From Acidimicrobiales bacterium (GTDB lineage Bacteria > Actinomycetota > Acidimicrobiia > Acidimicrobiales > SKKL01): DNA of 64,000 nt. A model generated the notes under the pieces. It was not told the origin of the DNA, did not search any database, and was given only the letters and a program-made list of their open reading frames with translations. The position numbers were made by a program, and so were the translations under genes. The stretch lies in contig JAXHLR010000002.1 in NCBI GenBank assembly GCA_034521975.1, positions 124,001 to 188,000 on the forward strand, read 5' to 3'. Below are positions 1 to 64,000 of this stretch, one piece after another (positions within the stretch are counted from its first letter, which is position 1; every line of letters begins with the position of its first letter).

Positions 1-596
1 GGGAGGCCAGGATCGTCCCCACCGGTGGCGAGGTGCTGGGCATCGTCCGCGAGGTCACCGAGCGCCGCCGTGGTGAGGCCGAGACCCTTCGAGCGGCCCG
101 CAGCGACGCGCTGACCGGGCTCGCCAACCGGGCGGCGTTCACCGCAGAGCTCGAGCACGCGATCGCCCGCTCACGCCGTTCGGGACGTGCCCTGGCGGTC
201 TTCTACTGCGACCTCGACCGGTTCAAGGAGGTCAACGACCGGCACGGACACGCGACCGGCGACGTCGTCCTCGCGGAGGTGGCCGACCGGGTACGTAGGG
301 CGCTCCGCGACATCGATCTGGCGGCCCGTCTCGGTGGTGACGAGCTCGCGGTGCTGGTCGAGGAGTTCGACTCGGCCCACGCGCTCGAGGCCGTCGGGCT
401 GCGCGTGGTCGACTCGGTGTCCCAGCCCTATGTGGTCGACGGCGCCGAGCACCTCATCGGGATGAGCATCGGCATCGCCGTCCTCCCCGACGATGCCGAC
501 ACCGCCGGTGCACTCCTCGAGATCGCCGATGCCGCCATGTACCGAGCCAAGGCGCGAGGAGGGTCGCAGCTGGCGTTCGGCCGTCGCCTCGACTGA
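1..596 (+). CDS. Diguanylate cyclase (PAS-GGDEF), 5' end outside the window
   Basis: The reading frame is open from the first bases. The first residues match the end of a PAS domain (EVLGIVREVTERR), so the gene starts upstream. A GGDEF domain follows: DALTGLANR, then an RDID inhibitory I-site five residues before the active loop GGDEL. Such enzymes make cyclic di-GMP from two GTP, and the I-site suggests product feedback. The loop ends in Leu instead of the usual Phe. Length from the first visible GTG (33) is 187 residues; the sensor part is missing from view. Confidence 0.9.
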   Translation, partial: EARIVPTGGEVLGIVREVTERRRGEAETLRAARSDALTGLANRAAFTAELEHAIARSRRSGRALAVFYCDLDRFKEVNDRHGHATGDVVLAEVADRVRRALRDIDLAARLGGDELAVLVEEFDSAHALEAVGLRVVDSVSQPYVVDGAEHLIGMSIGIAVLPDDADTAGALLEIADAAMYRAKARGGSQLAFGRRLD

Positions 597-612
597 TCGC
601 TGGGGTCGAGCG

Positions 613-1173
613 CTACTCGTCCAGCCAGACCGGGGCTCGGTCGAGCAAGAAGCGGCTCACCTCGAGGCAGCGGTCCAACACGTCGCACAGCTGCTCCTGT
701 CCGAGAAAGATCCGGGTCAGCGAGACCTCGATCCGTCCCACGATGGAGAGGCTCCGCTCGGTGGCCTCGGTGGCCGATGCCGTGGAGTCGATCGCCGAGA
801 CGTCGAGAGGGAGATCGGGACCGCCGATGCCGGCCAGCTCGGTGGCCAGCACCAACAGGTCGGGGCCTTTGGGCAGCGGCGGCATGGCCCAGGTGAACAG
901 CAGCGGGAAGTTCCACACATCGGGTGGCTCGTCGGTCTCGGGCAGGTCGAGGATGGCGTCCTCGAAGCCGAGCATGACCCGGGGGTCGACCTCGAGCGCC
1001 AGGTGCAGGTCAAGCGGTCCGCCGCAGGCCTCCTCGGGGTGGAGATCGACCTCCCAGGCCTGGCGCAGGGAATAGGTCTCGACGAAGTGTCGCTCGTCGT
1101 GGACGTGGAACCCGTGGTCCACGGCGTGGTCCTTGAGGTCGGCGACGAAGACGGGAACATCGATGGCTGCCAC
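613..1173 (-). CDS. Conserved hypothetical protein
   Basis: A 186-residue frame from a GTG at 1173, convergent with the GGDEF gene. It contains ordered, protein-like sequence rich in Asp, Glu, His and Leu (LKDHAVDHGFHVHDER, EVDLHPEEACGG, LGFEDAILDLPE) and a C-terminal region that could be helical. I see no signal peptide or membrane segment and do not recognise the family. The frame stays open further upstream, but that extension runs antisense to the inositol-phosphatase gene and looks like shadow, so the start just inside the divergent spacer was chosen. Confidence 0.6.
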   Translation of the reverse strand: MAAIDVPVFVADLKDHAVDHGFHVHDERHFVETYSLRQAWEVDLHPEEACGGPLDLHLALEVDPRVMLGFEDAILDLPETDEPPDVWNFPLLFTWAMPPLPKGPDLLVLATELAGIGGPDLPLDVSAIDSTASATEATERSLSIVGRIEVSLTRIFLGQEQLCDVLDRCLEVSRFLLDRAPVWLDE

Positions 1174-1221
1174 GCCGTCAAGACTGCCAGCATTGGTGGT
1201 CTCTCGGCTAGGTTGCGCCCG

Positions 1222-1974
1222 ATGCGGCCCCCCGCGGATGCATCGATCCCCGAGCTGCTGGACGAGGTTGCCGGCCTCGTCCAGATATCGCTCGCAAGGC
1301 TGGACGCATGGGGGTTGGCGGGGACCGCGCCCGGCCAGCACCACAGCGATGTCGAGGCGGACCAGGTGGCGGTGCGGAGGTTGGTCGACGCCGGTGTCGG
1401 GGTGCTCAGCGAGGAGAGCGGTCTGCACCATCCGGGGCGGGACGTCGTCGTGGTCCTCGATCCCCTCGATGGTTCGACCAACGCCGCCCATGGGGTCCCG
1501 TGGTACGCGACCAGTCTCTGCGCGGTCGACGCCGACGGGCCGTTGGCGGCGGTGGTGGTCGACCTGGCGCACGACCGGTGGTACCGGGCCCAGCGCGGCG
1601 GGGGAGCGACGCTCGACGGCGGCTCCATCGCCCCCGGCGTCGCCACCTCCCTCGACGATGCCTTCGTCGGACTGTCGGGCCTGCCGCCTCGGCACCTGGG
1701 ATGGCGCCAGTTCCGGGCTCTGGGTGCGGCGGCGCTCGACCTGTGTGCGGTCGCCGACGGCACGCTCGACGCCTTCGTGGACTGCAGCGTCGATGCGCAC
1801 GGATCCTGGGACTACCTCGGGGCACTGCTGGTGTGCGAGGAGGCCGGGGTCGCGGTGCGCGATGCGCATGGACGGTCACTCGTGGTGCTCGCCCACGACG
1901 CCCGCCGAACCCCGGTCGCCGCCTGCACGACCGAGCTGCTCGACGAGGTGGTCGCGGCCCGCGGCGGGTTCTGA
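1222..1974 (+). CDS. Inositol monophosphatase family protein
   Basis: A 250-residue protein of the Mg2+-dependent sugar-phosphatase (FIG) superfamily. Metal-binding motifs are visible: EESG (about 63-67), DPLDGSTN (80-87) and WDY near 196. Members remove phosphate from myo-inositol phosphates, histidinol phosphate or similar sugar phosphates. The motif GSTN instead of GTTN is a common variant. Substrate cannot be told from sequence; inositol is a precursor of PI-mannosides in actinobacteria, and a PimB-like gene lies in this window. ATG start chosen because it begins the conserved part and leaves a short spacer from the divergent gene. Confidence 0.85.
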   Translation: MRPPADASIPELLDEVAGLVQISLARLDAWGLAGTAPGQHHSDVEADQVAVRRLVDAGVGVLSEESGLHHPGRDVVVVLDPLDGSTNAAHGVPWYATSLCAVDADGPLAAVVVDLAHDRWYRAQRGGGATLDGGSIAPGVATSLDDAFVGLSGLPPRHLGWRQFRALGAAALDLCAVADGTLDAFVDCSVDAHGSWDYLGALLVCEEAGVAVRDAHGRSLVVLAHDARRTPVAACTTELLDEVVAARGGF

Positions 1975-2022
1975 GGCGCGGATCCCGATGGGATGGGTCG
2001 GGCCCGGCCGTAGGCTCATGAG

Positions 2023-2502
2023 GTGATCGCTGCGGTGCATCGGCTCCTGCTCGGGGTGTTCGGATGGCTTCCACGTCGTGTTCGCCGCCGGATCGTGGGC
2101 ACCCTGACGCCCTCCTACACGGTCGGGGCCATCTGTGTCATCGAACGGGCCGACGGCCGCATCGCGCTCATCCAGCACCGGTACCGGAACCGGTGGGGCC
2201 TTCCGGGTGGCCTGCTGGCCCGTCGGGAGGATGCTCGTGACGCCGCCCGACGAGAGGTGCGCGAGGAGATCGGCATCGACGTCGACCTGGAGGGCGAGGC
2301 CCAGGTCGTGGTCGAACCTGTTGTGCGCCGGGTCGATGTGGTGTTCAGGGCCCGCCCGGTCGACGACGAGCCGCTGGTGTCGCCCACGAGTCCCGAGATC
2401 GTCGCTGTCGAGTGGTTCGAGCCCGATGCGCTCCCCGATCTGCAGGACGAGACGGCGGTCGCCCTGGCCACCATCGAGAGGGCGTTGCGGCACCATGACT
2501 AG
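2023..2502 (+). CDS. Nudix hydrolase
   Basis: A 159-residue protein with a complete Nudix box at residues 63-85: Gly, five residues, Glu, seven residues, then REVREEIGI. Nudix enzymes hydrolyse nucleoside diphosphates linked to another moiety, using Mg2+ held by the REXXEE glutamates. The N-terminal 30 residues are basic and hydrophobic (RLLLGVFGWLPRRVRRR), which could be a membrane-associating helix; this is unusual for the family. GTG start. The gene ends 15 bp before the tRNA-Val gene. Confidence 0.85.
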   Translation: MIAAVHRLLLGVFGWLPRRVRRRIVGTLTPSYTVGAICVIERADGRIALIQHRYRNRWGLPGGLLARREDARDAARREVREEIGIDVDLEGEAQVVVEPVVRRVDVVFRARPVDDEPLVSPTSPEIVAVEWFEPDALPDLQDETAVALATIERALRHHD

Positions 2503-2517
2503 GCTGACCCGTCTCCG

Positions 2518-2591
2518 GGGCGCTTAGCTCAGCTGGCGAGAGCACCTCCCTTACAAGGAGGGGGTCGGGGGTTCGAGTCCCTCAGCGCCCA
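2518..2591 (+). tRNA. tRNA-Val (anticodon TAC)
   Basis: A full cloverleaf can be drawn. The 7-bp acceptor stem is GGGCGCT/AGCGCCC, the D arm is GCTC...GAGC, and the anticodon stem CCTCC/GGAGG encloses the loop CTTACAA (anticodon TAC). The T arm has the loop TTCGAGT. The discriminator base is A and no CCA is encoded. Confidence 0.95.
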
Positions 2592-2715
2592 CGAGATCGG
2601 TGGATGAGCCCGGGCGGAAGCGGCTCAAGGCGACGCCGCCGGTGCCGATAGAGAACCAGATGGCCGGCCGCGGGTCGGCCGCCAGCGCGTACCGCGCACA
2701 CGGGAGATCGAGGAG

Positions 2716-3852
2716 GTGGTCGTGGGGCGTGAACGTTCGGGTCAGCTCCTCGTCACCCTCGGGCTGATCGTCGCCGTCACCGCGGCCCTCGTCGCGGGCG
2801 CGACCGCGATGGTCCGCTCGACGCCGGTCGTCGAACGAGCCGCTCCCGAGTTGCTCGAGGTTCCCGCCATCCGATCGGCGGTGACAGCCGAGTTCGAGCG
2901 CTCGATCCAGGCCGCCTACGCCCCCGAGACCGTGCCCGCCGACGACCTGGCGGTAGCCAGCGAGCGCATGGCCCAGAACGGCTACGTGGTGGACGACTTC
3001 GAGATGGCGCTCGCAGAGGCTCACCGTGGTTGGCTCACCGGTGACGACCTGGCGGTGCAGCTCGACCCCCGGATCATCACCCAGGCGGCCGAGCGAGGGT
3101 TGCGCGACGCCGACGTCGCGCTGGCCGACCGGTTCCCGACATCGGCACTCGTCGATCCGGCACCAGTGCCATCTCCCTGGGACGTCACCGCCGGATCCAC
3201 GGCGGCACTGCTCAGGGTGGCCGTGCTGGCAGTACTGGCCGGCTTCGCGTTGTTCGTGGCCGGTGCTGTGCTCGATCCCCGCACGGGTAGCTCGCTCAAG
3301 GCGTTGGCACGCGCGGTGGTGGCTTCGGGTCTGCTGCTTGTGGTCGGCGCGGTGGTGTTGCCGCTCGAGGTGCTGCGGTCGATCGACGCCCGGGTCGCGG
3401 TGCTCGGTGCGGTGCTCGGCACCCAGCTGGTGCCCCTGCTCGTCATCGCCGCGTTGCTCATCTTCCTCGGACTGTCGCTGCACGCCACCGCCGACCAAGT
3501 GGTCAGGAACGTCCGTCGCACCATCAGGCGCAGCCGCCGCGCAGTCAAGCAGGCGACCCCGGTCCCATCGGGTGCCCGGCCGGTGAGACACGGGTCGGCT
3601 CGACGGCGCGAAGCAGCCATCGACGCCTTCTTCGACCAGACGGGCAACACCATCCACGCTCGTGACCCCGAGGATGCCGAGGACCGGGCCGAGGCCGTTC
3701 CGGTAGAGGGCGAGGGTGCTGATGCCGAGGAGCACGCCGAGGACCTCACCCCCGAGGAGCGGAGGGCCAGACAGATCGCTGCCGAGCGGCGCGAAGCACT
3801 GGAGCGCATCGACGGGGCCAGAGGACCCAACCGGACCCACCTGCCGCGGTGA
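2716..3852 (+). CDS. Membrane protein of unknown function with charged C-terminal tail
   Basis: A 378-residue protein starting with GTG. One N-terminal hydrophobic segment (about 8-30) is followed by an extracytoplasmic-looking domain of about 130 residues. Three further hydrophobic segments (roughly 165-190, 200-220 and 228-250) follow. The C-terminal 120 residues are first strongly basic (RRTIRRSRRAVK), then acidic with many Ala-Glu-Asp, then mixed charge. The N-terminal anchor plus soluble loop resembles many actinobacterial envelope proteins, but no named family is recognised. Confidence 0.75.
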   Translation: MVVGRERSGQLLVTLGLIVAVTAALVAGATAMVRSTPVVERAAPELLEVPAIRSAVTAEFERSIQAAYAPETVPADDLAVASERMAQNGYVVDDFEMALAEAHRGWLTGDDLAVQLDPRIITQAAERGLRDADVALADRFPTSALVDPAPVPSPWDVTAGSTAALLRVAVLAVLAGFALFVAGAVLDPRTGSSLKALARAVVASGLLLVVGAVVLPLEVLRSIDARVAVLGAVLGTQLVPLLVIAALLIFLGLSLHATADQVVRNVRRTIRRSRRAVKQATPVPSGARPVRHGSARRREAAIDAFFDQTGNTIHARDPEDAEDRAEAVPVEGEGADAEEHAEDLTPEERRARQIAAERREALERIDGARGPNRTHLPR

Positions 3853-3951
3853 TGGGGGTCGGCACCCCTCCGGTGTGGCGCGGACGGCCCTTGGCAGCCA
3901 TGCTGTCGACATGACATCGGTGCGCCAGACCAGTTCCCCCGACGCCACCCT

Positions 3952-4665
3952 GTGAGCGTCCTCGAGCAGCTCCTCGAGGTCCAGGAGCTCGACACCAGGA
4001 TCGACCAGCTCCGGCACCGACGAGACCACCTGCCAGAGCGCGACGAGCTGTCGGAGATCGCCGCGGCCGAGCGCGACCTCGACACCCGTCGACGCGAGGT
4101 GGACGATCAGGCCGCGGCGCTGGCCCGGAGCCAGAAGCGGATCGAGGACGAACTGGCCTCGGTCGAGGCCAAGCGGGCCGAGGCCGACAAGCGCCTCTAC
4201 AGCGGGACCGTCACCGCACCCCGCGAGCTGCAGGCGCTTCAGGACGAGGTGTCGTCGTTGGGGAGGCGCACCTCCGAGCTCGAGGACGAGCTGCTCGAGG
4301 TGCTCACCGAGACCGAACCGGTGGACGAAGCTCGCGCCGCGCTCGACGCGGAAGCCTCGACGCTCGCCGGACGGCGCAGCTCGGTCGAAGCACAGCTGGA
4401 GGACGCCGAGCGAGAGGTGAGCGCCGAGCTGTCCGAGGTCACCGCGGCACGGGAGGCGGCGTCGGCCGAGGTACCCGCCGAGACGTTGCAGGATTACGAG
4501 GCCCGCCGCAAGCACCTCGGCGGCATCGCCATCGCCCGCTTGCACGGCACCTCGTGCGGGGGGTGCCACCTGACCCTCTCCGCGGTCGAGATCGATCGGA
4601 TCCGAAAGCTCCCGCCCGACGAGCCCGCCACCTGTGAGGAGTGCGGGCGGATGCTGGTCCACTAG
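3952..4665 (+). CDS. Coiled-coil protein with C-terminal zinc ribbon (COG1579 type)
   Basis: A 237-residue protein. About 185 residues of heptad-like, Glu/Arg/Ala/Leu-rich coiled coil are followed by a C4 zinc ribbon with two CxxC pairs (CGGC and CEEC, about 200-232). This is the layout of the COG1579 family of putative nucleic-acid-binding zinc-ribbon proteins, often found beside RNase H or Nif3-like genes in actinobacteria. The exact role is not established. The GTG start at 3952 lies directly before the coiled coil. Confidence 0.85.
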   Translation: MSVLEQLLEVQELDTRIDQLRHRRDHLPERDELSEIAAAERDLDTRRREVDDQAAALARSQKRIEDELASVEAKRAEADKRLYSGTVTAPRELQALQDEVSSLGRRTSELEDELLEVLTETEPVDEARAALDAEASTLAGRRSSVEAQLEDAEREVSAELSEVTAAREAASAEVPAETLQDYEARRKHLGGIAIARLHGTSCGGCHLTLSAVEIDRIRKLPPDEPATCEECGRMLVH

Positions 4666-4678
4666 ACAGCCGGCCAAC

Positions 4679-5170
4679 GTGTTCTTCTGGTTCATCGGGC
4701 TCGGCTTCGTCGGGGTCGTCCTCGCCTTCCGCAGTCCGGCGCTCGACTACCGGATGGTGGTGCTCGGGACGTTGCTCCCCCTGGTCGACGTGTCGACCGC
4801 CGTCGCCGGGCTCCCCCCGGTGCTGCACACGCTCGTCGCGCCGGCCTCCGTGCTCGTGATGGTCATGCTGGCGACCCGGAACCGACGCCTCGTGCGCCGG
4901 CGGTGGTTGGGCATCCCCATCGGGCTGCTCATGCACCTGGTCCTCGACGGCACCTGGAGCTCCACCGAGTTGTTCTGGTGGCCGGTCTTCGGGTTTGCCT
5001 TCCCCGATGTCGGGGTGCCGACCCTCGGTCGTGGGATCGTCGGCGTCGTCATGGAACTGATCGGTCTGGCGGTGATCGTCTGGTCGTGGAAGCGCTTCGG
5101 TCTCGACGATCCGGGTCGTCGGGACGAGCTCGTCCACCACGGTCGACTCGACCGGGACCTGGTGGTCTGA
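4679..5170 (+). CDS. Polytopic membrane protein, possible metal-dependent-hydrolase-like fold
   Basis: A 163-residue hydrophobic protein with about four transmembrane segments. Start chosen at GTG 4679, 13 bp after the Zn-ribbon gene, because the protein becomes hydrophobic at once. Spaced polar residues inside membrane segments (LPLVD, HTL, LMHLVLDGTW) recall membrane-bound metal-dependent hydrolases of the YdjM/DUF457 kind, but the match is weak. Its stop overlaps the ATG of the phosphatase gene by one base, so the two are probably co-translated. Confidence 0.7.
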   Translation: MFFWFIGLGFVGVVLAFRSPALDYRMVVLGTLLPLVDVSTAVAGLPPVLHTLVAPASVLVMVMLATRNRRLVRRRWLGIPIGLLMHLVLDGTWSSTELFWWPVFGFAFPDVGVPTLGRGIVGVVMELIGLAVIVWSWKRFGLDDPGRRDELVHHGRLDRDLVV

Positions 5171-5733
5171 TGCTGATCGTGGTGCGCCACGGCCGGACGG
5201 TCGTCAACGCCGAAGGCCGGCTGCAGGGACGGATCGATGCCGACCTCGACGAGACCGGTCTGGCCCAGGCCCGCGCCGTCGCCGAGTGGATCGGTCCGGT
5301 GGACCGGGTCGTGACCAGCCCCTTGATCCGGGCCCGGCGCACGGCCGAAGCCTTCGGTGTCGAGCCCGAGGTCGACCACCGGTGGCTCGAGATCGACTAC
5401 GGCGAGCTCGACGGCACACCGGTCGCCGAGGTGCCATCGACCGTGTGGTCATCGTGGCGGGCCGACCCGGAGTGGCACCCGCCCGGCGGCGAGTCGCTGG
5501 CGGCGCTGCACCGCCGGGTTGCCGAGGCGTGCGAATCGCTGGTCGACGCCGCAGCGTCCTCCGCCGTCGTGGTGGTGACCCACGTGTCGCCGATCAAGGC
5601 CGTCGTATCGTGGGCTCTCGGTGGCGCGCCGGGAGCGGCGTGGCGGACCCGGGTCGGGCAGCCGTCGATCACCAGGGTGGCCACCGGTCCCGGTGGTCCC
5701 GTGCTGCACGGGTTCAACGAGGCACCTCGCTAG
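5170..5733 (+). CDS. Histidine phosphatase family protein
   Basis: A 187-residue phosphoglycerate-mutase-like enzyme. The catalytic RHG motif is at residues 6-8 (VVRHGRT), the second Arg is in SPLIRARRTAE, the acid residue is in the LEIDYGELDG region, and the second His is in VVTHVSP. These are all four core residues of the superfamily. Substrate is unknown. In actinobacteria such proteins next to Zn-ribbon genes are often annotated as acid phosphatases fused to RNase H, but no RNase H domain is present here. ATGA-type overlap with the upstream membrane gene. Confidence 0.9.
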   Translation: MLIVVRHGRTVVNAEGRLQGRIDADLDETGLAQARAVAEWIGPVDRVVTSPLIRARRTAEAFGVEPEVDHRWLEIDYGELDGTPVAEVPSTVWSSWRADPEWHPPGGESLAALHRRVAEACESLVDAAASSAVVVVTHVSPIKAVVSWALGGAPGAAWRTRVGQPSITRVATGPGGPVLHGFNEAPR

Positions 5734-5743
5734 CGTGGCGGTC

Positions 5744-5923
5744 ATGGTGCTCGCAGTCGACACCACCGAGGTCGACCCTGCTGAGGCGATCGAGTCCTAT
5801 GTCGAGGGCAGCACCGACACCGGCTCCGAGGCCGGGTTCCCGTGGGTCGCCGCTGCGGGCTTGCTGCTGCTGGTGATGGTGGCGGCGGTCGTCGTTGTGG
5901 TGCTCCTCCGCCGGAGGGCTTGA
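5744..5923 (+). CDS. Small single-pass membrane protein
   Basis: A 59-residue frame. An acidic N-terminal half (VDTTEVDPAEAIESYVEGS) is followed by one strong hydrophobic segment (about 36-55) ending in RRRA, typical of a C-terminally anchored or type I single-span protein. It starts 10 bp after the phosphatase stop. The family is not recognised; its reality rests on composition and tight spacing. A GTG nine bases upstream is an alternative start. Confidence 0.5.
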   Translation: MVLAVDTTEVDPAEAIESYVEGSTDTGSEAGFPWVAAAGLLLLVMVAAVVVVVLLRRRA

Positions 5924-6073
5924 CCGGCGTCGTTGCTGGGGCTGGCAGGTGCCGCGCGGTCAAGACCGCGGTCCAGGTGAACCCACTCTGGCGGCACGGA
6001 GCGCCCCAGGAAGGCACATCTTGCCGGCAGTCCTCAGCATTGGATCGCCACCATGGGCGTCCGAGGGGTGTGT

Positions 6074-6250
6074 TCATCCTGGTGGGGCGAAGAACTCGAG
6101 GGCGATGCCGTCGGGGTCGCGGAAGCTGAGCCCGGACCCGTAGTGGGCGTCGACGATGCCGCCGTGGGTGACGTCGAGCTCGTCCAGGGGTTGTCCTTTG
6201 TGGTTGGTGGGTTGGTGCTTGGCGAGCGCATTACGGGCCTCGATGAGTGG
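6074..6250 (-). pseudogene. Remnant: C-terminal end of a VOC/glyoxalase-family protein
   Basis: Read on the minus strand, 58 codons give a sequence ending LSFRDPDGIALEFFAPPG and a TGA. This is the typical last strand of a vicinal-oxygen-chelate (glyoxalase/bleomycin-resistance) protein. PLIEARNALAKHQ and LDVTHGGIVDAHYGSG precede it. No start codon or N-terminal half is present: upstream in this frame the sequence stops making sense and then runs into the methyltransferase gene. It is a decayed fragment, downstream of and on the same strand as the methyltransferase. Confidence 0.75.
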
Positions 6251-6302
6251 CCGAGGGGGTGGACGTGGCGGCGGCTGGCAGCGACGAGTTCGGGGTCGGC
6301 GG

Positions 6303-7112
6303 TCAGGCGCTGTTCAGGTCGGCGGTGATCCAGCCGAGTTCGGAGGCGATGCGGATGCCGATTCCGTCGACCTGCAGCGGTTCGATCACCTCTCGTAGGG
6401 CGTCGCAGAACGTGTCGAAGCCGACGGCTTCGATGGCGGGGATCGAGGGTCCGGCTGCGGCCAGTGCTCGCACCGCGGTGTCGACGTCGGGCCACTCGTT
6501 GATCACGGTCACGGTACCTGCTTGGCGGGGGTTGAAGCCGGTGGAGGTGAGCATCTCGTCGATGACGCCGGCCCGTCCGGTGTCGCCTTGTTGAAGACTG
6601 GCTTCGCCGTGGCTGGGTGGTGAGAGCTCGATCACCTTGACGAAGTACGGCAGGAGCCCGAGACGCTCCGGGTGCCCCCAGAACGTGAGGCCGAGCTTCC
6701 CGGCCGGTGTGAGCACGCGGCGCGCTTCGTGCAAGGCGGCTTCGCAGCCCTTCCAGATTCCGTTGAAGCTCGTCGCCACATCGAAGCAGGCATCGGGGAA
6801 CGGCAGTGCGAACATGTCGCCCACCCGGAAGTCGCCTTCGGGGGTGCGTGCCCGCGCGATGTCCACGAGCGCCGCCGACGCGTCGAGACCACTCACTGTT
6901 GCGCCTCGACGACTGGCGGTCTGGGCGGCGAACCCCGAACCGCACGCGATGTCCAGCAGACCGATCCCGGCGCCCACGCCGAGCTGGTCGAACACCACCT
7001 CGTTGGCCGGTCGCGCGTACGGCTCGAAGAGGTACGCCCAGTCGACAGACCGGGCTCCCCACGCCTGGCCGGCCTCCTTCCAGCGATGGGTGGCAGCAGT
7101 CGGAGGTGACAT
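6303..7112 (-). CDS. Class I SAM-dependent methyltransferase
   Basis: A 269-residue Rossmann-type methyltransferase. Motif I is LLDIACGSGFAAQTA (about 53-67), the acidic residue after strand 2 is in VSGLDAS, and motif III/IV regions are FRVGDMFALPFPDACFDVATS and ARRVLTPAGKLGLTFWG. These are features of ubiquinone/menaquinone-methyltransferase-like small-molecule enzymes; the substrate is unknown. An AAGGAG ribosome-binding site lies just upstream of the ATG. It is transcribed divergently from a TetR gene, with perfect inverted-repeat operators in the spacer, so it is very likely the target of that repressor. Confidence 0.9.
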   Translation of the reverse strand: MSPPTAATHRWKEAGQAWGARSVDWAYLFEPYARPANEVVFDQLGVGAGIGLLDIACGSGFAAQTASRRGATVSGLDASAALVDIARARTPEGDFRVGDMFALPFPDACFDVATSFNGIWKGCEAALHEARRVLTPAGKLGLTFWGHPERLGLLPYFVKVIELSPPSHGEASLQQGDTGRAGVIDEMLTSTGFNPRQAGTVTVINEWPDVDTAVRALAAAGPSIPAIEAVGFDTFCDALREVIEPLQVDGIGIRIASELGWITADLNSA

Positions 7113-7121
7113 GTCGGCTCC

Positions 7122-7174
7122 TTGGACGGACGATCGTCTACCACTGTATAGACGATCGTCCGTCTAGTATGCAA
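7122..7174. promoter_or_regulatory. Divergent promoter region with twin TetR-type operators
   Basis: ACGGACGATCGTCTA (7126-7140) and its exact reverse complement (7149-7163) are separated by 8 bp. Each arm also contains the 10-bp palindrome GACGATCGTC, so there may be two operator dimers. Candidate promoters overlap them. On the minus strand TTGCAT (7169-7174) and TATACA (7145-7150) are 18 bp apart. On the plus strand TTGGAC (7122-7127) and TATAGA (7147-7152) are 19 bp apart. Repressor binding would block both the methyltransferase and the regulator gene. Confidence 0.8.
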
Positions 7175-7204
7175 GGGGTTCTTCGCACACAAGGGAGCGC
7201 ACCG

Positions 7205-7825
7205 ATGTCAGAACAGCATGATCACCAGGCCAGGCGGACCCGGGCGCCGGGCGATCGAGCCCGGGCGCGCATCGTCGAACATGCGGCGGCCCTGGCCACG
7301 GTCGAAGGGCTCGACGGTCTGTCCATCGGCCGCCTCGCCGAGGTCACCGGCGTCGCCAAGAGCAGCGTCCACGCCCTGTTCGGCTCGAAGGAGGAGCTGC
7401 AGCTGGCGACCATCAATGCAGCCCAGGACAGCTTCGTCGCCGAGGTGGTTGCCCCCGCGCTGGCCACCACCGAGACCGGCGGTGAGCGTCTCGTGGCGCT
7501 GTGCGATGGCTACCTCGACTACGTCGAGCGTCGCGTCTTCCCCGGCGGCTGTTTCTTCGTGGCCGTGTCCGCCGAGGTCGGCGCCCGCCCCGGACGCGTG
7601 CACGACGAGGTGGCCAGGATGCAAGGCCAATGGCGTGACCTGCTCGACGCCGAAGCGCGATCGGCTCACGAGAAGAGCGAGTTGCCCCAAGACTCGGATC
7701 CGGCACAGATCGCGTTCGAGTTGGGTGTCATCCTCGCGGGAACGAACCTCGTCACCGTGCTCCACAACGACAACGCGGCGATCACACGCGCCCGCGCGGC
7801 AGTGCAAGCCCGGCTGACGAGCTAG
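7205..7825 (+). CDS. TetR family transcriptional regulator
   Basis: A 206-residue protein with an N-terminal TetR helix-turn-helix (about 17-65: ARARIVEHAAALA, LSIGRLAEVTGVAKSSVHALFGSKEELQ) and a ligand-binding C-terminal domain (YLDYVERRVFPGGCFF), resembling the TetR_C_16/YcdC-like group. ATG start with an AAGGGAG Shine-Dalgarno sequence. It is divergent from the methyltransferase and lies next to paired operators, so it probably represses itself and that gene. The inducer is unknown. Confidence 0.9.
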   Translation: MSEQHDHQARRTRAPGDRARARIVEHAAALATVEGLDGLSIGRLAEVTGVAKSSVHALFGSKEELQLATINAAQDSFVAEVVAPALATTETGGERLVALCDGYLDYVERRVFPGGCFFVAVSAEVGARPGRVHDEVARMQGQWRDLLDAEARSAHEKSELPQDSDPAQIAFELGVILAGTNLVTVLHNDNAAITRARAAVQARLTS

Positions 7826-7929
7826 CGACGGGTCGTGCCGTCCACGATGTGTCGTGGCGCACCGAACTCGCCCCGCGCGCCCCAGAGGCGGGTGGCTCCG
7901 GGCAGCATCGGGGCCAGTCGCAGGAGTGG

Positions 7930-7963
7930 GGTGACGGTGAGTCGGCCTGTAGGCGGGATTCTG
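7930..7963. repeat. attL: orphan 34-bp copy of the rnpB 3' end
   Basis: Identical over 34 bp to 21972-22005, which encodes the 3' end of RNase P RNA on the minus strand, including the 3' arm of helix P1. No other rnpB sequence lies here. It is therefore an attachment-site copy that marks the left end of the island. Confidence 0.85.
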
Positions 7964-8007
7964 ACGGCCTCGATCCGCTGACCTGGACGTTCGTGAGAAA
8001 ACCGGCT

Positions 8008-8023
8008 CTGACCTGGGCTTTCG
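8008..8023. repeat. Left subterminal inverted repeat of the island
   Basis: CTGACCTGGGCTTTCG at 8008-8023 is repeated exactly in inverted orientation at 21928-21943. It sits 45 bp inside the left attachment copy and 29 bp inside the right one. A 13/16 direct copy (CTGACCTGGACGTTCG) lies at 7978-7993. These could be arm-type recombinase binding sites; this is inference from position and repetition. Confidence 0.6.
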
Positions 8024-8090
8024 TCTACTCGCTAGTTCACGCCGTTTCACCGTTGTTCTCGACGCGCTGTGTCACGGCCGTGTCAAGCGG

Positions 8091-8408
8091 CTAGATCTCG
8101 CCTACGGCGCGTAGGAGGGCAGCTTGCCAACGCGTCTCCCAACGACGCATGTCGTTCACGAGGTCGAGAAGTGATGGGTGGGTCGTTGGTTTCGCTACCT
8201 TGTGCAGGTGGTCGAGGATCTGTTGAGCGATTCTCTCGCCCTCTCCCCGTGTGGCGAGGAACTCGCTCGGATCGCCCCCGTCGCCCCGGATCCCGTCAGC
8301 GATGTCGCCGAACTGGTCGAGCATCCCGGTCACCCGCTTGTAGCCTGTCGCAGCGCCGCCGCGATTGAACGGCACCCGGCGCCCACAGTTGCACGGACAC
8401 TGCGCCAT
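8091..8408 (-). CDS. Small cysteine-motif protein of unknown function
   Basis: A 105-residue frame from an ATG preceded by GGGAGGG, a good ribosome-binding site. The N-terminus AQCPCNCGRRVPFNRG has three closely spaced Cys, like zinc-binding CPCGCG motifs seen in phage and island proteins. The rest is helical-looking and ends WETRWQAALLRAVGEI. It is the first gene inside the island, 127 bp from the attachment site. The open frame continues upstream, but the ATG with its ribosome-binding site decides the start. Confidence 0.6.
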   Translation of the reverse strand: MAQCPCNCGRRVPFNRGGAATGYKRVTGMLDQFGDIADGIRGDGGDPSEFLATRGEGERIAQQILDHLHKVAKPTTHPSLLDLVNDMRRWETRWQAALLRAVGEI

Positions 8409-8663
8409 CGGTGAAACCCTCCCGACTCGATCGCCTCTCCATCGGCAGCCGACTCGCTCGATGTGAGCCCTCACAGCCCTCTCGGTGCTCGCGACCCAGT
8501 GCCCGCCGCGCCTGGACGGTGAACCGTCGCCGTTGACACCGATGTCGACGCTGCGCCCACGGCCTAAGACGCGACAGCGAAGCGTTGTCACTGGGAGGTG
8601 TCAGCGAACCCTAATCGCTTAGGTATAGACAGGGACTTCGAGGCCCGCTGGAGAGGTTGACCG

Positions 8664-9461
8664 TTGATCCCACGAAGAGTCCATCGACGAATGCTGGGGG
8701 CGCTCTTCACAGTCCTCGCATTGAGCCTCATAGCTTGCTCGGATGATGATGCCGCTGATCCAGCGGCAGATGCGCCGGAGAGTCCGGCCGCCGACGCGTC
8801 GGAGAGTCCGGACCCGGACGAGGTCGACTCGAGTGAATCGGGCCCGGCCGAACGCGACGACAGTGATGTCGAAGCGGACAGGCAGATCGCCGAGCGAGCG
8901 GTTCTTCGCCTCGACGACTTCCCACCAGGATGGCAAGAGCAGGTCCAGCAGGACGAGGATGACGAAGCACTACAGGCTGGAATTGCAGAGTGCGCCGGTT
9001 ACGACTTTGAGGAGCTTTACGGGGGAGGGGAGCGGGCAGCGTCGCCGACGTTTGTGTCGTCTCAGGATGAGGAGATCACCTCGTCAGTCACCGTGTTTCC
9101 GACCGAGGAAGCGGCGAGTCGGAGATATGACGCGAAGACCGCCCCAGCGACGATTGATTGCGTCGGGGATGCGATGCGCTCGGTGCTCAGACTAGAAGGC
9201 GCTGGGGAGGGCATTGAGGTCCTGAATGTCGAGATCAATCGCCTCTCGACCTCGGCTCTCGGTGACCAAACCTATGGATTCCGCGTCACGTTAGAGCTCA
9301 GAGCCCAAGGCATGACCTTGCCGGTGTACCTCGATGTGGTGGGCGTCCGTGTTGGACGTGTGGGTGCCTCGGTCACCGCCATGTCGACGTTCAGTCCCTA
9401 CTTCACCAGCGACCTCGAGGGCTACGTCGAGACGGTCGTCTCGCGCATCGATCTCGACTGA
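8664..9461 (+). CDS. Putative lipoprotein
   Basis: A 265-residue protein. A basic N-terminus and hydrophobic stretch end in the lipobox LSLIAC (Cys about residue 25), so it is probably exported and lipid-anchored. A low-complexity Asp/Ser/Pro/Glu-rich linker (about 26-70) leads into a globular domain with sparse cysteines and the pattern LDDFPPGWQ, which recurs in actinobacterial secreted proteins of unknown function. TTG start at 8664, with a GGAGAGG purine stretch upstream; an ATG at 8691 would still leave a signal peptide. Confidence 0.7.
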   Translation: MIPRRVHRRMLGALFTVLALSLIACSDDDAADPAADAPESPAADASESPDPDEVDSSESGPAERDDSDVEADRQIAERAVLRLDDFPPGWQEQVQQDEDDEALQAGIAECAGYDFEELYGGGERAASPTFVSSQDEEITSSVTVFPTEEAASRRYDAKTAPATIDCVGDAMRSVLRLEGAGEGIEVLNVEINRLSTSALGDQTYGFRVTLELRAQGMTLPVYLDVVGVRVGRVGASVTAMSTFSPYFTSDLEGYVETVVSRIDLD

Positions 9462-9482
9462 GCGGGCGACGACGGAAACCAA

Positions 9483-10241
9483 TTGGCGCGGCGAGTAGTT
9501 CATCACCGTTGGCGCTTGGCGTTGCGGAAGGCCATCGGCACCGTCGCCAACACCTCGGCTGGCTCCGATCTTCGCCGCAGGGTCGAGGCCGGCGAGATCA
9601 CCGCCGACGATGCGGCCGACGCGGTTCGCTCGGCAGCACTCGACGAGTTGGCACGCGAACGCATCCAGTGGATCGCTGCCGACCTCGACCGGCCGATCAC
9701 CTCGCTTTCGGCCCGTGCGCTCCGCGGCGACGCCGACCGCATCGTGGCCGAGCTTCGCCCGCACTTCGACCGCGCCGCAGGGGTCGTCGCCAAGTCGGTC
9801 AAGCGATTCGGCAACGATCCGGACCGAAAGGCGATCCTCGCCGCCGGCCCTGAGGCCGCGGCGAACTGGCAGGAACGCCAGGACGCCCTCGCCGAGCTTG
9901 ACGAGATTCGTCAGGCGCGGAACTCCCTGCCCAGCAACGGGCGTGCCCGATCGGCCTGGTACGTCGTGCCCCGCCGACCTGGCGACCTCGAACGGGCGCA
10001 AGAGCTGTACGGCGCTCCCGGCAATTTCTTCGTCAACCTCATAGAGGCTGGCCTTGAACTCCGGCTCAACACCGAGGCCGAAGCCAGGGAGCACGAGCAG
10101 GGCATGACCCGCATGAGGGCACAGCATCGCGCCGAGGCCGAGGCCGAGCGTCTCGACGCCAACGAGGCCAGGGCTCGGCCCTACATCGAGCGGTGGGAAG
10201 CCCTCATCTCCCACGACGCCGACGACGAGGAGGCCGCATGA
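9483..10241 (+). CDS. Island protein of unknown function, Arg/Glu-rich, helical
   Basis: A 252-residue frame with TTG start. The sequence is strongly helical, rich in Ala, Arg, Glu and Asp, with a basic N-terminus (RRVVHHRWRLALRKA) and a coiled-coil-like C-terminal third (EAEAREHEQGMTRMRAQHRAE). No family recognised. Its stop overlaps the next ATG (10238), so it forms a two-gene unit with a small zinc-finger-like protein. Such pairs occur in plasmids and integrative elements, but no replication or conjugation motif is visible. Confidence 0.6.
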   Translation: MARRVVHHRWRLALRKAIGTVANTSAGSDLRRRVEAGEITADDAADAVRSAALDELARERIQWIAADLDRPITSLSARALRGDADRIVAELRPHFDRAAGVVAKSVKRFGNDPDRKAILAAGPEAAANWQERQDALAELDEIRQARNSLPSNGRARSAWYVVPRRPGDLERAQELYGAPGNFFVNLIEAGLELRLNTEAEAREHEQGMTRMRAQHRAEAEAERLDANEARARPYIERWEALISHDADDEEAA

Positions 10242-10423
10242 TGAACGCTTCGTGTCCCACCTGTGGAAGCCCACTGTTCACCGAGGACCCCGAGAGCCTG
10301 AACGGCGACGGCCTCGGCGACCGCCTCGCGGAGGCCTTCCACGGGCGCGACAGCGCCCGCGAGCAACTCACCCGAGACCTGGACCGCCACCTCAACGGCG
10401 AAGGTGATGGTAGGAACCGGTGA
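10238..10423 (+). CDS. Small CxxC protein, translationally coupled
   Basis: A 61-residue frame. N-terminal CPTCG, then an acidic and helical stretch (GLGDRLAEAFHGRDSAREQ). Only one CxxC pair is present, so zinc binding would need a dimer or partner. The start overlaps the stop of the upstream gene (ATGA), and a second ATG directly follows. Unknown function; its closeness to the 252-residue protein suggests they act together. Confidence 0.55.
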   Translation: MMNASCPTCGSPLFTEDPESLNGDGLGDRLAEAFHGRDSAREQLTRDLDRHLNGEGDGRNR

Positions 10424-10602
10424 CTGCGCTGAGGGCCGGGCCGTTCGTAAGCGTCAGTGATGTTCGGGCGGCTCAGGCCCTCCCGCCTACCGGTATGATC
10501 GCTTGCTTGGGCATGGAGTCAGCGCCTCCGCCAGGGGCGTGAGTCGAAACTTTCGCTGGGCTGGGCTGGGCTGATGCGTCCTCGCATGCGCCTTGAACCC
10601 AG

Positions 10603-10610
10603 ATCAATGC
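10603..10610. repeat. Target-site duplication of the ISL3 element (left copy)
   Basis: ATCAATGC at 10603-10610 directly abuts the left IS end and is repeated at 12003-12010 directly after the right end. Eight base pairs is the usual target duplication of ISL3-family elements. Confidence 0.85.
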
Positions 10611-12002
10611 GGCTCTCAGTGACCGGTCCGTGACATGAGTCAGGGACCCCCAGTAGTGATGGCGATTGCGACATCAGTCATCACCAAGGAGGCCCCTGAT
10701 GGAGGATCACCGTAGCGATGCAACCGCGCTCGTCGGACTGGACGAGTTCGTGGTCACGAACGGCTGGCTGTTGGGCGGGCAGTGGACACTGTGGATCGAA
10801 CGCCGGCCCCTCGCCCCGGTCGGCTGCCCTGGCTGCGGCCGGCGAGCGTGGCGCCACGACACCCGCCGCCACGTCGTACGCGACCTGCCGATCTCGGGTG
10901 TGCCGGTCCGGCTCGTGTGGCGCAAGCAGCTGTGGCGCTGCCCCGACCCCGACTGCGCCATCGCGGCCTTCGCCGATGAGAGCCACGAGATCGACGAACG
11001 CGCGGTGCTCACCGAACGAGCACGCACCCACATCGCCCGCCGAGTCGGTCCCGGCGGCCAGTCCGTCGCCGCACTCGCCGCCGAGTTCGGCGTGTGTTGG
11101 TGGGCGGCCATGGATGCCGTGCGCGACCACGCTCGCGCCCGGGCCGGTCACGTGACAGCGCTCGGCGCACCCCGGGCGATCGGCCTCGACGACACGTCGT
11201 TCCTCGCAGCGACGCAGACGTCGCCGACGATGTTCGTCACCCACGTCGTGAACCTCGACACCGGCGACACCATCGACGTGCTCGAAGGCCGGTCCAAGAA
11301 CGCTGTGGCCACCTGGCTCGAGTCCAAGCCCCAGGTGTGGCGCGACGGGATCGAACACGTCGTGATCGACCCGCACCAGCCCTACGCCGCCGCCGTGCGC
11401 CGCTGGCTGCCTCGATGCGGCGATCGTCGTGGACCACTTCCACCTGATCCGCCTCGCCAACCAGGCCCTCGACGAGGTCCGCCGCCGGGTCCAACAAGAC
11501 ACCCTCGGCCACCGTGGCCATGCCGGCGACCCGCTCTACCGGATCCGCCGCCGCCTGCTCTGCGCCCACGAACGCCTTGCCGACGGCGGCTTCGACCGGG
11601 TGCTGGCCTGGCTCCACCGCGGCGACCCCGACGGGGAGGTCTCCGCCGCCTACCTGGCCAAGGAGTTGCTGCGCCAAATCTATGGCTCCACCGACGCCAT
11701 GCACGCCCGCCGGCGGCTCGTCGTGTTCTACCAACACGTCGCCGACGCCGGCGTGCCCGAGCTCAACCGCCTCGCGACAACGATCTCGCGATGGGAGGCC
11801 GAGCTGTTGCGCTGGCACTTCACCAGCCTGTCGAACGGTCCGGTCGAGGGCAACTTGGTGGTGAAGAACACCAAGCGCTCTGGGTTCGGGTTCCGGAACT
11901 TCGACAACTACCGCCACCGCGTTCTGCTGCGCTGCGGTCATCGGTGGCAGCCTGTCAACGCGCCACCGCTACACCCCGCTCCCACCGCAGTCGCGTAGAG
12001 CC
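10611..12002 (+). mobile_element. ISL3-family insertion sequence, 1392 bp
   Basis: The ends carry imperfect inverted repeats: GGCTCTCAGTGACCG at the left and GGCTCTACGCGACTG read inward from the right, 11 of 15 identical. They are flanked by the 8-bp duplication ATCAATGC. One transposase gene fills the element, and its stop codon overlaps the right repeat. The transposase is frameshifted, so this copy should not move by itself. The right end lies 9 bp from the stop codon of the DUF5677 gene, which it does not interrupt. Confidence 0.85.
10699..11998 (+). pseudogene. ISL3-family transposase, frameshifted
   Basis: ATG at 10699 with AAGGAGG ribosome-binding site. The first part has the ISL3 N-terminal zinc finger (CPGCGRRAW and CPDPDC) and a DDE catalytic core (GLDDTSF, VIDPHQPY). 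At about 11405-11415 the frame breaks: after AAVRRWLP the expected continuation LDAAIVVDHFHLIRLANQ is only found in another frame. The second part (to 11998) contains the catalytic Glu region GPVEGNLVVKNTKRSGFGF. A one-base indel explains it; programmed frameshifting is not typical for this family and no slippery run is seen. Confidence 0.85.
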
Positions 12003-12010
12003 ATCAATGC
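12003..12010. repeat. Target-site duplication of the ISL3 element (right copy)
   Basis: ATCAATGC immediately after the right inverted repeat, identical to 10603-10610. Confidence 0.85.
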
Positions 12011-12011
12011 C

Positions 12012-13256
12012 TCACAGGGCCTTCTTCCAGACCGACCATCGGCCAGAGCGCCGCCCAACGCGCCACTTCAGCCTCGCCGTTCGACTACGAGCCTCGTGAC
12101 ACCATACTGCAAGCCTGCCGCGAGCCTCAGAGGCCTGAAAGCTGTTCTCTAGTGAGGCGAGGTGCCGATCAGCCTGAGCGAATGCTTCCTTAACATCGCC
12201 GTACATGGAGGAAAGCGCGTGCATCGTGGACACGACCGCTGGATCTGGCTTCTGTGTATCGACGACGTAGCCTACGAATCCGAGGGTTACCTGTGTGAGT
12301 GCAAGCGCTGCACCGGACCCGGGCTCGGCCAAGCCCGAGTTGGTTGGGCCTGAAAGAGTGGTCAACACGCCACGGAACGGCACGTTGATCAGATCTGTGC
12401 CACTAGCGCCTCCATGAAGATGGTGGGATGCTGTGCGGAAGTCAGGACGCATATGCGACATCCCGGCAAGCTTCTCAAGGAGCGAAAAGGTTGGCCGCTC
12501 TGGCTCCGTTAGGGGAGCGGCCCACTGCCAAGGGTCGGCAAACCGTGAGCCATATCTTCTGCATGCCTCCTCATACGCCTCGCGAAGTGCCTCAAGCTCG
12601 GGATCGGGGAGGGCCGCTCGACCGTTGAACCCCCGGTGCCTCTCATGCAGGAGCGCGTCCTTGTACGCTTCGGCCGTCGAGTGGGCAGCGAACCGCTGAG
12701 CGATCTCCTGGTCCGAATTGCTGATGAGCGCCGAGACGACGACAAGCTCGTGCAGTGTACGCCAGCGCGCGAATGCTCCTAGCGGGTGGCCTGTTCTCAG
12801 CAGAGCGTGAATGTCTGAAGTCACAAGGCACGCCCTTGAGGTGATTGAGGAAAGTGTTTGAAGCTTGTCGTCCTCGGCTCGTTCCTCGGAGTGATTGGTA
12901 AACAGGTCTACGTTCAGTTCACGACAGACTATTAGGACGAGGTAGAGCGCATCGAGTGCATCACCCCAAACCCACTCCAGGTTTGCTTCAAATCTACCAC
13001 GGTATCGCCGATGCTCCCGCAGCTTTCGAGGCGCGCGTCGAAGGGCATCGAGTCTAATGTTCCTCCCCGAACTCTCAATCGAGTCGGCTACGTGATTCGC
13101 GATCAGGTCGGTGACCTCATCGGCAGCTACCTGCCAGCTCATCCCGTCCTCGATGCGTCGCTCTATAGCGTCTTCGATGGCCTGGGCAACCTTTGGGTCG
13201 TCAAAGGCGTTGACAGCTTGCGCGCCGAGCGCTGAGGGTTGCTTCCAGTACCGCAT
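12012..13256 (-). CDS. DUF5677-like protein
   Basis: A 414-residue soluble protein. The core LLRTGHPLGAFARWRTLHEL followed by ISNSDQEIAQRFAAHS matches the pattern of DUF5677 proteins (small-residue-rich helices, RW-RTLHEL, then H-containing helix). The function of this family is unknown. The C-terminal 40 residues are very basic (RSRTARLKWRVGRRSGRWSVWKK). Codon use is less GC-biased than in the flanking chromosome. The IS lies just beyond its stop. ATG start with an AAAGGTGG purine run. Confidence 0.7.
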   Translation of the reverse strand: MRYWKQPSALGAQAVNAFDDPKVAQAIEDAIERRIEDGMSWQVAADEVTDLIANHVADSIESSGRNIRLDALRRAPRKLREHRRYRGRFEANLEWVWGDALDALYLVLIVCRELNVDLFTNHSEERAEDDKLQTLSSITSRACLVTSDIHALLRTGHPLGAFARWRTLHELVVVSALISNSDQEIAQRFAAHSTAEAYKDALLHERHRGFNGRAALPDPELEALREAYEEACRRYGSRFADPWQWAAPLTEPERPTFSLLEKLAGMSHMRPDFRTASHHLHGGASGTDLINVPFRGVLTTLSGPTNSGLAEPGSGAALALTQVTLGFVGYVVDTQKPDPAVVSTMHALSSMYGDVKEAFAQADRHLASLENSFQASEARGRLAVWCHEARSRTARLKWRVGRRSGRWSVWKKAL

Positions 13257-13310
13257 CCACCTTTGATCCTACGCGTTGTGTGTGACGCTGGCGCTGCGAG
13301 GCAAGGCTCG

Positions 13311-13967
13311 CTATGTCAGTACAGTGCTGATCTCATGGGCGAGGCCGACGACGATTGAGCCGACCCCGATCATGACGAGGGCGCGAAAATCGAGATGCGC
13401 GGCTTCGCCTGTTCTTTGGCGGATGTCTGACCGGAGTTGCTCCTCCCGTTCCTCCCGCTGTTTCCGCTCCTCGGCTAGGGCTTTCTCGGCTCTCTCCCGG
13501 GCCTCGGTGATTGCGTCGCTGTTGAGGTTGAGCTGTTCGTAGACCCGACCCATCTCGCGGTCGAGGTTGCTCACACGCTCATCCAGGTCGTCTGGGGTAG
13601 GACCACGCCCCACGTGGACACGAGGCGACGAGATGACGGACCCAACGTCTACCGAGTCGACCACGACTCTGTGATGTACGCGCCCCCTTCGTGGAGTGGC
13701 GAAGCGCTGGAGCCGCAGAAGAAGGCGACGTACGTGTGCGGCGAGAGCAGACCAAGGAGGGGGCAAATTGGCCCACTCATGGTCTAGGAGGGACGTCCAC
13801 AGGGCAGCGACGACGCCGCCAAGTTGAACAACGAGACCGACGTAGCGAACGGAGGCCTCAAGGTCTGCCGAGCCGAGAGGTGTGAGAAGGATGGCAAACC
13901 CCGAACCAATGCCCGTTGCCAGGTAGATCCGTCTGAGATTCGCCGCCGGCGTCGTTCCGTCGCCCAT
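13311..13967 (-). CDS. Membrane protein with central coiled coil
   Basis: A 218-residue frame. Two N-terminal hydrophobic segments (about 13-30 and 40-60) are followed by a basic region (LRLQRFATPRRGR). Next comes a long charged coiled coil (about 128-192, with EKALAEERKQREEREEQ), and a last hydrophobic segment at the C-terminus (LVMIGVGSIVVGLA). The topology suggests a membrane-anchored rod, with the coiled coil on one side. Family not recognised. It lies 54 bp from the start of the DUF5677 gene on the same strand. Confidence 0.65.
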   Translation of the reverse strand: MGDGTTPAANLRRIYLATGIGSGFAILLTPLGSADLEASVRYVGLVVQLGGVVAALWTSLLDHEWANLPPPWSALAAHVRRLLLRLQRFATPRRGRVHHRVVVDSVDVGSVISSPRVHVGRGPTPDDLDERVSNLDREMGRVYEQLNLNSDAITEARERAEKALAEERKQREEREEQLRSDIRQRTGEAAHLDFRALVMIGVGSIVVGLAHEISTVLT

Positions 13968-14420
13968 CGCGACAAGGTACCGCGAACGCGCGATGCTGCC
14001 CCGAGCCGTGGCCGGGACCGCGTCGGCGAGACGTCTGCATCAGTTGCTCTGCGACGCCGACTCGCCGGTGCCGCCCGAGGTGCTCGACAGCTCGTGCCAG
14101 CCGACGAGTCGCCTGGGCAACCCCGCGTAATCGCACCTTCGTGGTGATCCGCCAGGGGCGCTCGTCTCGACGTCGACGGCTCCGCCAAATTCGCCTCGGA
14201 CCGCAGTCGGCATCGGCTTCGCGTTCGCCCACCCCGCGGCGATCGTGAAGATCGCTGAGCCCGAGAGCTGAACGTCCTTGCACCCCTGATTCTTCGGTCT
14301 GGTCGGGTGGTGCTCCGCTGGGCGCTGCCGGCCAGACTAGGAGGGCAGCTCGGCACGGAGAGTAGCGTGCGTCCGGGGCGTGGAGACGCCTGACTCTCTG
14401 GCGCATAACGGGGGAGACAA
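13968..14420. other. Intergenic stretch without a convincing gene
   Basis: About 450 bp between two divergent island genes. Several long frames exist on both strands, but none has protein-like composition, a ribosome-binding site or a recognisable motif. A purine-rich GGGGGAGA sits just before the ATG at 14421. The stretch probably holds the promoters of the divergent genes; it might also be an eroded gene. Confidence 0.5.
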
Positions 14421-15308
14421 ATGCTCAACATATTACTGACAGTATCCGTGGCAGCGATATCCGCTCTGTTGGCATGGTACTCCGCGCGGAGGATGAAGCG
14501 TCGACCCAGAGTTCGTCAGGCGATTGACCACGAGGTCTTGCTGAAGCCTGATCTGGCTCTGACACACGCTGGTTTGGAACTTCTCGTGAATGGCGAGCGC
14601 ACTGACGATCTTTCAATAACTCGGCTTGCCATTTGGAACGCTGGCGCGGGAGACTCAATCCGGGCGAATGATCTGCTTCCCGACGATCAACTGAGGGTTG
14701 TTTTCGCCGAAGGTGCCCAACCGTTTCAAGTGCGAGTCCAGCGATGCAGTCGTCCTCAGATCCACTTTCGGGCTGAACTCGACCAAGAGACCGTGCCGAT
14801 CAAGTTCTCCTTCCTCGATGGCGGCGACGGCGCATTAGTAGAGATCCTTCACAGCGGACCCAAACCAGAGGTTCAAGGTACAGTCATTGGTGCTGACATG
14901 GAGCCAGCAAAGCTGGCACGGCTATCAGATGGCGACCTGTCTTGGACTGAAGAACGCGGCTTCGTCAGGCGTTTTGGCGCAAGGCTAAGAGCATCTGGTC
15001 TACATGGAAGGCGTCTATTGGTTCTCGTAATTCCTTTCCTAGCAATCATTCTCCTATCACTGATTGTACTTGTTGACAACCTCACAACTGATAGTGAAAG
15101 TGCTCTTGTTGACCCTGCAGCATACGATCTTGATGAGGCTGAGGGCCAACACGCATTCGCTCGGGCAGTAGGCATTCCAAGATCTGAGAGCCCCATGGTA
15201 TACGCGCTCGTTTCATCAACAATGTTCGTGATCTTCTTCGGATTCACTTACATGCTCGTTGGCCGGCGGCTAGTCCCGTACTCCATCTTGCGATATCGGC
15301 CGGGCTAG
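14421..15308 (+). CDS. Membrane protein of unknown function, low-GC codon use
   Basis: A 295-residue protein with a clear ribosome-binding site (GGGGGAGA). One N-terminal transmembrane segment (about 3-20), a soluble beta-rich domain of about 160 residues, then two C-terminal segments (about 200-222 and 263-285). A/T-ending codons are frequent (ATATTACTG, TCAATAACT), unlike the flanking chromosome, which points to recent transfer. Family not recognised. It is one of the best candidates for a functional island passenger. Confidence 0.75.
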   Translation: MLNILLTVSVAAISALLAWYSARRMKRRPRVRQAIDHEVLLKPDLALTHAGLELLVNGERTDDLSITRLAIWNAGAGDSIRANDLLPDDQLRVVFAEGAQPFQVRVQRCSRPQIHFRAELDQETVPIKFSFLDGGDGALVEILHSGPKPEVQGTVIGADMEPAKLARLSDGDLSWTEERGFVRRFGARLRASGLHGRRLLVLVIPFLAIILLSLIVLVDNLTTDSESALVDPAAYDLDEAEGQHAFARAVGIPRSESPMVYALVSSTMFVIFFGFTYMLVGRRLVPYSILRYRPG

Positions 15309-15344
15309 CAAGGGGCCGTATCGTCACCGCTGCTGAGGCACAGT

Positions 15345-15377
15345 GAGCGGCCCCGGGCGGAAAGCCCGAGGCCGCTC
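15345..15377. terminator. Strong hairpin between convergent genes
   Basis: GAGCGGCC and GGCCGCTC form the outer stem, with CGGGC and GCCCG as the inner stem and GGAAA as the loop; one C/A mismatch divides the two. It lies between the ends of two convergent genes and could stop transcription from both sides. No T-tract follows, so it is a predicted, not typical, terminator. Confidence 0.6.
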
Positions 15378-15407
15378 CCCAAGCTCGCCGATTTCGGGGG
15401 TGTTCTT

Positions 15408-15701
15408 CTAGTCGGCTCCGACCGAGCGCCGCGTGAGGCCGTCGACAGCCCGTGCCAGCCGAAGTGTGGCGACCTGATCGGGCCAACGGTGTTCGCTGAC
15501 GAACTCGACGAGGTCCGCGACGTCGAGCACAACGGTCGAGCGTTCGTGACCGCTGGCGAGGTGGTCGAGCGCCTCGGCGATGCCCCCGACGCCCTCATCG
15601 CCGCTCAGGCAGCGGATGAGACGATCATGCAGTGCCTTGACCTCGTCTGGGTCGCGGCGTGCGAGGGCGGTGGTGGTGAAGGTGCAGTTGCAATCCATCA
15701 T
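15408..15701 (-). CDS. Small hypothetical protein
   Basis: A 97-residue frame beginning MMDCNCTFTTTALARRDPDE, then an amphipathic helical protein (LHDRLIRCLSGDEG, LDVADLVEFVSEHRW). An AGGAGGACCTGAGC purine-rich site precedes the ATG. No family recognised. It sits between the terminator hairpin and the left end of the IS3 element. Confidence 0.55.
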   Translation of the reverse strand: MMDCNCTFTTTALARRDPDEVKALHDRLIRCLSGDEGVGGIAEALDHLASGHERSTVVLDVADLVEFVSEHRWPDQVATLRLARAVDGLTRRSVGAD

Positions 15702-15811
15702 TGCTCAGGTCCTCCTCCTATAGGTCCGTCTGACTTGTAGCAAGCGTGAACAGAAATGGCGGCGGCGCCCGGGCTCGGTCCGGAACGTGTCAAGGGGGAT
15801 GAGACAACTTC

Positions 15812-16022
15812 TTACGCGGATTGGATGAGTGCTTCTCGGTTGGGGTCGTTGATCCACGCGACCTCGGGAAGCTTGGGTGGGGTCGGTGGTTGATGGCGGA
15901 ATCGGGCGGGGTTGGCGTTGTAGGCGGCGGTGAGGGTGGCGGCTCGGGCGGCGCGGATCTCGGTGGCGGTGCCGTAGTGGACCGATGCGGGGGTGTGCAG
16001 CCCGATGCCGGCGTGGAGGCGG
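15812..16022 (-). pseudogene. IS3-family transposase OrfB, 3' part
   Basis: Encodes the C-terminal end of an IS3 integrase-type transposase: LHAGIGLHTPASVHYG, then a helix with ATEIRAARAATLTAAY, then the proline-rich PPTPPKLPEVAWIN and a TAA stop. The upstream part of the same gene lies on the same strand at 20509-21315. Joining both, with one copy of the CGG shared at the junctions, gives an uninterrupted NHVHRLHAGIGLHTP. Confidence 0.85.
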
Positions 16023-16038
16023 TTCTCCGGGGGTCCGG
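16023..16038. repeat. Left terminal inverted repeat of the Tn554-like transposon
   Basis: TTCTCCGGGGGTCCGG; partner at 20493-20508 on the other strand with two mismatches. Confidence 0.75.
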
Positions 16039-16141
16039 CGCCGACGAGAGACACGGATCTGTGCGTTTGGGCAGGTGGGAGGGCTCGTGTCGACGGCCTG
16101 AGAACTGCAACAGGTGTGGTGCACGTGCCGGTTGGCGATGG

Positions 16142-16690
16142 TCATGTCGCGATCCGTGGGGTGTTGAGCTGTGCCATGAGTTCCCGGTTGGCGGCTCGGG
16201 CGGCGGCGAGGTCTTCGTCGCGTTCTTCGAGTTGGACCCGCAGATCGATGGTGTGTTGTTCGAGCGTGCCGATCTGTTGTTTGAGTTGGTCGATGTCGTC
16301 GGGGACGCCGAGACCGGACTCGTGCCATGCCTGGTCTCCGAGCGTCTCGGAGAGGCGCTGTTCGAGTTGGTGAACCCGCGCCGCGAGACGAACGGCGCGT
16401 TGCTGAGCGTTGGCCAGGTCGGCTTGCAGCGACGCCCGGCTGACGGCGGGCCCGACGCCTGCAGCGTTGGGCGGTTGGGCTTCGGCGGCGTGGATCTGTT
16501 CGAGAAGATCGCGGTGGCGGTAGAGGAAGCTGCGGTCCACTCCGGCGCGTCGGGCGATGCCGCTGACGCTGATCTCGTCGCCTTTGTTGGTGGCGTCGTT
16601 GAGGGCTTTGAGCACGCGTTGGCGACGGCGGGCTGAATCGGCGCGCCGTCCTTGGGTCATGGCAGCGCTGCGGGTGTGGGTGTCGGTCAT
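16142..16690 (-). CDS. TnpC-like accessory protein (DUF6262 type)
   Basis: A 182-residue protein: an N-terminal helix-turn-helix (VLKALNDATNKGDEISVSGIARRAGVDRSFLYRH broken as helices at about 25-60), then a long coiled coil (about 88-170: LQADLANAQQRAVRLAARV, LKQQIGTLEQHTIDLRVQL). This is the make-up of DUF6262/TnpC proteins that follow TnpA and TnpB in Tn554-type elements, where TnpC is not required for catalysis but influences transposition efficiency and orientation. Start overlaps the tnpB stop by four bases. Confidence 0.8.
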   Translation of the reverse strand: MTDTHTRSAAMTQGRRADSARRRQRVLKALNDATNKGDEISVSGIARRAGVDRSFLYRHRDLLEQIHAAEAQPPNAAGVGPAVSRASLQADLANAQQRAVRLAARVHQLEQRLSETLGDQAWHESGLGVPDDIDQLKQQIGTLEQHTIDLRVQLEERDEDLAAARAANRELMAQLNTPRIAT

Positions 16691-19170
16691 GCGGGTCGTT
16701 CCGGGCGGAGGTCGGGTGCGATCTGGCGGATGCGGGGCATGCCGATCATGACAGTGCGGTGCCCTCGGACGGCGGCGACGGCGGTGTCGATGTGGGTTCG
16801 TTCGTCGTCGGTGAGGTCGTTGAGGCCGGCGTGGACCCGGGCGATGAGTCGACGGACGCGGAGGACTTCTTCTTCGGAGGGCATGGCTTCAGCGCGTGCC
16901 CATTCGTCGACGTCGGTGGCAGCGAGGACTCGTTCCCGGTTGCGTAGGAGGTCGTCGAGGTAGGCCTGCAGGTCGGGCAGGTAGGAGACGTCGGTGCGGA
17001 AGTGGTCACAGCCGGTGCAGCGGAACCGGAACGGGCAGGCGTTGCCGCCGGCTTGGACGTTGGACGGCTCGGCGCAGACCCCGAAGGGGACGGCGACCTC
17101 GCCGATAGCGCGCCGGGTGTGTTCGGAGTCGAGCAGTTGCTGCGCGGTTCGCCAGATGCGGTTGCCGTGCCGGTCGAACTGCATGGCAGCGACCCGGTCG
17201 ACGGCCTCACGGCGACGGTTCTCGCCGACTCGGTAGTACGCCTTGGTGGCATCGAGCTTTCGGTGGTCCATGAGCTCGCGCAGCACGTCGATGCCGACCC
17301 CGGCATCGGCGTGACGTTGCGCGTAGGTGTGCCGGTAGGCGTAGAGCACGATCTTGGTCTTGTCGAAGATGGCGCCATCCGCGGTAACCAACTCGGGGAT
17401 GCGGGTCACCCAGGTGCGGTGCGCGAACGCGAGGCTGAACGCGGTGATGGCCTTGGTGCCGTCGGGGTTGCGCCGGTCGGTGGGCAACAGCTTCAACTCG
17501 GCCAGCGGGGTGTGGGGCCAGCGGGCTCGAACATGTTGGTGCTGGTCGATGAGCAGCTGGGCGGTGTTCTCGCTGATCGGCAGTCGACGGCCGAGCCGGT
17601 TGGCTTTGTGGTTGTCGTAGACGAGCACTGCTGCGCCGTCGTCGTCTCGTGACAGGCAGTCCAGGCTGAGTGTGCAGAGTTCTTCGGGTCGTCGGCCGGT
17701 GTCGATGGCCAACTCGATGGCGCAGCGCATCACCGGCGATGCCAGCTCGTCGAGGTGGGCGCAGAGCTGACGCATGATCTCGGAGGGGAGATCGCGGCCG
17801 GGCTCGGCTGGCTCGGCCTTGTCGGGCACGTCGGCGACTCCGATCGTGAAGTCCTCACCCAGGCCGGCCGCTGGCCCGCCGGGGCGGGTCAGGCCCATGG
17901 CCCGGGCCGTGGTCAGGACCTTGCGCACTTCCCGGCAGGTCCGGATCCGCCCGTCGTTGCTGATCTGGCCGGCGCCTTGGAGGTAGGCGAGCCGGTTCAG
18001 GAAGGCTTCCATAGCCGGGCGGTCCAGCGCGGCGGGGACCTCACCTCGGTCGGGTCTCATCCGCAGGCTCTCCGACAACCGGGCCACACAGCCCAGATGG
18101 TGACGCACGGCCAGGCCACCTCTGGACGTGGTCGACCGGCGCTTGGGGAGATCGTCGGCCGCCCAACGCTTGGCGACCTCGCGCAGCCAGGGCTGCGTGA
18201 TCTTCGTGAACGACAAGGTGCTGGTGTGGCCGAACACCACCAGGTCCCATTCGTCGCCGGCGATCTCGGTCTCGGGGCTCGCAAGTGCCCGACGGGCGTG
18301 CGCGCTCACCGACTTGCACAACGACTGAAGCATCGGGTCGGGATCGGCCGCCATGACGTAGTCGGCGAGCGTGGCCGCCTGCTGGGCGCGCAACTCGTTG
18401 CACCATCGCCGCAGATCGGCCTCTTTGGTCTTGACACCGTCGAGCCGGCCGCGCTGTTGCAGCCCGACCAACAGCTCCGCGACCACGACCGGTGCCAGCC
18501 CCCGGAAACTGATCTGCCCGCCCCGCCCGATCGGGGTCTCGGTCAGCCGCCACTGCTGCTCGTCGAAACGATCCTCCCGGCGGGCACGCCGGAGTCGGAG
18601 CTGGTGGGGCTCGCAGTAGAGGCCGTCGGGGTGACGGCGCTGCTGCACACAGCCGGCAACCGCGCACGGGCCGCAAGCAGTAAGCGGCCGGGCCGCCGGA
18701 TGCCGGCAGAACTCGGCCACGCCGATCCCGAGCGTGTCGGCTTGGTCGAGATGCGCTCGGCACAGCCCATGGCGCGACGACAGCCACTCCCGCCGACAGC
18801 GGCTCACCGCGCACAGGCCCGGGCCTTTCGCCCAGCCGGTGCGGACCGGCAACAGATCGATCTCATCGACACCGAGCCCGTGACGGTCAAGTCGACGCCG
18901 ACACGACGCGCACACCCGACTCCGGGCCGGCGCCGTGGTCGAACAGTCCTTCCCGCAACAGACCGGGCGGCCCAACAGCGGATGCGACGGCGGTGGGGAC
19001 AGCACACTGCTGGCCGGGTCCCATCCCGCGTCGGTGAGGAACACCGGGTCGACCAGGGCGGCGAGGCGAACGGCCCGCCCGTCGAGACCGCCCGCCGTGG
19101 CGAACACGTGTGAAACGTCCGTCGTCGGGACGACAACGTCGGCGGAAACGGCGTGGAGGGGAATGGTCAT
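16687..19170 (-). CDS. TnpB-like tyrosine recombinase with zinc-binding cysteine clusters
   Basis: An 827-residue protein. The C-terminal half holds the tyrosine recombinase domain: first catalytic Arg in AIDTGRRPEELCTLSL, the second Arg box in LYAYRHTYAQRHADAG, then LRELMDHRKLDATKAYYRV with the nucleophilic Tyr near its end. The N-terminal 200 residues contain repeated Cys/His clusters (CCGKDC...CASC, CAVSRC...CRAH, CAVAGC...CEPH), and another lies after the catalytic domain (CPFRFRCTGCDHF). Larger than classical TnpB (about 630). Overlaps tnpA stop and tnpC start, so the three are one operon. Confidence 0.85.
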   Translation of the reverse strand: MTIPLHAVSADVVVPTTDVSHVFATAGGLDGRAVRLAALVDPVFLTDAGWDPASSVLSPPPSHPLLGRPVCCGKDCSTTAPARSRVCASCRRRLDRHGLGVDEIDLLPVRTGWAKGPGLCAVSRCRREWLSSRHGLCRAHLDQADTLGIGVAEFCRHPAARPLTACGPCAVAGCVQQRRHPDGLYCEPHQLRLRRARREDRFDEQQWRLTETPIGRGGQISFRGLAPVVVAELLVGLQQRGRLDGVKTKEADLRRWCNELRAQQAATLADYVMAADPDPMLQSLCKSVSAHARRALASPETEIAGDEWDLVVFGHTSTLSFTKITQPWLREVAKRWAADDLPKRRSTTSRGGLAVRHHLGCVARLSESLRMRPDRGEVPAALDRPAMEAFLNRLAYLQGAGQISNDGRIRTCREVRKVLTTARAMGLTRPGGPAAGLGEDFTIGVADVPDKAEPAEPGRDLPSEIMRQLCAHLDELASPVMRCAIELAIDTGRRPEELCTLSLDCLSRDDDGAAVLVYDNHKANRLGRRLPISENTAQLLIDQHQHVRARWPHTPLAELKLLPTDRRNPDGTKAITAFSLAFAHRTWVTRIPELVTADGAIFDKTKIVLYAYRHTYAQRHADAGVGIDVLRELMDHRKLDATKAYYRVGENRRREAVDRVAAMQFDRHGNRIWRTAQQLLDSEHTRRAIGEVAVPFGVCAEPSNVQAGGNACPFRFRCTGCDHFRTDVSYLPDLQAYLDDLLRNRERVLAATDVDEWARAEAMPSEEEVLRVRRLIARVHAGLNDLTDDERTHIDTAVAAVRGHRTVMIGMPRIRQIAPDLRPERPA

Positions 19171-20347
19171 TGGTCGGTTCCTGTCTGTGGGCGGGGGCTT
19201 GGCACGCGGTCGACGGCGTCGCGTAGCCGGGCTGGATCCGGATGCAGATACACCTGCGAGGAGCTCATCGAGGCGTGACCCAACAGTTCGGCCACCTCGT
19301 CGAGCCCACCACCGGAATCGGCAACGTTGCTGCCGAAGGCATGACGGAGCTGATGGGGGACAGCGACCGGGAAAGGTCCGCGCGCTTCGACCACGCGGTC
19401 ATCAATTCGTTGACTGCGTCCGGTCGCATCGGCGCGCCCACCGGCCGACGGAACAAGTTGACCACCACGAAGTCGCTGTCGCGGGCTTCGGGCACCTCCA
19501 GGCGTTCGAACTCGTAGGTGTCGAAGGCAACCACGACCAGGAAGTCCAACGGGACCACCCGTTGACGGCGGGACTTGGCCCACGCCCCGTTCGGGTTGTC
19601 GCGTCGAACCACATGCACATGCGCCCGCTCGACCTCGCAGCCCAGCGGGCGGGAGTCCAATCCGAGATGGACGTCGCTGCGACGCAGCCCGCACAACTCG
19701 CCCCGACGGAGCCCCGCTCGAGCCATCAACAACACCATCAGCCGGTCCCGGGCCGACCGGCACGCCCCCAACAACGCCACGATCTCGGCGTCGCTGGCCC
19801 GATCCACCGCCGTCTCCGGTTCATGCAGACGGTGGCGGACCCGCATCCGCCACGACATCGGGCCGTCTTCTCGTTGTGCTTGCTCGGGAAGGTCGCGCTC
19901 GCTGGCCAGCTCATAGAGCATCGGCACCAGATGGCCGGGCGCCGCTCCCGAGTCGACCGCGTGCACCACGAACCCCCGGACTGCGGCCAACACGCCGTTG
20001 ACCCGGCGGGCGCCGCGCACCGGTTCCCGGCCCGGACCGGAGAGCACCTCACCCATCTCGACGGGAGACGCGTCGAGCCCGCTCACCTCCGGCCCCGCGT
20101 GGCGTAGCCACACCATGAACAGCCCCACATGCTCGACGCCGTCATGCCAGTGACGGCCGGTGCGAGCACACCAACGCAAGAACAAGCAGATCCCGCCCGC
20201 GTAGGACTTCGTGGTCAGCTCCGAGCCATCGCGGCCGAACCGGACATGGCGCAGATACGCGTCGGCCTCGGCGACCACGACCAGGTCGTCGTCGAGCACC
20301 GTCCAATACCGCACCCCCGACGGCAGCTTCACCGGGAACGCCCTCAC
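19167..20347 (-). pseudogene. TnpA-like tyrosine recombinase, frameshifted
   Basis: GTG at 20347. The N-terminal SAM-like domain includes TTKSYAGGICLFLRWCARTG. The catalytic domain begins with LMVLLMARAGLRRGELCGLR (first Arg). Near 19376-19390 the frame changes: the HxLRH box (VPHQLRHAFGSNVADSG), the second His (ELLGHASMSSSQVYLHP) and the Tyr are only in the next frame, which runs to 19167. One lost base in a GCGCGCGG run explains it; the total length, 1181 bp, is one short of a multiple of three. The defect, or a sequencing error, would inactivate the transposon. Confidence 0.8.
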
Positions 20348-20492
20348 CGGCCATCACCGACCACGACCCGTTCGCCGTCAACGCCCGCCCTCGTCACAGA
20401 CGCCATGCGTAATCGCCACGTGCACCACAGGCGCGGATACCTGTTGCACAACCCGTCAGACGGCGCCTCTATGCAACATGGCGCGACAGGTC

Positions 20493-20508
20493 CCGGTCCC
20501 CCAGAGAA
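20493..20508. repeat. Right terminal inverted repeat of the Tn554-like transposon
   Basis: CCGGTCCCCCAGAGAA; reverse complement of the left end with two mismatches. CGG follows directly, as it precedes the left end. Confidence 0.75.
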
Positions 20509-21315
20509 CGGTGGACGTGGTTGTAGTGATCGAAGAACGAGGCGCAGAACGAGCGGGCATCGGCGATGGATCCGAACCGGGTGGGGAACGCGGGGCAGTA
20601 CTTGAGGGTCTTGAACTGGGCTTCGCTGTAGGGGTTGTCGTTGGAGACCGATGGGCGGCTGTGGGAGCGGGTGACGCCGAGGTCGACGAGGAGCTGGGCG
20701 ACGGGTTTGGAGGTCATCGAGGTGCCGCGGTCGGCGTGCAGGGTGAGCTGGTTGCGGTCGATGCCTTGTTGGTCGAGGGCGTCGGCGATGAACGCTTCGG
20801 CGAGTTCGCCGGTCTCAGCGGCGGCGACACACCAGGCCGACGACGTAGCGGGAGTAGATGTCGATGATCACGAACAGCTCGTAGTAGACGCCGCGTTCGG
20901 GGCCGGGGAGCTTGGTGATATCCCATGACCAAACCTCATTCGGTGCGGTCGCGATGAGCTCGGGGCGCTTGCGGGCCGGGTGGGTGCGTTGGCGGCGACG
21001 TTCGCGGTTCTCGCCGGCGGCGGCGAGGAGCCGGTACATGGTGCGGATCGAACACAGGTAGATGCCGTCATCGAGCAGCTGGGCCCACACCTGAGCCGGG
21101 GCCAGGTCCCGGTACTTGGGCGAGCGAAGCACCGACAGCACGTGCTGTTGTTCGGGCTCGGACAGCTTGTTCGGCGGCGCCGGCCGCGGTGGCGCAGGCC
21201 CATGGACCGGTGGCCGTCGGCGACGCAGCACCGTGGAGCGGTTGACGCCCAACAGCTCACACGCCCGCTTGGTCGACGTGGCCTCCTCCAGGGCGGGCAG
21301 GTGCTCGGCGGTCAC
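20509..21315 (-). pseudogene. IS3-family transposase OrfB, 5' part
   Basis: GTG at 21315 overlapping the orfA stop. N-terminal HTH region (TSTKRACELLGVNRSTVLRRR), then the rve integrase core: VWSWDITKLPGPERGVYYE holds the first Asp, and the second is in LTLHADRGTSMTSK. The catalytic Glu region is NDNPYSEAQFKTLKY. A one-base insertion near 20841 changes frame (VVGLVC versus the expected VVGWCVAAAETGELAEAF). The gene stops making sense after NHVHR, where the transposon is inserted. Confidence 0.85.
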
Positions 21316-21750
21316 GGCTTCGACCTGGTCTCGGTGTCCGCGCTCTCGGAGAGCTGCTCCAAGAGCGCGTGCACTTTTCCCGTGATCTCCAACGCGGTCT
21401 GGGTCTTGGCCAGGTCTTTGGCGCAGGCGCTCGTTCTGTCGGCGCAGCCGATCGAGCTCGACTTCCTCCGCCGTGCGGCGCTTCTTCGACTTGCGGGCCA
21501 GACCCTCGCGGGCGCCGGCCTCGGCCTGCTTACGCCACTCCGAGATGTGGGAGCTGTACAAGCCCTCACGGCGCAGGATCGCTCCGCGTTCCTCCGAGCC
21601 CTTCGGCCACGAGTCGTACTCGGCGAGGATCTCCGCCTTGTACCCGGCGGTGAACCGCCGCCGCGTCGGGCGCGCCGCAGGGTCGATGTCGTCGTCAGTC
21701 ACACCCCCAGTGTGGGCGCGGCCGTTCAACGATGCAGTGGTCATGGTCAT
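21312..21750 (-). pseudogene. IS3-family transposase OrfA, frameshifted
   Basis: Starts MTMTTASLNGRAHTGG, then a helix-turn-helix typical of OrfA (RRRFTAGYKAEILAEYDSW, REGLYSSHISEWRKQAEAG) and a leucine-zipper-like helix (EVELDRLRRQNERL). A one-base insertion near 21430 pushes the C-terminal part (KDLAKTQTALEITGKVHALL) into another frame, ending at 21312. OrfA supplies DNA binding for IS3 transposition. Confidence 0.8.
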
Positions 21751-21852
21751 GGTTCTCGAGTTCCTGTCTCGCCCCGTCGGGTCAGATGATCGGGTACCGC
21801 AGGTGTCTCAACTCACCCTGACAGACAGGGGTCGGATGATCCTCGCCCCGGT

Positions 21853-21874
21853 CCAGGACTCAGCCAGGACTCAG
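21853..21874. repeat. Tandem 11-bp repeat near the right island end
   Basis: CCAGGACTCAG occurs twice without a gap (21853-21863, 21864-21874). It lies between the IS3 end and the attachment site, followed by GAGATCG dyads (21882-21899 and 21902-21908). Could be accessory recombination sites; no direct evidence. Confidence 0.5.
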
Positions 21875-21927
21875 GAGAGCTGAGATCGCCGCCGATCTCG
21901 TGAGATCGAGCGTGACGAACAGTGAGC

Positions 21928-21943
21928 CGAAAGCCCAGGTCAG
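21928..21943. repeat. Right subterminal inverted repeat of the island
   Basis: CGAAAGCCCAGGTCAG, exact reverse complement of 8008-8023. Confidence 0.6.
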
Positions 21944-21961
21944 CGCACCATTCTGGTGCGC
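21943..21961 (-). terminator. Hairpin just downstream of rnpB
   Basis: GCGCACCA and TGGTGCGC form a perfect 8-bp stem with a TTC loop, 10 bp beyond the rnpB 3' end. CCAGG and CCTGG outside it could extend the structure. It may terminate rnpB transcription, and if so it is supplied by the island. There is no T-tract. Confidence 0.5.
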
Positions 21962-21971
21962 CTGGCCTGGT

Positions 21972-22352
<381 letters not shown>

Positions 22353-22382
22353 TACCAGTGTGCCCCCTCGGGGGCGCGGCGG

Positions 22383-22799
22383 CTACTCGACGATGAGGGT
22401 GGCCTCCATGTCCGGGTGGTTGTTGCACCAGTACTCGTACTCGCCCGGTTCCTCGAAGGTGTGGGTGAACCCGTGCTCGGTGCGGATGGTGCCCGAGTTG
22501 AGCTCTTCGCTGAAGGTCACCGTGTGCGGCGCGGAACCCTCGTTGACCCAGGTCACCGAGTCGCCCGCCGACACGGTGGCCTCCTCGGGCTCGAAGCGGA
22601 AGTTGTGGATCTCGATGTCGGCTTCGCCGGGGTCGGGATCGCCGCCCGGGGTGATCGTGAGAACGGTGGTGTCATCGCCGCCGCCCCCACCATTGCCAGC
22701 CGCCGAGTTCCCGCCCTCGCCACTGCAACCCGCCACGAGCAACGCGGTCGCGGCGACCACGCCCGCCAGCTGAACCGGTCCGATCCGACGACGTGCCAT
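22383..22799 (-). CDS. Cupredoxin-domain lipoprotein (plastocyanin-like)
   Basis: A 138-residue secreted protein: signal peptide with lipobox LLVAGC (Cys near residue 25), a Gly/Ser-rich linker, then a cupredoxin domain. Type 1 copper ligands are visible: His in SAPHTVTF, and Cys, His and Met in WCNNHPDM. A small lipid-anchored electron carrier or copper-binding protein is the likely role. ATG chosen at 22799 because a GAGGAG site precedes it and the signal peptide begins there. rnpB follows 30 bp downstream on the same strand. Confidence 0.85.
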   Translation of the reverse strand: MARRRIGPVQLAGVVAATALLVAGCSGEGGNSAAGNGGGGGDDTTVLTITPGGDPDPGEADIEIHNFRFEPEEATVSAGDSVTWVNEGSAPHTVTFSEELNSGTIRTEHGFTHTFEEPGEYEYWCNNHPDMEATLIVE

Positions 22800-22946
22800 G
22801 TGACTCCTCAAACAGTTGGTGTTCCTGGATCGAGGTACTGGTTCCCCCCAACACCTCATGTCGTGACGACAGTCACACTGTACGCGCGATTGGTGGGGTG
22901 CTGTAGTCAGGTCCGACCAAGGCGCGTACGTACCCCAGGCCCAGGT

Positions 22947-24389
22947 TCAGAAGTCCAGCGCCGACAGCTCGCCGTGCCACCCGGCGGCTCGTTCCAGGGC
23001 GGTGCGCCACTGGTCGCGGTCGAGCCGGCCGGTGGGCTCGACCCGCTCGCGTGGCTCCCATCGCTGCGCGATGGCACGTTCGTCCTCGATGAGATCGGCG
23101 CCCAGCGCGGCGAGATACGCGGCGCCGAGGGTGGTGGCCTCGAGCACCGGCGAGATCTCGACGACCTTGCCCGTCGCGTCGGCGAGCGCCTGGACGAATG
23201 TTGGGTTGGCACTCATCCCCCCGTCGACCCGCAGCTGGTCGATGGTGCGGCCCGATTCGGCCTCGGCCGCCTCCACGAGGTCGGCGCCACGGTGGGCGAT
23301 CCCCTCGAGCACGGCTCGCACGATGTGGGACCGGTCCGAACCCCGGGTGATGCCGAGCAGCGTCCCGCGAGCCCCGTAGTCCCACTGGGGGGTCCCCAAG
23401 CCGAGCAGCGCGGGCACGTACACCACGCCGCCGCTGTCCGCGCACGAGGCCGCCACCTCGTGAGACTCGGCCGCATCCGAGAGCAGCCCCAGGTCTTCGA
23501 CGAGCCAGTCGAGGTTGGACCCCGCCGACAACATGATCGCCTCGAGTCCCCACGAGGTGGTGCCGCCACGCGACATGGCGACGATGGGAAACGTTCCCGC
23601 CGGCCCGCGCTCGGCGGAGGCTGGAGCGTCGTCGCCGAGCCACATGTCGAGCATGCCGCCGGTGCCGAAGGTGATCTTGGTCATGCCCGGCCGGACGCAT
23701 CCCTGCCCGACCAGCGACGCCTGCTGGTCGCCGGCGATCCCGGTGATCGGCGGCGCGCCGGCCAGCGCGGTGGCGGGCCCGACGACCCCGGCCGAGTCGA
23801 CCACCGTCGGCAGGCAGGACTCGGGGATCCGGAGCGCGTCGAGCACCCGCTCGTTCCAGCGACCGGCGTCGCCGGTGAGGAGCCCGGTGACCGCGGCGTT
23901 GGTCCGGTCGGTGACGTGGTGGGTGCCGCCGGTGAGGTGCCACACCAGCCATGAGTCGACGGTCCCGAAGCACAGGTCGCCCGAACGGTCCGGGTCGGCG
24001 GCATCGAGCAGGTGGGCGAGCTTGGTGGCCGACTGGTTCGGCGCCAGGCGGATGTCGTCGGCCTGCAGCGCGAGGCACTCGCCCACGGTGCGCAGGTCCT
24101 GCCATCCGATTCCGGGCCCGACCGGTGTGCCGCTGTCCCGCTCCCAGACCACCGTCGACGCCCGCTGGTTGGCGATGCCCACCGCTGCCACCTCGCCCAC
24201 CTCGGCCAGCACCGCTTGGGCGGTCTCGAGCGCGGCGTGGGCCATGTGTGAGGCATCGAACTCGACCAGGCCGGGCATCGGGGTCGACGGCACCGCCCGA
24301 ACGTGGCGCTCGCTGATGATCGTGCCGTCGGGGTCGACAGCCGCGGCGCGGATGCCGCTGGTCCCCACATCGATCACCAGCACCTGCAT
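22947..24389 (-). CDS. FGGY-family carbohydrate kinase, glycerol-kinase-like
   Basis: A 480-residue kinase with the FGGY fold: LVIDVGTSGIRAAAVD at the N-terminus (phosphate 1), GIANQRASTVVWER and GIGWQDLRT (substrate region, similar to glycerol kinase), GIAGDQQASLVGQG, FGTGG, and the adenosine motif VDGGMSANPTFVQ. Glycerol kinase uses NQRETT and WQDRRT; the changes here leave the substrate open. It is the last gene of an operon with GlpD and an alkyl-DHAP-synthase-like flavoprotein, which supports a glycerol or related triol substrate. A clear glycerol kinase is encoded separately at 46466-47956. Confidence 0.8.
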   Translation of the reverse strand: MQVLVIDVGTSGIRAAAVDPDGTIISERHVRAVPSTPMPGLVEFDASHMAHAALETAQAVLAEVGEVAAVGIANQRASTVVWERDSGTPVGPGIGWQDLRTVGECLALQADDIRLAPNQSATKLAHLLDAADPDRSGDLCFGTVDSWLVWHLTGGTHHVTDRTNAAVTGLLTGDAGRWNERVLDALRIPESCLPTVVDSAGVVGPATALAGAPPITGIAGDQQASLVGQGCVRPGMTKITFGTGGMLDMWLGDDAPASAERGPAGTFPIVAMSRGGTTSWGLEAIMLSAGSNLDWLVEDLGLLSDAAESHEVAASCADSGGVVYVPALLGLGTPQWDYGARGTLLGITRGSDRSHIVRAVLEGIAHRGADLVEAAEAESGRTIDQLRVDGGMSANPTFVQALADATGKVVEISPVLEATTLGAAYLAALGADLIEDERAIAQRWEPRERVEPTGRLDRDQWRTALERAAGWHGELSALDF

Positions 24390-24408
24390 CGCGGTTCTCC
24401 TCGATAGA

Positions 24409-25929
24409 TCACGGCCACTCCACCTCGCCGAAGGGATCGGGCAACCCGAGCTTGCCGGGGTTCAGGATCCCGTTGGGGTCGAGCGATGACTTCACCGCCG
24501 CCAGCACCGTGTGGGCCGGCCCCAGCGCTTCGGTCATGAAGCGGGCCCGGTTGAGCCCGACGCCGTGATGGTGGCTGAGCGCGCCGCCGCCGGCCAGCAC
24601 CGCCCGGGTGCCGGCATCCCAGCAGCGCCGATACATCGCGTCACGGTCGCCATCGGACGGACGGCCGGCGAAGGTGAAGTAGAGGCAGGCGCCGTCGACG
24701 TAGGCGTGGGACTGGTGGGCCGATGCTGCCCGGACCCCGTCGATCTGTTGAAGGGCGTCGACGGTGGCCCGGTAGATCCCGGGAAGGGCCGACCACGGCG
24801 CCGAGATCTCCATGGTGTCGACCACGAAGTCGTTGCCGATCAGGCTCTTCAGCGCCGAGACCTCGTTGCGGTGGTCCAGCCACCGGCCGACCAGTGACTC
24901 GTCGAGCACCTCGGCGTCGGCACACTCGGCGGCGACGATGGCCATGTTGGCCTCGACGGTGACCGGGTCGCCCTCGTCGAGGATCAGCGCGACGTTGCGT
25001 TCGCCGGTCTGGTAGCTGCGATCGGACTCGACGGCGTCGTAGAGGCGCAGCACCGCGGGGTCGGCGCCGCGGCGCAGGATCCGGCGGCAGGCCTCCATCC
25101 CCTCGTCCCACGTCGTGAACCCATAGGCGCGGTGGGCCTCGACCTCCGGTGCCGGACGCAGCCGCAGGCGCGCACCGGTGATGACCCCCAGTGTCCCCTC
25201 CGAGCCGACGAAGAGCTGGGTGAGGTCGGGACCGACCGCCGCGCGGGGAGCACCCCCGGTGGAGATGATCGTCCCGTCGGCCAGCGCCACGTCGAGGCCG
25301 ACGACCAGGTCCTCGATCTTGCCGTAGCGGTTCGACAGCTGGCCCGCGGATCGGCACGCCAGCCACCCGCCCACGGTGGACAGCGACACCGACTGCGGCC
25401 AGTGCCCGAGGGTGAGCCCGTGGTCGTCGCGCAGCCGGGTCTCGAGGTGGTCGCCGAAGGTGCCGGCGGCGACGTCGGCGGTCAGGGAGCTGCTGTCGAC
25501 GTGGGGGATCCCGGACAACCCGGTCAGGTCGAGCGCCACCCCACCGTGGACCGGAACCGATGCCCCGCACACGCCGCTGCGACCAGCGGTGGCGGTGACC
25601 GGCACGCGTGCCTGGTCGCAGATCCTCAACACCGCCGCCACCTCGTCTGGGGTGCTCGGCCTGGCGACCACCGCGGCCTGGGCCGGTATCTGATTCTCGA
25701 GCGCCCACATCATCGCCAGGGGCCACCAGTCCCTCGATGTCTCGCTCCGCGTCGCGGCGTCGACCGACACCTCGGCGCACGCGTCGCCGAGGCGCACCAG
25801 GGTGGACTCGTCGACCTCGACCGGTCGGGTCTGCACCCGTGTGGTGCTGGTGGCGGCATCGGGAAGGTCGATGGGTGGTGTGGGGACACCCGAGCCCGGG
25901 TCGGGCAGGGGCGTGGGGGAGCGGGTCAC
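24409..25929 (-). CDS. FAD-linked oxidase, alkyldihydroxyacetonephosphate synthase-like
   Basis: A 506-residue VAO/PCMH-type flavoprotein. FAD-binding half: ARPSTPDEVAAVLRICDQ and GRSGVCGAS (diphosphate loop), then LSTVGGWLACRSAGQ and FVGSEGTLGVIT. The C-terminal motif SHHHGVGLNRARF matches the SHHHGVG active-site motif of alkyl-DHAP synthase (AGPS), and SLDPNGILNPGKLG is the usual last FAD element. AGPS swaps an acyl for an alkyl chain on DHAP in ether-lipid synthesis; bacterial members may act as other G3P or 2-hydroxyacid oxidases. GTG start overlaps the glpD stop (GTGA). Confidence 0.8.
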   Translation of the reverse strand: MTRSPTPLPDPGSGVPTPPIDLPDAATSTTRVQTRPVEVDESTLVRLGDACAEVSVDAATRSETSRDWWPLAMMWALENQIPAQAAVVARPSTPDEVAAVLRICDQARVPVTATAGRSGVCGASVPVHGGVALDLTGLSGIPHVDSSSLTADVAAGTFGDHLETRLRDDHGLTLGHWPQSVSLSTVGGWLACRSAGQLSNRYGKIEDLVVGLDVALADGTIISTGGAPRAAVGPDLTQLFVGSEGTLGVITGARLRLRPAPEVEAHRAYGFTTWDEGMEACRRILRRGADPAVLRLYDAVESDRSYQTGERNVALILDEGDPVTVEANMAIVAAECADAEVLDESLVGRWLDHRNEVSALKSLIGNDFVVDTMEISAPWSALPGIYRATVDALQQIDGVRAASAHQSHAYVDGACLYFTFAGRPSDGDRDAMYRRCWDAGTRAVLAGGGALSHHHGVGLNRARFMTEALGPAHTVLAAVKSSLDPNGILNPGKLGLPDPFGEVEWP

Positions 25930-27593
25930 GACCCCACCGCGGTGGCGTCGACCGCGGGAAGGGACGCGGATCGACGCTCGGCAGCCACCGCTGCCCGATG
26001 GGCCTCGGCCTGTGCATCGCGCTCGTCGGTGGTCCAGCCCAGGTCGGCACCCATCAGCTCGGCCACCTCGTCCGCCACTGCGACCGAAGCCGCCGCGTCG
26101 CGGAGGCGCAGCGGCACCCGCCGGGTGAGCACATCATCGACGCAGGTCGCCATCTCGTATCGGACGGCGTAGCGAACCTCGGCTCGAACGAAGGGATGGT
26201 CGGGGCTGAGTCGGTGGCCGAGGCTGGGATCGTGGTCGATCATCGCGATGAGGGTCCGGGCTTCACCCCCGTAGCGTTCCACCAGGTGGGTCGAGACCGG
26301 ATCGTCGGCGGCGTCGCGGGCTGCGTCGAAGCCCTCGGCGCCGCGCAGCGCGAGCTTGTTGGTCCGGGAGCGTTTGGCGATCCGCCCACGGACCCGGTCG
26401 CCGAGCTGGGCGACGACGGTGTCGACGGTGTCGGCGGCCATCTCGCGGTAAGTGGTGAGCTTGCCGCCGGTGATCGAGACCAGACCGTCGTCGTGGACCT
26501 GGACCCGGTGGCGACGGGACAGATCGGCGGTGCGGCCGCTGCCTCCGGTCTTCACCAGCGGCCGCAGTCCCGCCCAGGTGCCGGTGATGTCGTCGACGGT
26601 GATCGGGACGTCGACCGAACCGTTGATGGCCCCCAGCAGGTAGGCGATGTCGTCGGGGGTGCAGCGGGGGTCGTCGAGGGGGCCGTCGTAGTCGGTGTCG
26701 GTCGTGCCGATGTAGGTCTGGTCGCCCCATGGCACCACGAACACCGAACGCCGGTCGCCGGGGACCGGCACCACCGCCGCGATCTCGTTGCGGATCCTGT
26801 CCCACGGCACGGTGATGTGGATCCCCTTCGCCGGTCGGATCGTGTCCGCCGGATCGCTCTGGCCGAGTCCCCGGAGCTCGTCGGCCCACACGCCGGTGGC
26901 GCTCACCACGGTGCTCGTACTCACCTCGATGATCTCTCCGTCGACATCGACGGAGACTCCGTCGAGCCGGCCGTCGTTCCCGGCGCTCAGTCCCACGACC
27001 CCGGCCCGGTTCACCACCACCGCGCCATGGTCGAGCGCGGCGGTCCGGGCGACGGTGAGGGTCAGGCGGGCGTCATCGGTGGCGGCGTCGTAGTAGAGGT
27101 AAGCCCCGGCGAGTCGGTCGGCGGGAAGGGTCGGCATGTACTCGAGCGCATCCTCGGTCGAGAGCCGCTTGTGGAGCTTGCCGATTCGGGCGCCTCCCGT
27201 GAGGTCGTACATCCACATCGCCTTGCCCAGGGCCCACGCCAGCTTGCGGTTGAACAGCCCGTCCCGGGTGAAGATCGGCAACAGGAACGGCAGCACCCGC
27301 ACCAGGTGCGGTGCGTTGCGACGGAGCCGTTGGCGCTCGGCGAGGGCCTCGTACACCAGCCGGATGTCGCCCTGTTGCAGGTATCTCAGCCCACCGTGCA
27401 CCAGCTTCGAGGACTTCGACGAGGTGCCGGAGGCGAAGTCGTCACGTTCGACCAGCGCGGTCCGCAGGCCACGTGAGGCGGCGTCGAGGGCGACGCCGGC
27501 GCCGGTGATCCCGCCACCGATGACCACCACGTCGAAGGAGGTGTCGCGAAGACGGGCGAGGGCGGTGGCTCGATCGAAGGTACCGGGGGCCAT
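25926..27593 (-). CDS. glpD: Glycerol-3-phosphate dehydrogenase, FAD-dependent
   Basis: A 555-residue enzyme oxidising sn-glycerol 3-phosphate to DHAP with electrons passed to quinone. FAD-binding motif DVVVIGGGITGAGVALDAA (about 21-39), ERDDFASGTSSKSSKLVHGGLRYL, and the substrate region KGIHITVPW, PWGDQTYIGTTDTDYDG, TGGKLTTYREMA are all characteristic. A C-terminal DAO_C helical domain follows. ATG at 27593 chosen because AGGAG precedes it and family homology begins there. First gene of the glpD / AGPS-like / FGGY kinase operon. Confidence 0.92.
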   Translation of the reverse strand: MAPGTFDRATALARLRDTSFDVVVIGGGITGAGVALDAASRGLRTALVERDDFASGTSSKSSKLVHGGLRYLQQGDIRLVYEALAERQRLRRNAPHLVRVLPFLLPIFTRDGLFNRKLAWALGKAMWMYDLTGGARIGKLHKRLSTEDALEYMPTLPADRLAGAYLYYDAATDDARLTLTVARTAALDHGAVVVNRAGVVGLSAGNDGRLDGVSVDVDGEIIEVSTSTVVSATGVWADELRGLGQSDPADTIRPAKGIHITVPWDRIRNEIAAVVPVPGDRRSVFVVPWGDQTYIGTTDTDYDGPLDDPRCTPDDIAYLLGAINGSVDVPITVDDITGTWAGLRPLVKTGGSGRTADLSRRHRVQVHDDGLVSITGGKLTTYREMAADTVDTVVAQLGDRVRGRIAKRSRTNKLALRGAEGFDAARDAADDPVSTHLVERYGGEARTLIAMIDHDPSLGHRLSPDHPFVRAEVRYAVRYEMATCVDDVLTRRVPLRLRDAAASVAVADEVAELMGADLGWTTDERDAQAEAHRAAVAAERRSASLPAVDATAVGS

Positions 27594-27740
27594 GGGGGAG
27601 TGCTCCTGGCAGGGGTGGCTGGCGGGGGGTCGCGTCGAACGCCCCGAGCCTATTGCGCCACCGGTACGGTTCATCAATCAGCAGTCAGTGCCAAATGACA
27701 ACGGTTGCAGATTAGGTCGGTCTCCGCTAGGTTGGAATCC

Positions 27741-28200
27741 GTGAAGTCACCCGACGAGCTCACCGACCTGTTCCGGGCACGGGGCCTCAAGGTCACACCT
27801 CAACGGCAGCTGATCTTCCGGGTCCTCCACGACGAGCTCGCCCATCCCACCGCTGATGCGGTGTACGCCATGGCGAGCACCGAGATGCCGACGATGTCGC
27901 TGCGCACCGTCTACCAGACGCTCAACGATCTCACTGCCATGGGAGAGATCGAGCAGATCGACCTCGGCACCGGCTCGGCACGTTTCGACACCAACCTCGA
28001 CACACACCAGCACCTGGTGTGCGAGCGCTGTGGTGCGGTTCGTGACGTTGTGGTCGACTTCACGGCCATCGACCTCGACGAGGACAACCTCGAGGGGTTC
28101 GCGGTGTCGTCGACCGACATCGTCTTCCGGGGCCGGTGCGCCGCATGCACCGACCCCGAGCAAGTGTCATCCAGCCGCCTCCCCAAGGAGAACACCAACC

Positions 28201-28208
<8 letters not shown>
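27741..28208 (+). CDS. Fur/PerR family metalloregulator
   Basis: A 155-residue repressor: winged helix ([41 protein letters not shown]), then the metal site region [16 protein letters not shown]. The structural zinc cysteines are CERC and CAAC. The [10 protein letters not shown] pattern and the rubrerythrin gene overlapping its 3' end suggest a peroxide-sensing PerR rather than iron-sensing Fur. Start GTG at 27741. Divergent from glpD; a short CAACGGTTG dyad lies in the spacer, but no clear Fur box is seen. Confidence 0.88.
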
Positions 28209-28620
<412 letters not shown>

Positions 28621-28720
28621 CGTCGTCTGGCGCCGTCGCCTCAGTTGTGGCGGCGGCGCCGGTCCACGTCCGCTCGGCCTGTCTGCTGCCCTCGATCCGA
28701 CGCGCTAGGAGCACGCTCTC

Positions 28721-30031
28721 GTGACCACGACGTATGACCCCTTCCACCCCCGGTACTTCGACGAAGCCGACCTCCGGGAGGAGATGACCCGGGTCTACGA
28801 CATCTGCCACGGCTGCCGGCTGTGCTTCAAGTTCTGTGATGCGTTCCCGTCGCTGTTCGAGATGATCGACGAGCACGACGACCAGGACGCCGCCAAGCTC
28901 ACCCCCGACCAGCAGGATCGGGTCGTGCACGAGTGCTTCCAGTGCAAGCTCTGCTACGTGAACTGCCCCTACATCCCGGGCCAGAGCGACTGGGAGATCG
29001 ACTTCCCCCGGCTGATGATGCGGGCCGAACAGACCCTCCATCGCACCAACAAGAAGACGGTCGGCACCAAGCTCACCGATCAGGCCCTCGGTCGCACCGA
29101 CCTGGTGGGCAAGGTCAACACCACCCTGGCCCCCATCGCCAACAAGGCCATCGCCAAGCCGGGCTCGCCGGTCCGCAAGGCCATCGAGAAGACCGTCGGC
29201 ATCGCGTCCGAACGGGTCCTGCCGCCCTACAACCGCCAGCGCTTCAGCACGTGGTTCAAGAAGCGAGCCGCGCAGCTTCGGGGCGACTCCAAGGGCAAGG
29301 TCGCCCTCTTCCCGACCTGCATCGTCGAGTACCAGAACGCGGCGGTCGGCCACGACATGGTCAAGGTGTACGAGCACAACGGGGTCGAATGCTCGCTCCC
29401 CGAGGGTCAACAGTGCTGTGGGGCGCCGCTGTTGCACCAGGGCGACGTCGACGCCTTCGTCAAGCAGGGTCGCAAGAACGTCGAGGTGCTGGCCAAGGCG
29501 GTCCGCGACGGCCGCGACGTCGTGGTGCCCCAGCCCACGTGCAGCTACATCATCAAGTTCGACTACCCCGACTACATCGGTGGGACCGACGCCGAGACGG
29601 TGGCCGAGCACACCTTCGATGCCGCCGAGTACCTCATGAAGCTGCACAAGGAGACCGAGGACGGGCTCGACCGGGAGTTCCCCGGCCTGGTTCCCGAGAC
29701 CCTCACCTATCACGCCCCGTGCCACCTGAGAGCCCAGAACATCGGGCTCAAGAGCCGCGACTTGCTCAAGCTCACCGGCACCAAGATCTCGCTGGTGGCA
29801 GAGTGCTCGGCGGTCGACGGCACCTGGGGCCTGCGCGCCGAGAACTACGAGATGTCCCGCAAGGTCGCCAAGAAGATGGCGACCGCCATCGACAAGGCCG
29901 ACAGCGAGGTCGTCTCCGGCGATTGCAACCTGGCCAACGGCGGCATCGTGCAAGAGACCGGCCGTGCGCCGCTGCACCCGCTGCAGGTCATGGCCCGCGC
30001 CTACGGCATCCCAGAGGAGGAAGCCAGATGA
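28721..30031 (+). CDS. Fe-S oxidoreductase with two 4Fe-4S sites and CCG domains
   Basis: A 436-residue protein of the GlpC/HdrD type. Two ferredoxin-like clusters near the N-terminus: [11 protein letters not shown] and [13 protein letters not shown]-terminal half has cysteine-rich CCG-type regions: [10 protein letters not shown] with [11 protein letters not shown], and [10 protein letters not shown] with a degenerate second CCG ([10 protein letters not shown]). It likely passes electrons between a quinone or thiol and a partner. Between rubrerythrin and DUF3501 it is a good candidate for the missing rubrerythrin reductase; that is inference. GTG start; 3' end overlaps the next ATG. Confidence 0.85.
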
Positions 30032-30642
30032 GCACCTCGACCAGCCCCCGCAAGCTCACCATCGCCGACATCGCCGACCAGCGCGCCTACGAGCGTGAGC
30101 GCGACGAGTTCCGCCGCCAGATCGTGGCCCTCAAGCGCAAGCGGCGCGTCTCGGTCGGGCCCGTCGTCACCCTGTTGTTCGAGAACCGCGACACCATCCG
30201 CTTCCAGATCCAGGAGATGGCCAGGGTCGAGAAGCTCATCAGCGACGAGGCCATCGAGGGCGAGCTCAAGGTCTACAACCCGCTCGTCCCCGATCCCGGC
30301 ATGTTGTGCGCCACCCTGTTCCTGGAGCTGACCGAGGAGGAACATCTGCGCGAGTGGCTGCCCAAGTTGGTGGGGATCGAGCGGGCCGTGAAGCTGCACA
30401 TCGGCGAGGGAGACGACACCGTCGAGGTGACCTGCATCCCCGAAGCGTCCCACGAGGCCCAGCTCACCCGCGAGGAGACCACCGCCTCGGTCCACTACAT
30501 CTGGTTCCAGCTCACTCCCGACCAGATCGAGCAGTTCGCGGCCGGACCGGTCTCGCTGGTGATCGACCACGATCACTACCAGCACTCGACCCCGCTCGCC
30601 CCCGAGACGGTGGAAGAACTGCTCAGCGACCTTCGCGACTGA
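30028..30642 (+). CDS. DUF3501 family protein
   Basis: A 204-residue protein with the DUF3501 pattern: LTIADIADQRAYERERDEFR, KRRVSVGPVVTLLFENRDTI, FQIQEMARVEKL and a Glu-rich middle. The function of the family is not known; it regularly occurs beside rubrerythrin and Fe-S CCG genes. ATGA overlap with the preceding gene shows translational coupling. The C-terminal part HYIWFQLTPDQIEQF and DHDHYQHST is rich in His and Asp and could bind metal. Confidence 0.85.
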   Translation: MSTSTSPRKLTIADIADQRAYERERDEFRRQIVALKRKRRVSVGPVVTLLFENRDTIRFQIQEMARVEKLISDEAIEGELKVYNPLVPDPGMLCATLFLELTEEEHLREWLPKLVGIERAVKLHIGEGDDTVEVTCIPEASHEAQLTREETTASVHYIWFQLTPDQIEQFAAGPVSLVIDHDHYQHSTPLAPETVEELLSDLRD

Positions 30643-31378
30643 TCCTCGCCGCGATCTGTTCGGCCAGCGTCACGTCGCCGGCGGTGGTGAGCTTGATGTT
30701 GTCGGGTTCTCCTCGCACGACCCGTGCCGACAGCCCGGCGAAGCGGGCGACCACCTCCGCGGTGTCGACGCCGTCGAAGCCCTCGCCGGTGGCATCGCGG
30801 TAGGCCGACAGCAACGGCCCCGCGGTGAACGCCTGCGGGGTCTGCACCCGGCGCAGGGTCGCCGAGTCGAGGCGCTGCGCCGTCGCCGGGTCGCCGGTCA
30901 CCTGGTAGACGAGTCGCTCCGGCTCCAGGCCGGGGATCGCCGCACCGTGGTCGACCGCGGCGGCGATCACCCGGTCGACCAGCGCGAGCGAGGCGAACGG
31001 GCGGGCACCGTCGTGCACGACAACCACGTCGAGGCCACCCACCTCCACCGTTGGTCGCAACAGTTCGAACGCAGCCTGTTCGCTGGCGGCTCGGCTGGCT
31101 CCGCCGGTCACGGTGTGGACCGTGGTGCCGAGGTCGAGCTGACGTCGCACCTCACCGAAGGCGGCCTCGTCCCCGGCGCGCACGGCGACGACGATCGAGA
31201 CGATGTCAGGGTGGGCGTCTAGGGTCAGTAGCGACCATGCGAGCAGCGGACGTCCCCCGACCGTCAGATAGACCTTGTTCGAGCGCGGCCGACCGGCCCG
31301 GGCGTCGGCGCTCAACCGCGTTCCCGATCCGCCGGCCAACAGCACCGCAGCGACCCGTGGTGACCCCTCGGCACCCAT
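30623..31378 (-). CDS. ispD: 2-C-methyl-D-erythritol 4-phosphate cytidylyltransferase
   Basis: A 251-residue enzyme of the MEP isoprenoid pathway, transferring CMP from CTP to MEP. Typical motifs: AAVLLAGGSGTRLS (nucleotide loop), NKVYLTVGGRPLLAWSL, VVVHDGARPFAS, and QTPQAF near residue 185. The family's conserved Lys is present in NKVYL. Convergent with DUF3501, overlapping it by 20 bp. ATG at 31378 chosen; an upstream ATG at 31429 would overlap the divergent gene. Confidence 0.9.
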   Translation of the reverse strand: MGAEGSPRVAAVLLAGGSGTRLSADARAGRPRSNKVYLTVGGRPLLAWSLLTLDAHPDIVSIVVAVRAGDEAAFGEVRRQLDLGTTVHTVTGGASRAASEQAAFELLRPTVEVGGLDVVVVHDGARPFASLALVDRVIAAAVDHGAAIPGLEPERLVYQVTGDPATAQRLDSATLRRVQTPQAFTAGPLLSAYRDATGEGFDGVDTAEVVARFAGLSARVVRGEPDNIKLTTAGDVTLAEQIAARISREGR

Positions 31379-31412
31379 GCTCGCACCGTACCTGGCGGCG
31401 GGAGCCCCCACG

Positions 31413-31706
31413 GTGAGGCAACAACCCACTCACGACCCCACGATCGTCATCGTGCTGTCCGACGACGACCCCGGCCAGCTCACCCCCGAGGCCATGGAGT
31501 CGCTCGTCGCTCGCCTCCAGGCGGCCCCCGAACTGGACGCGGTCGGACCGCTGGCCTCGGTGGTAGACGCCCACAAGGTCATCGACGACGAGGGTCAGGT
31601 GGTGGAGACCCTCGACCGCTCGACGCTGGCGCACCTCGGCCGCCCGGCAGCGGTGCGACGACAGGCGCTGGAATCGGGTGAGATCAACCGGATAGGGCGG
31701 TGGTGA
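31413..31706 (+). CDS. Truncated IspD-like paralogue
   Basis: A 97-residue protein. DPTIVIVLSDDDPGQLTPE, GPLASVVDAHKVIDDEGQ and VVETLDRSTLAHLGRPAAVR line up with the central part of IspD (VVVHDGARP, VPVVDTIKRVD, VETVDRSQL, QTPQA). The N-terminal CTP-binding half and the C-terminal end are missing, and the key HDGARP is changed to SDDDPG. Divergent from the intact ispD, 34 bp apart. A GTG start is used; ATG at 31377 would add 12 residues and overlap the ispD start. Catalysis is unlikely; a regulatory role is only a guess. Confidence 0.65.
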   Translation: MRQQPTHDPTIVIVLSDDDPGQLTPEAMESLVARLQAAPELDAVGPLASVVDAHKVIDDEGQVVETLDRSTLAHLGRPAAVRRQALESGEINRIGRW

Positions 31707-31832
31707 GCGTGGATGCATTGATCTGGACAGCCCCGTCCCTGCGGGGCCATACTCGCCGTTCCGCCGCCATCTGTCCCGATGGACCGGACCACTGGCGGCC
31801 CGATCCGTCCCCAACCCATCGAGTTGTCCACC

Positions 31833-32069
31833 ATGAGCCAGTCCTGGCGGCAGCAGGCCGCATGCCGAGGACTCGATCCGAACATCTTCTACCCGGCGAT
31901 CGACGAAGAAGCCGATGCCGATCCGGCCAAGGCGGTGTGCGCGGTGTGTCCGATCCGCCAGGCCTGCCTCGAACACGCGCTCAGCCGGCGCGAGCGCGAC
32001 GGCGTCTGGGGCGGTGCCACCGAGAAGGAACGTCGTCGCATCATCCGTCAGCGCCGCCGCACCGCCTGA
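31833..32069 (+). CDS. WhiB family transcriptional regulator
   Basis: A 78-residue protein with the four WhiB cysteines in order: AACRG, then CAVCPIRQAC, ligating a 4Fe-4S cluster. The GVWGG turn and a basic C-terminal tail (KERRRIIRQRRR) for DNA contact follow. WhiB proteins are restricted to actinobacteria and their phages. The short size and lack of extensions resemble WhiB1/WhiB2. It lies 19 bp upstream of trpD. Confidence 0.92.
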   Translation: MSQSWRQQAACRGLDPNIFYPAIDEEADADPAKAVCAVCPIRQACLEHALSRRERDGVWGGATEKERRRIIRQRRRTA

Positions 32070-32088
32070 TCCCCGCCAGGGTGACGAC

Positions 32089-33144
32089 ATGAGCCGTCCG
32101 ACCCTCGAGGAGCTCGGCGGATGGCCAGCGGTGTTGGGGCCGCTGTCCACCGGAGCTCACCTCACCGCCGACCAAGCCCACGCCACCCTTCGGGAGATCC
32201 TCGCCGGCAACGCCAGCGATGCCCGCATCGCCGCGTTCATCGTGGCGTTGCGGCTCAAGGGCGAGACGGTCGAGGAGGTCAGCGGCATGGTGGATGCGAT
32301 GCTCGACGCCTCCGAGCCCCTCGATCTCCCGCCGGGTGCGGTCGACATCGTCGGCACCGGGGGTTCGCCGACCCGGCGCATCCATGCGCTCAACGTGTCG
32401 ACGATGGCGGCGATCGTCACATCGGCCGCCGGTGTCCCGGTCTGCAAGCACGGCAACCGCAAAGCCTCCTCCACGTCGGGTTCGTTCGACCTCCTCGACG
32501 AACTGGGCATCGCCATCGACCTCGACGGGGCGGCGGTGGCCCAGTGCGTCCGCGACGCGGGCATCGGGTTCGCCTTCGCCCGGGCGTTCCATCCAGCCAT
32601 GCGCTTCGCCGGGCCGGTGCGCGCCGAGCTCGGCATCCCCACGGTGTTCAACCTCCTCGGTCCGCTGTCACACCCCGGCGGCATCACCCGCCAGGTGATC
32701 GGGGTCGGCGACCACCGGGTCATCGACCTCGTGGCCGGGGTGCTGGCCGCACGTGGGGCTGAGCGTGCGCTGGTGGTGCACGGATCCGACGGTCTCGACG
32801 AGATCACCCTCACCGGGCCGACCACCATCCACGAGGTCCGCGACGGCGACGTCCGGGTGTGGGACCTGGATCCGGCGACGGTCGGCCTCGCGGTCCGGCC
32901 AGCCGACGAGCTTCGCGGTGGCGACCCCGCCGCGAACGCGGAGCTGGCGCGCAGGATGCTGGCCGGCGAACACGGCCCGGTGCGTGACATCGTCGTGCTC
33001 AACGCGGCCGCGGGGTTGTGGGTCGGTGGTGCGGTGGACGACATCGCTGCCGGCGTGGCCGCGGCCGCGGTCGCGATCGACGACGGCCGTGCCGCGGCGA
33101 CCCTCGAGCGGGTGGTGCAGGTGTCGGGCGCCGCTGCAGGCTAG
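32089..33144 (+). CDS. trpD: Anthranilate phosphoribosyltransferase
   Basis: A 351-residue enzyme of tryptophan synthesis, joining anthranilate and PRPP. Motifs: VDIVGTGGSPTRRIHALNVST (PRPP pyrophosphate loop), KHGNRKASSTSGSFDLLDELG (anthranilate site), and FNLLGPLSHPGG. Family-typical length. The glycine loop GTGGSPTRR differs from the usual GTGGDG. No other trp gene lies nearby. Its stop overlaps the stop of the convergent exonuclease gene. Confidence 0.9.
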   Translation: MSRPTLEELGGWPAVLGPLSTGAHLTADQAHATLREILAGNASDARIAAFIVALRLKGETVEEVSGMVDAMLDASEPLDLPPGAVDIVGTGGSPTRRIHALNVSTMAAIVTSAAGVPVCKHGNRKASSTSGSFDLLDELGIAIDLDGAAVAQCVRDAGIGFAFARAFHPAMRFAGPVRAELGIPTVFNLLGPLSHPGGITRQVIGVGDHRVIDLVAGVLAARGAERALVVHGSDGLDEITLTGPTTIHEVRDGDVRVWDLDPATVGLAVRPADELRGGDPAANAELARRMLAGEHGPVRDIVVLNAAAGLWVGGAVDDIAAGVAAAAVAIDDGRAAATLERVVQVSGAAAG

Positions 33145-34844
33145 CGGTGGCGAGAGGTCGCCGAGAGCGTGGTGCCGGCGGGTCGGAATCGGGGGAGCGG
33201 TGCGGGCAGCTCGGTCGCGGTGGTGTCGCCGCCGACGATGCGGATCCGCGCCGTGTTGGCGTCGAGCCAGCGTGCGACCGCCAGAAGCTCGTCGATCTCG
33301 TCGCGCCCCGGAACCGTCTGGGGGTCATCGAGCTGGGCCGGGGGCGGTGCATCCTCGAACCCTGGGAGCGGGTCTGGAGGTGGTGGACCGTTCCACGCTG
33401 CGAGGAAGCGCCCGTCGCGAAGGGCCACGCCCCCGTCGCCCAGTTCGACCAGCAGGTGCCCCGTGGAGCGGAGCTGCTCCACGCTGCGCCGACGCTCGAG
33501 GGCGCCGGCCAAGGCGGCGGCGCGGTCACGCATGTCGGCAGCCTCCTCGTAGCGCTCGGCTCGGGCCAGATCGTGCATCTTGGCCGCGAGCGGGTCCAGC
33601 AGCAGCGCCGGTTCGGAGGTGATGCCCGCGACCACGCGGTCGACCAGCGGCGCGTACTCGGACTCGGAGACCGCTCCGGCGCAGGGACAGGTGGCGACGC
33701 CGAGCTGCGCCGCGGCGCACGGAGCCGGGCGCGGGCTGGCTCCGGGCCGGGCGGTGCAGCGGCGGAGGGGCACCGCCGTCTCGATGGCCTCGGCCACCTG
33801 GCGGGCCACCGCGGTCGAGCTGAGCGGGCCGAGGTAGACCGCTGCGTCGTCACGCACCTGCTTGGTGATGGACAGGCGGGGGAAGCGTTCGGTGGTGAGT
33901 TTGAGGTAGGTGTAGCGCTTCCACCGCTTGAGCTGGGAGTTGAAGCGGGGCTGGTGCTCCTGGATGAGGCGGACCTCGCGCACGGCGGCCTCGAGGTCGT
34001 TGACGCAGCGCCGGTGGTCGATGCGGTGGGTCTCGCGAAGCATCTGGGGAACCTTGCGCCGCTGGTCACCGGAGAAGTACGAGCGGACCCGCTGGCGCAG
34101 GTTGGATGCCTTGCCGACGTAGAGGACCTGCCCGTTGACGTCGCGAAACAGGTAGACGCCCGGAGCCCGGGGCAGCGAGTCGGTGAGGGCCAGCTTGGCC
34201 ACCTGTGGGTGCCCGGCCAGCTTGGGGAGCGACAACAGGTCGTCGAGGCCGGTGACGCCGAGGCGCCCCACCCGCTCGAGCAGCATGTGCAACAGGTCGC
34301 CGGTTGCCAAGGCGTCGTCGAGCGCCCGGTGGCTCGGGCGATGGGGGAGCCGCAAGCGTTCGGCGAGGGTGCCGAGACGACAGTTCGGGACCTCGTCGCG
34401 GAGCAGCCGGCGAGCAAGCGCCACGGTGTCGACCCGCCGATTCGACAGCCGGGCGCGCCCGGCTCGGGTGAGCGCGGCATCGAGGAACCCGGTGTCGAAT
34501 CCCACGTTGTGGCCGACCAGCACGGCATCGCCGATGAACTCGAGCAGCGCGGGCAGGACCGCCTCGATGCGCGGGGCCGGGACGACCATGGAGGTGGTGA
34601 TGCCGGTGAGCACCGTGATCTCGGGAGGAACCGCCATCCCGGGGTTCACCAGGGTCTGGAAGGTGCCGACGCACTCGCCGCCGCGCAGCTTCACCGCCCC
34701 GATCTCGGTGATGCCACAGGTGCTCGGTGAGCCACCGGTCGTCTCGAGGTCGATCACACAGAAGGTGACCTCGTGCAGGGGCTGGCCGAGGTCGTCGAAG
34801 GAGCGTTGGGTGCTCGGGGCCGGGGTCGGGCGGGCCATCGCCAT
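33141..34844 (-). CDS. DEDDh exonuclease fused to UvrC-like GIY-YIG endonuclease
   Basis: A 567-residue fusion. N-terminal DnaQ-like domain: VIDLETTGGSPSTCGITEIG (DxE), VGHNVGFDTGFLDAAL, and PSHRALDDALATGDLL (HxxxxD). GIY-YIG domain of UvrC type at about 225-310: APGVYLFRDVNGQVLYVGKASNLRQRV. The remainder carries UvrC-like and UVR-like helices (RYEEAADMRDRAAAL) and a Cys-containing segment (TCPCAGAVSE). The family is known in actinobacteria and probably works in DNA repair, combining 3' exonuclease and incision activity. ATG at 34844 starts just before the exonuclease domain. Confidence 0.88.
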   Translation of the reverse strand: MAMARPTPAPSTQRSFDDLGQPLHEVTFCVIDLETTGGSPSTCGITEIGAVKLRGGECVGTFQTLVNPGMAVPPEITVLTGITTSMVVPAPRIEAVLPALLEFIGDAVLVGHNVGFDTGFLDAALTRAGRARLSNRRVDTVALARRLLRDEVPNCRLGTLAERLRLPHRPSHRALDDALATGDLLHMLLERVGRLGVTGLDDLLSLPKLAGHPQVAKLALTDSLPRAPGVYLFRDVNGQVLYVGKASNLRQRVRSYFSGDQRRKVPQMLRETHRIDHRRCVNDLEAAVREVRLIQEHQPRFNSQLKRWKRYTYLKLTTERFPRLSITKQVRDDAAVYLGPLSSTAVARQVAEAIETAVPLRRCTARPGASPRPAPCAAAQLGVATCPCAGAVSESEYAPLVDRVVAGITSEPALLLDPLAAKMHDLARAERYEEAADMRDRAAALAGALERRRSVEQLRSTGHLLVELGDGGVALRDGRFLAAWNGPPPPDPLPGFEDAPPPAQLDDPQTVPGRDEIDELLAVARWLDANTARIRIVGGDTTATELPAPLPRFRPAGTTLSATSRHR

Positions 34845-34984
34845 GGTGTAGTCGAACACCCGTTCGCATGCAACTTCCGAGTTGCGGCCGCGCCCCCTTC
34901 GGGCGAGACTTGCCAGGTGGGTGGATCGAGGCGTGCCGCATCGTCCGGAGCCCGAACCCTGTGCCACGACGGGAGGGCGGAGTC

Positions 34985-35344
34985 ATGAACGAGCAACGGG
35001 ACACCCGCCCGAGCTTCGAGGCGGCGGTCCATCTCGAACCCTCGGCGGCTCGGGTCGTCGTGCGGGGCGAGATCGACATCGCGACCGCCGAGCGGTTCGA
35101 GCAACGGGTGCTCGAAGCCATCGACGCGGGTGGTCCGGTGGTGATCGACCTGTCCGGCACGAGCTTTCTCGACTCGACCGGCCTCAGCGCCATCGTGCGG
35201 CTGGTCGGTCGCCTGGACGCCGGCGGCGATGCCGAGGCGGCGCCGCTGGTCATCGAGGCGCCGACCGTTCCGGTGGCCAAGTCCCTTCAGATCAGCGGGA
35301 TCGACCGGCTGGTCTCCATCCGGGACGCGCCCACGGGCGGCTGA
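34985..35344 (+). CDS. STAS-domain anti-sigma factor antagonist
   Basis: A 119-residue single STAS domain. EIDIATAERFEQRVLEAIDAG is followed by VVIDLSGTSFLDSTGLSAIV, where the Ser of DSTG is the site phosphorylated by anti-sigma kinases. Such proteins release an alternative sigma factor when dephosphorylated. No partner kinase lies next to it. GAGGGCGGAG precedes the ATG. Confidence 0.88.
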   Translation: MNEQRDTRPSFEAAVHLEPSAARVVVRGEIDIATAERFEQRVLEAIDAGGPVVIDLSGTSFLDSTGLSAIVRLVGRLDAGGDAEAAPLVIEAPTVPVAKSLQISGIDRLVSIRDAPTGG

Positions 35345-35394
35345 CCACTGGGCCGTGCGACCTCGTCGCAGATCGCACAGTACCCTCGGCTCAC

Positions 35395-35610
35395 GTGAGC
35401 ACGACCAGATACCGATGCACAGCCTGTGGCAACCTCACCCGGTTCGATGTCACCACGACCCGCCGCACCCGGGCGTTCCACCACTTCACCGTGGGCGGTG
35501 AGCTCCAGGTCGAGGACGAGGAGGTGCTCCTCGAGGACATCGAAGAGGTCTCGTGCCGGTGGTGCAGCTCCGGCGGCTCGGTGGAAGAGGTGGCCGGTCC
35601 CGCGACCTGA
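35395..35610 (+). CDS. Small zinc-ribbon-like protein
   Basis: A 71-residue protein with two CxxC pairs: CTACGNLTRFD near the N-terminus and SCRWCSSGG near the C-terminus, separated by an acidic strand-rich middle (EDEEVLLEDIEEV). It should bind one zinc. Similar short proteins are conserved in Acidimicrobiia-like actinobacteria, function unknown. GTG start. Confidence 0.7.
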   Translation: MSTTRYRCTACGNLTRFDVTTTRRTRAFHHFTVGGELQVEDEEVLLEDIEEVSCRWCSSGGSVEEVAGPAT

Positions 35611-35659
35611 TCGACCGGGCATATCCATCATGGCTGTCACACCCCCTGCGTACGGTGCA

Positions 35660-35860
35660 GTGGTGACACCACTCATCATCGATTGCGACCAGTGCGCCCA
35701 CCAGCACACCTCGACCTGTGACGACTGCGTCGTCACCTTCATCTGCTCCTCCGACGCCTCCGAGACGGTGGTGGTCGACGCCACCGAACGGCTCGCGCTG
35801 CGCCGGCTCAACCAGGCGGGGCTCGTGCCCGACCTGCGCCACGCGCCACGGTCCGGCTGA
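35660..35860 (+). CDS. Small cysteine-rich protein of unknown function
   Basis: A 66-residue protein. The N-terminal region TPLIIDCDQCAHQHTSTCDDCVVTFICSS has five Cys in a metal-binding spacing (CxxC, CxxC, C). A short helical part ending LRRLNQAGLVPDLRHAP follows. It belongs to a recognisable group of small actinobacterial proteins with the pattern DCxxC...CxDCVVTFL, function unknown. GTG at 35660 or 35663 fits the usual N-terminus; ATG at 35630 would add ten residues. Confidence 0.7.
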   Translation: MVTPLIIDCDQCAHQHTSTCDDCVVTFICSSDASETVVVDATERLALRRLNQAGLVPDLRHAPRSG

Positions 35861-35915
35861 CACGGCGCCGCGCCCACGCTTGCCCGACGTCACCGACGAC
35901 GGCGACGATGGCGCG

Positions 35916-37058
35916 GTGCCTGTCGCCCGTTCGCCCGTCGACTCCGATCACATCCTCGGTATCGGGCGGGCGGCCGGGCTCGACGCGGTCGGCATCGCGT
36001 CGGCGGAGCCGTTCGACCTCGCCCGCGACGAGATCGAGCGGCGCCGTGCTGCGGGACTGCACGCGGGGATGGCCTTCACCTTCCGCAACCCGGCACGCTC
36101 CACCGATCCGAGCCGGACCCTGCCCTCGGCGGCGGCACTGGTCGTCGGTGCGCTCAGCTATGCCGAACCCGGCTCCGCACCCGTTCCCGGCAGAGGGCCC
36201 GTGGGCCGGGTCGCCAAGTACTCCTGGACCGACCACTACGCCCGGCTGCGGGAGGCGCTCGGCGTCGTGGCCGATGAGCTGAAGGGTGCTGGCTGGCGTG
36301 GGATCGTTCTCGCCGACGACAACGCGCTGGTGGACCGCGCCGCCGCCCATCGCGCCGGCATCGGCTGGCTCGGCAAGAACGCCAACCTCCTCCTGCCCGG
36401 TCAGGGCTCGTGGTTCGTGCTCGGCGCCGTGCTCACCGACGCTCCGCTCGATCCTGTGGACGAGCCGGTCCCCGACGGGTGCGGGTCCTGCACCCAGTGT
36501 CTGGAGGGATGCCCGACCGGGGCGATCATCGAACCGGGTGTGGTCGATGCCAGACGGTGCCTGGCCTGGTTGGTGCAGGCCCCCGGTTCGTTTCCCCACG
36601 AGCATCGTGAGGCTCTGGGGGACCGCATCTACGGTTGTGACGACTGCCAGGACGTGTGTCCGCCGAACCGGCGGGTCCTGCGTCAGATCGCCGGTTCGAC
36701 CACCGACCAAGCCGGCGACATCGAGGGGTGGGTCCCGCTGCTCGAGATGCTCGCCAGCAGCGACGACGAGCTGCTCGAGCGCCACGGTCGTTGGTACATT
36801 CCCCAACGCGATCCCGCGTACCTGCGGCGCAACGCGCTGCTCGCGCTGGCCAACGTCGCCGATCCCGACGCCGCTTCGGTGCGCGACGCGGTGGCCGGTG
36901 CGCTGGTGCACCACGATGCCCTCGTGCGATCGCACGCGGTGTGGGCGGCGCGGCGCCTCGGCTATGACGAGCTGACATCGGCCCTCGCCGACGATCCCGA
37001 TCCCTCGGTTCAAGACGAACTGGCCGCCCCCGCTCCCACCCCACGAAGGACCCTGTGA
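35916..37058 (+). CDS. queG: Epoxyqueuosine reductase
   Basis: A protein of about 380 residues. The N-terminal cobalamin-binding region includes VGRVAKYSWTDHYARLREAL and RAGIGWLGKNANLL. Two 4Fe-4S clusters: CGSCTQCLEGCPTGAI and YGCDDCQDVCPPN. C-terminal HEAT-like repeat helices (NALLALANVADPDAASVRDAV). It reduces epoxyqueuosine to queuosine in tRNA anticodons, the last step of the pathway. Start uncertain: GTG at 35916 used, TTG at 35880 also in frame. Its stop overlaps the next GTG. Confidence 0.9.
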   Translation: MPVARSPVDSDHILGIGRAAGLDAVGIASAEPFDLARDEIERRRAAGLHAGMAFTFRNPARSTDPSRTLPSAAALVVGALSYAEPGSAPVPGRGPVGRVAKYSWTDHYARLREALGVVADELKGAGWRGIVLADDNALVDRAAAHRAGIGWLGKNANLLLPGQGSWFVLGAVLTDAPLDPVDEPVPDGCGSCTQCLEGCPTGAIIEPGVVDARRCLAWLVQAPGSFPHEHREALGDRIYGCDDCQDVCPPNRRVLRQIAGSTTDQAGDIEGWVPLLEMLASSDDELLERHGRWYIPQRDPAYLRRNALLALANVADPDAASVRDAVAGALVHHDALVRSHAVWAARRLGYDELTSALADDPDPSVQDELAAPAPTPRRTL

Positions 37059-38176
37059 AGCACCTGCTCGTCACCAACGACTTCCCACCCAAGGTCGGCG
37101 GCATCCAGGGCTATCTGTGGGAGCTCTGGCGTCGCCTGCCTCCCGACTCGTTCACCGTGCTCACCACTCCGCATCCCGAGGCTGCCACGTGGGACGCCGA
37201 GCAGCGGTTCGCGGTGGAACGGACCCGCCAACCGGTGCTGTTGCCGACGCCAGGGCTACGCGACGAGATCGACCGGCTCGCCGAGCGCACGGGAGCCGAA
37301 CTGGTGGTGCTCGACCCCGCCCTGCCACTGGGCGCCCTCGGCCCGTCGTTGAGACGTCCATACGCGATCGTGCTCCACGGTGCGGAGGTCACCGTTCCCG
37401 GTCGGCTCCCCGGGTCTCGCGCGCTCCTCGGCCGGGTCCTTCGCGGCGCCGACCGGGTGATCGCCGCCGGCGGGTACCCCCTCGCCGAGGGCGAGCACGC
37501 GGCCGGCAGGACGCTCCCCGGCGTGGTCGTTCCTCCGGGTGTCGACGTCGACCGGTTCCGACCGCTCGGCCCCCAAGAGCGGGCGGCCGCCCGTTCGCGG
37601 CTCGGCCTTCCCCCAGACTCCACCATCGTGCTCGGGCTCAGCCGTCTCGTGCCCCGCAAAGGGTTCGACGTGCTCATCGAAGCTGCCGGCTCTCTCGCAG
37701 CCCGCCACCGGTCCCTCCTCGTCGCCATCGCGGGGTCGGGCCGCGACCGTCCCCGCCTGGAGCGCCTCGCCCGGCGCTGCGGGGCACCGGTGCAGTTCCT
37801 GGGTCGGGTTCCCGACGACTCGGTCCCGGCGCTCTACGCCAGCGCCGACGTGTTCGCCATGCTCTGCCGCAACCGATGGGCGGGTCTCGAACAAGAGGGG
37901 TTCGGCATCGTCTTCCTCGAGGCCGCGGCGGCTGGTGTCGCCACCATCGCCGGTCGCAGCGGTGGGGCAGGCGAAGCGGTGGCCCACGGCCAGACCGGGC
38001 TGGTCGTCGACCGGCCCACCGACCCCGCTTCGGTGGCCAGCGCCATCGACGTGCTGCTCGCCGACCCCGACCGCCGGCAGCAGATGGGCCAGCGGGCACG
38101 TCGACGGGTGGTGGCCGACTTCACCTACACGGGCCTGGCCGCCCGCCTCGGATCCGCGCTCGGGGTCGACTCGTGA
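37055..38176 (+). CDS. pimB: GT4 glycosyltransferase, PimB-like mannosyltransferase
   Basis: A 373-residue GT-B glycosyltransferase. Hallmarks: LLVTNDFPPKVGGIQGYL at the N-terminus, VVPPGVDVDRFRP, LSRLVPRKGFDVLIEA, and the donor-binding EQEGFGIVFLEAAAAGVATIAGRSGG. These match mycobacterial PimB', which adds the second mannose to phosphatidylinositol monomannoside using GDP-mannose. The match is by motif only, so another GT4 substrate is possible. GTGA overlaps on both sides place it in a queG / glycosyltransferase / membrane-protein unit. Confidence 0.8.
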   Translation: MKHLLVTNDFPPKVGGIQGYLWELWRRLPPDSFTVLTTPHPEAATWDAEQRFAVERTRQPVLLPTPGLRDEIDRLAERTGAELVVLDPALPLGALGPSLRRPYAIVLHGAEVTVPGRLPGSRALLGRVLRGADRVIAAGGYPLAEGEHAAGRTLPGVVVPPGVDVDRFRPLGPQERAAARSRLGLPPDSTIVLGLSRLVPRKGFDVLIEAAGSLAARHRSLLVAIAGSGRDRPRLERLARRCGAPVQFLGRVPDDSVPALYASADVFAMLCRNRWAGLEQEGFGIVFLEAAAAGVATIAGRSGGAGEAVAHGQTGLVVDRPTDPASVASAIDVLLADPDRRQQMGQRARRRVVADFTYTGLAARLGSALGVDS

Positions 38177-38622
38177 TCGCCGGTGGCGCGCCGGGTCGGG
38201 CCTCGTGGGCCGGCACCGGTGCGCTGACGGTGGCCAGCATGCTCGGAGTGGTGGCGATCGACACCTTCGCCCCCTTGGTGGTGTGGCTGTCGGTCGGCCT
38301 GTTCGCCATCGGGTGTGTGCTGTTCTTCGTTGCCTACTCCATCGCGGTCGGCCGGAGCCGGACCGAGGCCATCGGCGTGGGCGGTGTCTACTTCCTGGCC
38401 GGAAGCGCACCCCGTCGGGTCCGGCGGTCCCTCATGGGCTCACTCGTCGCCCAGTGCCTGATTGCGGTGGCGGTGATCGTCCTGGCCCCGTTCACCTCGT
38501 TGGTCATGGTCTCCATGGCGCCGATGTTCGGGGTGGGCTGTGCCGGGCTGTGGGGAGCCCGTCACGGCACGTTCCCACCGCGGCGTGCTCGGAGCGGCGC
38601 GTCACCCGACGAGACGTCGTGA
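38173..38622 (+). CDS. Four-helix membrane protein
   Basis: A 149-residue protein with about four transmembrane segments (about 14-34, 38-62, 88-106 and 110-130) and a basic C-terminal tail (RRARSGASPDE). No known family. GTG start overlapping the glycosyltransferase stop; probably translated with it, so a role in lipid or envelope assembly is possible but unproved. Confidence 0.7.
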   Translation: MIAGGAPGRASWAGTGALTVASMLGVVAIDTFAPLVVWLSVGLFAIGCVLFFVAYSIAVGRSRTEAIGVGGVYFLAGSAPRRVRRSLMGSLVAQCLIAVAVIVLAPFTSLVMVSMAPMFGVGCAGLWGARHGTFPPRRARSGASPDETS

Positions 38623-38709
38623 TCGGGGTGCCGTGATGACGACGGGGGTCCCGATCGGCCAGAATGCAGCGACACGTCCCACACTCTCAGCCATGGGAGG
38701 CTGGAATCG

Positions 38710-39165
38710 ATGCCCGAGCAGGCCACCGAACGGACCGTGATCGCCGCACCGCTCGAACGGTGCTACGAGGTCGCGGCCGACGTCGAGCGGTACCCGGAGT
38801 GGGCCAACGACGTCAAGGAGGCCAGGGTGCTCGAGCGCGACGACCAGGGACGCCCGCTCGAGGTCGCGTTCCGCACTGCGGCGATGGGCCGCAGCACCAA
38901 CTACACCCTGCGCTACGACTACGACCAGGCCCCGAAGCGGCTGTCGTGGCGGCTGGTCAGCGGTGATCTCACCCGTGTGCTCGACGGCAGCTACGAGTTC
39001 TCGCCCCATCCCGACGATCCCGGCAGCACCGAGGTCGCCTATACGCTCAACGTCGATCTGGTGGTCCCACTACCCGGTTTCGTCAAGCGTCGGGCCGAGA
39101 CCAAGATCCTCCGGACCGCCCTCCCCGAGCTGAAGGCACGCGTCGAGGCGATCACCACCTCCTGA
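38710..39165 (+). CDS. SRPBCC/polyketide-cyclase-like lipid-binding protein
   Basis: A 151-residue START/SRPBCC-fold protein: ATERTVIAAPLERCYEVAADVERYPEWANDVKEA is the typical N-terminal pattern split at the first helix (broken here as residues 5-38). A beta-rich cavity and the C-terminal helix KRRAETKILRTALPELKARVEA follow. Related to the COQ10/ribosome-associated toxin RatA group. It binds hydrophobic ligands; its role here is unknown. AGGCTGG purines precede the ATG. Confidence 0.8.
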   Translation: MPEQATERTVIAAPLERCYEVAADVERYPEWANDVKEARVLERDDQGRPLEVAFRTAAMGRSTNYTLRYDYDQAPKRLSWRLVSGDLTRVLDGSYEFSPHPDDPGSTEVAYTLNVDLVVPLPGFVKRRAETKILRTALPELKARVEAITTS

Positions 39166-39220
39166 TAGGCGGCTCCCGCACCTCATCTTCTGGCCCTGGC
39201 GGCCGATCTGGCAACCGACC

Positions 39221-41698
39221 ATGCGCATTCTCCGACTTGACCTCGATACGGGTGACGAGCTCGACCTCCACCCCTATGTGACCGTCCTCGGCGGTCTCGA
39301 CCCCGGTGCTCAGAGCCGGATCATCGAGTCGTTCTCGCGGATCGCGCGCGGCGACGTCGAGGGTCTCAGCGGACTGGTCGAAGCCCACGGCATGTTGGTC
39401 GAGATCGACCCGGTGCGCGTGGCCAGCCTCGAGCTCCCTTCCGATGCCGATGTGGTGGTCGAGGCCGAGCAGCTCCCTGGTGCGACCCTGCTGGCGGATG
39501 CCGACACCGAGTCCGACCGCGACCGCGAGATGCGCGGACAGATCACCTCGGTCGAAGGCGACCTCGCCCGGATCGACGACGAGATCCACCGGGTCGCCGA
39601 CCAGCTCGACCACCGGACCGTCGAGCTCGACGAGGCACGGCGAGAACTCGACGAGTTCGCCGTCACGGCCCACGAAGCGGCGCTGCGCGCCGTCGACGAA
39701 GCCGAGTCCCTCGCCCGGCAGCGCGCCCACGGGGAGCACGACCACCCGCCTGCGGTCCCGCCGGAGCCCTCACCCGACGCACAGCATCGAGAGCAGCTCG
39801 CATCCGAGCTGGCCGAGCGCCGCCGGCGTCACGACGACTTCGAGACCCTGCTCGACGAGGAACGACTCGGGTTGCTGCAGCTGCTCGAGCAGCTCGAGGC
39901 CGAACGCGCCACGCTCGACGAGTTGCGTGCCGAGTTGGCCGACGAAGCATCTGCGGTTGAACCGGCCGATCCGTCGCCGCCGCTGGAGCCGGAGTCGGAG
40001 TCGGAGCCTGCCGAGTCGCTGCCCGACCGCACTGCCATGGCCGAGGTCGAACAGGGGATCCGCGAGGTTCTGGCCGGACCACCCGAGGCAGAGATGGTGC
40101 CCTCGCTACCCGCGGCCGCCCTGGCCGACCAGGTGGCTGCACACCGGCAACGCCAGCGCGAGTTCGAGCGCGATCTGGCCGAACGCGGCCTCGATCCGGG
40201 TGCCGTGCGAGCCCGCCTCACCGAAGCCCGCAGCGCCGAAGCCGAAGCCGCCGAAGCCGCCGAGCCGCGCACCGTCCCGCCCGAGGACGATCGTGAGATC
40301 GAACGTCTCCACGACGAGGTGATCGAGAACGTCGACAAGCGAAACAGCCGCCGCCATGGCAGAGAGGCCACCCGCGTCTACGAAGCGGCCAGCACCAAGC
40401 TCGAGGTTCTCCTCGGCCGCTACGGGTTCCCCACCTACGCGTCCTACCTCATGGGTCGCACCATGCCCACCGTCGACGAGGGCGCCCATCAGCGCCACGA
40501 CGAGGCACAACGGTTGGTGGCCCAGCTCGAGCGCGAGCTCGAGGAGGTCATCGCCGCCGTCGAGTCCGACCCGCACGCTCGGATGCTGCAAGCCGAGCGC
40601 GAGCAGCTCTGGTCGGCGGCCAAGGAGCTGTTGGGTGAACTACCCGAAGACGTCGAAGGGGCGCTTCGCCGGCTCCGGGTGCCCGGTCAGGTCGAGTTCG
40701 ATGCCCCCGACCGGTTGCGGGATCGTCTCCGCCGGCTCGGGGTCGACATCGCCAACGCCGCCACCTCCGCCTCGCTGGTCGAGCTCGCCGACCAGTGGCT
40801 CACCGATGCCAACGCCGCCCACGATCGTGCCGAGGCGCTGGCGAGCACTCCTGTCGACGACGGTCTCCCCCACGTTCGCCTGCCGGGTGGCTTCACCGCT
40901 TCGGAGACCAAGGGGCCGAACCAGGTCTCGTCGCCGCTCGAGCAGCGGGTCATCGAGCAGGAGGCCCTGGTCGAGAAGCTGTTGCAGCGCAGCATCGAGC
41001 TCGACGCCGAGCTCACCGACCGCGAGTCGGAGTCCGAGCACCTCGCCGCGGAGATCGCCTCCATCGAGGCCGACCTGGTCGGCCTCGACGAGGCGCACGC
41101 CAGCAGTCGGACCCTCGAGGCCGAGCGAGAGGCCGCCGCCACCTCCAGCGCGGAGGCTGCCCTCGACACCAGGATCAATTCCGATCCGGCCGTCGTCTCG
41201 GCTCGGGAGCAGGCTGCGCTGACCGAGGCGCGACTGCAGCGCCACCACGGCGCCGTCGAGCGTGTCGATCGGCTCCACGCCGCCATCGGGGAGCTACGCC
41301 GATCCGAACGCGCGCTCACCGCCGAACGCGACTCGCTTCGGGGTGATCTCGAAGCCATGCGGGCAGAATCCAGCCGCCTCGGCGGTGCCGGAGCTCCCTT
41401 GCCCGCCGTCGAGTGGCAGCTGACCGAGGAGGGCGTCGGCCCCATCGAGTGGTACCTCCTCGGCCGGGTGGCCTCGTTGCGCTCGGTGTCGCCCGCCGGC
41501 TCGGTACCGCTCGTGCTGAACGACGCGTTCAGGGGTCTGCCCTCGAGCGAGGTCGAGAGCCTGTGCGATGCGCTGGCCCGCATCGGCGAGACGGTGCAGG
41601 TGATCTATCTCGGCGACGAGCTGGCCGTCACCGATTGGGCCCAACGCCAGGGTCTCGACCACGCTGCAGTGGTTCGTCCCGGCCAGCCTGCGATGTGA
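39221..41698 (+). CDS. SMC/RecF-like coiled-coil protein with degenerate Walker A
   Basis: An 825-residue protein. The N-terminus folds like an SMC/RecF head (LRLDLDTGDELDLHPYVTVLGG), but the P-loop position reads GGLDPGAQS (24-32): the essential Lys of GxxxxGKS is Gln. Long coiled coils (about 105-260, 330-480, 560-740) with a middle of about 80 residues follow. Near the C-terminus PLVLNDAFRGLPSSEVESL resembles a Walker B/D-loop with Asn for the first Asp. ATP hydrolysis is therefore doubtful. It may be a structural member of the family, tightly followed by an eRF1-like gene. Confidence 0.75.
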   Translation: MRILRLDLDTGDELDLHPYVTVLGGLDPGAQSRIIESFSRIARGDVEGLSGLVEAHGMLVEIDPVRVASLELPSDADVVVEAEQLPGATLLADADTESDRDREMRGQITSVEGDLARIDDEIHRVADQLDHRTVELDEARRELDEFAVTAHEAALRAVDEAESLARQRAHGEHDHPPAVPPEPSPDAQHREQLASELAERRRRHDDFETLLDEERLGLLQLLEQLEAERATLDELRAELADEASAVEPADPSPPLEPESESEPAESLPDRTAMAEVEQGIREVLAGPPEAEMVPSLPAAALADQVAAHRQRQREFERDLAERGLDPGAVRARLTEARSAEAEAAEAAEPRTVPPEDDREIERLHDEVIENVDKRNSRRHGREATRVYEAASTKLEVLLGRYGFPTYASYLMGRTMPTVDEGAHQRHDEAQRLVAQLERELEEVIAAVESDPHARMLQAEREQLWSAAKELLGELPEDVEGALRRLRVPGQVEFDAPDRLRDRLRRLGVDIANAATSASLVELADQWLTDANAAHDRAEALASTPVDDGLPHVRLPGGFTASETKGPNQVSSPLEQRVIEQEALVEKLLQRSIELDAELTDRESESEHLAAEIASIEADLVGLDEAHASSRTLEAEREAAATSSAEAALDTRINSDPAVVSAREQAALTEARLQRHHGAVERVDRLHAAIGELRRSERALTAERDSLRGDLEAMRAESSRLGGAGAPLPAVEWQLTEEGVGPIEWYLLGRVASLRSVSPAGSVPLVLNDAFRGLPSSEVESLCDALARIGETVQVIYLGDELAVTDWAQRQGLDHAAVVRPGQPAM

Positions 41699-41755
41699 TG
41701 GGAGGCTGACTGGGCGGTTCTGTCTACGATGCGAGCACACCACCCAGGAGGCACC

Positions 41756-42871
41756 GTGACTGCGATCACCGACGATCTCGTTCGGGAACTGGCCCAGTTC
41801 GACGCACAGGGCGCGGCAGTCGTCAGCTGCTACCTGAACGTCGACGGCCGGGCCCGGGTCCGACCCGTCGACTACGAGCAGGATCTTGATCGCCTCGTTC
41901 GGCGGCTCCGATCCGACGGCCAGCTGATCCCCGAGGTCGCCGACGATGTCGACCGCATCATCTCCCACGTGCACAACGGCTTCGACCGCTCGAGCGTGCG
42001 CGGTCTCGCACTGTTCTCGTGCTCGGCAGCTGGGCTGTGGAAGGTGATCGACCTGCCGGTGCCGGTCCACAACCGGCTCACGGTGGGCCCGGTGCCTGCG
42101 GTGGCGCAACTCGAATCGGTGGTCGAGCAGCTCCAGCCCATCGGGATGCTGCTGGTCGACCGCCAACGCACCCGGGTCCTGGTGTTCGACGGAGGCGAGC
42201 TCGTCGAGCGGTCCGAAGCACTCGATGAGCTGCCGCGCGACTACGACGAGCGAGGCCACGCCGCCCGTGGCGATGTGAGCGGCCACGTCGACGAGCTGGC
42301 CCACCAGCACCTGCGTGATGCAGCACGGATCGCCTTCGAGGTCTTCCGGACCCACGGCGTGGACCGGGTGACGCTGGGTGGTGCGGCCGAAGCGGTCAGC
42401 GACATCGAGCAGCACCTGCATCCGTACCTGCGTGAATGCCTCGTCGACCCATCTGGTCTCGGCGTGTCCGCCTCCGACGACGAGATCCGCGTGGCGATGC
42501 TCGACATCGAGGCCCGCACCGAGCGGGCCGTCGAAGCCGAGGCGGTGGCCCGGTTGCGCGACGCCGTCGGCGCGAACGGCAAGGGTGTTCTGGGGTTGGT
42601 CGACACCCTTCGCGTCCTGTCCGAGCGCCGCATCGAGCTCCTGTTGGTGTCCGAGGGCTTCGAGGAGTCGGGGTGGCGGTGCCCCAAGTGCGAGGTCCTC
42701 GCCACGGTGGGTCCCCGCTGTGCGATGTGCGATTCGGAGATGGATCACCTCGATGACGTGGTGTCCGAGGCGGTCCAACAGGTGATGCACCAGTCGGGTC
42801 GGGTCGAGGTGTGCGTGGAGAATCCCGACCTCGATGTCCTGGGCCGCATCGGCGCCTTGCTCCGGTACTGA
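41756..42871 (+). CDS. Bacterial eRF1-like (Vms1/baeRF-type) protein
   Basis: A 371-residue protein with the eRF1-like domain plan. N-terminal domain 1 VVSCYLNVDGRARVRPVDYEQDLDRL, central release-factor-like domain (IGMLLVDRQRTRVLVFDGGEL, then ERGHAARGDVSGHVDELAHQHL), and C-terminal L7Ae-like domain (GVLGLVDTLRVLSERRIELLLV) with a zinc knuckle CPKC...CAMC. The central loop region lacks the GGQ motif of classical release factors, as in many bacterial relatives. Possible role in ribosome rescue or tRNA cleavage. GTG start with GGAGG eight bases upstream. Confidence 0.8.
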   Translation: MTAITDDLVRELAQFDAQGAAVVSCYLNVDGRARVRPVDYEQDLDRLVRRLRSDGQLIPEVADDVDRIISHVHNGFDRSSVRGLALFSCSAAGLWKVIDLPVPVHNRLTVGPVPAVAQLESVVEQLQPIGMLLVDRQRTRVLVFDGGELVERSEALDELPRDYDERGHAARGDVSGHVDELAHQHLRDAARIAFEVFRTHGVDRVTLGGAAEAVSDIEQHLHPYLRECLVDPSGLGVSASDDEIRVAMLDIEARTERAVEAEAVARLRDAVGANGKGVLGLVDTLRVLSERRIELLLVSEGFEESGWRCPKCEVLATVGPRCAMCDSEMDHLDDVVSEAVQQVMHQSGRVEVCVENPDLDVLGRIGALLRY

Positions 42872-42881
42872 GAGCCCCCGG

Positions 42882-43826
42882 GTGGCAGCGATATCGGTCG
42901 GGGTCGACCTCGGGGGAACCAAGGTCTTCGGCGTCGCCGTCGACCCGGAGTCGGCACAGGTCGTGGCCACGCGACGGACCTCGACCCCGAGCAGCGGAGC
43001 GGAGATCGTCTCCTCGATCGTCCAGATGGTCGAGGAGCTCGCGGGCGAGGCCCAGCGACCGTTGGGATCGGTGGGGATCGGCGCCGCGGGCCTCGTCGAT
43101 GCCCGAGGAGTGCTGCGCTTCGCTCCCAACCTTCCCGGCGTCGTTGATCTGGACCTCGCAGGTGCGGTCGGGTCACGTGTCGAGGCACCGGTCGCGGTCG
43201 ACAACGACGCCACCTGCTCCGCGGTGGCCGAGCACCGTACCGGGGCCGCGCGAGGGACGGCGAACGCCATCGTGGTCGCCCTCGGCACGGGCATCGGGGG
43301 CGCACTGATCATGGACGGCGAGGTGCGCCGCGGTGCCAACCACATGGCCGGCGAGTTCGGCCACCTCCTCGTCGACCCGGATGGGCCCCCGTGCGGCTGC
43401 GGGAACCGCGGGTGTTGGGAGCAGTACGCCTCGGGCAGCGCGCTCGGTCGACTCGGCCGGGACGCGGCGTCATCAGGACGGGCTCCCTCACTGCTCGACC
43501 GGGCCGAAGGGCGCCTCGACGAGATCGACGGTCTGGCCGTCACGGCCGCCGCCGTCGCCGGTGACCAGGCCGCAGTGGCCGTGCTCGACGACTTCGCCAG
43601 ATGGGTCGCGGTCGGGCTCGCCGGATTGGTGAACATCGTCGATCCCGAGCTGGTGGTCATGGGGGGTGGCCTGGTCCGAGCCGGCGACCTCTTGTTGGAT
43701 CCGGTCCGCACCCACCTCGACGACCTGGTGATGGGTGCTGCGTACCGGCCGGCGGTACCGGTGGCGCCCGCCACCGCGGGCGATGCCGCCGCGGCGGTGG
43801 GCGCGGCGTTGTTGTTCGCCGCTTGA
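42882..43826 (+). CDS. ROK family sugar kinase
   Basis: A 314-residue ROK protein with VGVDLGGTKVFGVAVD (ATP site), VDNDATCSAVAEH, GTGIGGALIMDG, and the complete zinc motif GHLLVDPDGPPCGCGNRGCWEQYASG. This is the pattern of actinobacterial glucokinases, so phosphorylation of glucose to glucose 6-phosphate is the most likely activity. No helix-turn-helix domain precedes it, so it is an enzyme and not a repressor. GTG start 11 bp after the eRF1-like gene. Confidence 0.85.
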   Translation: MAAISVGVDLGGTKVFGVAVDPESAQVVATRRTSTPSSGAEIVSSIVQMVEELAGEAQRPLGSVGIGAAGLVDARGVLRFAPNLPGVVDLDLAGAVGSRVEAPVAVDNDATCSAVAEHRTGAARGTANAIVVALGTGIGGALIMDGEVRRGANHMAGEFGHLLVDPDGPPCGCGNRGCWEQYASGSALGRLGRDAASSGRAPSLLDRAEGRLDEIDGLAVTAAAVAGDQAAVAVLDDFARWVAVGLAGLVNIVDPELVVMGGGLVRAGDLLLDPVRTHLDDLVMGAAYRPAVPVAPATAGDAAAAVGAALLFAA

Positions 43827-43888
43827 CGGTGCTGCAGGGATGAAACCGGTCCCAGGGTGACCCACCGACAGGAGTAGCCTGTGCGGGC

Positions 43889-45061
43889 ATGGAGTTCCGC
43901 CGCATCACGGGCTTGCCGCCCTACGTCTTCGCCACCATCAACGATCTCAAGATCGAGGCGCGGCGCGCAGGGCGCGATGTGATCGACCTCGGGTTCGGCA
44001 ATCCCGATCTGTCCTCGCCACAGATCGCGGTCGACAAGCTGGCCGAGGCGGTGCAGAACCCCCGCAATCATCGGTACAGCCAGAGCAAGGGCATACCCAA
44101 GCTCCGCGAGGCCGTCGCCGCGCTCTACTCACGTCGGTTCGACGTCGAGCTCGACCCCGAGACCGAGGTGATCAACACCATCGGCGCCAAGGAGGGCTTC
44201 TCGCACCTGATGTGGGTGCTGCTGCAGGCCGGTGACACCGCGTTGGTGCCCACCCCCTCCTATCCCATCCACATCTGGGGTCCGCTCTTCGCCGGCGCGA
44301 ACATCACCGAGGTTCCGCTCGGCACCGGCGACGATTTCTTCTCGGCGATGGAGGAGGCCTGGGAGTACGCCTGGCCCAAACCCCGGGTTGCCGTGCTGTC
44401 GTTCCCGCACAACCCCACCACCACCTGTGTCGATCTCGACTTCTTCGCCAAGACCGTCGAGTTCGCCCGCGAGCGCAACGTGGTGCTGGTCCACGACCAC
44501 GCCTATGCCGATCTCGGCTTCGACGGCTACGAGCCCCCGTCGATCTTGCAGGTGCCGGGGGCCAAGGATGTCGCCGTCGAGCTCTACTCGATGACCAAGT
44601 CGTACTCCATGGCCGGATGGCGGGTCGCGTTCATGGTGGGCAACCCCGAGGTCGTCGCCGCCCTGGCCAAGCTCAAGTCCTATCTCGACTACGGCACCTT
44701 CCAGCCCATCCAGATCGCGGCGACGGTGACCCTCAACGAGGCGGACGAGTATCCGGGCCAGGTGCGCCAGGTGTACCAGGCCCGGCGCGATGCCCTGATC
44801 GACGGGCTCGACCGCATCGGATGGTCGGTACCCCGGCCCCAAGGCACCATGTTCGCATGGGCCCCCATCCCCGAGGCCTACCACGAGATGGACTCGGTCG
44901 AGTTCGCCTCGCACCTGGTGACCGAGGCCGACGTCGCCGTCTCGCCCGGTGCCGGGTTCGGTTCCGGTGGCGAGCGATTCGTGCGGTTCGCGCTGATCGA
45001 GAACGAGCAACGCATCAACCAGGCGGTGCGAAACCTACGGCGGGCGCTCACCAAGCTCTGA
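43889..45061 (+). CDS. PLP-dependent aminotransferase class I/II (AlaC-like)
   Basis: A 390-residue fold-type I aminotransferase. [40 protein letters not shown], and the PLP lysine motif [16 protein letters not shown] around residue 235. [17 protein letters not shown] is the Asp/Tyr PLP contact. The sequence style is that of AlaC/LL-diaminopimelate-type enzymes making alanine or glutamate, often used with valine or methionine metabolism. Substrate cannot be fixed. Convergent with a TetR gene. Confidence 0.88.
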
Positions 45062-45076
45062 GGACCGGCCCGCCGA

Positions 45077-45664
45077 TCAGACGGCCAGGCCGTCCAGGCA
45101 GAAGCGCACGGCCAGGTCGGCCAGCTCCCCGGCGTCGGGGCCGTGCTCGTGGCGCAGCATGATCGAGAGGTGCACGGTCACCCCGAGGATCGCGTGGGCC
45201 AGCATCTGCGGATCGTCGTCGCGCACCTGGCCACTGATGATGGCATCCTTGACGAGTCCGACGACATCGGCGAGCGCGACGTCGTGCGCCTGGCGCAGCG
45301 TCGGGGCGAACCGATCCTCGCCGGAGGCGAACTGGGCGAGCTTGACCAGGGCCGGGTGCTCGGCCTGCCACGTGATGGTCGCCCGGATGCCCAGCTCGAT
45401 GCGGCGCAAGGGGTCAGGCTCGGCGCCGATCGCCTCCCGCTGGCAGCGGCGGAGACGGTGCTGGGCCTCGGTCAGGATCTCGTGGAGGAGCGACTCCTTC
45501 GAGTTGAAGTACCAGTAGAAGACCCCCTTGCCGACACCGATGCCGTCGACGATCTCCGACACCGCGGTGGGGTCATAGCCGTGCTCCGCGAACCGCTCGG
45601 TGGCGTAGTCCATGAGCTGGCGGCGCCGTTCACGGCCACGGGGGGTGAGTCGCCGGTCGGTCAT
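45077..45664 (-). CDS. TetR family transcriptional regulator
   Basis: A 195-residue regulator. N-terminal HTH: RRQLMDYATERFAEHGYDPTAVSEIVDG and GVGKGVFYWYFNSKESLLHE. C-terminal helical ligand domain (LGIRATITWQAEHPALVKLAQF). The start at 45664 is chosen because the preceding frame is not conserved-looking. Divergent from the ACT-domain gene; no obvious operator palindrome in the spacer. Confidence 0.88.
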   Translation of the reverse strand: MTDRRLTPRGRERRRQLMDYATERFAEHGYDPTAVSEIVDGIGVGKGVFYWYFNSKESLLHEILTEAQHRLRRCQREAIGAEPDPLRRIELGIRATITWQAEHPALVKLAQFASGEDRFAPTLRQAHDVALADVVGLVKDAIISGQVRDDDPQMLAHAILGVTVHLSIMLRHEHGPDAGELADLAVRFCLDGLAV

Positions 45665-45780
45665 CGCGGTCGACGCTACCAGGGGAGGCGAGGCCCCCTC
45701 TTGGGTGGTGGCGACGCCCGACATCAACATGTACGCGCCACGAAACCCCCCGTTCACAGTGAGGCCGTACGGTCACCGAC

Positions 45781-46449
45781 ATGGAGACCTACGTGGTACG
45801 TCTGTGGCTTCCAGATCGACCTGGGGCGCTCGGTGCGGTCACCAGTCGCATCGGTGCGGTCCGGGGAAGCGTGGTGGGGATCGAGATCCTCGAACGAAGC
45901 GCCGGAGGGGCGATCGACGAACTGGTCGTGGAGCTTCCCGCCGACGATCTCGTCGAGCTGTTGATCCACGAGGTCGGCCAGGTCGACGGCGTCGATGTGG
46001 AGTTCATCGAACCGATCGCCGGTGCCGTGCACGATCCCCGGCTCGACGCGCTCGAGATCGCTGCGGTCCTGGTCGGGGCCCCGACCCCCGACGACCTGCT
46101 CGAGGCCTTGTGCACCCACGCCCGTCGCACGATCGGCGCCACCTGGGCGTCGGTGGTCGATCTCGAGGACGGCGAGGTCAGGGTCGGCGACGGTCCCGGT
46201 CCGGCTCCGGCTTGGCTGGCCGCCTTCGTCGAAGGCACGAGGTTGATGCACCACGGTGAGTCTGGTGGTCCCGATGACGTCGTGTGGGCGCCCTTGCCCG
46301 CATCGGGGTACGCGCTGTTGCTGGGACGGACCGGTACCGCCTTCCGGGCGCTGGAGCGGAGGCACGTCGCTGCGCTGGCGAGGATCGCCGACACCAGGTT
46401 TCGCGATGTGAGACGGACCCGGTCGCAGGCGCTGCACCCCAGCGTCTGA
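45781..46449 (+). CDS. ACT-domain protein with GAF-like C-terminal half
   Basis: A 222-residue protein. The N-terminal ACT domain (about 1-75: RLWLPDRPGALGAVTSRIGAV, VVGIEILERS) is a small-molecule, usually amino-acid, sensor. The C-terminal half (IAAVLVGAPTPDDLLEALCTHARRTIGATW, then GYALLLGRTGTAFRALERRHVAALARIAD) has the helix-strand pattern of a GAF-like domain. No DNA-binding motif is visible. Role unknown, perhaps sensing amino-acid level. Confidence 0.75.
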   Translation: METYVVRLWLPDRPGALGAVTSRIGAVRGSVVGIEILERSAGGAIDELVVELPADDLVELLIHEVGQVDGVDVEFIEPIAGAVHDPRLDALEIAAVLVGAPTPDDLLEALCTHARRTIGATWASVVDLEDGEVRVGDGPGPAPAWLAAFVEGTRLMHHGESGGPDDVVWAPLPASGYALLLGRTGTAFRALERRHVAALARIADTRFRDVRRTRSQALHPSV

Positions 46450-46465
46450 TCGACGGTGGACACCT

Positions 46466-47956
46466 TCAGGCGGAGGCGATCCACCCTCGCGAGCGCTCGA
46501 CGGCCCTGAGCCACTGGGTGTGGTCGGCATCGGCCCGGTCACGGTCGAGCGCGGGTGTCGCCTCGACGTCGACGGCCCAGTGGTCCCCGATCTCCTCCAG
46601 CGACGACCACACGCCCTCGGCGAGTCCTGCCAGGTACGCGGCACCGATGGCGGTGGTCTCCTGGTTGGCCGGCCGCGAGACGGGGACACCGAGTTGGTCG
46701 GCCTGGAGCTGGAGCAGCAGGTCCATGGCCGACGCCCCACCGTCGGCACGCATCGACTGCACCTCGCGACCCGATGCCGAGCACATGACATCGACCACGT
46801 CACGTGTCTGGTGCACCATGGCGTCGATGACTGCCCGGGCCAGGTGCGCGCGGCCGGTTCCGCGGGTGATCCCGACGATGGTCCCGCGGGCATGAGGGTC
46901 CCACCACGGGCTACCGAGGCCAGTGAAGGCGGGGACGAACACCACCCCGTCGCTGTCGTCACACTGGCGCGCCAGCGCCTCGAGCTCGGATGCGGCCCCG
47001 ATGATCCCCAGCCCGTCGCGCAACCACTGCACCGCCGCCCCGGTCGCGAAGATCGAGCCCTCGAGCGCGTAGTGCGTGATCGATCCCCCGGCGGGCGAGG
47101 CGATCGTCCAGGCGACCGTGGTCAGCAGACCGTCGATGGGCTCGGGACAGCTGTCGCCGACGTTCATCAACACGAACGAGCCCGTGCCGTAGGTGTTCTT
47201 GGTCATGCCCGGCCGCACACAGGCCTGGCCGAAGAGCGCCGCCTGCTGGTCGCCGGCGATCCCGCTGATGGGCACGTCGGCACCGAGCGCGGTGGTGTCG
47301 GCGGTGACTCCGAAGCGGCCGCTGCTCGGACGGACCTCGGGCAGGGCGTGGCCCGGCACCCCGAACAGTTCGATGAGATCGTCGGACCAGCTCAGACGGT
47401 GGATGTCGTAGAGCATGGTGCGGCTGGCGTTGCTCGGATCGGTGGCGTGGACCGCGCCTCCGGAGAGCTTCCACAGCAGCCACGAATCGATGGTCCCCAC
47501 CGCCAGGTCGTCGTCGTCGCCAACGCCGCCCTTGTCGATGAGCCACCGCAGCTTGGTGGCCGAGAAGTACGGATCGAGCACCAGGCCGGTCCGGTCGCGG
47601 ACCATGGGCAGGTGTCCGCCGGCCTCGAGCGCCTCGCACTCACCGGCGGTGCGTCGGTCCTGCCACACGATCGCGTGGTGCCGTGGCGCTCCCGTCCGGC
47701 GGTCCCAGGCCACGATGGTCTCTCGTTGGTCGGTGATCCCCACGGTGGCGACCGTGTCGTCCAGCGAGGAGATCAGCTCGGCCAGGGTGCGCTGCACCGT
47801 CGACCAGATCTCCTCGGCATCGTGTTCGACCCAGCCTGGACGAGGGAAGTGCTGGGTGAACTCGTGGTAGGACCACCTCACCGGTTGTCCGCGCTCGTCG
47901 ACCGCCAGGGCGCGCACACCGGTGGTGCCGGCGTCGATGGAGATGACCACTGCCAT
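46466..47956 (-). CDS. glpK: Glycerol kinase
   Basis: A 496-residue FGGY kinase of the glycerol kinase type: ISIDAGTTGVRALAVDERG, HDAEEIWSTVQRTLAEL, GITDQRETIVAWDR, HAIVWQDRRTAGECE, GVPGHALPEVRPSSG, ISGIAGDQQAALFGQ, NTYGTGSFVLMNVG and RADGGASAMDLLLQ. These residues match glycerol kinase better than the relative at 22947. It phosphorylates glycerol to sn-glycerol 3-phosphate, which GlpD at 25926 can oxidise. Divergent from the phosphofructokinase gene, 107 bp apart. Confidence 0.92.
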   Translation of the reverse strand: MAVVISIDAGTTGVRALAVDERGQPVRWSYHEFTQHFPRPGWVEHDAEEIWSTVQRTLAELISSLDDTVATVGITDQRETIVAWDRRTGAPRHHAIVWQDRRTAGECEALEAGGHLPMVRDRTGLVLDPYFSATKLRWLIDKGGVGDDDDLAVGTIDSWLLWKLSGGAVHATDPSNASRTMLYDIHRLSWSDDLIELFGVPGHALPEVRPSSGRFGVTADTTALGADVPISGIAGDQQAALFGQACVRPGMTKNTYGTGSFVLMNVGDSCPEPIDGLLTTVAWTIASPAGGSITHYALEGSIFATGAAVQWLRDGLGIIGAASELEALARQCDDSDGVVFVPAFTGLGSPWWDPHARGTIVGITRGTGRAHLARAVIDAMVHQTRDVVDVMCSASGREVQSMRADGGASAMDLLLQLQADQLGVPVSRPANQETTAIGAAYLAGLAEGVWSSLEEIGDHWAVDVEATPALDRDRADADHTQWLRAVERSRGWIASA

Positions 47957-48063
47957 GGCGCCATACCCTACGCAACCGTCGCGTCTCGTGGTCCACTCGC
48001 TAGCGTGACGCATCGGACCGCTCGGGTGGCGTCCGACGACGACCAACCAGAACAGGAGCTCAG

Positions 48064-49095
48064 ATGCGTGTCGGGGTCTTGACCGCCGGTGGGGACTGTC
48101 CGGGACTCAACGCGGTGATCCGCGCGGTGGTGCGAAAGGCCGAGCGCCACTACGGCGACTCGGTCGTCGGGTTCCATGACGGGTTTCGAGGCGTGATCGA
48201 GAACGACTGGACCGAGCTCGACGTCGAACGGTGCCGAGGGATCCTGCCCCGTGGCGGAACGATCCTCGGCACGAGCCGGGTCGAACCGTACTCGGAGCAC
48301 GACGGTGTCGAACGGGTCCGGCTCACCATGTCCGAACTCGGAGTCGATGCCCTGATCGCGGTCGGAGGGGACGGTTCGCTGGGAGCGGCGCGCGATCTCG
48401 CCGACGACGGCGTGCCGATCGTCGGGGTCCCCAAGACCATCGACAACGACATCGATGCCACCGAGATGACCTTCGGGTTCGACACTGCGGTACAGATCGC
48501 CACCGACGCCATCGACCGGCTCCACACCACCGCCGAGTCCCACGACCGAGTGATGGTCGTCGAGGTCATGGGACGCCACGCCGGACACATCGCGATCAGG
48601 GCGGGCCTGGCCGGGGGAGCCAGCCTCACCCTCATCCCCGAGCACCCCTTCGACATCGAAGCCGTGTGCGAGAGCATCTTCCGCCGGCATCGGCGCGCCA
48701 AGAAGTACGCCACGATCATCGTGGTGGCCGAAGGCGCCGAACCCGTGGCGGGGACCCTGGACCTGGCCCCCAAGGAGCGCGACCGGTTCGGCCACGTGCG
48801 CCTGGGAGGGATCGCGCAGGTGGTCGCCGACGAGGTCGAGCACCGCACCGGATACGAGACCCGGGTGACCATCCTCGGCCATGTGCAGCGTGGTGGGACC
48901 CCGACATCGTTCGATCGGGTGCTGGCCTCCCGCTACGGGGTGGCGGCCATCGACGCCGTGCACGACGCTGCGTTCGGGCAGATGGTGGCGCTCGACGCCG
49001 ACCGGATCGTCCGGGTCGACCTTCACGAGGCGACCGGCACCCTCAAGATGGTCAGCGACGAGCTCTACGACGCCGCTTCGCAGTTCTTCTCCTGA
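48064..49095 (+). CDS. pfkA: 6-phosphofructokinase
   Basis: A 343-residue enzyme phosphorylating fructose 6-phosphate. LTAGGDCPGLNAVIRA (N-terminal loop), VGGDGSLGAARDL, PKTIDNDIDATEMTFGFDTA (substrate and catalytic Asp), EVMGRHAGHIA, and LGHVQRGG. Glycine at the GGDGS position is typical of ATP-dependent enzymes, whereas Lys in PKTIDND is typical of pyrophosphate-type relatives. This mix occurs in actinobacterial PFKs; the phosphate donor cannot be settled. AGGAG ribosome-binding site. Confidence 0.9.
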   Translation: MRVGVLTAGGDCPGLNAVIRAVVRKAERHYGDSVVGFHDGFRGVIENDWTELDVERCRGILPRGGTILGTSRVEPYSEHDGVERVRLTMSELGVDALIAVGGDGSLGAARDLADDGVPIVGVPKTIDNDIDATEMTFGFDTAVQIATDAIDRLHTTAESHDRVMVVEVMGRHAGHIAIRAGLAGGASLTLIPEHPFDIEAVCESIFRRHRRAKKYATIIVVAEGAEPVAGTLDLAPKERDRFGHVRLGGIAQVVADEVEHRTGYETRVTILGHVQRGGTPTSFDRVLASRYGVAAIDAVHDAAFGQMVALDADRIVRVDLHEATGTLKMVSDELYDAASQFFS

Positions 49096-49797
49096 TCACC
49101 GGTCGTCGTCGGTGGTGGTGGTGGTGAAATCCCTGGTGGTGGTGGTGGTGGTGGTCGTCGTCGTGGTGGAGGGGCACGACGGATCGGGATCGAACCGCTC
49201 GTAGTCGCACTGTCCGACCGGCTCGCTGCTGTTCGAACCCGACCCGGTGGGAACCGACCGGATCTCGCCGTCGATCTCGAAGCGGGCCATCTCGTAGCCG
49301 AACACCGGCTGGGTGGCGGTGAAGACGATCTGGGCGACGGCGCGGGCCAGCTCGGTCCCGTCGATCTCGAAGAGCGCGGCGTCGGCCATCTCGATCGTGA
49401 CCGTGCGCGACCCCTCGTCGGAGCGATGCCCGAGGAAGACCACACCCTCGGGGATCGCACTTCGATGGTCCTGTTGGCGAGTGCCCTCGGTGAGACGGTT
49501 CAGCACGGCGGTGAGGTCGTCGGCTCGGCTCACCTCGATCTGGGTGGACTCCCGCGAGAGCAGGTCGTCGGCGATGAACCACAGCCCGCGGGGGAGGGTC
49601 GATTCGGCCGGGGTGGTGGTGGTGGGCGGCGGGGCCGGCTCGAGCAGATTGGCGTACTCGTCGTCGAGGGTGATGGGTTCGGGTTCGGCGTCGCTGGGCA
49701 TGGCGCAGCCCATGAGCAGGGTCATGGCCGCGGCGGCGAGGGCCAGCAGGCGTCGCGCCCGGGCCCGGTGGCTGTCGCATCTAGCGAGGTTCGACAT
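49096..49797 (-). CDS. GerMN-domain lipoprotein, LpqB-like, with poly-Thr tail
   Basis: A 233-residue lipoprotein. Signal sequence with lipobox LLMGC, then a Pro/Thr-rich linker. GerMN-like domain: WFIADDLLSRESTQIEVSRADD, LNRLTEGTRQQDHRS, and IEMADAALFEIDGTELARAVAQIVFT. The C-terminus has runs of threonine coded by an ACC-rich low-complexity stretch (49110-49165). It is the third gene after a response regulator and histidine kinase, the order of mtrA-mtrB-lpqB, though it is much shorter than LpqB and lacks the beta-propeller. Overlaps the histidine kinase 3' end by 17 bp. Confidence 0.78.
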   Translation of the reverse strand: MSNLARCDSHRARARRLLALAAAAMTLLMGCAMPSDAEPEPITLDDEYANLLEPAPPPTTTTPAESTLPRGLWFIADDLLSRESTQIEVSRADDLTAVLNRLTEGTRQQDHRSAIPEGVVFLGHRSDEGSRTVTIEMADAALFEIDGTELARAVAQIVFTATQPVFGYEMARFEIDGEIRSVPTGSGSNSSEPVGQCDYERFDPDPSCPSTTTTTTTTTTTRDFTTTTTDDDR

Positions 49798-51256
49798 GGG
49801 GCATCGTCAGGAGGGGGGTGTCGGCGGTGGAGTCGGGTCGTTGGGGATCGGCTTGCTCGTGGTCGTGCTCGGCGATCGGGAGGGTGACGACGAAGCTGGC
49901 TCCGCGCACCCCGTCGCTGCGGTTCTCGACCCGCACGGTTCCTCCGTGGAGCCGAACGTGCTCGGCGACCAGCGCCAAGCCCAATCCGGTGCCCGTGTCG
50001 GTGCCCCGCGACCCTGCGGTGCCACCGCGGGAGAAGCGGTCGAAGATGCGATCGCGGTCCTCTGGTGCCACGCCTTCGCCCGCGTCCTCGATCGCGAACC
50101 GGATCTGGTCGCCGTGGCGGCTGAGGCGAATGGAGGTGGCGCCGCCGCCGTACTTGGCTGCGTTGTCGAGCAGGTTGGCGACGACCCGGGCCATGCGGCG
50201 CTTGTCGACCTCGACGATCGCGTCGGCGAGCGAGCCGTCGGCGATGACCGGTACGGGCTCGTGGGTTGCGGCTTGGACGGCCTGGCCGAGGAACTCGGCG
50301 AGCGCGACCGGTTCGAGGTCGAGGTGGGCAGCTCCCGAATCGAAGCGCGAGATCTCGAGGAGGTCGCCGACGAGCTGTTGGAAGCGGTTCACGTCGTGGA
50401 CGAGCAGGTCGAGCGCGGCCCTGGACCGTTCGGGGAGCTCGTCGCGTCGGGTCTCGAGGACCTCGATGGAGGCCGCAAGGGTCATGAGCGGAGACCGCAG
50501 CTCGTGGCTGACGTCGGAGGCGAACCGGGCGTCGCGCTCGATGCGGGTCTGGAGCGCGGCCGCCATCTCGTTGAACGAGGACACCAGCACCGCCAGATCG
50601 GGGTCGTTGGCCGACTCGAGTCGGGTGTCGAGGCGCCCGCCGGCGATGGCCTCGGCGGCGATGCCGACATCGACCAGCGGCAGAAGCGTGCGCCGGCTGG
50701 CCCACCAACCGAGGGTGGCACCCGCCAGCGCGGTGAGCGCCGAGGCGGCGGTGAGCCAGTAGGCGAGCACGTCGAAGGAGCGTTCGAGCTCGGCGAGCGA
50801 CACCACCTCGTAGTACTGGGCGTCGGCGGCGGGGATGGGGACCCCGACCGCCAGCACCGGCTCGTCGGCGTGGCGGTACCGCATCGACGCAGGGGTCCCC
50901 GACGCCACCAGCTCGCGCAGCCCCGGAGGGATGTCCTCGAACACCACCCGCTGGCTGCTCGAGGAGGTGTTGAGCCCCTCGTCGATCTCGATGGCCAGCA
51001 CCTGGCTGGCGGGGGTGGGCAGCGAGCCCATGTACTCGCTCATGTTGGTCTCGCCTCCGGCGAGCAGCGTGTCCCTGAGCGGCTGGGCGTTCCCGTACAG
51101 GCGCTCGACCGCGATCGACTCTCGCTGGTTGAGCTGCGATTGGCGGGTGAAGGCCCACGTGGAGGTCGAGAAGGTGACCGAGAGGAGCAGCGATCCCAAT
51201 GCGAAGGCAAGGGTGATCCGGGCTCGGAGGCCGAGGGGTCGCGGGCGGAGCCTCAT
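49781..51256 (-). CDS. mtrB: Sensor histidine kinase, MtrB-like
   Basis: A 491-residue membrane kinase: transmembrane segments at about 13-35 and 173-195 around an extracytoplasmic sensor, then HAMP (RTLLPLVDVGIAAEAIAGG). The H-box is FASDVSHELRSPLMTLAASIE, with N-box LLDNAAKYGGGATS, G1 EDAGEGVAPEDRDRIFDRF and G2 GTGLGLALV. Pairs with the response regulator directly upstream. In MtrAB systems the kinase affects cell-wall and division genes. The assignment to MtrB relies on gene order and domain make-up. Confidence 0.82.
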   Translation of the reverse strand: MRLRPRPLGLRARITLAFALGSLLLSVTFSTSTWAFTRQSQLNQRESIAVERLYGNAQPLRDTLLAGGETNMSEYMGSLPTPASQVLAIEIDEGLNTSSSSQRVVFEDIPPGLRELVASGTPASMRYRHADEPVLAVGVPIPAADAQYYEVVSLAELERSFDVLAYWLTAASALTALAGATLGWWASRRTLLPLVDVGIAAEAIAGGRLDTRLESANDPDLAVLVSSFNEMAAALQTRIERDARFASDVSHELRSPLMTLAASIEVLETRRDELPERSRAALDLLVHDVNRFQQLVGDLLEISRFDSGAAHLDLEPVALAEFLGQAVQAATHEPVPVIADGSLADAIVEVDKRRMARVVANLLDNAAKYGGGATSIRLSRHGDQIRFAIEDAGEGVAPEDRDRIFDRFSRGGTAGSRGTDTGTGLGLALVAEHVRLHGGTVRVENRSDGVRGASFVVTLPIAEHDHEQADPQRPDSTADTPLLTMPHVEPR

Positions 51257-51268
51257 GGGTGGGGTCGG

Positions 51269-51949
51269 TCAGGGTTGGAGCTTGTAGCCGAGGCCCCGCA
51301 CCGTGACCACGTGCCGCGGGTTGGCGGAGTCGGCCTCGATCTTGGTGCGCAGCCGGCGGATGTGGACATCGACCAGGCGGCCGTCACCGAAGTAACCGTA
51401 GCCCCACACCCGCTCGAGCAGTACCTCGCGGCTGAACACCCGTCCGGGGCTGGAGGCCAGCTCGACGAGGAGCCGGAACTCGGTCTTGGTGAGATGGACC
51501 TCCTCACCGTCGCGGGTGACGACACCTTCGTCGGGGATGATCTCGAGGTCGCCCAGCGTGAGGTGCGTGCTCGACGGATCGGAGGAGCGGATGCGACGCA
51601 GGAGCGCCCGGATCCGGGCGGACAGCTCCTTGGGGGCGAACGGCTTGGTGAGGTAGTCGTCGGCGCCCGCCTCGAGTCCGGCGACCACATCGTGGGTGTC
51701 GGCCCTGGCGGTGACCATGATGATCGGCACGTCGCTCGACCGGCGGATGGATCGGCACACCTCGAACCCGTCGATGCCGGGCAACATGATGTCGATGAGC
51801 ACGACATCGGTCGGATTGCGTCCGAACAGGTCGAGCGCGTCCTCGCCGTTGTCGGCCTCGTCGACGATCCAGCCTTCGTCCTCGAGCGCGAGCTTGACCG
51901 CGGTGCGGATGCGCTCGTCGTCCTCAACGGTCAGAATCCTCGTTCCCAC
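51269..51949 (-). CDS. mtrA: OmpR-type response regulator, MtrA-like
   Basis: A 226-residue regulator. Receiver domain: TRILTVEDDERIRTAVKLAL (acidic pocket), phosphorylated Asp in VVLIDIMLPGIDG, and KPFAPKELSARIRAL (Lys). The winged helix follows: LTLGDLEIIPDEG, TKTEFRLLVELASSPGRVFSREVLLERVWGYG and DVHIRRLRTKIE, close to MtrA/PhoP-type. The GTG start directly before the receiver domain is used. First gene of the three-gene operon ending with the lipoprotein. Confidence 0.88.
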   Translation of the reverse strand: MGTRILTVEDDERIRTAVKLALEDEGWIVDEADNGEDALDLFGRNPTDVVLIDIMLPGIDGFEVCRSIRRSSDVPIIMVTARADTHDVVAGLEAGADDYLTKPFAPKELSARIRALLRRIRSSDPSSTHLTLGDLEIIPDEGVVTRDGEEVHLTKTEFRLLVELASSPGRVFSREVLLERVWGYGYFGDGRLVDVHIRRLRTKIEADSANPRHVVTVRGLGYKLQP

Positions 51950-52003
51950 GCACGAATGGTGCCTCATCTGGGCTCGCGATGTGGGGAGGGTCGCCAAGAT
52001 TCG

Positions 52004-52798
52004 TCAGGTCGGGGGTGGGTCAGCGGTGACGAGAAGGGCGGCGAGGGCATCGAAGAGCACGGGATGTGCTGCGAGGCAGCAGGTCCCCGAAGGGGGGCCT
52101 CCGTCGAGGTCTCCCACGCGCGCTCCCGCCTCGGCGGCGATCACGGACCCCGCCGCCAGGTCCCACGGTTGCAGCCCGCGCTCGTAGTACGCGTCGACCC
52201 GGCCACAAGCCACCGAGCACAGGTCGAGCGCCGCACCACCCATGCGGCGGATGTCACGGATGCGGGGGAGCACGGTGGTGAGCACCTCGGCCTGGTGGCG
52301 ACGCTGACCGGCGTCGTAGGAGAACCCGGTCGCGACGAGTGCATGCGCGAGGTCGGGCGGTGTTCCGAGGCCGAGCACGGCGCCGTTGCGAGTGGCCCCG
52401 CCCCCCGCCCGGGCAGAGAACAGGTCACCGGTGAGCGGATCGGCCACGACCCCGATCGACGGTCGACCGTCGATGACGGCCCCGATCGACACGCTGAAGC
52501 CAGGATGGCCGTAGACGAAGTTGGTCGTGCCATCGAGGGGGTCGACCACCCAGTCGACCCCGGAGCGACCCGCGATCGAGGACCCCTCTTCGCCCACGAG
52601 CCCGTCGTCGGGGCGGGCGCTGGTCAGCAGGTCGACGACGAGGGTCTCGCAGCTGCGGTCGACGTCGGTGACGAGATCGGTGGGGGTGACCTTGGTCGAC
52701 ACGTGCAGATCGGCGTGATGCATCGATGTCCGCAGGTGCTCGGCACCAGCCATGGCCACGCGCTCGGCGAGCGCGAGCAGGGCGTCGAGGTCGGCCAC
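52004..52798 (-). CDS. Inositol monophosphatase family protein (SuhB-like)
   Basis: A 264-residue enzyme with the full set of metal and substrate motifs: LVTDVDRSCE, GEEGSS, WVVDPLDGTTNFVYGHPGFSV, and QPWDLAAGSVIAAEAGARVG. The DPLDGTTN form and the pattern GFSVSIG are typical of true inositol-1-monophosphatases. A second, more divergent family member is at 1222-1974. Supplies inositol for PI lipids or mycothiol. Preceded by a small membrane-protein gene on the same strand. Confidence 0.9.
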   Translation of the reverse strand: MADLDALLALAERVAMAGAEHLRTSMHHADLHVSTKVTPTDLVTDVDRSCETLVVDLLTSARPDDGLVGEEGSSIAGRSGVDWVVDPLDGTTNFVYGHPGFSVSIGAVIDGRPSIGVVADPLTGDLFSARAGGGATRNGAVLGLGTPPDLAHALVATGFSYDAGQRRHQAEVLTTVLPRIRDIRRMGGAALDLCSVACGRVDAYYERGLQPWDLAAGSVIAAEAGARVGDLDGGPPSGTCCLAAHPVLFDALAALLVTADPPPT

Positions 52799-52802
52799 CG
52801 GA

Positions 52803-53093
52803 TCAGCTGGGGGGCGAGCTCGGCTGGCCGCGCCGACGCTGGTCGATGCTGTGCCACTCGGTCATGGCCCGCAACGCCAGCACCGCGACGATGGCGACGC
52901 CACCGGCGGCCAGGACGGCACCGACCACGCCTCCGATCGTGGACGCGACGCCACCGTCGGTCTGCAGGTCGGTGACCGCGTAGCCGATCAAGCCGCCACA
53001 CAGGCCGGCGAGCAGGATCGCGGCGAAGGCAAGGGCCCGCGCTCCCGACGATGGAACCGCCGGCTGCAGGGATTGGTGGCGTTCAGCGTTCAT
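52803..53093 (-). CDS. Small two-helix membrane protein
   Basis: A 96-residue protein with two hydrophobic segments (about 18-44 and 50-74), the second glycine-rich (GVVGAVLAAGGVAIV), and a polar C-terminal tail (SIDQRRRGQPSSPPS). No known family. It ends 4 bp before the phosphatase gene, so it is likely co-transcribed. Confidence 0.65.
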   Translation of the reverse strand: MNAERHQSLQPAVPSSGARALAFAAILLAGLCGGLIGYAVTDLQTDGGVASTIGGVVGAVLAAGGVAIVAVLALRAMTEWHSIDQRRRGQPSSPPS

Positions 53094-53189
53094 CGAGGGT
53101 CAGCGTAGTGGGCGAGGCGCCCGTATCTGGAGTGGTCCATTCGACTCATCGCGCTTCACTCGGGGCGGTCGCGGGTCGATACTGGAGAT

Positions 53190-54173
53190 GTGGAACACGC
53201 CGCTCAGACCGAACTGGTCCGACTCGACCAAGCCACCGCCGTGCCGCTGCGGCGTCTTGGCGCCCTGCTGCAGGCCGCGCGCGGTGGGGCCGACCTCGAC
53301 GAGGTGGCCCGGCGCAGCGCCGGCCGCTACGCGCCCGTCGACCTGATCGAGATCGAGCAGGGACGGGTCGACCTGAGCGACGACGAGGTCACCCGTCTGC
53401 TCGACCTGTACGGGGCCGACCCTGGCGAGCTGGTGGCGTCACGATCCACCTTGGTCATCGACGTCCACGAGGGCACGGTCGCGGCCGGCCCGTGGTCGAC
53501 GTCGTTCTCTCCGGAAGCCGACACCGCTGACGACGTCCTGTCCCGCTACCTGGCACTGGTCTATGAGATGCGGGGCCTGCCAGTCGGTACCCCGGTGCCG
53601 CTGCGGTCCCTCGACGTGTCGGTGCTGTCCAGCGCCCTGGCGATCTCCAGCGTCGACGTCGAACACCGACTGCACGTGCTCATGGAGGCCGACGACGGTG
53701 CCATCGAGCGGCTCCGGACGCTCCTGCGCGCCAAGGTGCTCGTTCCCGTGATCGGATTGGTCGTCGGGGTCACCGGCCTCGGGGTGTTGGTGCTGGTTCC
53801 CAGCTCCGACGCCGCTCCCGGCACCGAGCTCGGTCGGGCGGTGGCGGCCACCGCCACCGATTCGTCGGTGGTGATCGGCGAGGGTCTCACCATCGAGGCC
53901 CCCGAGGCGACCCCCGCACCCGCACCCGCCCCCGAAGCCGGCACCGACACCGGCACCGGCACCGGAACCCTCACCGAGGATCCGGCCACCCCACCTCCGG
54001 CGTCGCCGGCGCCCGCTGCGCCCGATCCCGGCGAGGTCGTGATCGGTGACGGTCTCAGCGTCGAGGCACCCGAACCGGTCGCCCCGCCCGTCTCCGCCCC
54101 GGCGGTCGCTCCCGACGGCGAGGTTGTGATCGGTGACGGGCTCACCATCGAGCGCTCCGATCTCGAACCCTGA
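53190..54173 (+). CDS. HTH-like/single-TM protein with repeated extracytoplasmic motif
   Basis: A 327-residue protein. N-terminal region has an Xre-like helical pattern (LGALLQAARGGADLDEVARRSAG, VDLIEIEQGRVDLSDDEVTRLLDLYG), then a mixed domain and one transmembrane segment (about 189-206). The outside part is Pro/Ala/Thr-rich with a motif VVIG(E/D)GL(T/S)(I/V)E occurring three times (about 228, 283, 311). The layout resembles membrane-anchored HTH proteins such as RodZ, but the repeats are its own. GTG start. Confidence 0.7.
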   Translation: MEHAAQTELVRLDQATAVPLRRLGALLQAARGGADLDEVARRSAGRYAPVDLIEIEQGRVDLSDDEVTRLLDLYGADPGELVASRSTLVIDVHEGTVAAGPWSTSFSPEADTADDVLSRYLALVYEMRGLPVGTPVPLRSLDVSVLSSALAISSVDVEHRLHVLMEADDGAIERLRTLLRAKVLVPVIGLVVGVTGLGVLVLVPSSDAAPGTELGRAVAATATDSSVVIGEGLTIEAPEATPAPAPAPEAGTDTGTGTGTLTEDPATPPPASPAPAAPDPGEVVIGDGLSVEAPEPVAPPVSAPAVAPDGEVVIGDGLTIERSDLEP

Positions 54174-54228
54174 CCCGTCGCGGTTCGCGGTGGTGGTCCG
54201 AGTCGAGCACTGCTGCCACACTTGAGTC

Positions 54229-54726
54229 GTGCATCAGTGGTTGGTCGGAGGGGGAATCGTGCTCGGGCCCGAGGGCCTGTTGCTCGTTCGCAATCGGCGC
54301 CGCAACGGGCGGTACGACTGGAGTCCGCCGGGTGGAGTGATCGACGACGGCGAGACGCTGATCGGCGGGCTGACCCGCGAGGTCCGTGAGGAGACCGGGC
54401 TGGCGGTCTCGTCGTGGTCGGGGCCGGTCTATGTGATCGAGGCCGTCGCCCCAGGGCTCGGGTGGGAGCTGCGGGTCGAGGCCCACGTCGCCACCGAGTA
54501 CAGCGGCGCGCTGCGCGTCGACGACCCCGACGGGATCGTCGACGACGCCCGGTTCGTGGGGCTCGACCGCTGCGCGGATCACCTCACCGCGAACCATCCG
54601 TGGGTCCGTGAGCCGCTCACCGAGTGGCTGACCGAGCAGTGGGGCGAGAGCCGTCAGTACCGCTACCGGGTCGATGGTTCCCGTCTGAGCGAGCTCGTGG
54701 TGACCCGCACCGCCACCGGGGTGTGA
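54229..54726 (+). CDS. Nudix hydrolase
   Basis: A 165-residue protein with the Nudix box after WSPPGGVIDDGETLIGG, completed by LTREVREETGL. The catalytic glutamates are in REVREETGL. Substrate unknown; it may clean oxidised or unusual nucleotides, which fits the DNA polymerase IV gene that follows 4 bp downstream. GTG start. Confidence 0.85.
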   Translation: MHQWLVGGGIVLGPEGLLLVRNRRRNGRYDWSPPGGVIDDGETLIGGLTREVREETGLAVSSWSGPVYVIEAVAPGLGWELRVEAHVATEYSGALRVDDPDGIVDDARFVGLDRCADHLTANHPWVREPLTEWLTEQWGESRQYRYRVDGSRLSELVVTRTATGV

Positions 54727-54730
54727 CCCG

Positions 54731-55978
54731 GTGGCCACCGCATCCACCATCCTGCACGTCGACATGGACGCCTTCTTCGTGTCGGTCGAGCTGCTGCGGC
54801 GCCCCGAGCTGCGGGGACAGCCGGTCGTGGTCGGCGGACACGGTCCCCGGGGAGTGGTGGCCGCCGCGTCCTACGAAGCGCGCGCCCACGGGGTGTTCTC
54901 GGCGATGCCGTCGGTCCGGGCGGCTCGCCTGTGCCCCCACGCCGTGTTCCTGCCCGGTGATCACGCGACCTACGCCGCGGTCAGTGCTCGGGTCATGGAC
55001 CTGTTCCGGGAGTACACGCCACTGGTCGAGCCGTTGTCGCTCGACGAGGCGTTCCTCGACGTCAGCGGTGTCCGACGCCTGCACGGTGACGGCCGGGCGG
55101 TGGGGCTTCGCATCAGGGAACGCGTGCTCGAGCAGGAGGGGTTGACAGCCTCGGTGGGCGTCGCCCCATCCAAGTTCATCGCCAAGCTGGCATCGAACGA
55201 GGCCAAGCCCACGGCACGGGCGGGCGGCACCCTGCCGGGCGCCGGGGTGGTCGAGGTGCGCCCGGGGGATGAGATCGGGTTCCTGCACCCGCTCCCCGTG
55301 TCGGCGCTGTGGGGAGTCGGCCCCGTGACCCTCGATCGACTCCACCGGATCGGCGTGCGCACGATCGGCGACCTGGCAGGGCTGGACCGGGGCGCCGTCG
55401 TCGCCGTCCTCGGTACGACCACCGGGAGCCACCTCCACCGACTCTCACACGGCGAGGACGATCGCCCCGTGAGCCCGGATCTCGCGCCCAAGTCGGTGAG
55501 CCACGAGGAGACCTTCGCCGCCGACCTCACCGATCCCGACCGACTCACCCGCGAGGTCGTCCGCCAGGCCGATGCGGTGGCCTCACGGATGCGCCGGGCC
55601 GGCCTCCGGGGTCGTACGGTCACGATCAAGGTCCGCTTCGGCGACTTCCGCACCATCACCCGGTCCACCACCCTCGCAACGGCGGTGGACTCGGGGCCGA
55701 TGATCGCCCGTCCGGCAAAGCGGCTGCTGGCCGAGGTCGACACCACGGCGGGCGTGCGATTGCTGGGTGTCGGTGTCACCGGCGTCTCGATCGACGAGCC
55801 ACGACAGCTCTCCCTCGACGAGTCGGACCCCGGTTGGGACGATGCCAGCCGGGCCGTCGACGAGATCCGACAGCGGTACGGGGAGCGAGCCATCGGCCCG
55901 GCGATCGCGGCGGGACCGACAGGAGTGGACCTGGTGCGTCGCGGCGCCCAGCAGTGGGGTCCGAACCAGCCACGGTGA
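54731..55978 (+). CDS. dinB: DNA polymerase IV (Y family)
   Basis: A 415-residue translesion polymerase. HVDMDAFFVSVE (metal-binding Asp), ASYEARAHGVFSAMP, PLSLDEAFLDVSG (second metal site), SVGVAPSKFIAKLASNEAKP, and the little-finger domain with PKSVSHEETFAADL and IKVRFGDFRTITRS. Error-prone bypass of DNA lesions. No clear C-terminal clamp-binding QLxLF, but QLSLDE near residue 363 could serve that role. GTG start. Confidence 0.92.
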   Translation: MATASTILHVDMDAFFVSVELLRRPELRGQPVVVGGHGPRGVVAAASYEARAHGVFSAMPSVRAARLCPHAVFLPGDHATYAAVSARVMDLFREYTPLVEPLSLDEAFLDVSGVRRLHGDGRAVGLRIRERVLEQEGLTASVGVAPSKFIAKLASNEAKPTARAGGTLPGAGVVEVRPGDEIGFLHPLPVSALWGVGPVTLDRLHRIGVRTIGDLAGLDRGAVVAVLGTTTGSHLHRLSHGEDDRPVSPDLAPKSVSHEETFAADLTDPDRLTREVVRQADAVASRMRRAGLRGRTVTIKVRFGDFRTITRSTTLATAVDSGPMIARPAKRLLAEVDTTAGVRLLGVGVTGVSIDEPRQLSLDESDPGWDDASRAVDEIRQRYGERAIGPAIAAGPTGVDLVRRGAQQWGPNQPR

Positions 55979-56098
55979 TCGCCGTGACGATCGCGGAGAA
56001 CGGTCCCCGGGCGCGTTGTTGATCATGGTGTCGTGTGCGAGACTGTGAGCTACCAGGGCTTGGACACCGCCGGGTCCGTGGGGTGATAGGGAGCGACG

Positions 56099-56473
56099 GT
56101 GCCGCTTTCCGAAGACGAACAGCGCATCTTGCAACAGATCGAGGAGCAGCTCTACGAGAGCGATCCCGGGCTGGCGCGCGAGGTGGCCAGCACCACCGTC
56201 TACACCCACGCCTTCCGGAGCCTCAAGCTCTCCACGGTCGGGTTCATCCTCGGCTGCGTCATCATGATCTTCACCTTGGCGATGTCGTTCGTCTTCGCCT
56301 TCGGTGGGTTCCTCCTCATGCTCGCGTCCGCACTGTTCTTCGTGCGTGCCGCACGGACCCTCGGCCGGGCCGGGCTCGAGCAGATGACCCAGTCCATGCG
56401 GACCGCCGGGCTGCGCGACTACTTCGGCAACACCAGCCAGCGCATGCGCGACCGCTTCCGCGGCGAGGAGTGA
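56099..56473 (+). CDS. DUF3040 membrane protein
   Basis: A 124-residue protein: N-terminal PLSEDEQRILQQIEEQLYESDP is the signature of DUF3040, followed by two transmembrane segments (about 48-66 and 67-84) and a basic C-terminal tail (SQRMRDRFRGEE). DUF3040 proteins are typical of actinobacteria and lie near dinB and cell-wall genes; function unknown. GTG start; 120 bp after dinB. Confidence 0.88.
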   Translation: MPLSEDEQRILQQIEEQLYESDPGLAREVASTTVYTHAFRSLKLSTVGFILGCVIMIFTLAMSFVFAFGGFLLMLASALFFVRAARTLGRAGLEQMTQSMRTAGLRDYFGNTSQRMRDRFRGEE

Positions 56474-56537
56474 CCGCCAAGGCCTCCGGGCCGGCTCGGC
56501 CGGTCGGCCTCAGCTGAGCCCTGTCAGCTGACCCCAG

Positions 56538-58835
56538 TCACCTGGCCCACTGGGTGAGCACCGCGTGGCGCCGCTGCCGGCGGGTTCCCCGGCGGTGGGG
56601 GAGCGCTCGGCGAGGGTCGAGACGGTCGGCGACACGCTGTGACCGGCTGCGGGCGGCTCGGATCGCGGCGGTGGCCAGGCGGGCGGCACCATTGGCCTGG
56701 GTGGCTTCGTCGTCGAGCACCAGATCGGGCGCGTAGCGGGCGGTCGAGGCCATCTCGGCGAGGGTGCGCACCGGGGAGTCGGCGTCGCGGACCGCAGCGG
56801 CGAGGCGGGCGGCGAACTCGCGGTGGGTCTCGGTGGGACCCGGACGCACCGCGATCGACCGTGCCGCATCGGTGACCTCGGCCCAGGCGGCGAGCACCAG
56901 GCCCGGAGGGTGGGTCCCGAGCCGTCGGCGCCGCACCCAGCGGCGAAGTCCGACCGCCGAAGCCACCAGCATGGCCCAGCAGGCCAGCACGCCCGCGGCC
57001 GCGGCGATGGCGATCAGCGGTGTCGGCAGCCCGTCGTCGCCGCCTCCCGGGGTCGCGGAGGCGTCGCCGCCGCTCAGGTCTCCGAAGACGTCGGGCAGCG
57101 TGTCGTCCAGGGTGGGGGTCGGTCCCTGCTCGGCCTCGGTCGTGGTGGTCGTGGCGGAGTCGCCGAAGCCACCTTCCTGGTCGGCCGCCACCCCGGTGTG
57201 GCGCTCGGATCGTGGATCGCCCCGGCCCGGTGTCGGCTCGAAGGGCACCCACCCGACACCCTGGAACCACACCTCGGGCCAGGCGTGGGCGTGCTCGCCT
57301 CGCACGACGTAGCGGTCGGGGTCGGTGGGGGAAGGCTCGCCCACGGTGAACCCCACCGCCACCCGCGAGGGAAGGCCGGCCACCCGGGCCATGGCTGCGA
57401 ACGAGGCCGAGAACTGCTCGCAGTAGCCGGTCCGGTCCTCGATCAGGAAGCGCACCAGCTCGGAGTCCGAGTGACCCGGCTGCACCTCGACCGAGTACTC
57501 GAACTCGTCGCGGAGGAAGTCCTGCAGCGCCAAGGCGCGGTCGTAGGGCGTGTCGGCATCGGCGACCACCGACTCGGCGAGCTCGACGACCCGCTGGTCG
57601 ATCTCGGGGAGCTCCAGGTATCGATCGGCGATGCTCGAGGGCACCTCATCGGGAGCGGCGCGCAGGTCCTCGGGGTCGTGGACGCCCACCAGGGATTCGA
57701 CCCTGTACTCGAGCCCGTCGTAGGCGCCCTCCTCGCGCTCGAGCAGCGCGGTGGAGGTCCGGTCATCCCAGCGGATGGCCTCGTCCCCGGTGTCGATGCG
57801 GGCCGCCTGGTAGGCCGCTGGAAGGTAGGGCGATGCCAGCGCCCCGATCTCGAAGTGTTGCTCGACAGGTGTGGTCGATCCGGACCGATCGCCGCGCAGC
57901 AGGGTGCCACCGACGGTCCGGAAGGTGGTCTCCAGCGTGAACGTCTGGCCGTCGAAGTCGTCGAGGGCCATCGTCCGCCAGTAGGACGGTTCGCTCGATT
58001 CGACGGTGAAGGCCACCTCGCTCGACTGGTTCACGAGGCGCGACCGGATGTCGACCAGCGGGTTGACCACGATCCGCGAACCATCCCCACCACCGCCCCG
58101 CCAGGTCCACAAACCCTCGTCGCCGGCACCGGGCAACGACGGCCCGACGAGCATCGCGGCAAGGGCGGCGACGGCGGTGAGGCTCCCACCCAGGCGCACC
58201 AACGCCACTGGGCCTCGGTCGTCGTCGCCGGGGAGCCATGTCGCTGCGGTCCCCCGGGTCAGCGCCCGCACCACCAGCACGAACCCGAAGGCGAACACGG
58301 TGAAGGCGATCGTTGCGGTGATCCGGCCATCTCCCGCCCCGAGGACCGAACAGAACACGAACACCGTCAAGGGCGGGATGAGGGCCTGGATCTCGGCTCC
58401 GAGCCGGAAGGCGGCGATGTCCGACATCGTGGCGACGACTGCCACGCCGATCATGGAGGCGATCACGAACCCGGCGATCGGCTCGGTGGGTGCCCTGGCC
58501 TCGGGGTAGAGCATCAGGGCCTCATCGAGCGCCCCGGCGACGACCCGAAGCGTCTCCGAGGTGGGGAGGAGGTATCTGAGCGTGTCGGGGGCGTGGATCC
58601 AGGAGATGACGAGGGCGGTCCCCAGCGCCACCGCGGCGAGTTGGAGCACCACGCCGACGCCGAGCCGTCGAAGCAGAGCACCGGCACCGTGCGCGAGCGC
58701 AGCGGTGAGCAGCAGCGGCACCAGCCAACCGCCGCTGTCGTCGAAGAGGCGACCGAACCCGACTGCCACCGTCGCGGTGACGGCGAAGAGCGCGAGCTCG
58801 GCCACCACGAGTCGGAGGCCGCCGGCGGGGCTCAT
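56538..58835 (-). CDS. Transglutaminase-like membrane protein (TgpA type)
   Basis: A 765-residue protein. About six N-terminal transmembrane segments (first 220 residues), a long extracytoplasmic domain, and the transglutaminase-like core: RTGYCEQFSASFAAMARVAG (Cys), GEHAHAWPEVWFQGVGWVPF (His, Asp). One more transmembrane segment and a cytoplasmic basic tail follow (DUF4129-like). Belongs to the bacterial TgpA/DUF3488 group, found with DUF58 and MoxR. Stop/start overlap (ATGA) with the DUF58 gene. Possible role in envelope protein processing. Confidence 0.88.
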   Translation of the reverse strand: MSPAGGLRLVVAELALFAVTATVAVGFGRLFDDSGGWLVPLLLTAALAHGAGALLRRLGVGVVLQLAAVALGTALVISWIHAPDTLRYLLPTSETLRVVAGALDEALMLYPEARAPTEPIAGFVIASMIGVAVVATMSDIAAFRLGAEIQALIPPLTVFVFCSVLGAGDGRITATIAFTVFAFGFVLVVRALTRGTAATWLPGDDDRGPVALVRLGGSLTAVAALAAMLVGPSLPGAGDEGLWTWRGGGGDGSRIVVNPLVDIRSRLVNQSSEVAFTVESSEPSYWRTMALDDFDGQTFTLETTFRTVGGTLLRGDRSGSTTPVEQHFEIGALASPYLPAAYQAARIDTGDEAIRWDDRTSTALLEREEGAYDGLEYRVESLVGVHDPEDLRAAPDEVPSSIADRYLELPEIDQRVVELAESVVADADTPYDRALALQDFLRDEFEYSVEVQPGHSDSELVRFLIEDRTGYCEQFSASFAAMARVAGLPSRVAVGFTVGEPSPTDPDRYVVRGEHAHAWPEVWFQGVGWVPFEPTPGRGDPRSERHTGVAADQEGGFGDSATTTTTEAEQGPTPTLDDTLPDVFGDLSGGDASATPGGGDDGLPTPLIAIAAAAGVLACWAMLVASAVGLRRWVRRRRLGTHPPGLVLAAWAEVTDAARSIAVRPGPTETHREFAARLAAAVRDADSPVRTLAEMASTARYAPDLVLDDEATQANGAARLATAAIRAARSRSQRVADRLDPRRALPHRRGTRRQRRHAVLTQWAR

Positions 58836-60067
58836 GTGGGCGATCCCTCGACGGTGGCCAGTCGTGCGGTCGATCGGGCGCCGGATCGCCGACGTCGGGC
58901 CATCGCCTCGTTCCAGGCGGCCGGGAAGGGGGTCGCGCCGGTGACATGGATCTCGGTGGGTGTGGTCGAACCGACCTGCTCCGCGTCGCGGGTGCGGTGA
59001 TCCCATGCCGAACGGTCGATCAGCACCGTGGTGAGAGTGGAGAACCGAGGCCGGAGCGCATCGACCCGAGCCCGATCGTGCTGGGTCAGCGCACCCGAGA
59101 CCATCACCAGCGCCCCACCATGTGAGGTTCGGGTCACCGACTCGAGGATGCGGTTGAGCTGGGCGCCGTGGGACAGCCCGACGGTGGCGAGATACTCGAG
59201 CACGGCCGCGTAGGCGGCGTTGCCCGGCACGAAGCCGGAGTCGGTGCCATCGGTGCACACCAGCCGGAACAGGTCGCCGTCGCGGCGGGCGGCGGTGAGG
59301 ATGCTGGCCGCAGCCGAGACGCTGAGGTCGAGCGAGGCCTCGTTCTGGGAGTCGGCCCGCAGGTCGAGCAGGACGGTCGCACGGCTCTGGGTCGGCAGCT
59401 CGGTCTGGCGCACGAGCAGCTCGTCGAAGCGTGCGGTCGACGGCCAGTGCACCCGTCGCAGCTCATCGCCGATCTCGAAGGGACGCAAGGCGAAGAACTC
59501 CTCGGCGCTGGACCCGAGCGAGCCGGGCGACTGGTTGGTCGCCTCGGGATCGTGGCCGGCGGCCTCGGGGAGCCCGACGATGGGGTCGATCCGCGGGTAG
59601 ATGGTCAGCTCGGTGCGCCCGGCGCCGCGCACCTGCACCGAGGTCAACCCGAACGGATCGCCGAGGACGACGTCGAGGGGGCCGATGGTGATGATCCCGC
59701 GACGTTCGGTGGGGAGGCGGTAGGCGGCCCGGGCCTGCCCACCCGGTTGGATCGGGGCCAGACCCAGGTCGGCGCCACGTGTTCCGCTGACGGCGTCGAC
59801 GATGCGCAGCACCGGAGTCGGACGGTGGCTCCTGTTGGTGACGGCGAGCTCGATGCGACTCGGGGCGCCCGCGTGCACCCGCGGGGGGTGGACGTCGCGC
59901 CGCACGCCGACATCGAGCTCGAGCAGCGCTGCCCGGACCACCACGATCACCACCAGTGCACCGAGTGCGGCACCGAGCAGGAACAGCTCGAGGGTGCCGA
60001 GCACGCGGCCGAGCCCGATCATGGCGATCGCGGCGATCGCCACCCCCCAGCCCTGACGGGTCAGCAT
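58832..60067 (-). CDS. DUF58 protein
   Basis: A 411-residue membrane-anchored protein: two N-terminal hydrophobic segments (about 7-45), an Ig-like region with RRGIITIGPLDVVLGDPFG, then the DUF58 signature LRPFEIGDELRRVHWPSTAR. A vWA-like domain follows: TVLLDLRADSQNEASLDLSVS. The MIDAS Ser residues are partly lost (DLRADS). DUF58 proteins work with MoxR ATPases as chaperone-like partners. Middle gene of the three-gene operon. Confidence 0.88.
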   Translation of the reverse strand: MLTRQGWGVAIAAIAMIGLGRVLGTLELFLLGAALGALVVIVVVRAALLELDVGVRRDVHPPRVHAGAPSRIELAVTNRSHRPTPVLRIVDAVSGTRGADLGLAPIQPGGQARAAYRLPTERRGIITIGPLDVVLGDPFGLTSVQVRGAGRTELTIYPRIDPIVGLPEAAGHDPEATNQSPGSLGSSAEEFFALRPFEIGDELRRVHWPSTARFDELLVRQTELPTQSRATVLLDLRADSQNEASLDLSVSAAASILTAARRDGDLFRLVCTDGTDSGFVPGNAAYAAVLEYLATVGLSHGAQLNRILESVTRTSHGGALVMVSGALTQHDRARVDALRPRFSTLTTVLIDRSAWDHRTRDAEQVGSTTPTEIHVTGATPFPAAWNEAMARRRRSGARSTARLATVEGSPT

Positions 60068-60083
60068 GCGGGCGTCCGGAGGA

Positions 60084-61058
60084 TCATCGGCCGTCCCAGC
60101 TCGGTGCCGGCACCGTGCGGAGGATGTCGTCGACGGCCTCGGCGGTGCTTCGACCCTGGAGCTCGGCCTCGGGGGTGAGCATGAGGCGATGCCCGAGGAC
60201 GGGGTGGGCCAGGGTCTTGAGGTCGTCGGGGATGACGAAGCCGCGGCCGTTGAGCGCGGCGAGCGCCCGCGCCGCGCGGAGCCAGCCGAGCGTGGCGCGA
60301 GGGGACATGCCGAGCGCGAGCGACCGATGTTGACGTGTGGCCCCCGCGAGGTCCACGAGGTAGCGCGAGATCTCGGGATGGACCCGTGCGGTCCGGGCGA
60401 CCTCGACCATGGTCTGGATCTCCGCGGCGGAGGTGACCGGCGAGAGCTGATCGAGGACCCCGCCCTGGCCGTGGGTCTCGAGGATCGACAGCTCGCCCTC
60501 GGCGGAGGGGTAGCCGACCGAGATGCGCATCAGGAACCGGTCGAGCTGGCTCTCGGGAAGGGGGTAGGTGCCCTCGTACTCGATCGGGTTCTGGGTGGCC
60601 ATCACCATGAACGGGCGGGGGAGCGGGTAGGTGTTGCCGTCGACGGTCACCTGCTCCTCGGCCATGGCCTCGAGCAGCGCGGACTGGGTCTTGGGCGATG
60701 CCCGGTTGATCTCGTCTCCGAGCACGATCCCGTTGAAGATGGGTCCGCGACGGAACTCGAAGCTGCTGTCGCTGCGGTTCCACACGCTCATGCCGACCAC
60801 GTCGGAGGGCAACAGGTCGGGGGTGAACTGGACCCGTCCGAACGGGAGGTCGATCGATCGGGCGACCGCCTTGGCCAGGCTGGTCTTGCCCACGCCGGGC
60901 ACGTCCTCGATGAGCAGGTGGCCCTCGGCGACGATCGCCAGCAGCACCAGTTCGATGGCGCGACGCTTGCCCTGGATGACCCGCTCGACGTTGGTGATCA
61001 CGGCGTGAGCGGTCTCGGCGAAGGCGGCGGCCTGGGCGTCGGTGTCGGAGATGGCCAC
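60084..61058 (-). CDS. MoxR-type AAA+ ATPase
   Basis: A 324-residue ATPase. Walker A EDVPGVGKTSLAKAVA (51-66), Walker B VLGDEINRASPKTQSALLEAM, sensor 1 PFMVMATQNPIEYEGTYPLPESQLDRF and a lid domain (PRATLGWLRAARALAAL). Typical MoxR length. These ATPases assist maturation of vWA/DUF58 partners, so this should act on the DUF58 protein encoded downstream. GTG start with AGGAG upstream; first gene of the operon. Confidence 0.93.
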   Translation of the reverse strand: MAISDTDAQAAAFAETAHAVITNVERVIQGKRRAIELVLLAIVAEGHLLIEDVPGVGKTSLAKAVARSIDLPFGRVQFTPDLLPSDVVGMSVWNRSDSSFEFRRGPIFNGIVLGDEINRASPKTQSALLEAMAEEQVTVDGNTYPLPRPFMVMATQNPIEYEGTYPLPESQLDRFLMRISVGYPSAEGELSILETHGQGGVLDQLSPVTSAAEIQTMVEVARTARVHPEISRYLVDLAGATRQHRSLALGMSPRATLGWLRAARALAALNGRGFVIPDDLKTLAHPVLGHRLMLTPEAELQGRSTAEAVDDILRTVPAPSWDGR

Positions 61059-61201
61059 GTGGGTGCTCCTCGATGTGGTCGGAGTTGGGGACCCGGCGCC
61101 GGGCCGCCGTCGGCGGAGCGCATCCACGGCGCTCTGTCGCACCCAGCGTAGGCCGGGGGTTGGGCGCGTTCTGTTCGGTCGGTGGTCGCTAACGTGGCCG
61201 G

Positions 61202-62080
61202 ATGGCAGTGGTCGTCGCGATCGACATCGGCGGCACGAAGCTGGCCGCCGGAATGGTCGACGACACCGGGCATGTGCTCGAACGTCATCAGGTGCCGACT
61301 CCCGACGCCGGTGGCGAGGTGATCTGGCAGCGGCTGGTCGAGCTGGTCGATCCGTTCGTGCAGGCCGCTGGAGGGGGCGGGGCGGAGGGGATCGGTGTCG
61401 GGTGCGGCGGGCCGATGACGCCGGGCGGCGAGGCGGTGTCACCCCTGAACATCGCCGGGTGGCGCGGCTTCCCGCTGCGCGACCAGATCGCCGCGCGCTG
61501 GGCTCTGCCGGTGTGGGTCGACAACGACGCCAAGGCGCTGGCCCTGGCCGAGGGGTGGATCGGTGCGGCGGCGGGCGAGTCGGACTTCATGGCCATGGTC
61601 GTGTCGACCGGGGTGGGGGGTGGGATCGTGCTCGACGGACGGCTGCTCGGCGGCGCCGCAGGCAACGCCGGCCACATCGGCCACGTGGTGGTCGAACCCG
61701 ACGGGGCGACCCTTCCCGAGCACGCGCCGGGCACACTCGAAGCCGAAGCATCCGGGACCGCCATCGAGCGCTCCACGGGGCGGCCCGCCGCCGAGGCCGA
61801 TCGGGCCACCGTCGAACGGGCGGGGCGGTTGGTGGGCCGGGCCGCCGGTTCTGTGTGCAACCTGCTCGATGTGCGACTCGTGGTGGTGGCGGGCTCGGTG
61901 GCGCTCGGTTACGGGGCGCCCTTCTTCGCCGCCGCCCAGCGCGAGATGGACCAGATCTGTGTCCTCGACTTCTCCCGGGGCGCGAGCGTGGTCCCGGCGG
62001 GCCTGGGTGCCGACGGCCCCCTCGTGGGCGCGGCCGCGGTCGCGTGGCGCAACGTCGGCCTCGACATCGGCATCGCCTGA
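61202..62080 (+). CDS. ROK family protein lacking the zinc motif
   Basis: A 292-residue ROK-fold protein: VVAIDIGGTKLAAGMVD (ATP site), VDNDAKALALAEGW, STGVGGGIVLDG and NAGHIGHVVVEPDGATLPE. The zinc motif CxCGxxGCxE is replaced by a segment LPEHAPGTLEAEASG without cysteines. The catalytic Asp (VDND) is kept, so sugar kinase activity remains possible. Divergent from MoxR. ATG start. Confidence 0.85.
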   Translation: MAVVVAIDIGGTKLAAGMVDDTGHVLERHQVPTPDAGGEVIWQRLVELVDPFVQAAGGGGAEGIGVGCGGPMTPGGEAVSPLNIAGWRGFPLRDQIAARWALPVWVDNDAKALALAEGWIGAAAGESDFMAMVVSTGVGGGIVLDGRLLGGAAGNAGHIGHVVVEPDGATLPEHAPGTLEAEASGTAIERSTGRPAAEADRATVERAGRLVGRAAGSVCNLLDVRLVVVAGSVALGYGAPFFAAAQREMDQICVLDFSRGASVVPAGLGADGPLVGAAAVAWRNVGLDIGIA

Positions 62081-62105
62081 GGCGGCGCTGGATACGATCG
62101 TGGCC

Positions 62106-62393
62106 ATGCGACCGGTACCGGTGATGAGGGGACGGACGGAGGTGGGCTGGACGCGCGTGGTCCTCGCCATCGTGTGCCGTCCGTGGCTCTGGCCGGTGGC
62201 GACCACGACCTTCGTCGGACTGATCCCCCGTCGCTGGTGGGCCCGACACCCGTGGCTGCCGGTTCCCGATGCCGGCTTCCTCACGTTCCGGCTCACCACG
62301 GCGTTCGGGCCCGATCCCTCAGCGCCGCCCCCTGCCGAGGTGATCTCGTTCCTGAGGTGGTGCCGTACGTGGCCGCGCGTGGTCCGGCGATGA
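62106..62393 (+). CDS. Small hypothetical protein
   Basis: A 95-residue basic, Trp- and Pro-rich protein with one hydrophobic stretch (VVLAIVCRPWLWPVATTTFVGL) and Arg pairs on both sides (PRRWWARHPW). The pattern is recognisable in a group of small actinobacterial proteins next to HNH or ROK genes; function unknown. ATG start 25 bp after the ROK gene. Confidence 0.65.
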   Translation: MRPVPVMRGRTEVGWTRVVLAIVCRPWLWPVATTTFVGLIPRRWWARHPWLPVPDAGFLTFRLTTAFGPDPSAPPPAEVISFLRWCRTWPRVVRR

Positions 62394-62464
62394 GGCCCTC
62401 GTCCGCGCCGGCGCCGGCAGCGATCTCTCCCGAGCCGGGACCGGCAGGAAGCTAGTCTGCTGCG

Positions 62465-62974
62465 ATGGGTCGGGCCTTGGTGCTCAACGCGAGCTATGAG
62501 CCACTGTGTGTGGTCCCGGCCCGCCGCGCGGTGGTGCTGGTGCTGTCCGAGAAGGCCGAGATCGTCCACGAGTCGGGTGACGAGTACCGCTCCGAGCGCC
62601 TCAGCGTGGCGGTCCCCTCGGTCGTGAGGCTCCGCTACTACGTCCGTGTCCCCTACGAACGAGCCACTGCTCTGTCCCGTCGGGCGGTGTTCCATCGCGA
62701 TGGTGGGCGGTGCCAGTACTGCGGCGGATCCGCCGAGAGCATCGACCACGTCGTTCCCCGCAGCCGTGGCGGGTCACACGTGTGGGAGAACGTGGTCGCC
62801 GCCTGTCGCCGCTGCAACGCCGCCAAGGGCGACCGCCTGCTGGCCGAGACGCCGATGACGCTGCGGACACGGCCGGCGACGCCGCGCGAGCTCAGCTGGA
62901 TCATCGTGGCGGTCGCCGATGTGCCCGAGCTGTGGCAGCAGTACCTCCAGCCCAGTCGCCTCATCCCGGCCTAG
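62465..62974 (+). CDS. HNH endonuclease
   Basis: A 169-residue protein. The N-terminal domain (ALVLNASYEPLCVVPARRAVVLVLSEKAE, given in two pieces of the strand-helix pattern) is the standard lead of actinobacterial HNH proteins. HNH domain: CQYCGGSAESIDHVVPRSRGG (Cys pair, catalytic His), then WENVVAACRRCNAAKGDRLL (Asn and second Cys pair for zinc). Widely conserved in chromosomes, so a housekeeping DNA-repair role is more likely than a mobile one. Confidence 0.88.
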   Translation: MGRALVLNASYEPLCVVPARRAVVLVLSEKAEIVHESGDEYRSERLSVAVPSVVRLRYYVRVPYERATALSRRAVFHRDGGRCQYCGGSAESIDHVVPRSRGGSHVWENVVAACRRCNAAKGDRLLAETPMTLRTRPATPRELSWIIVAVADVPELWQQYLQPSRLIPA

Positions 62975-62980
62975 CCGAAG

Positions 62981-64000
62981 GTGGGCGATCTGTTCCCCTC
63001 GGGACCGCTGCAGCGGATCGATCTGATCAGGGTGTGCGTCCCTCTGGTCACCCCTCTGGTCTCGGCCCACGGAGCCGAGCACGATCGGTGGTCGATCCTG
63101 GTCCGGGTGGTCGGGGTCGACGACGCCGAGGGCTGGGGTGAGTGTCCGGCCTTGGCCGCCCCCACCTACACCTCCGAGTGGCACGAGGGGGCCTGGTCGG
63201 TGCTGCTCAACCACCTCGGGCCTGCCGCGCTGGCCGGTCGCCCCGCCGGCATCAGGGGCCACCCCATGGCGGTGAGCGCCATCGAGGGCGCGCTGATCGA
63301 TCTCGAGCTGCGCCGGCGCGGCGTCTCGCTCGCCGATGCGTTGGGCGCAACCCAGCAGCGGGTGGCGACCTGCGCCGTCCTCGGAGTCGGCACCGACATC
63401 GATCGGTTGCTCGCCGAGGTCGGACAGCGGCTCGATACCGGGGTGCGGGCGGTCAAGCTCAAGGTGGCGCCGGGGTGGGACGCCGAACCGTTGCGCGCGG
63501 TGCGCGAGGCGTGGCCCGACCTGTGGCTGGCCGCCGACGCCAACGGCTCCTTCGGTGATGCCGGTCCGGGTGAGCTCGACTGGTTGGACGAGCTGGGGTT
63601 GGCCTATCTCGAGCAGCCGCTGGCGCCCGACGATCTGGTCGGTTCCGTCCGGTTGGCCGATCGCATGCGCACACCGATCGCCCTCGACGAGTCGGCCACC
63701 AGCGCAGGGATGGTCGAGACGGCCCTGGCACTGGGTCCGGTCGGGGCCGTGAACCTGAAGCCGTCGCGGTTGGGCGGACTCGTGGCCTGTGCCGACGTCC
63801 ACGCCATGCTGGTCGAGCGCGGCGTCGCCATGTGGTGCGGGGGCATGCTCGAGCTCGGCATCGGACGCGCCGCGGCGCTCGCCGTCGCCGCCCTGCCGGG
63901 CGCCACGTTGCCGACCGACCTCGGGCCGTCGGCGGCCTATGTCCTCGACGACGTCACCGATCCGATCGTGCTCGAGTCCGACGGGATGCTCTCGGTGCCG
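62981..64000 (+). CDS. menC: o-Succinylbenzoate synthase (enolase superfamily), 3' end outside the window
   Basis: The frame runs from GTG 62981 to the end of the window without a stop (340 codons visible). Enolase-superfamily active-site residues are all present: AVKLKVAP (KxK), AADANGSF (Asp), AYLEQPLAP (Glu), ALDESATSA (Asp) and NLKPSRLGG (second Lys). The match is best to MenC-type o-succinylbenzoate synthase of menaquinone synthesis, though N-succinylamino-acid racemase activity is common in this family. Starts six bases after the HNH gene's stop. Confidence 0.85.
   Translation, partial: MGDLFPSGPLQRIDLIRVCVPLVTPLVSAHGAEHDRWSILVRVVGVDDAEGWGECPALAAPTYTSEWHEGAWSVLLNHLGPAALAGRPAGIRGHPMAVSAIEGALIDLELRRRGVSLADALGATQQRVATCAVLGVGTDIDRLLAEVGQRLDTGVRAVKLKVAPGWDAEPLRAVREAWPDLWLAADANGSFGDAGPGELDWLDELGLAYLEQPLAPDDLVGSVRLADRMRTPIALDESATSAGMVETALALGPVGAVNLKPSRLGGLVACADVHAMLVERGVAMWCGGMLELGIGRAAALAVAALPGATLPTDLGPSAAYVLDDVTDPIVLESDGMLSVP

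Follow-up and report, generated by a model that had tools for sequence, protein, structure and literature searches.

A Tn554-related transposon nested in an IS3-family element of an Acidimicrobiales bacterium, and the conserved transposase motif that its lineage appears to target

Tn554 of Staphylococcus and Enterococcus carries the genes tnpA, tnpB and tnpC in this order, the first two coding for tyrosine recombinases (TnpB of 630 aa) and the last one for a DUF6262 protein (PF19776, 8.2e-15); it occupies a radC-like gene (JAB domain) and transports resistance cargo. Its ends are imperfectly matching inverted repeats (PMC10214605 Fig. 1c), and in Tn554-related elements and SEs one end of the element keeps the six bases of the target, the other end receiving the six that flanked the element at its former site (PMC10214605). 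The SEs/GInts combine a large and an ordinary tyrosine recombinase with a TnpC/Srap-like protein, 13-19 bp imperfect inverted-repeat ends, a 6-bp footprint and a fourth gene (tfp/ginC); circular forms of SEs are described, and the route taken by Tn554 is unresolved (PMC10214605). In Tn552-II, the att sequence is brought in and measures 7 bp (PMC12486829). RIT elements are clusters of three tyrosine recombinases with terminal inverted repeats. In Actinobacteria, Van Houdt et al. defined in 2012 a class of Tn554-related elements (Famint27/33 plus TnpC) with one abnormally long recombinase of 611-828 aa, a second one of ~350 aa and a TnpC relative; the section of that paper on these elements leaves their termini, footprint and targets undefined and does not mention transposases as a target (PMC3414803).

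The window analysed here, a stretch of 64,000 nucleotides from contig JAXHLR010000002.1 of an Acidimicrobiales bacterium, contains a 4,486-bp element of this kind (16023-20508, minus strand, with the tnpA end at 20508 and the tnpC end at 16023) that splits the orfB transposase gene of an IS3-family insertion sequence (15781-21830, minus strand, its extent drawn from the blastn identity with the sister copy L057 and its family from NF033516/rve_3). The insert holds only three genes, all on the minus strand, namely tnpA (19167-20347; PF00589; BLASTP against Tn554 TnpA, E=1e-15), tnpB (16687-19170; PF00589; BLASTP against Tn554 TnpB, E=1e-17), which codes for a tyrosine recombinase of 827 aa extended N-terminally by a Cys/His-rich region, and tnpC (16142-16690; PF19776, 6.5e-11), which codes for a DUF6262 protein of the Tn554 TnpC family. 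The genes are consecutive, with overlapping ends and no space for a fourth one, so that the element lacks the tfp/ginC gene of the SEs/GInts, which it otherwise resembles in its large and ordinary recombinases, TnpC-type protein, inverted-repeat ends and footprint. It shares with the RIT elements a recombinase cluster bounded by terminal inverted repeats but encodes two PF00589 proteins and a DUF6262 protein instead of three tyrosine recombinases. Judged by these sequence features, the element is a member of the Tn554 family, with a tnpA-tnpB-tnpC operon, two homologous recombinases, a DUF6262 TnpC, 6 bp brought in and site-specific insertion; from Tn554 itself it differs in the longer TnpB, the IS transposase target and the absence of cargo. 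Moreover, the 827-aa TnpB, the accompanying shorter recombinase and the TnpC relative place it in the actinobacterial class of 2012, and both TnpB and TnpC recover by homology pRHL3, a member listed in 2012 (Table 2 of PMC3414803). The family is therefore already known, since TnpA, TnpB and TnpC are homologous to those of Tn554 and the class was defined in 2012 (PMC3414803); the earlier note on this DNA was right in describing a minimal Tn554-like transposon nested in an IS3 element and wrong in presenting it as an intermediate or undescribed group.

The borders of the element are certain because its ends match the boundary of an empty site, the ends of a relative and a motif recurring throughout the clade. 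Specifically, the same genome carries an uninterrupted sister IS (L057), 96% identical to the host IS, whose empty site reads ...CCCACCG|CCACGCC... in the blastn alignment, whereas the window, in the tnpA-to-tnpC direction, reads ...CCACCG-[TTCTCT...GGAGAA]-CCGCCT-CCACGCC.... Compared with the sister copy, the foreign DNA amounts to 4,486 bp plus 6 bp: the hexamer CCGCCT at the tnpC end (16017-16022, minus strand; AGGCGG on the plus strand) is not in the empty site, and the target core CCACCG, present in the sister IS, is kept at the tnpA end (20509-20514, minus strand). A 4,490-bp relative (L005), 88% identical, has the same ends in a different host gene. These comparisons uphold the insert borders and the split orfB of the earlier note, which had also restored the reading frame by removing the insert together with one CGG; here the sister copy shows six extra bases and a true join NHxHR-HAGIG, the apparent CGG duplication and the Leu of the NHVHR-LHAGIG join being due to the hexamer CCGCCT. 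The sister empty site thus rules out a 3-bp CGG target duplication.

The 6-bp rule holds at the five loci (L001, L003, L005, L011, L015) at which both flanks and an empty-site or profile check are available. With the element and 6 bp removed, the joined flanks of L011 align without gaps to an IS481-like M. intracellulare gene that has no insertion (210/268), and those of L015 to a Streptomyces Tn3-type transposase (210/270); at L003 and L005, the 6-bp accounting gives the exact profile spacing. In addition, one IS of M. scrofulaceum is present in that genome both with the element and, at L084, as an empty copy (TACAACTACCACCGACCCCATGG). The brought-in hexamer is the footprint typical of Tn554-type elements and not a target duplication. 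An intermediate between Tn554 and RIT elements, or a new group, moving in a DDE-like manner with terminal inverted repeats and a 3-bp (CGG) duplication, would agree with the CGG found at both ends in the window and with the 14/16 inverted-repeat ends. We give this reading next to no credence: the sister empty site lacks the CCT and lies six bases short of the occupied one, the hexamers at the two ends differ in five of the six relatives with both flanks (L001, L003, L005, L011 and L014; they are identical in L013), the genes are two recombinases and a DUF6262 protein only, and Tn554 itself, contrary to the earlier note, has imperfect terminal inverted repeats (PMC10214605).

The outermost 16 bp of the insert match as inverted repeats at 14 of 16 positions (TTCTC-Y-GGGGG-W-CCGG), with TTCTCTGGGGGACCGG on the tnpA side (20493-20508, minus strand) and TTCTCCGGGGGTCCGG on the tnpC side (16023-16038, plus strand). 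Since the surrounding 6.6 kb holds 21 overlapping 16-bp windows that match equally well more than 3 kb apart, this match alone is weak evidence, and inverted repeats were rejected as sufficient proof of the borders. The repeats reported by the earlier note are nonetheless there, and the terminal ones recur in L005 and in the clade; the subterminal ones consist of a 15/16 inverted match (16115-16130 / 20414-20429) plus TGCAACAGG. Alignments of the ends reveal the outer core at both of them and conserved subterminal sites, TGCAACAG...GTGTGGTGCWCGTG, namely TGCAACAGGTGTGGTGCACGTG on the tnpC side (16106-16127, plus strand; clade-conserved in the alignment of 14 tnpC-side ends) and TGCAACAGGTATCCGCGCCTGTGGTGCACGTGGCG on the tnpA side (20414-20448, minus strand; alignment of 10 tnpA-side ends), the latter including a degenerate inner copy of the terminal motif ~68 bp inside the tnpA end. 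Outer cores and subterminal sites are taken to be the putative core and accessory sites of the recombinases. The inner copy lies 67-70 bp inside the tnpA end in most actinobacterial relatives and resembles a ~25-bp direct repeat, spaced 78 bp apart, that Tn554 in pDY31-optrA has within its own tnpA end (L063, 4231-4350). Other direct repeats within the window look like GC-rich background. The terminal inverted repeats of Tn554 are those given in PMC10214605.

At all window-clade loci with readable ends (14/14), the cut falls at a single column, YNxxR-x|H, of the rve_3 region, and the targets are rve/IS3/IS481-type transposase genes; four insertions in M. scrofulaceum and two of three in another Mycobacterium share this column. 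The tnpA-side flanks finish with YN..R-x and the tnpC-side flanks, after the 6 bp, start with H..xG..P, one or both of these halves being read per locus because several loci have a single readable flank; in the three tnpA-side flanks that end at the junction and match Pfam rve_3, the profile match breaks off at position 57-58 of 67. At every locus with a readable flank on the tnpA side, the element points in the same direction as the broken gene. Over the 54 residues before the junction, most of the interrupted transposases share 11-36% identity (59% in one pair), and the recurrence of the same codons in unrelated transposases therefore speaks for target specificity and not for a mis-drawn border. 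The borders extracted from the relatives combine the same ends with different flanks; as to the chance, raised in the earlier note, that relatives always share the same IS3 flanks, IS3-type transposase genes do house nearly all of them, but these genes are unrelated to each other and are entered at the same conserved codons. The aligned sites yield the target consensus YACAAC-N5-[N6]-NCAY, and three further empty sites (L011, L015, L084) fit this model. Moreover, the 11 tnpA-side core hexamers and the 16 tnpC-side footprints share N-C-R-N-C-N with an invariant C5, as expected if the footprints were former cores. The window footprint CCGCCT fits the codons R-L before H, and the previous home of the element was probably also an rve_3-type transposase.

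Two loci depart from the common pattern. At L014, one extra codon stands between YN and H, and the usual spacing is off by 3 bp. In another Mycobacterium (G775), translated flanks place two of three junctions in decayed rve_3-like genes, and the third one (L073, Mycobacterium RYN_164, 1501 of the reverse strand) interrupts a gene that matches no Pfam family and is not recognisable as a transposase, an apparent off-target insertion whose site DNA, TTACAACCCCCG[TGGCCG], fits the tnpA-side consensus YACAAC-N5-[N6]. This insertion in a non-IS gene would suit an element of low target specificity that does not recognise the motif and is found in ISs because these are abundant, multicopy and dispensable, so that insertions there survive selection and those in essential genes are purged. 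However, random landing would scatter over ~1.2 kb and in both orientations, the junctions share one alignment column and one orientation in unrelated ISs, and even the non-IS site has YACAAC at the right distance, which makes low specificity very unlikely. The window-clade elements thus appear to insert almost exclusively at one conserved spot of unrelated IS transposase genes, and they behave like parasites of these.

In M. scrofulaceum, four junction contigs carry one footprint, CCGTCC, followed by |HGGLGGQTPY in two copies of one IS, by |HSALGYQTP and by |HSYLADVPP. This bears on whether the window element is an immobile relic spread passively as cargo of its host IS. Indeed, its tnpA is frameshifted (the gene content listed in the earlier note stands): the gene is split over two ORFs (19265-20347 and 19167-19763), and relative to the intact frame of L005 it has a 1-nt deletion in a C-run (19350-19375), upstream of the catalytic HxLRH...Tyr. 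The deletion could be a base-calling error at the homopolymer or a real decay or inactivation, both being possible because single bases are likewise inserted or deleted in the host IS3 orfB relative to its sister copy L057; the window copy may thus be dead. An element between the ends of an IS could also be moved in trans. Passive spread is nevertheless unlikely, given that the ISs occupied by relatives are many and diverse and that the ends are exact and the 6-bp footprints present there, that tnpA is intact in L005 and that the M. scrofulaceum element, which has one footprint in three or more distinct ISs, requires site-specific movement of its own.

Elements that target rve_3 group into a single clade of the TnpB tree (12 rows; support 100/99), next to which branches L016 (with a 67-bp flank), followed by the element that targets a Tn3 transposase (99/99); the rve_3 target is specific to this clade. 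In the remaining lineages, the interrupted gene codes for an ATP-dependent DNA ligase, Ku, DprA, a LexA-type peptidase, a kinase-like AAA protein or an ISL3 transposase, the exact sites being provisional as usually one flank is read. The DprA, LexA-type, Ku and ATP-dependent DNA ligase genes host L018, L021, L024, L027, L029, L031-L033, L038 and L039, and, together with the radC-like target of Tn554, these targets lean to DNA-repair/recombination genes. The sister-lineage element of Nonomuraea glycinis (L015, 6941-12869) is 5.9 kb long, has additional genes (~1.5 kb) that follow tnpC before the element ends, and sits exactly in conserved codons of the Tn3-family transposase (NLMTEY|HARYGG). 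A related element of Saccharopolyspora spinosa (L042, 6727-11242) lies within an ISL3-family transposase gene, the joined frame of which is open once the element and 6 bp are removed. The genome of the window also contains, near a contig end, a distant (29%) TnpB-like recombinase (L002; G000 contig C9, 209931-211166). With TnpB as the query, the class, the phylum and the family contributed few additional members; no relatives were found in the viral contigs searched and none in the family of G730 at a strict cut-off.

All this is very probably explained by a site-specific transposon of the Tn554 family, whose lineage targets the DNA that encodes the YNxxR-x-H motif of IS3/IS481-type transposases. 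TnpA and TnpB would move the element, with TnpC as an orientation/stimulation factor, and the ends would function as inverted core sites (TTCTC-Y-GGGGG...) flanked by subterminal accessory sites. According to the Tn554/SE model, recombination between the two ends, with a 6-bp spacer, would yield a circle carrying the old 6 bp of the tnpA flank; this circle, and a copy-out-like route, are inferred from the literature on the related systems. The circle would then recombine with the target YACAAC-N5-[N6]-NCAY; the tnpA end would keep the N6 of the target and the tnpC end would receive the brought-in one, so that no target duplication would arise. Since the target DNA of the lineage encodes a conserved motif, the element would jump from one IS transposase gene to another, co-oriented with the gene it breaks.

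How the target is read may relate to the N-terminal part of TnpB. Its first 190 residues contain three Cys/His clusters (C71/C76/C87/C90, C120/C125/C137/H140 and C169/C174/C186/H189) conserved across 23 aligned proteins, and the Tn554 TnpB aligns with the window TnpB from residue 305 onward only. The N-terminal part has the lowest between-lineage identity of the whole protein and is for this reason a candidate for target reading, although a role of the Cys/His modules in it is purely hypothetical. It is quite possible, if short of probable, that the lineage has specialised as a hyperparasite of DDE transposons, with these modules re-aimed at the most conserved transposase codons (rve_3 of IS3/IS481, and Tn3 and ISL3 in the sister lineages). 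Mobile elements that land in other mobile elements have precedents. IS4321 and IS5075 insert at the ends of Tn21. Tn5053-type elements are hunters of res sites (PMC7765201). Both share this niche with the window clade; they differ from it in using transposon ends or res sites, not conserved transposase codons, and in their recombination chemistry.

The family is known and the transposase-motif target apparently undescribed: among open-licence papers, none was found on a tyrosine-recombinase transposon (a Tn554 relative) that targets a conserved transposase motif. For an actinobacterial Tn554-like lineage, the analysis defines the ends, proves the 6-bp footprint by an empty site and derives a consensus of the target, the ends and targets not being given in the section of the 2012 description on these elements (PMC3414803), and the brought-in hexamers are a record of the previous home of each copy. 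If the lineage were indeed hyperparasitic, its target would always be dispensable, multicopy and horizontally moving, the host IS would be silenced, and the element could also be carried in trans by intact IS copies. Lastly, a lineage that lands in conserved coding sequence of other transposons makes target choice by multi-recombinase elements directly testable.
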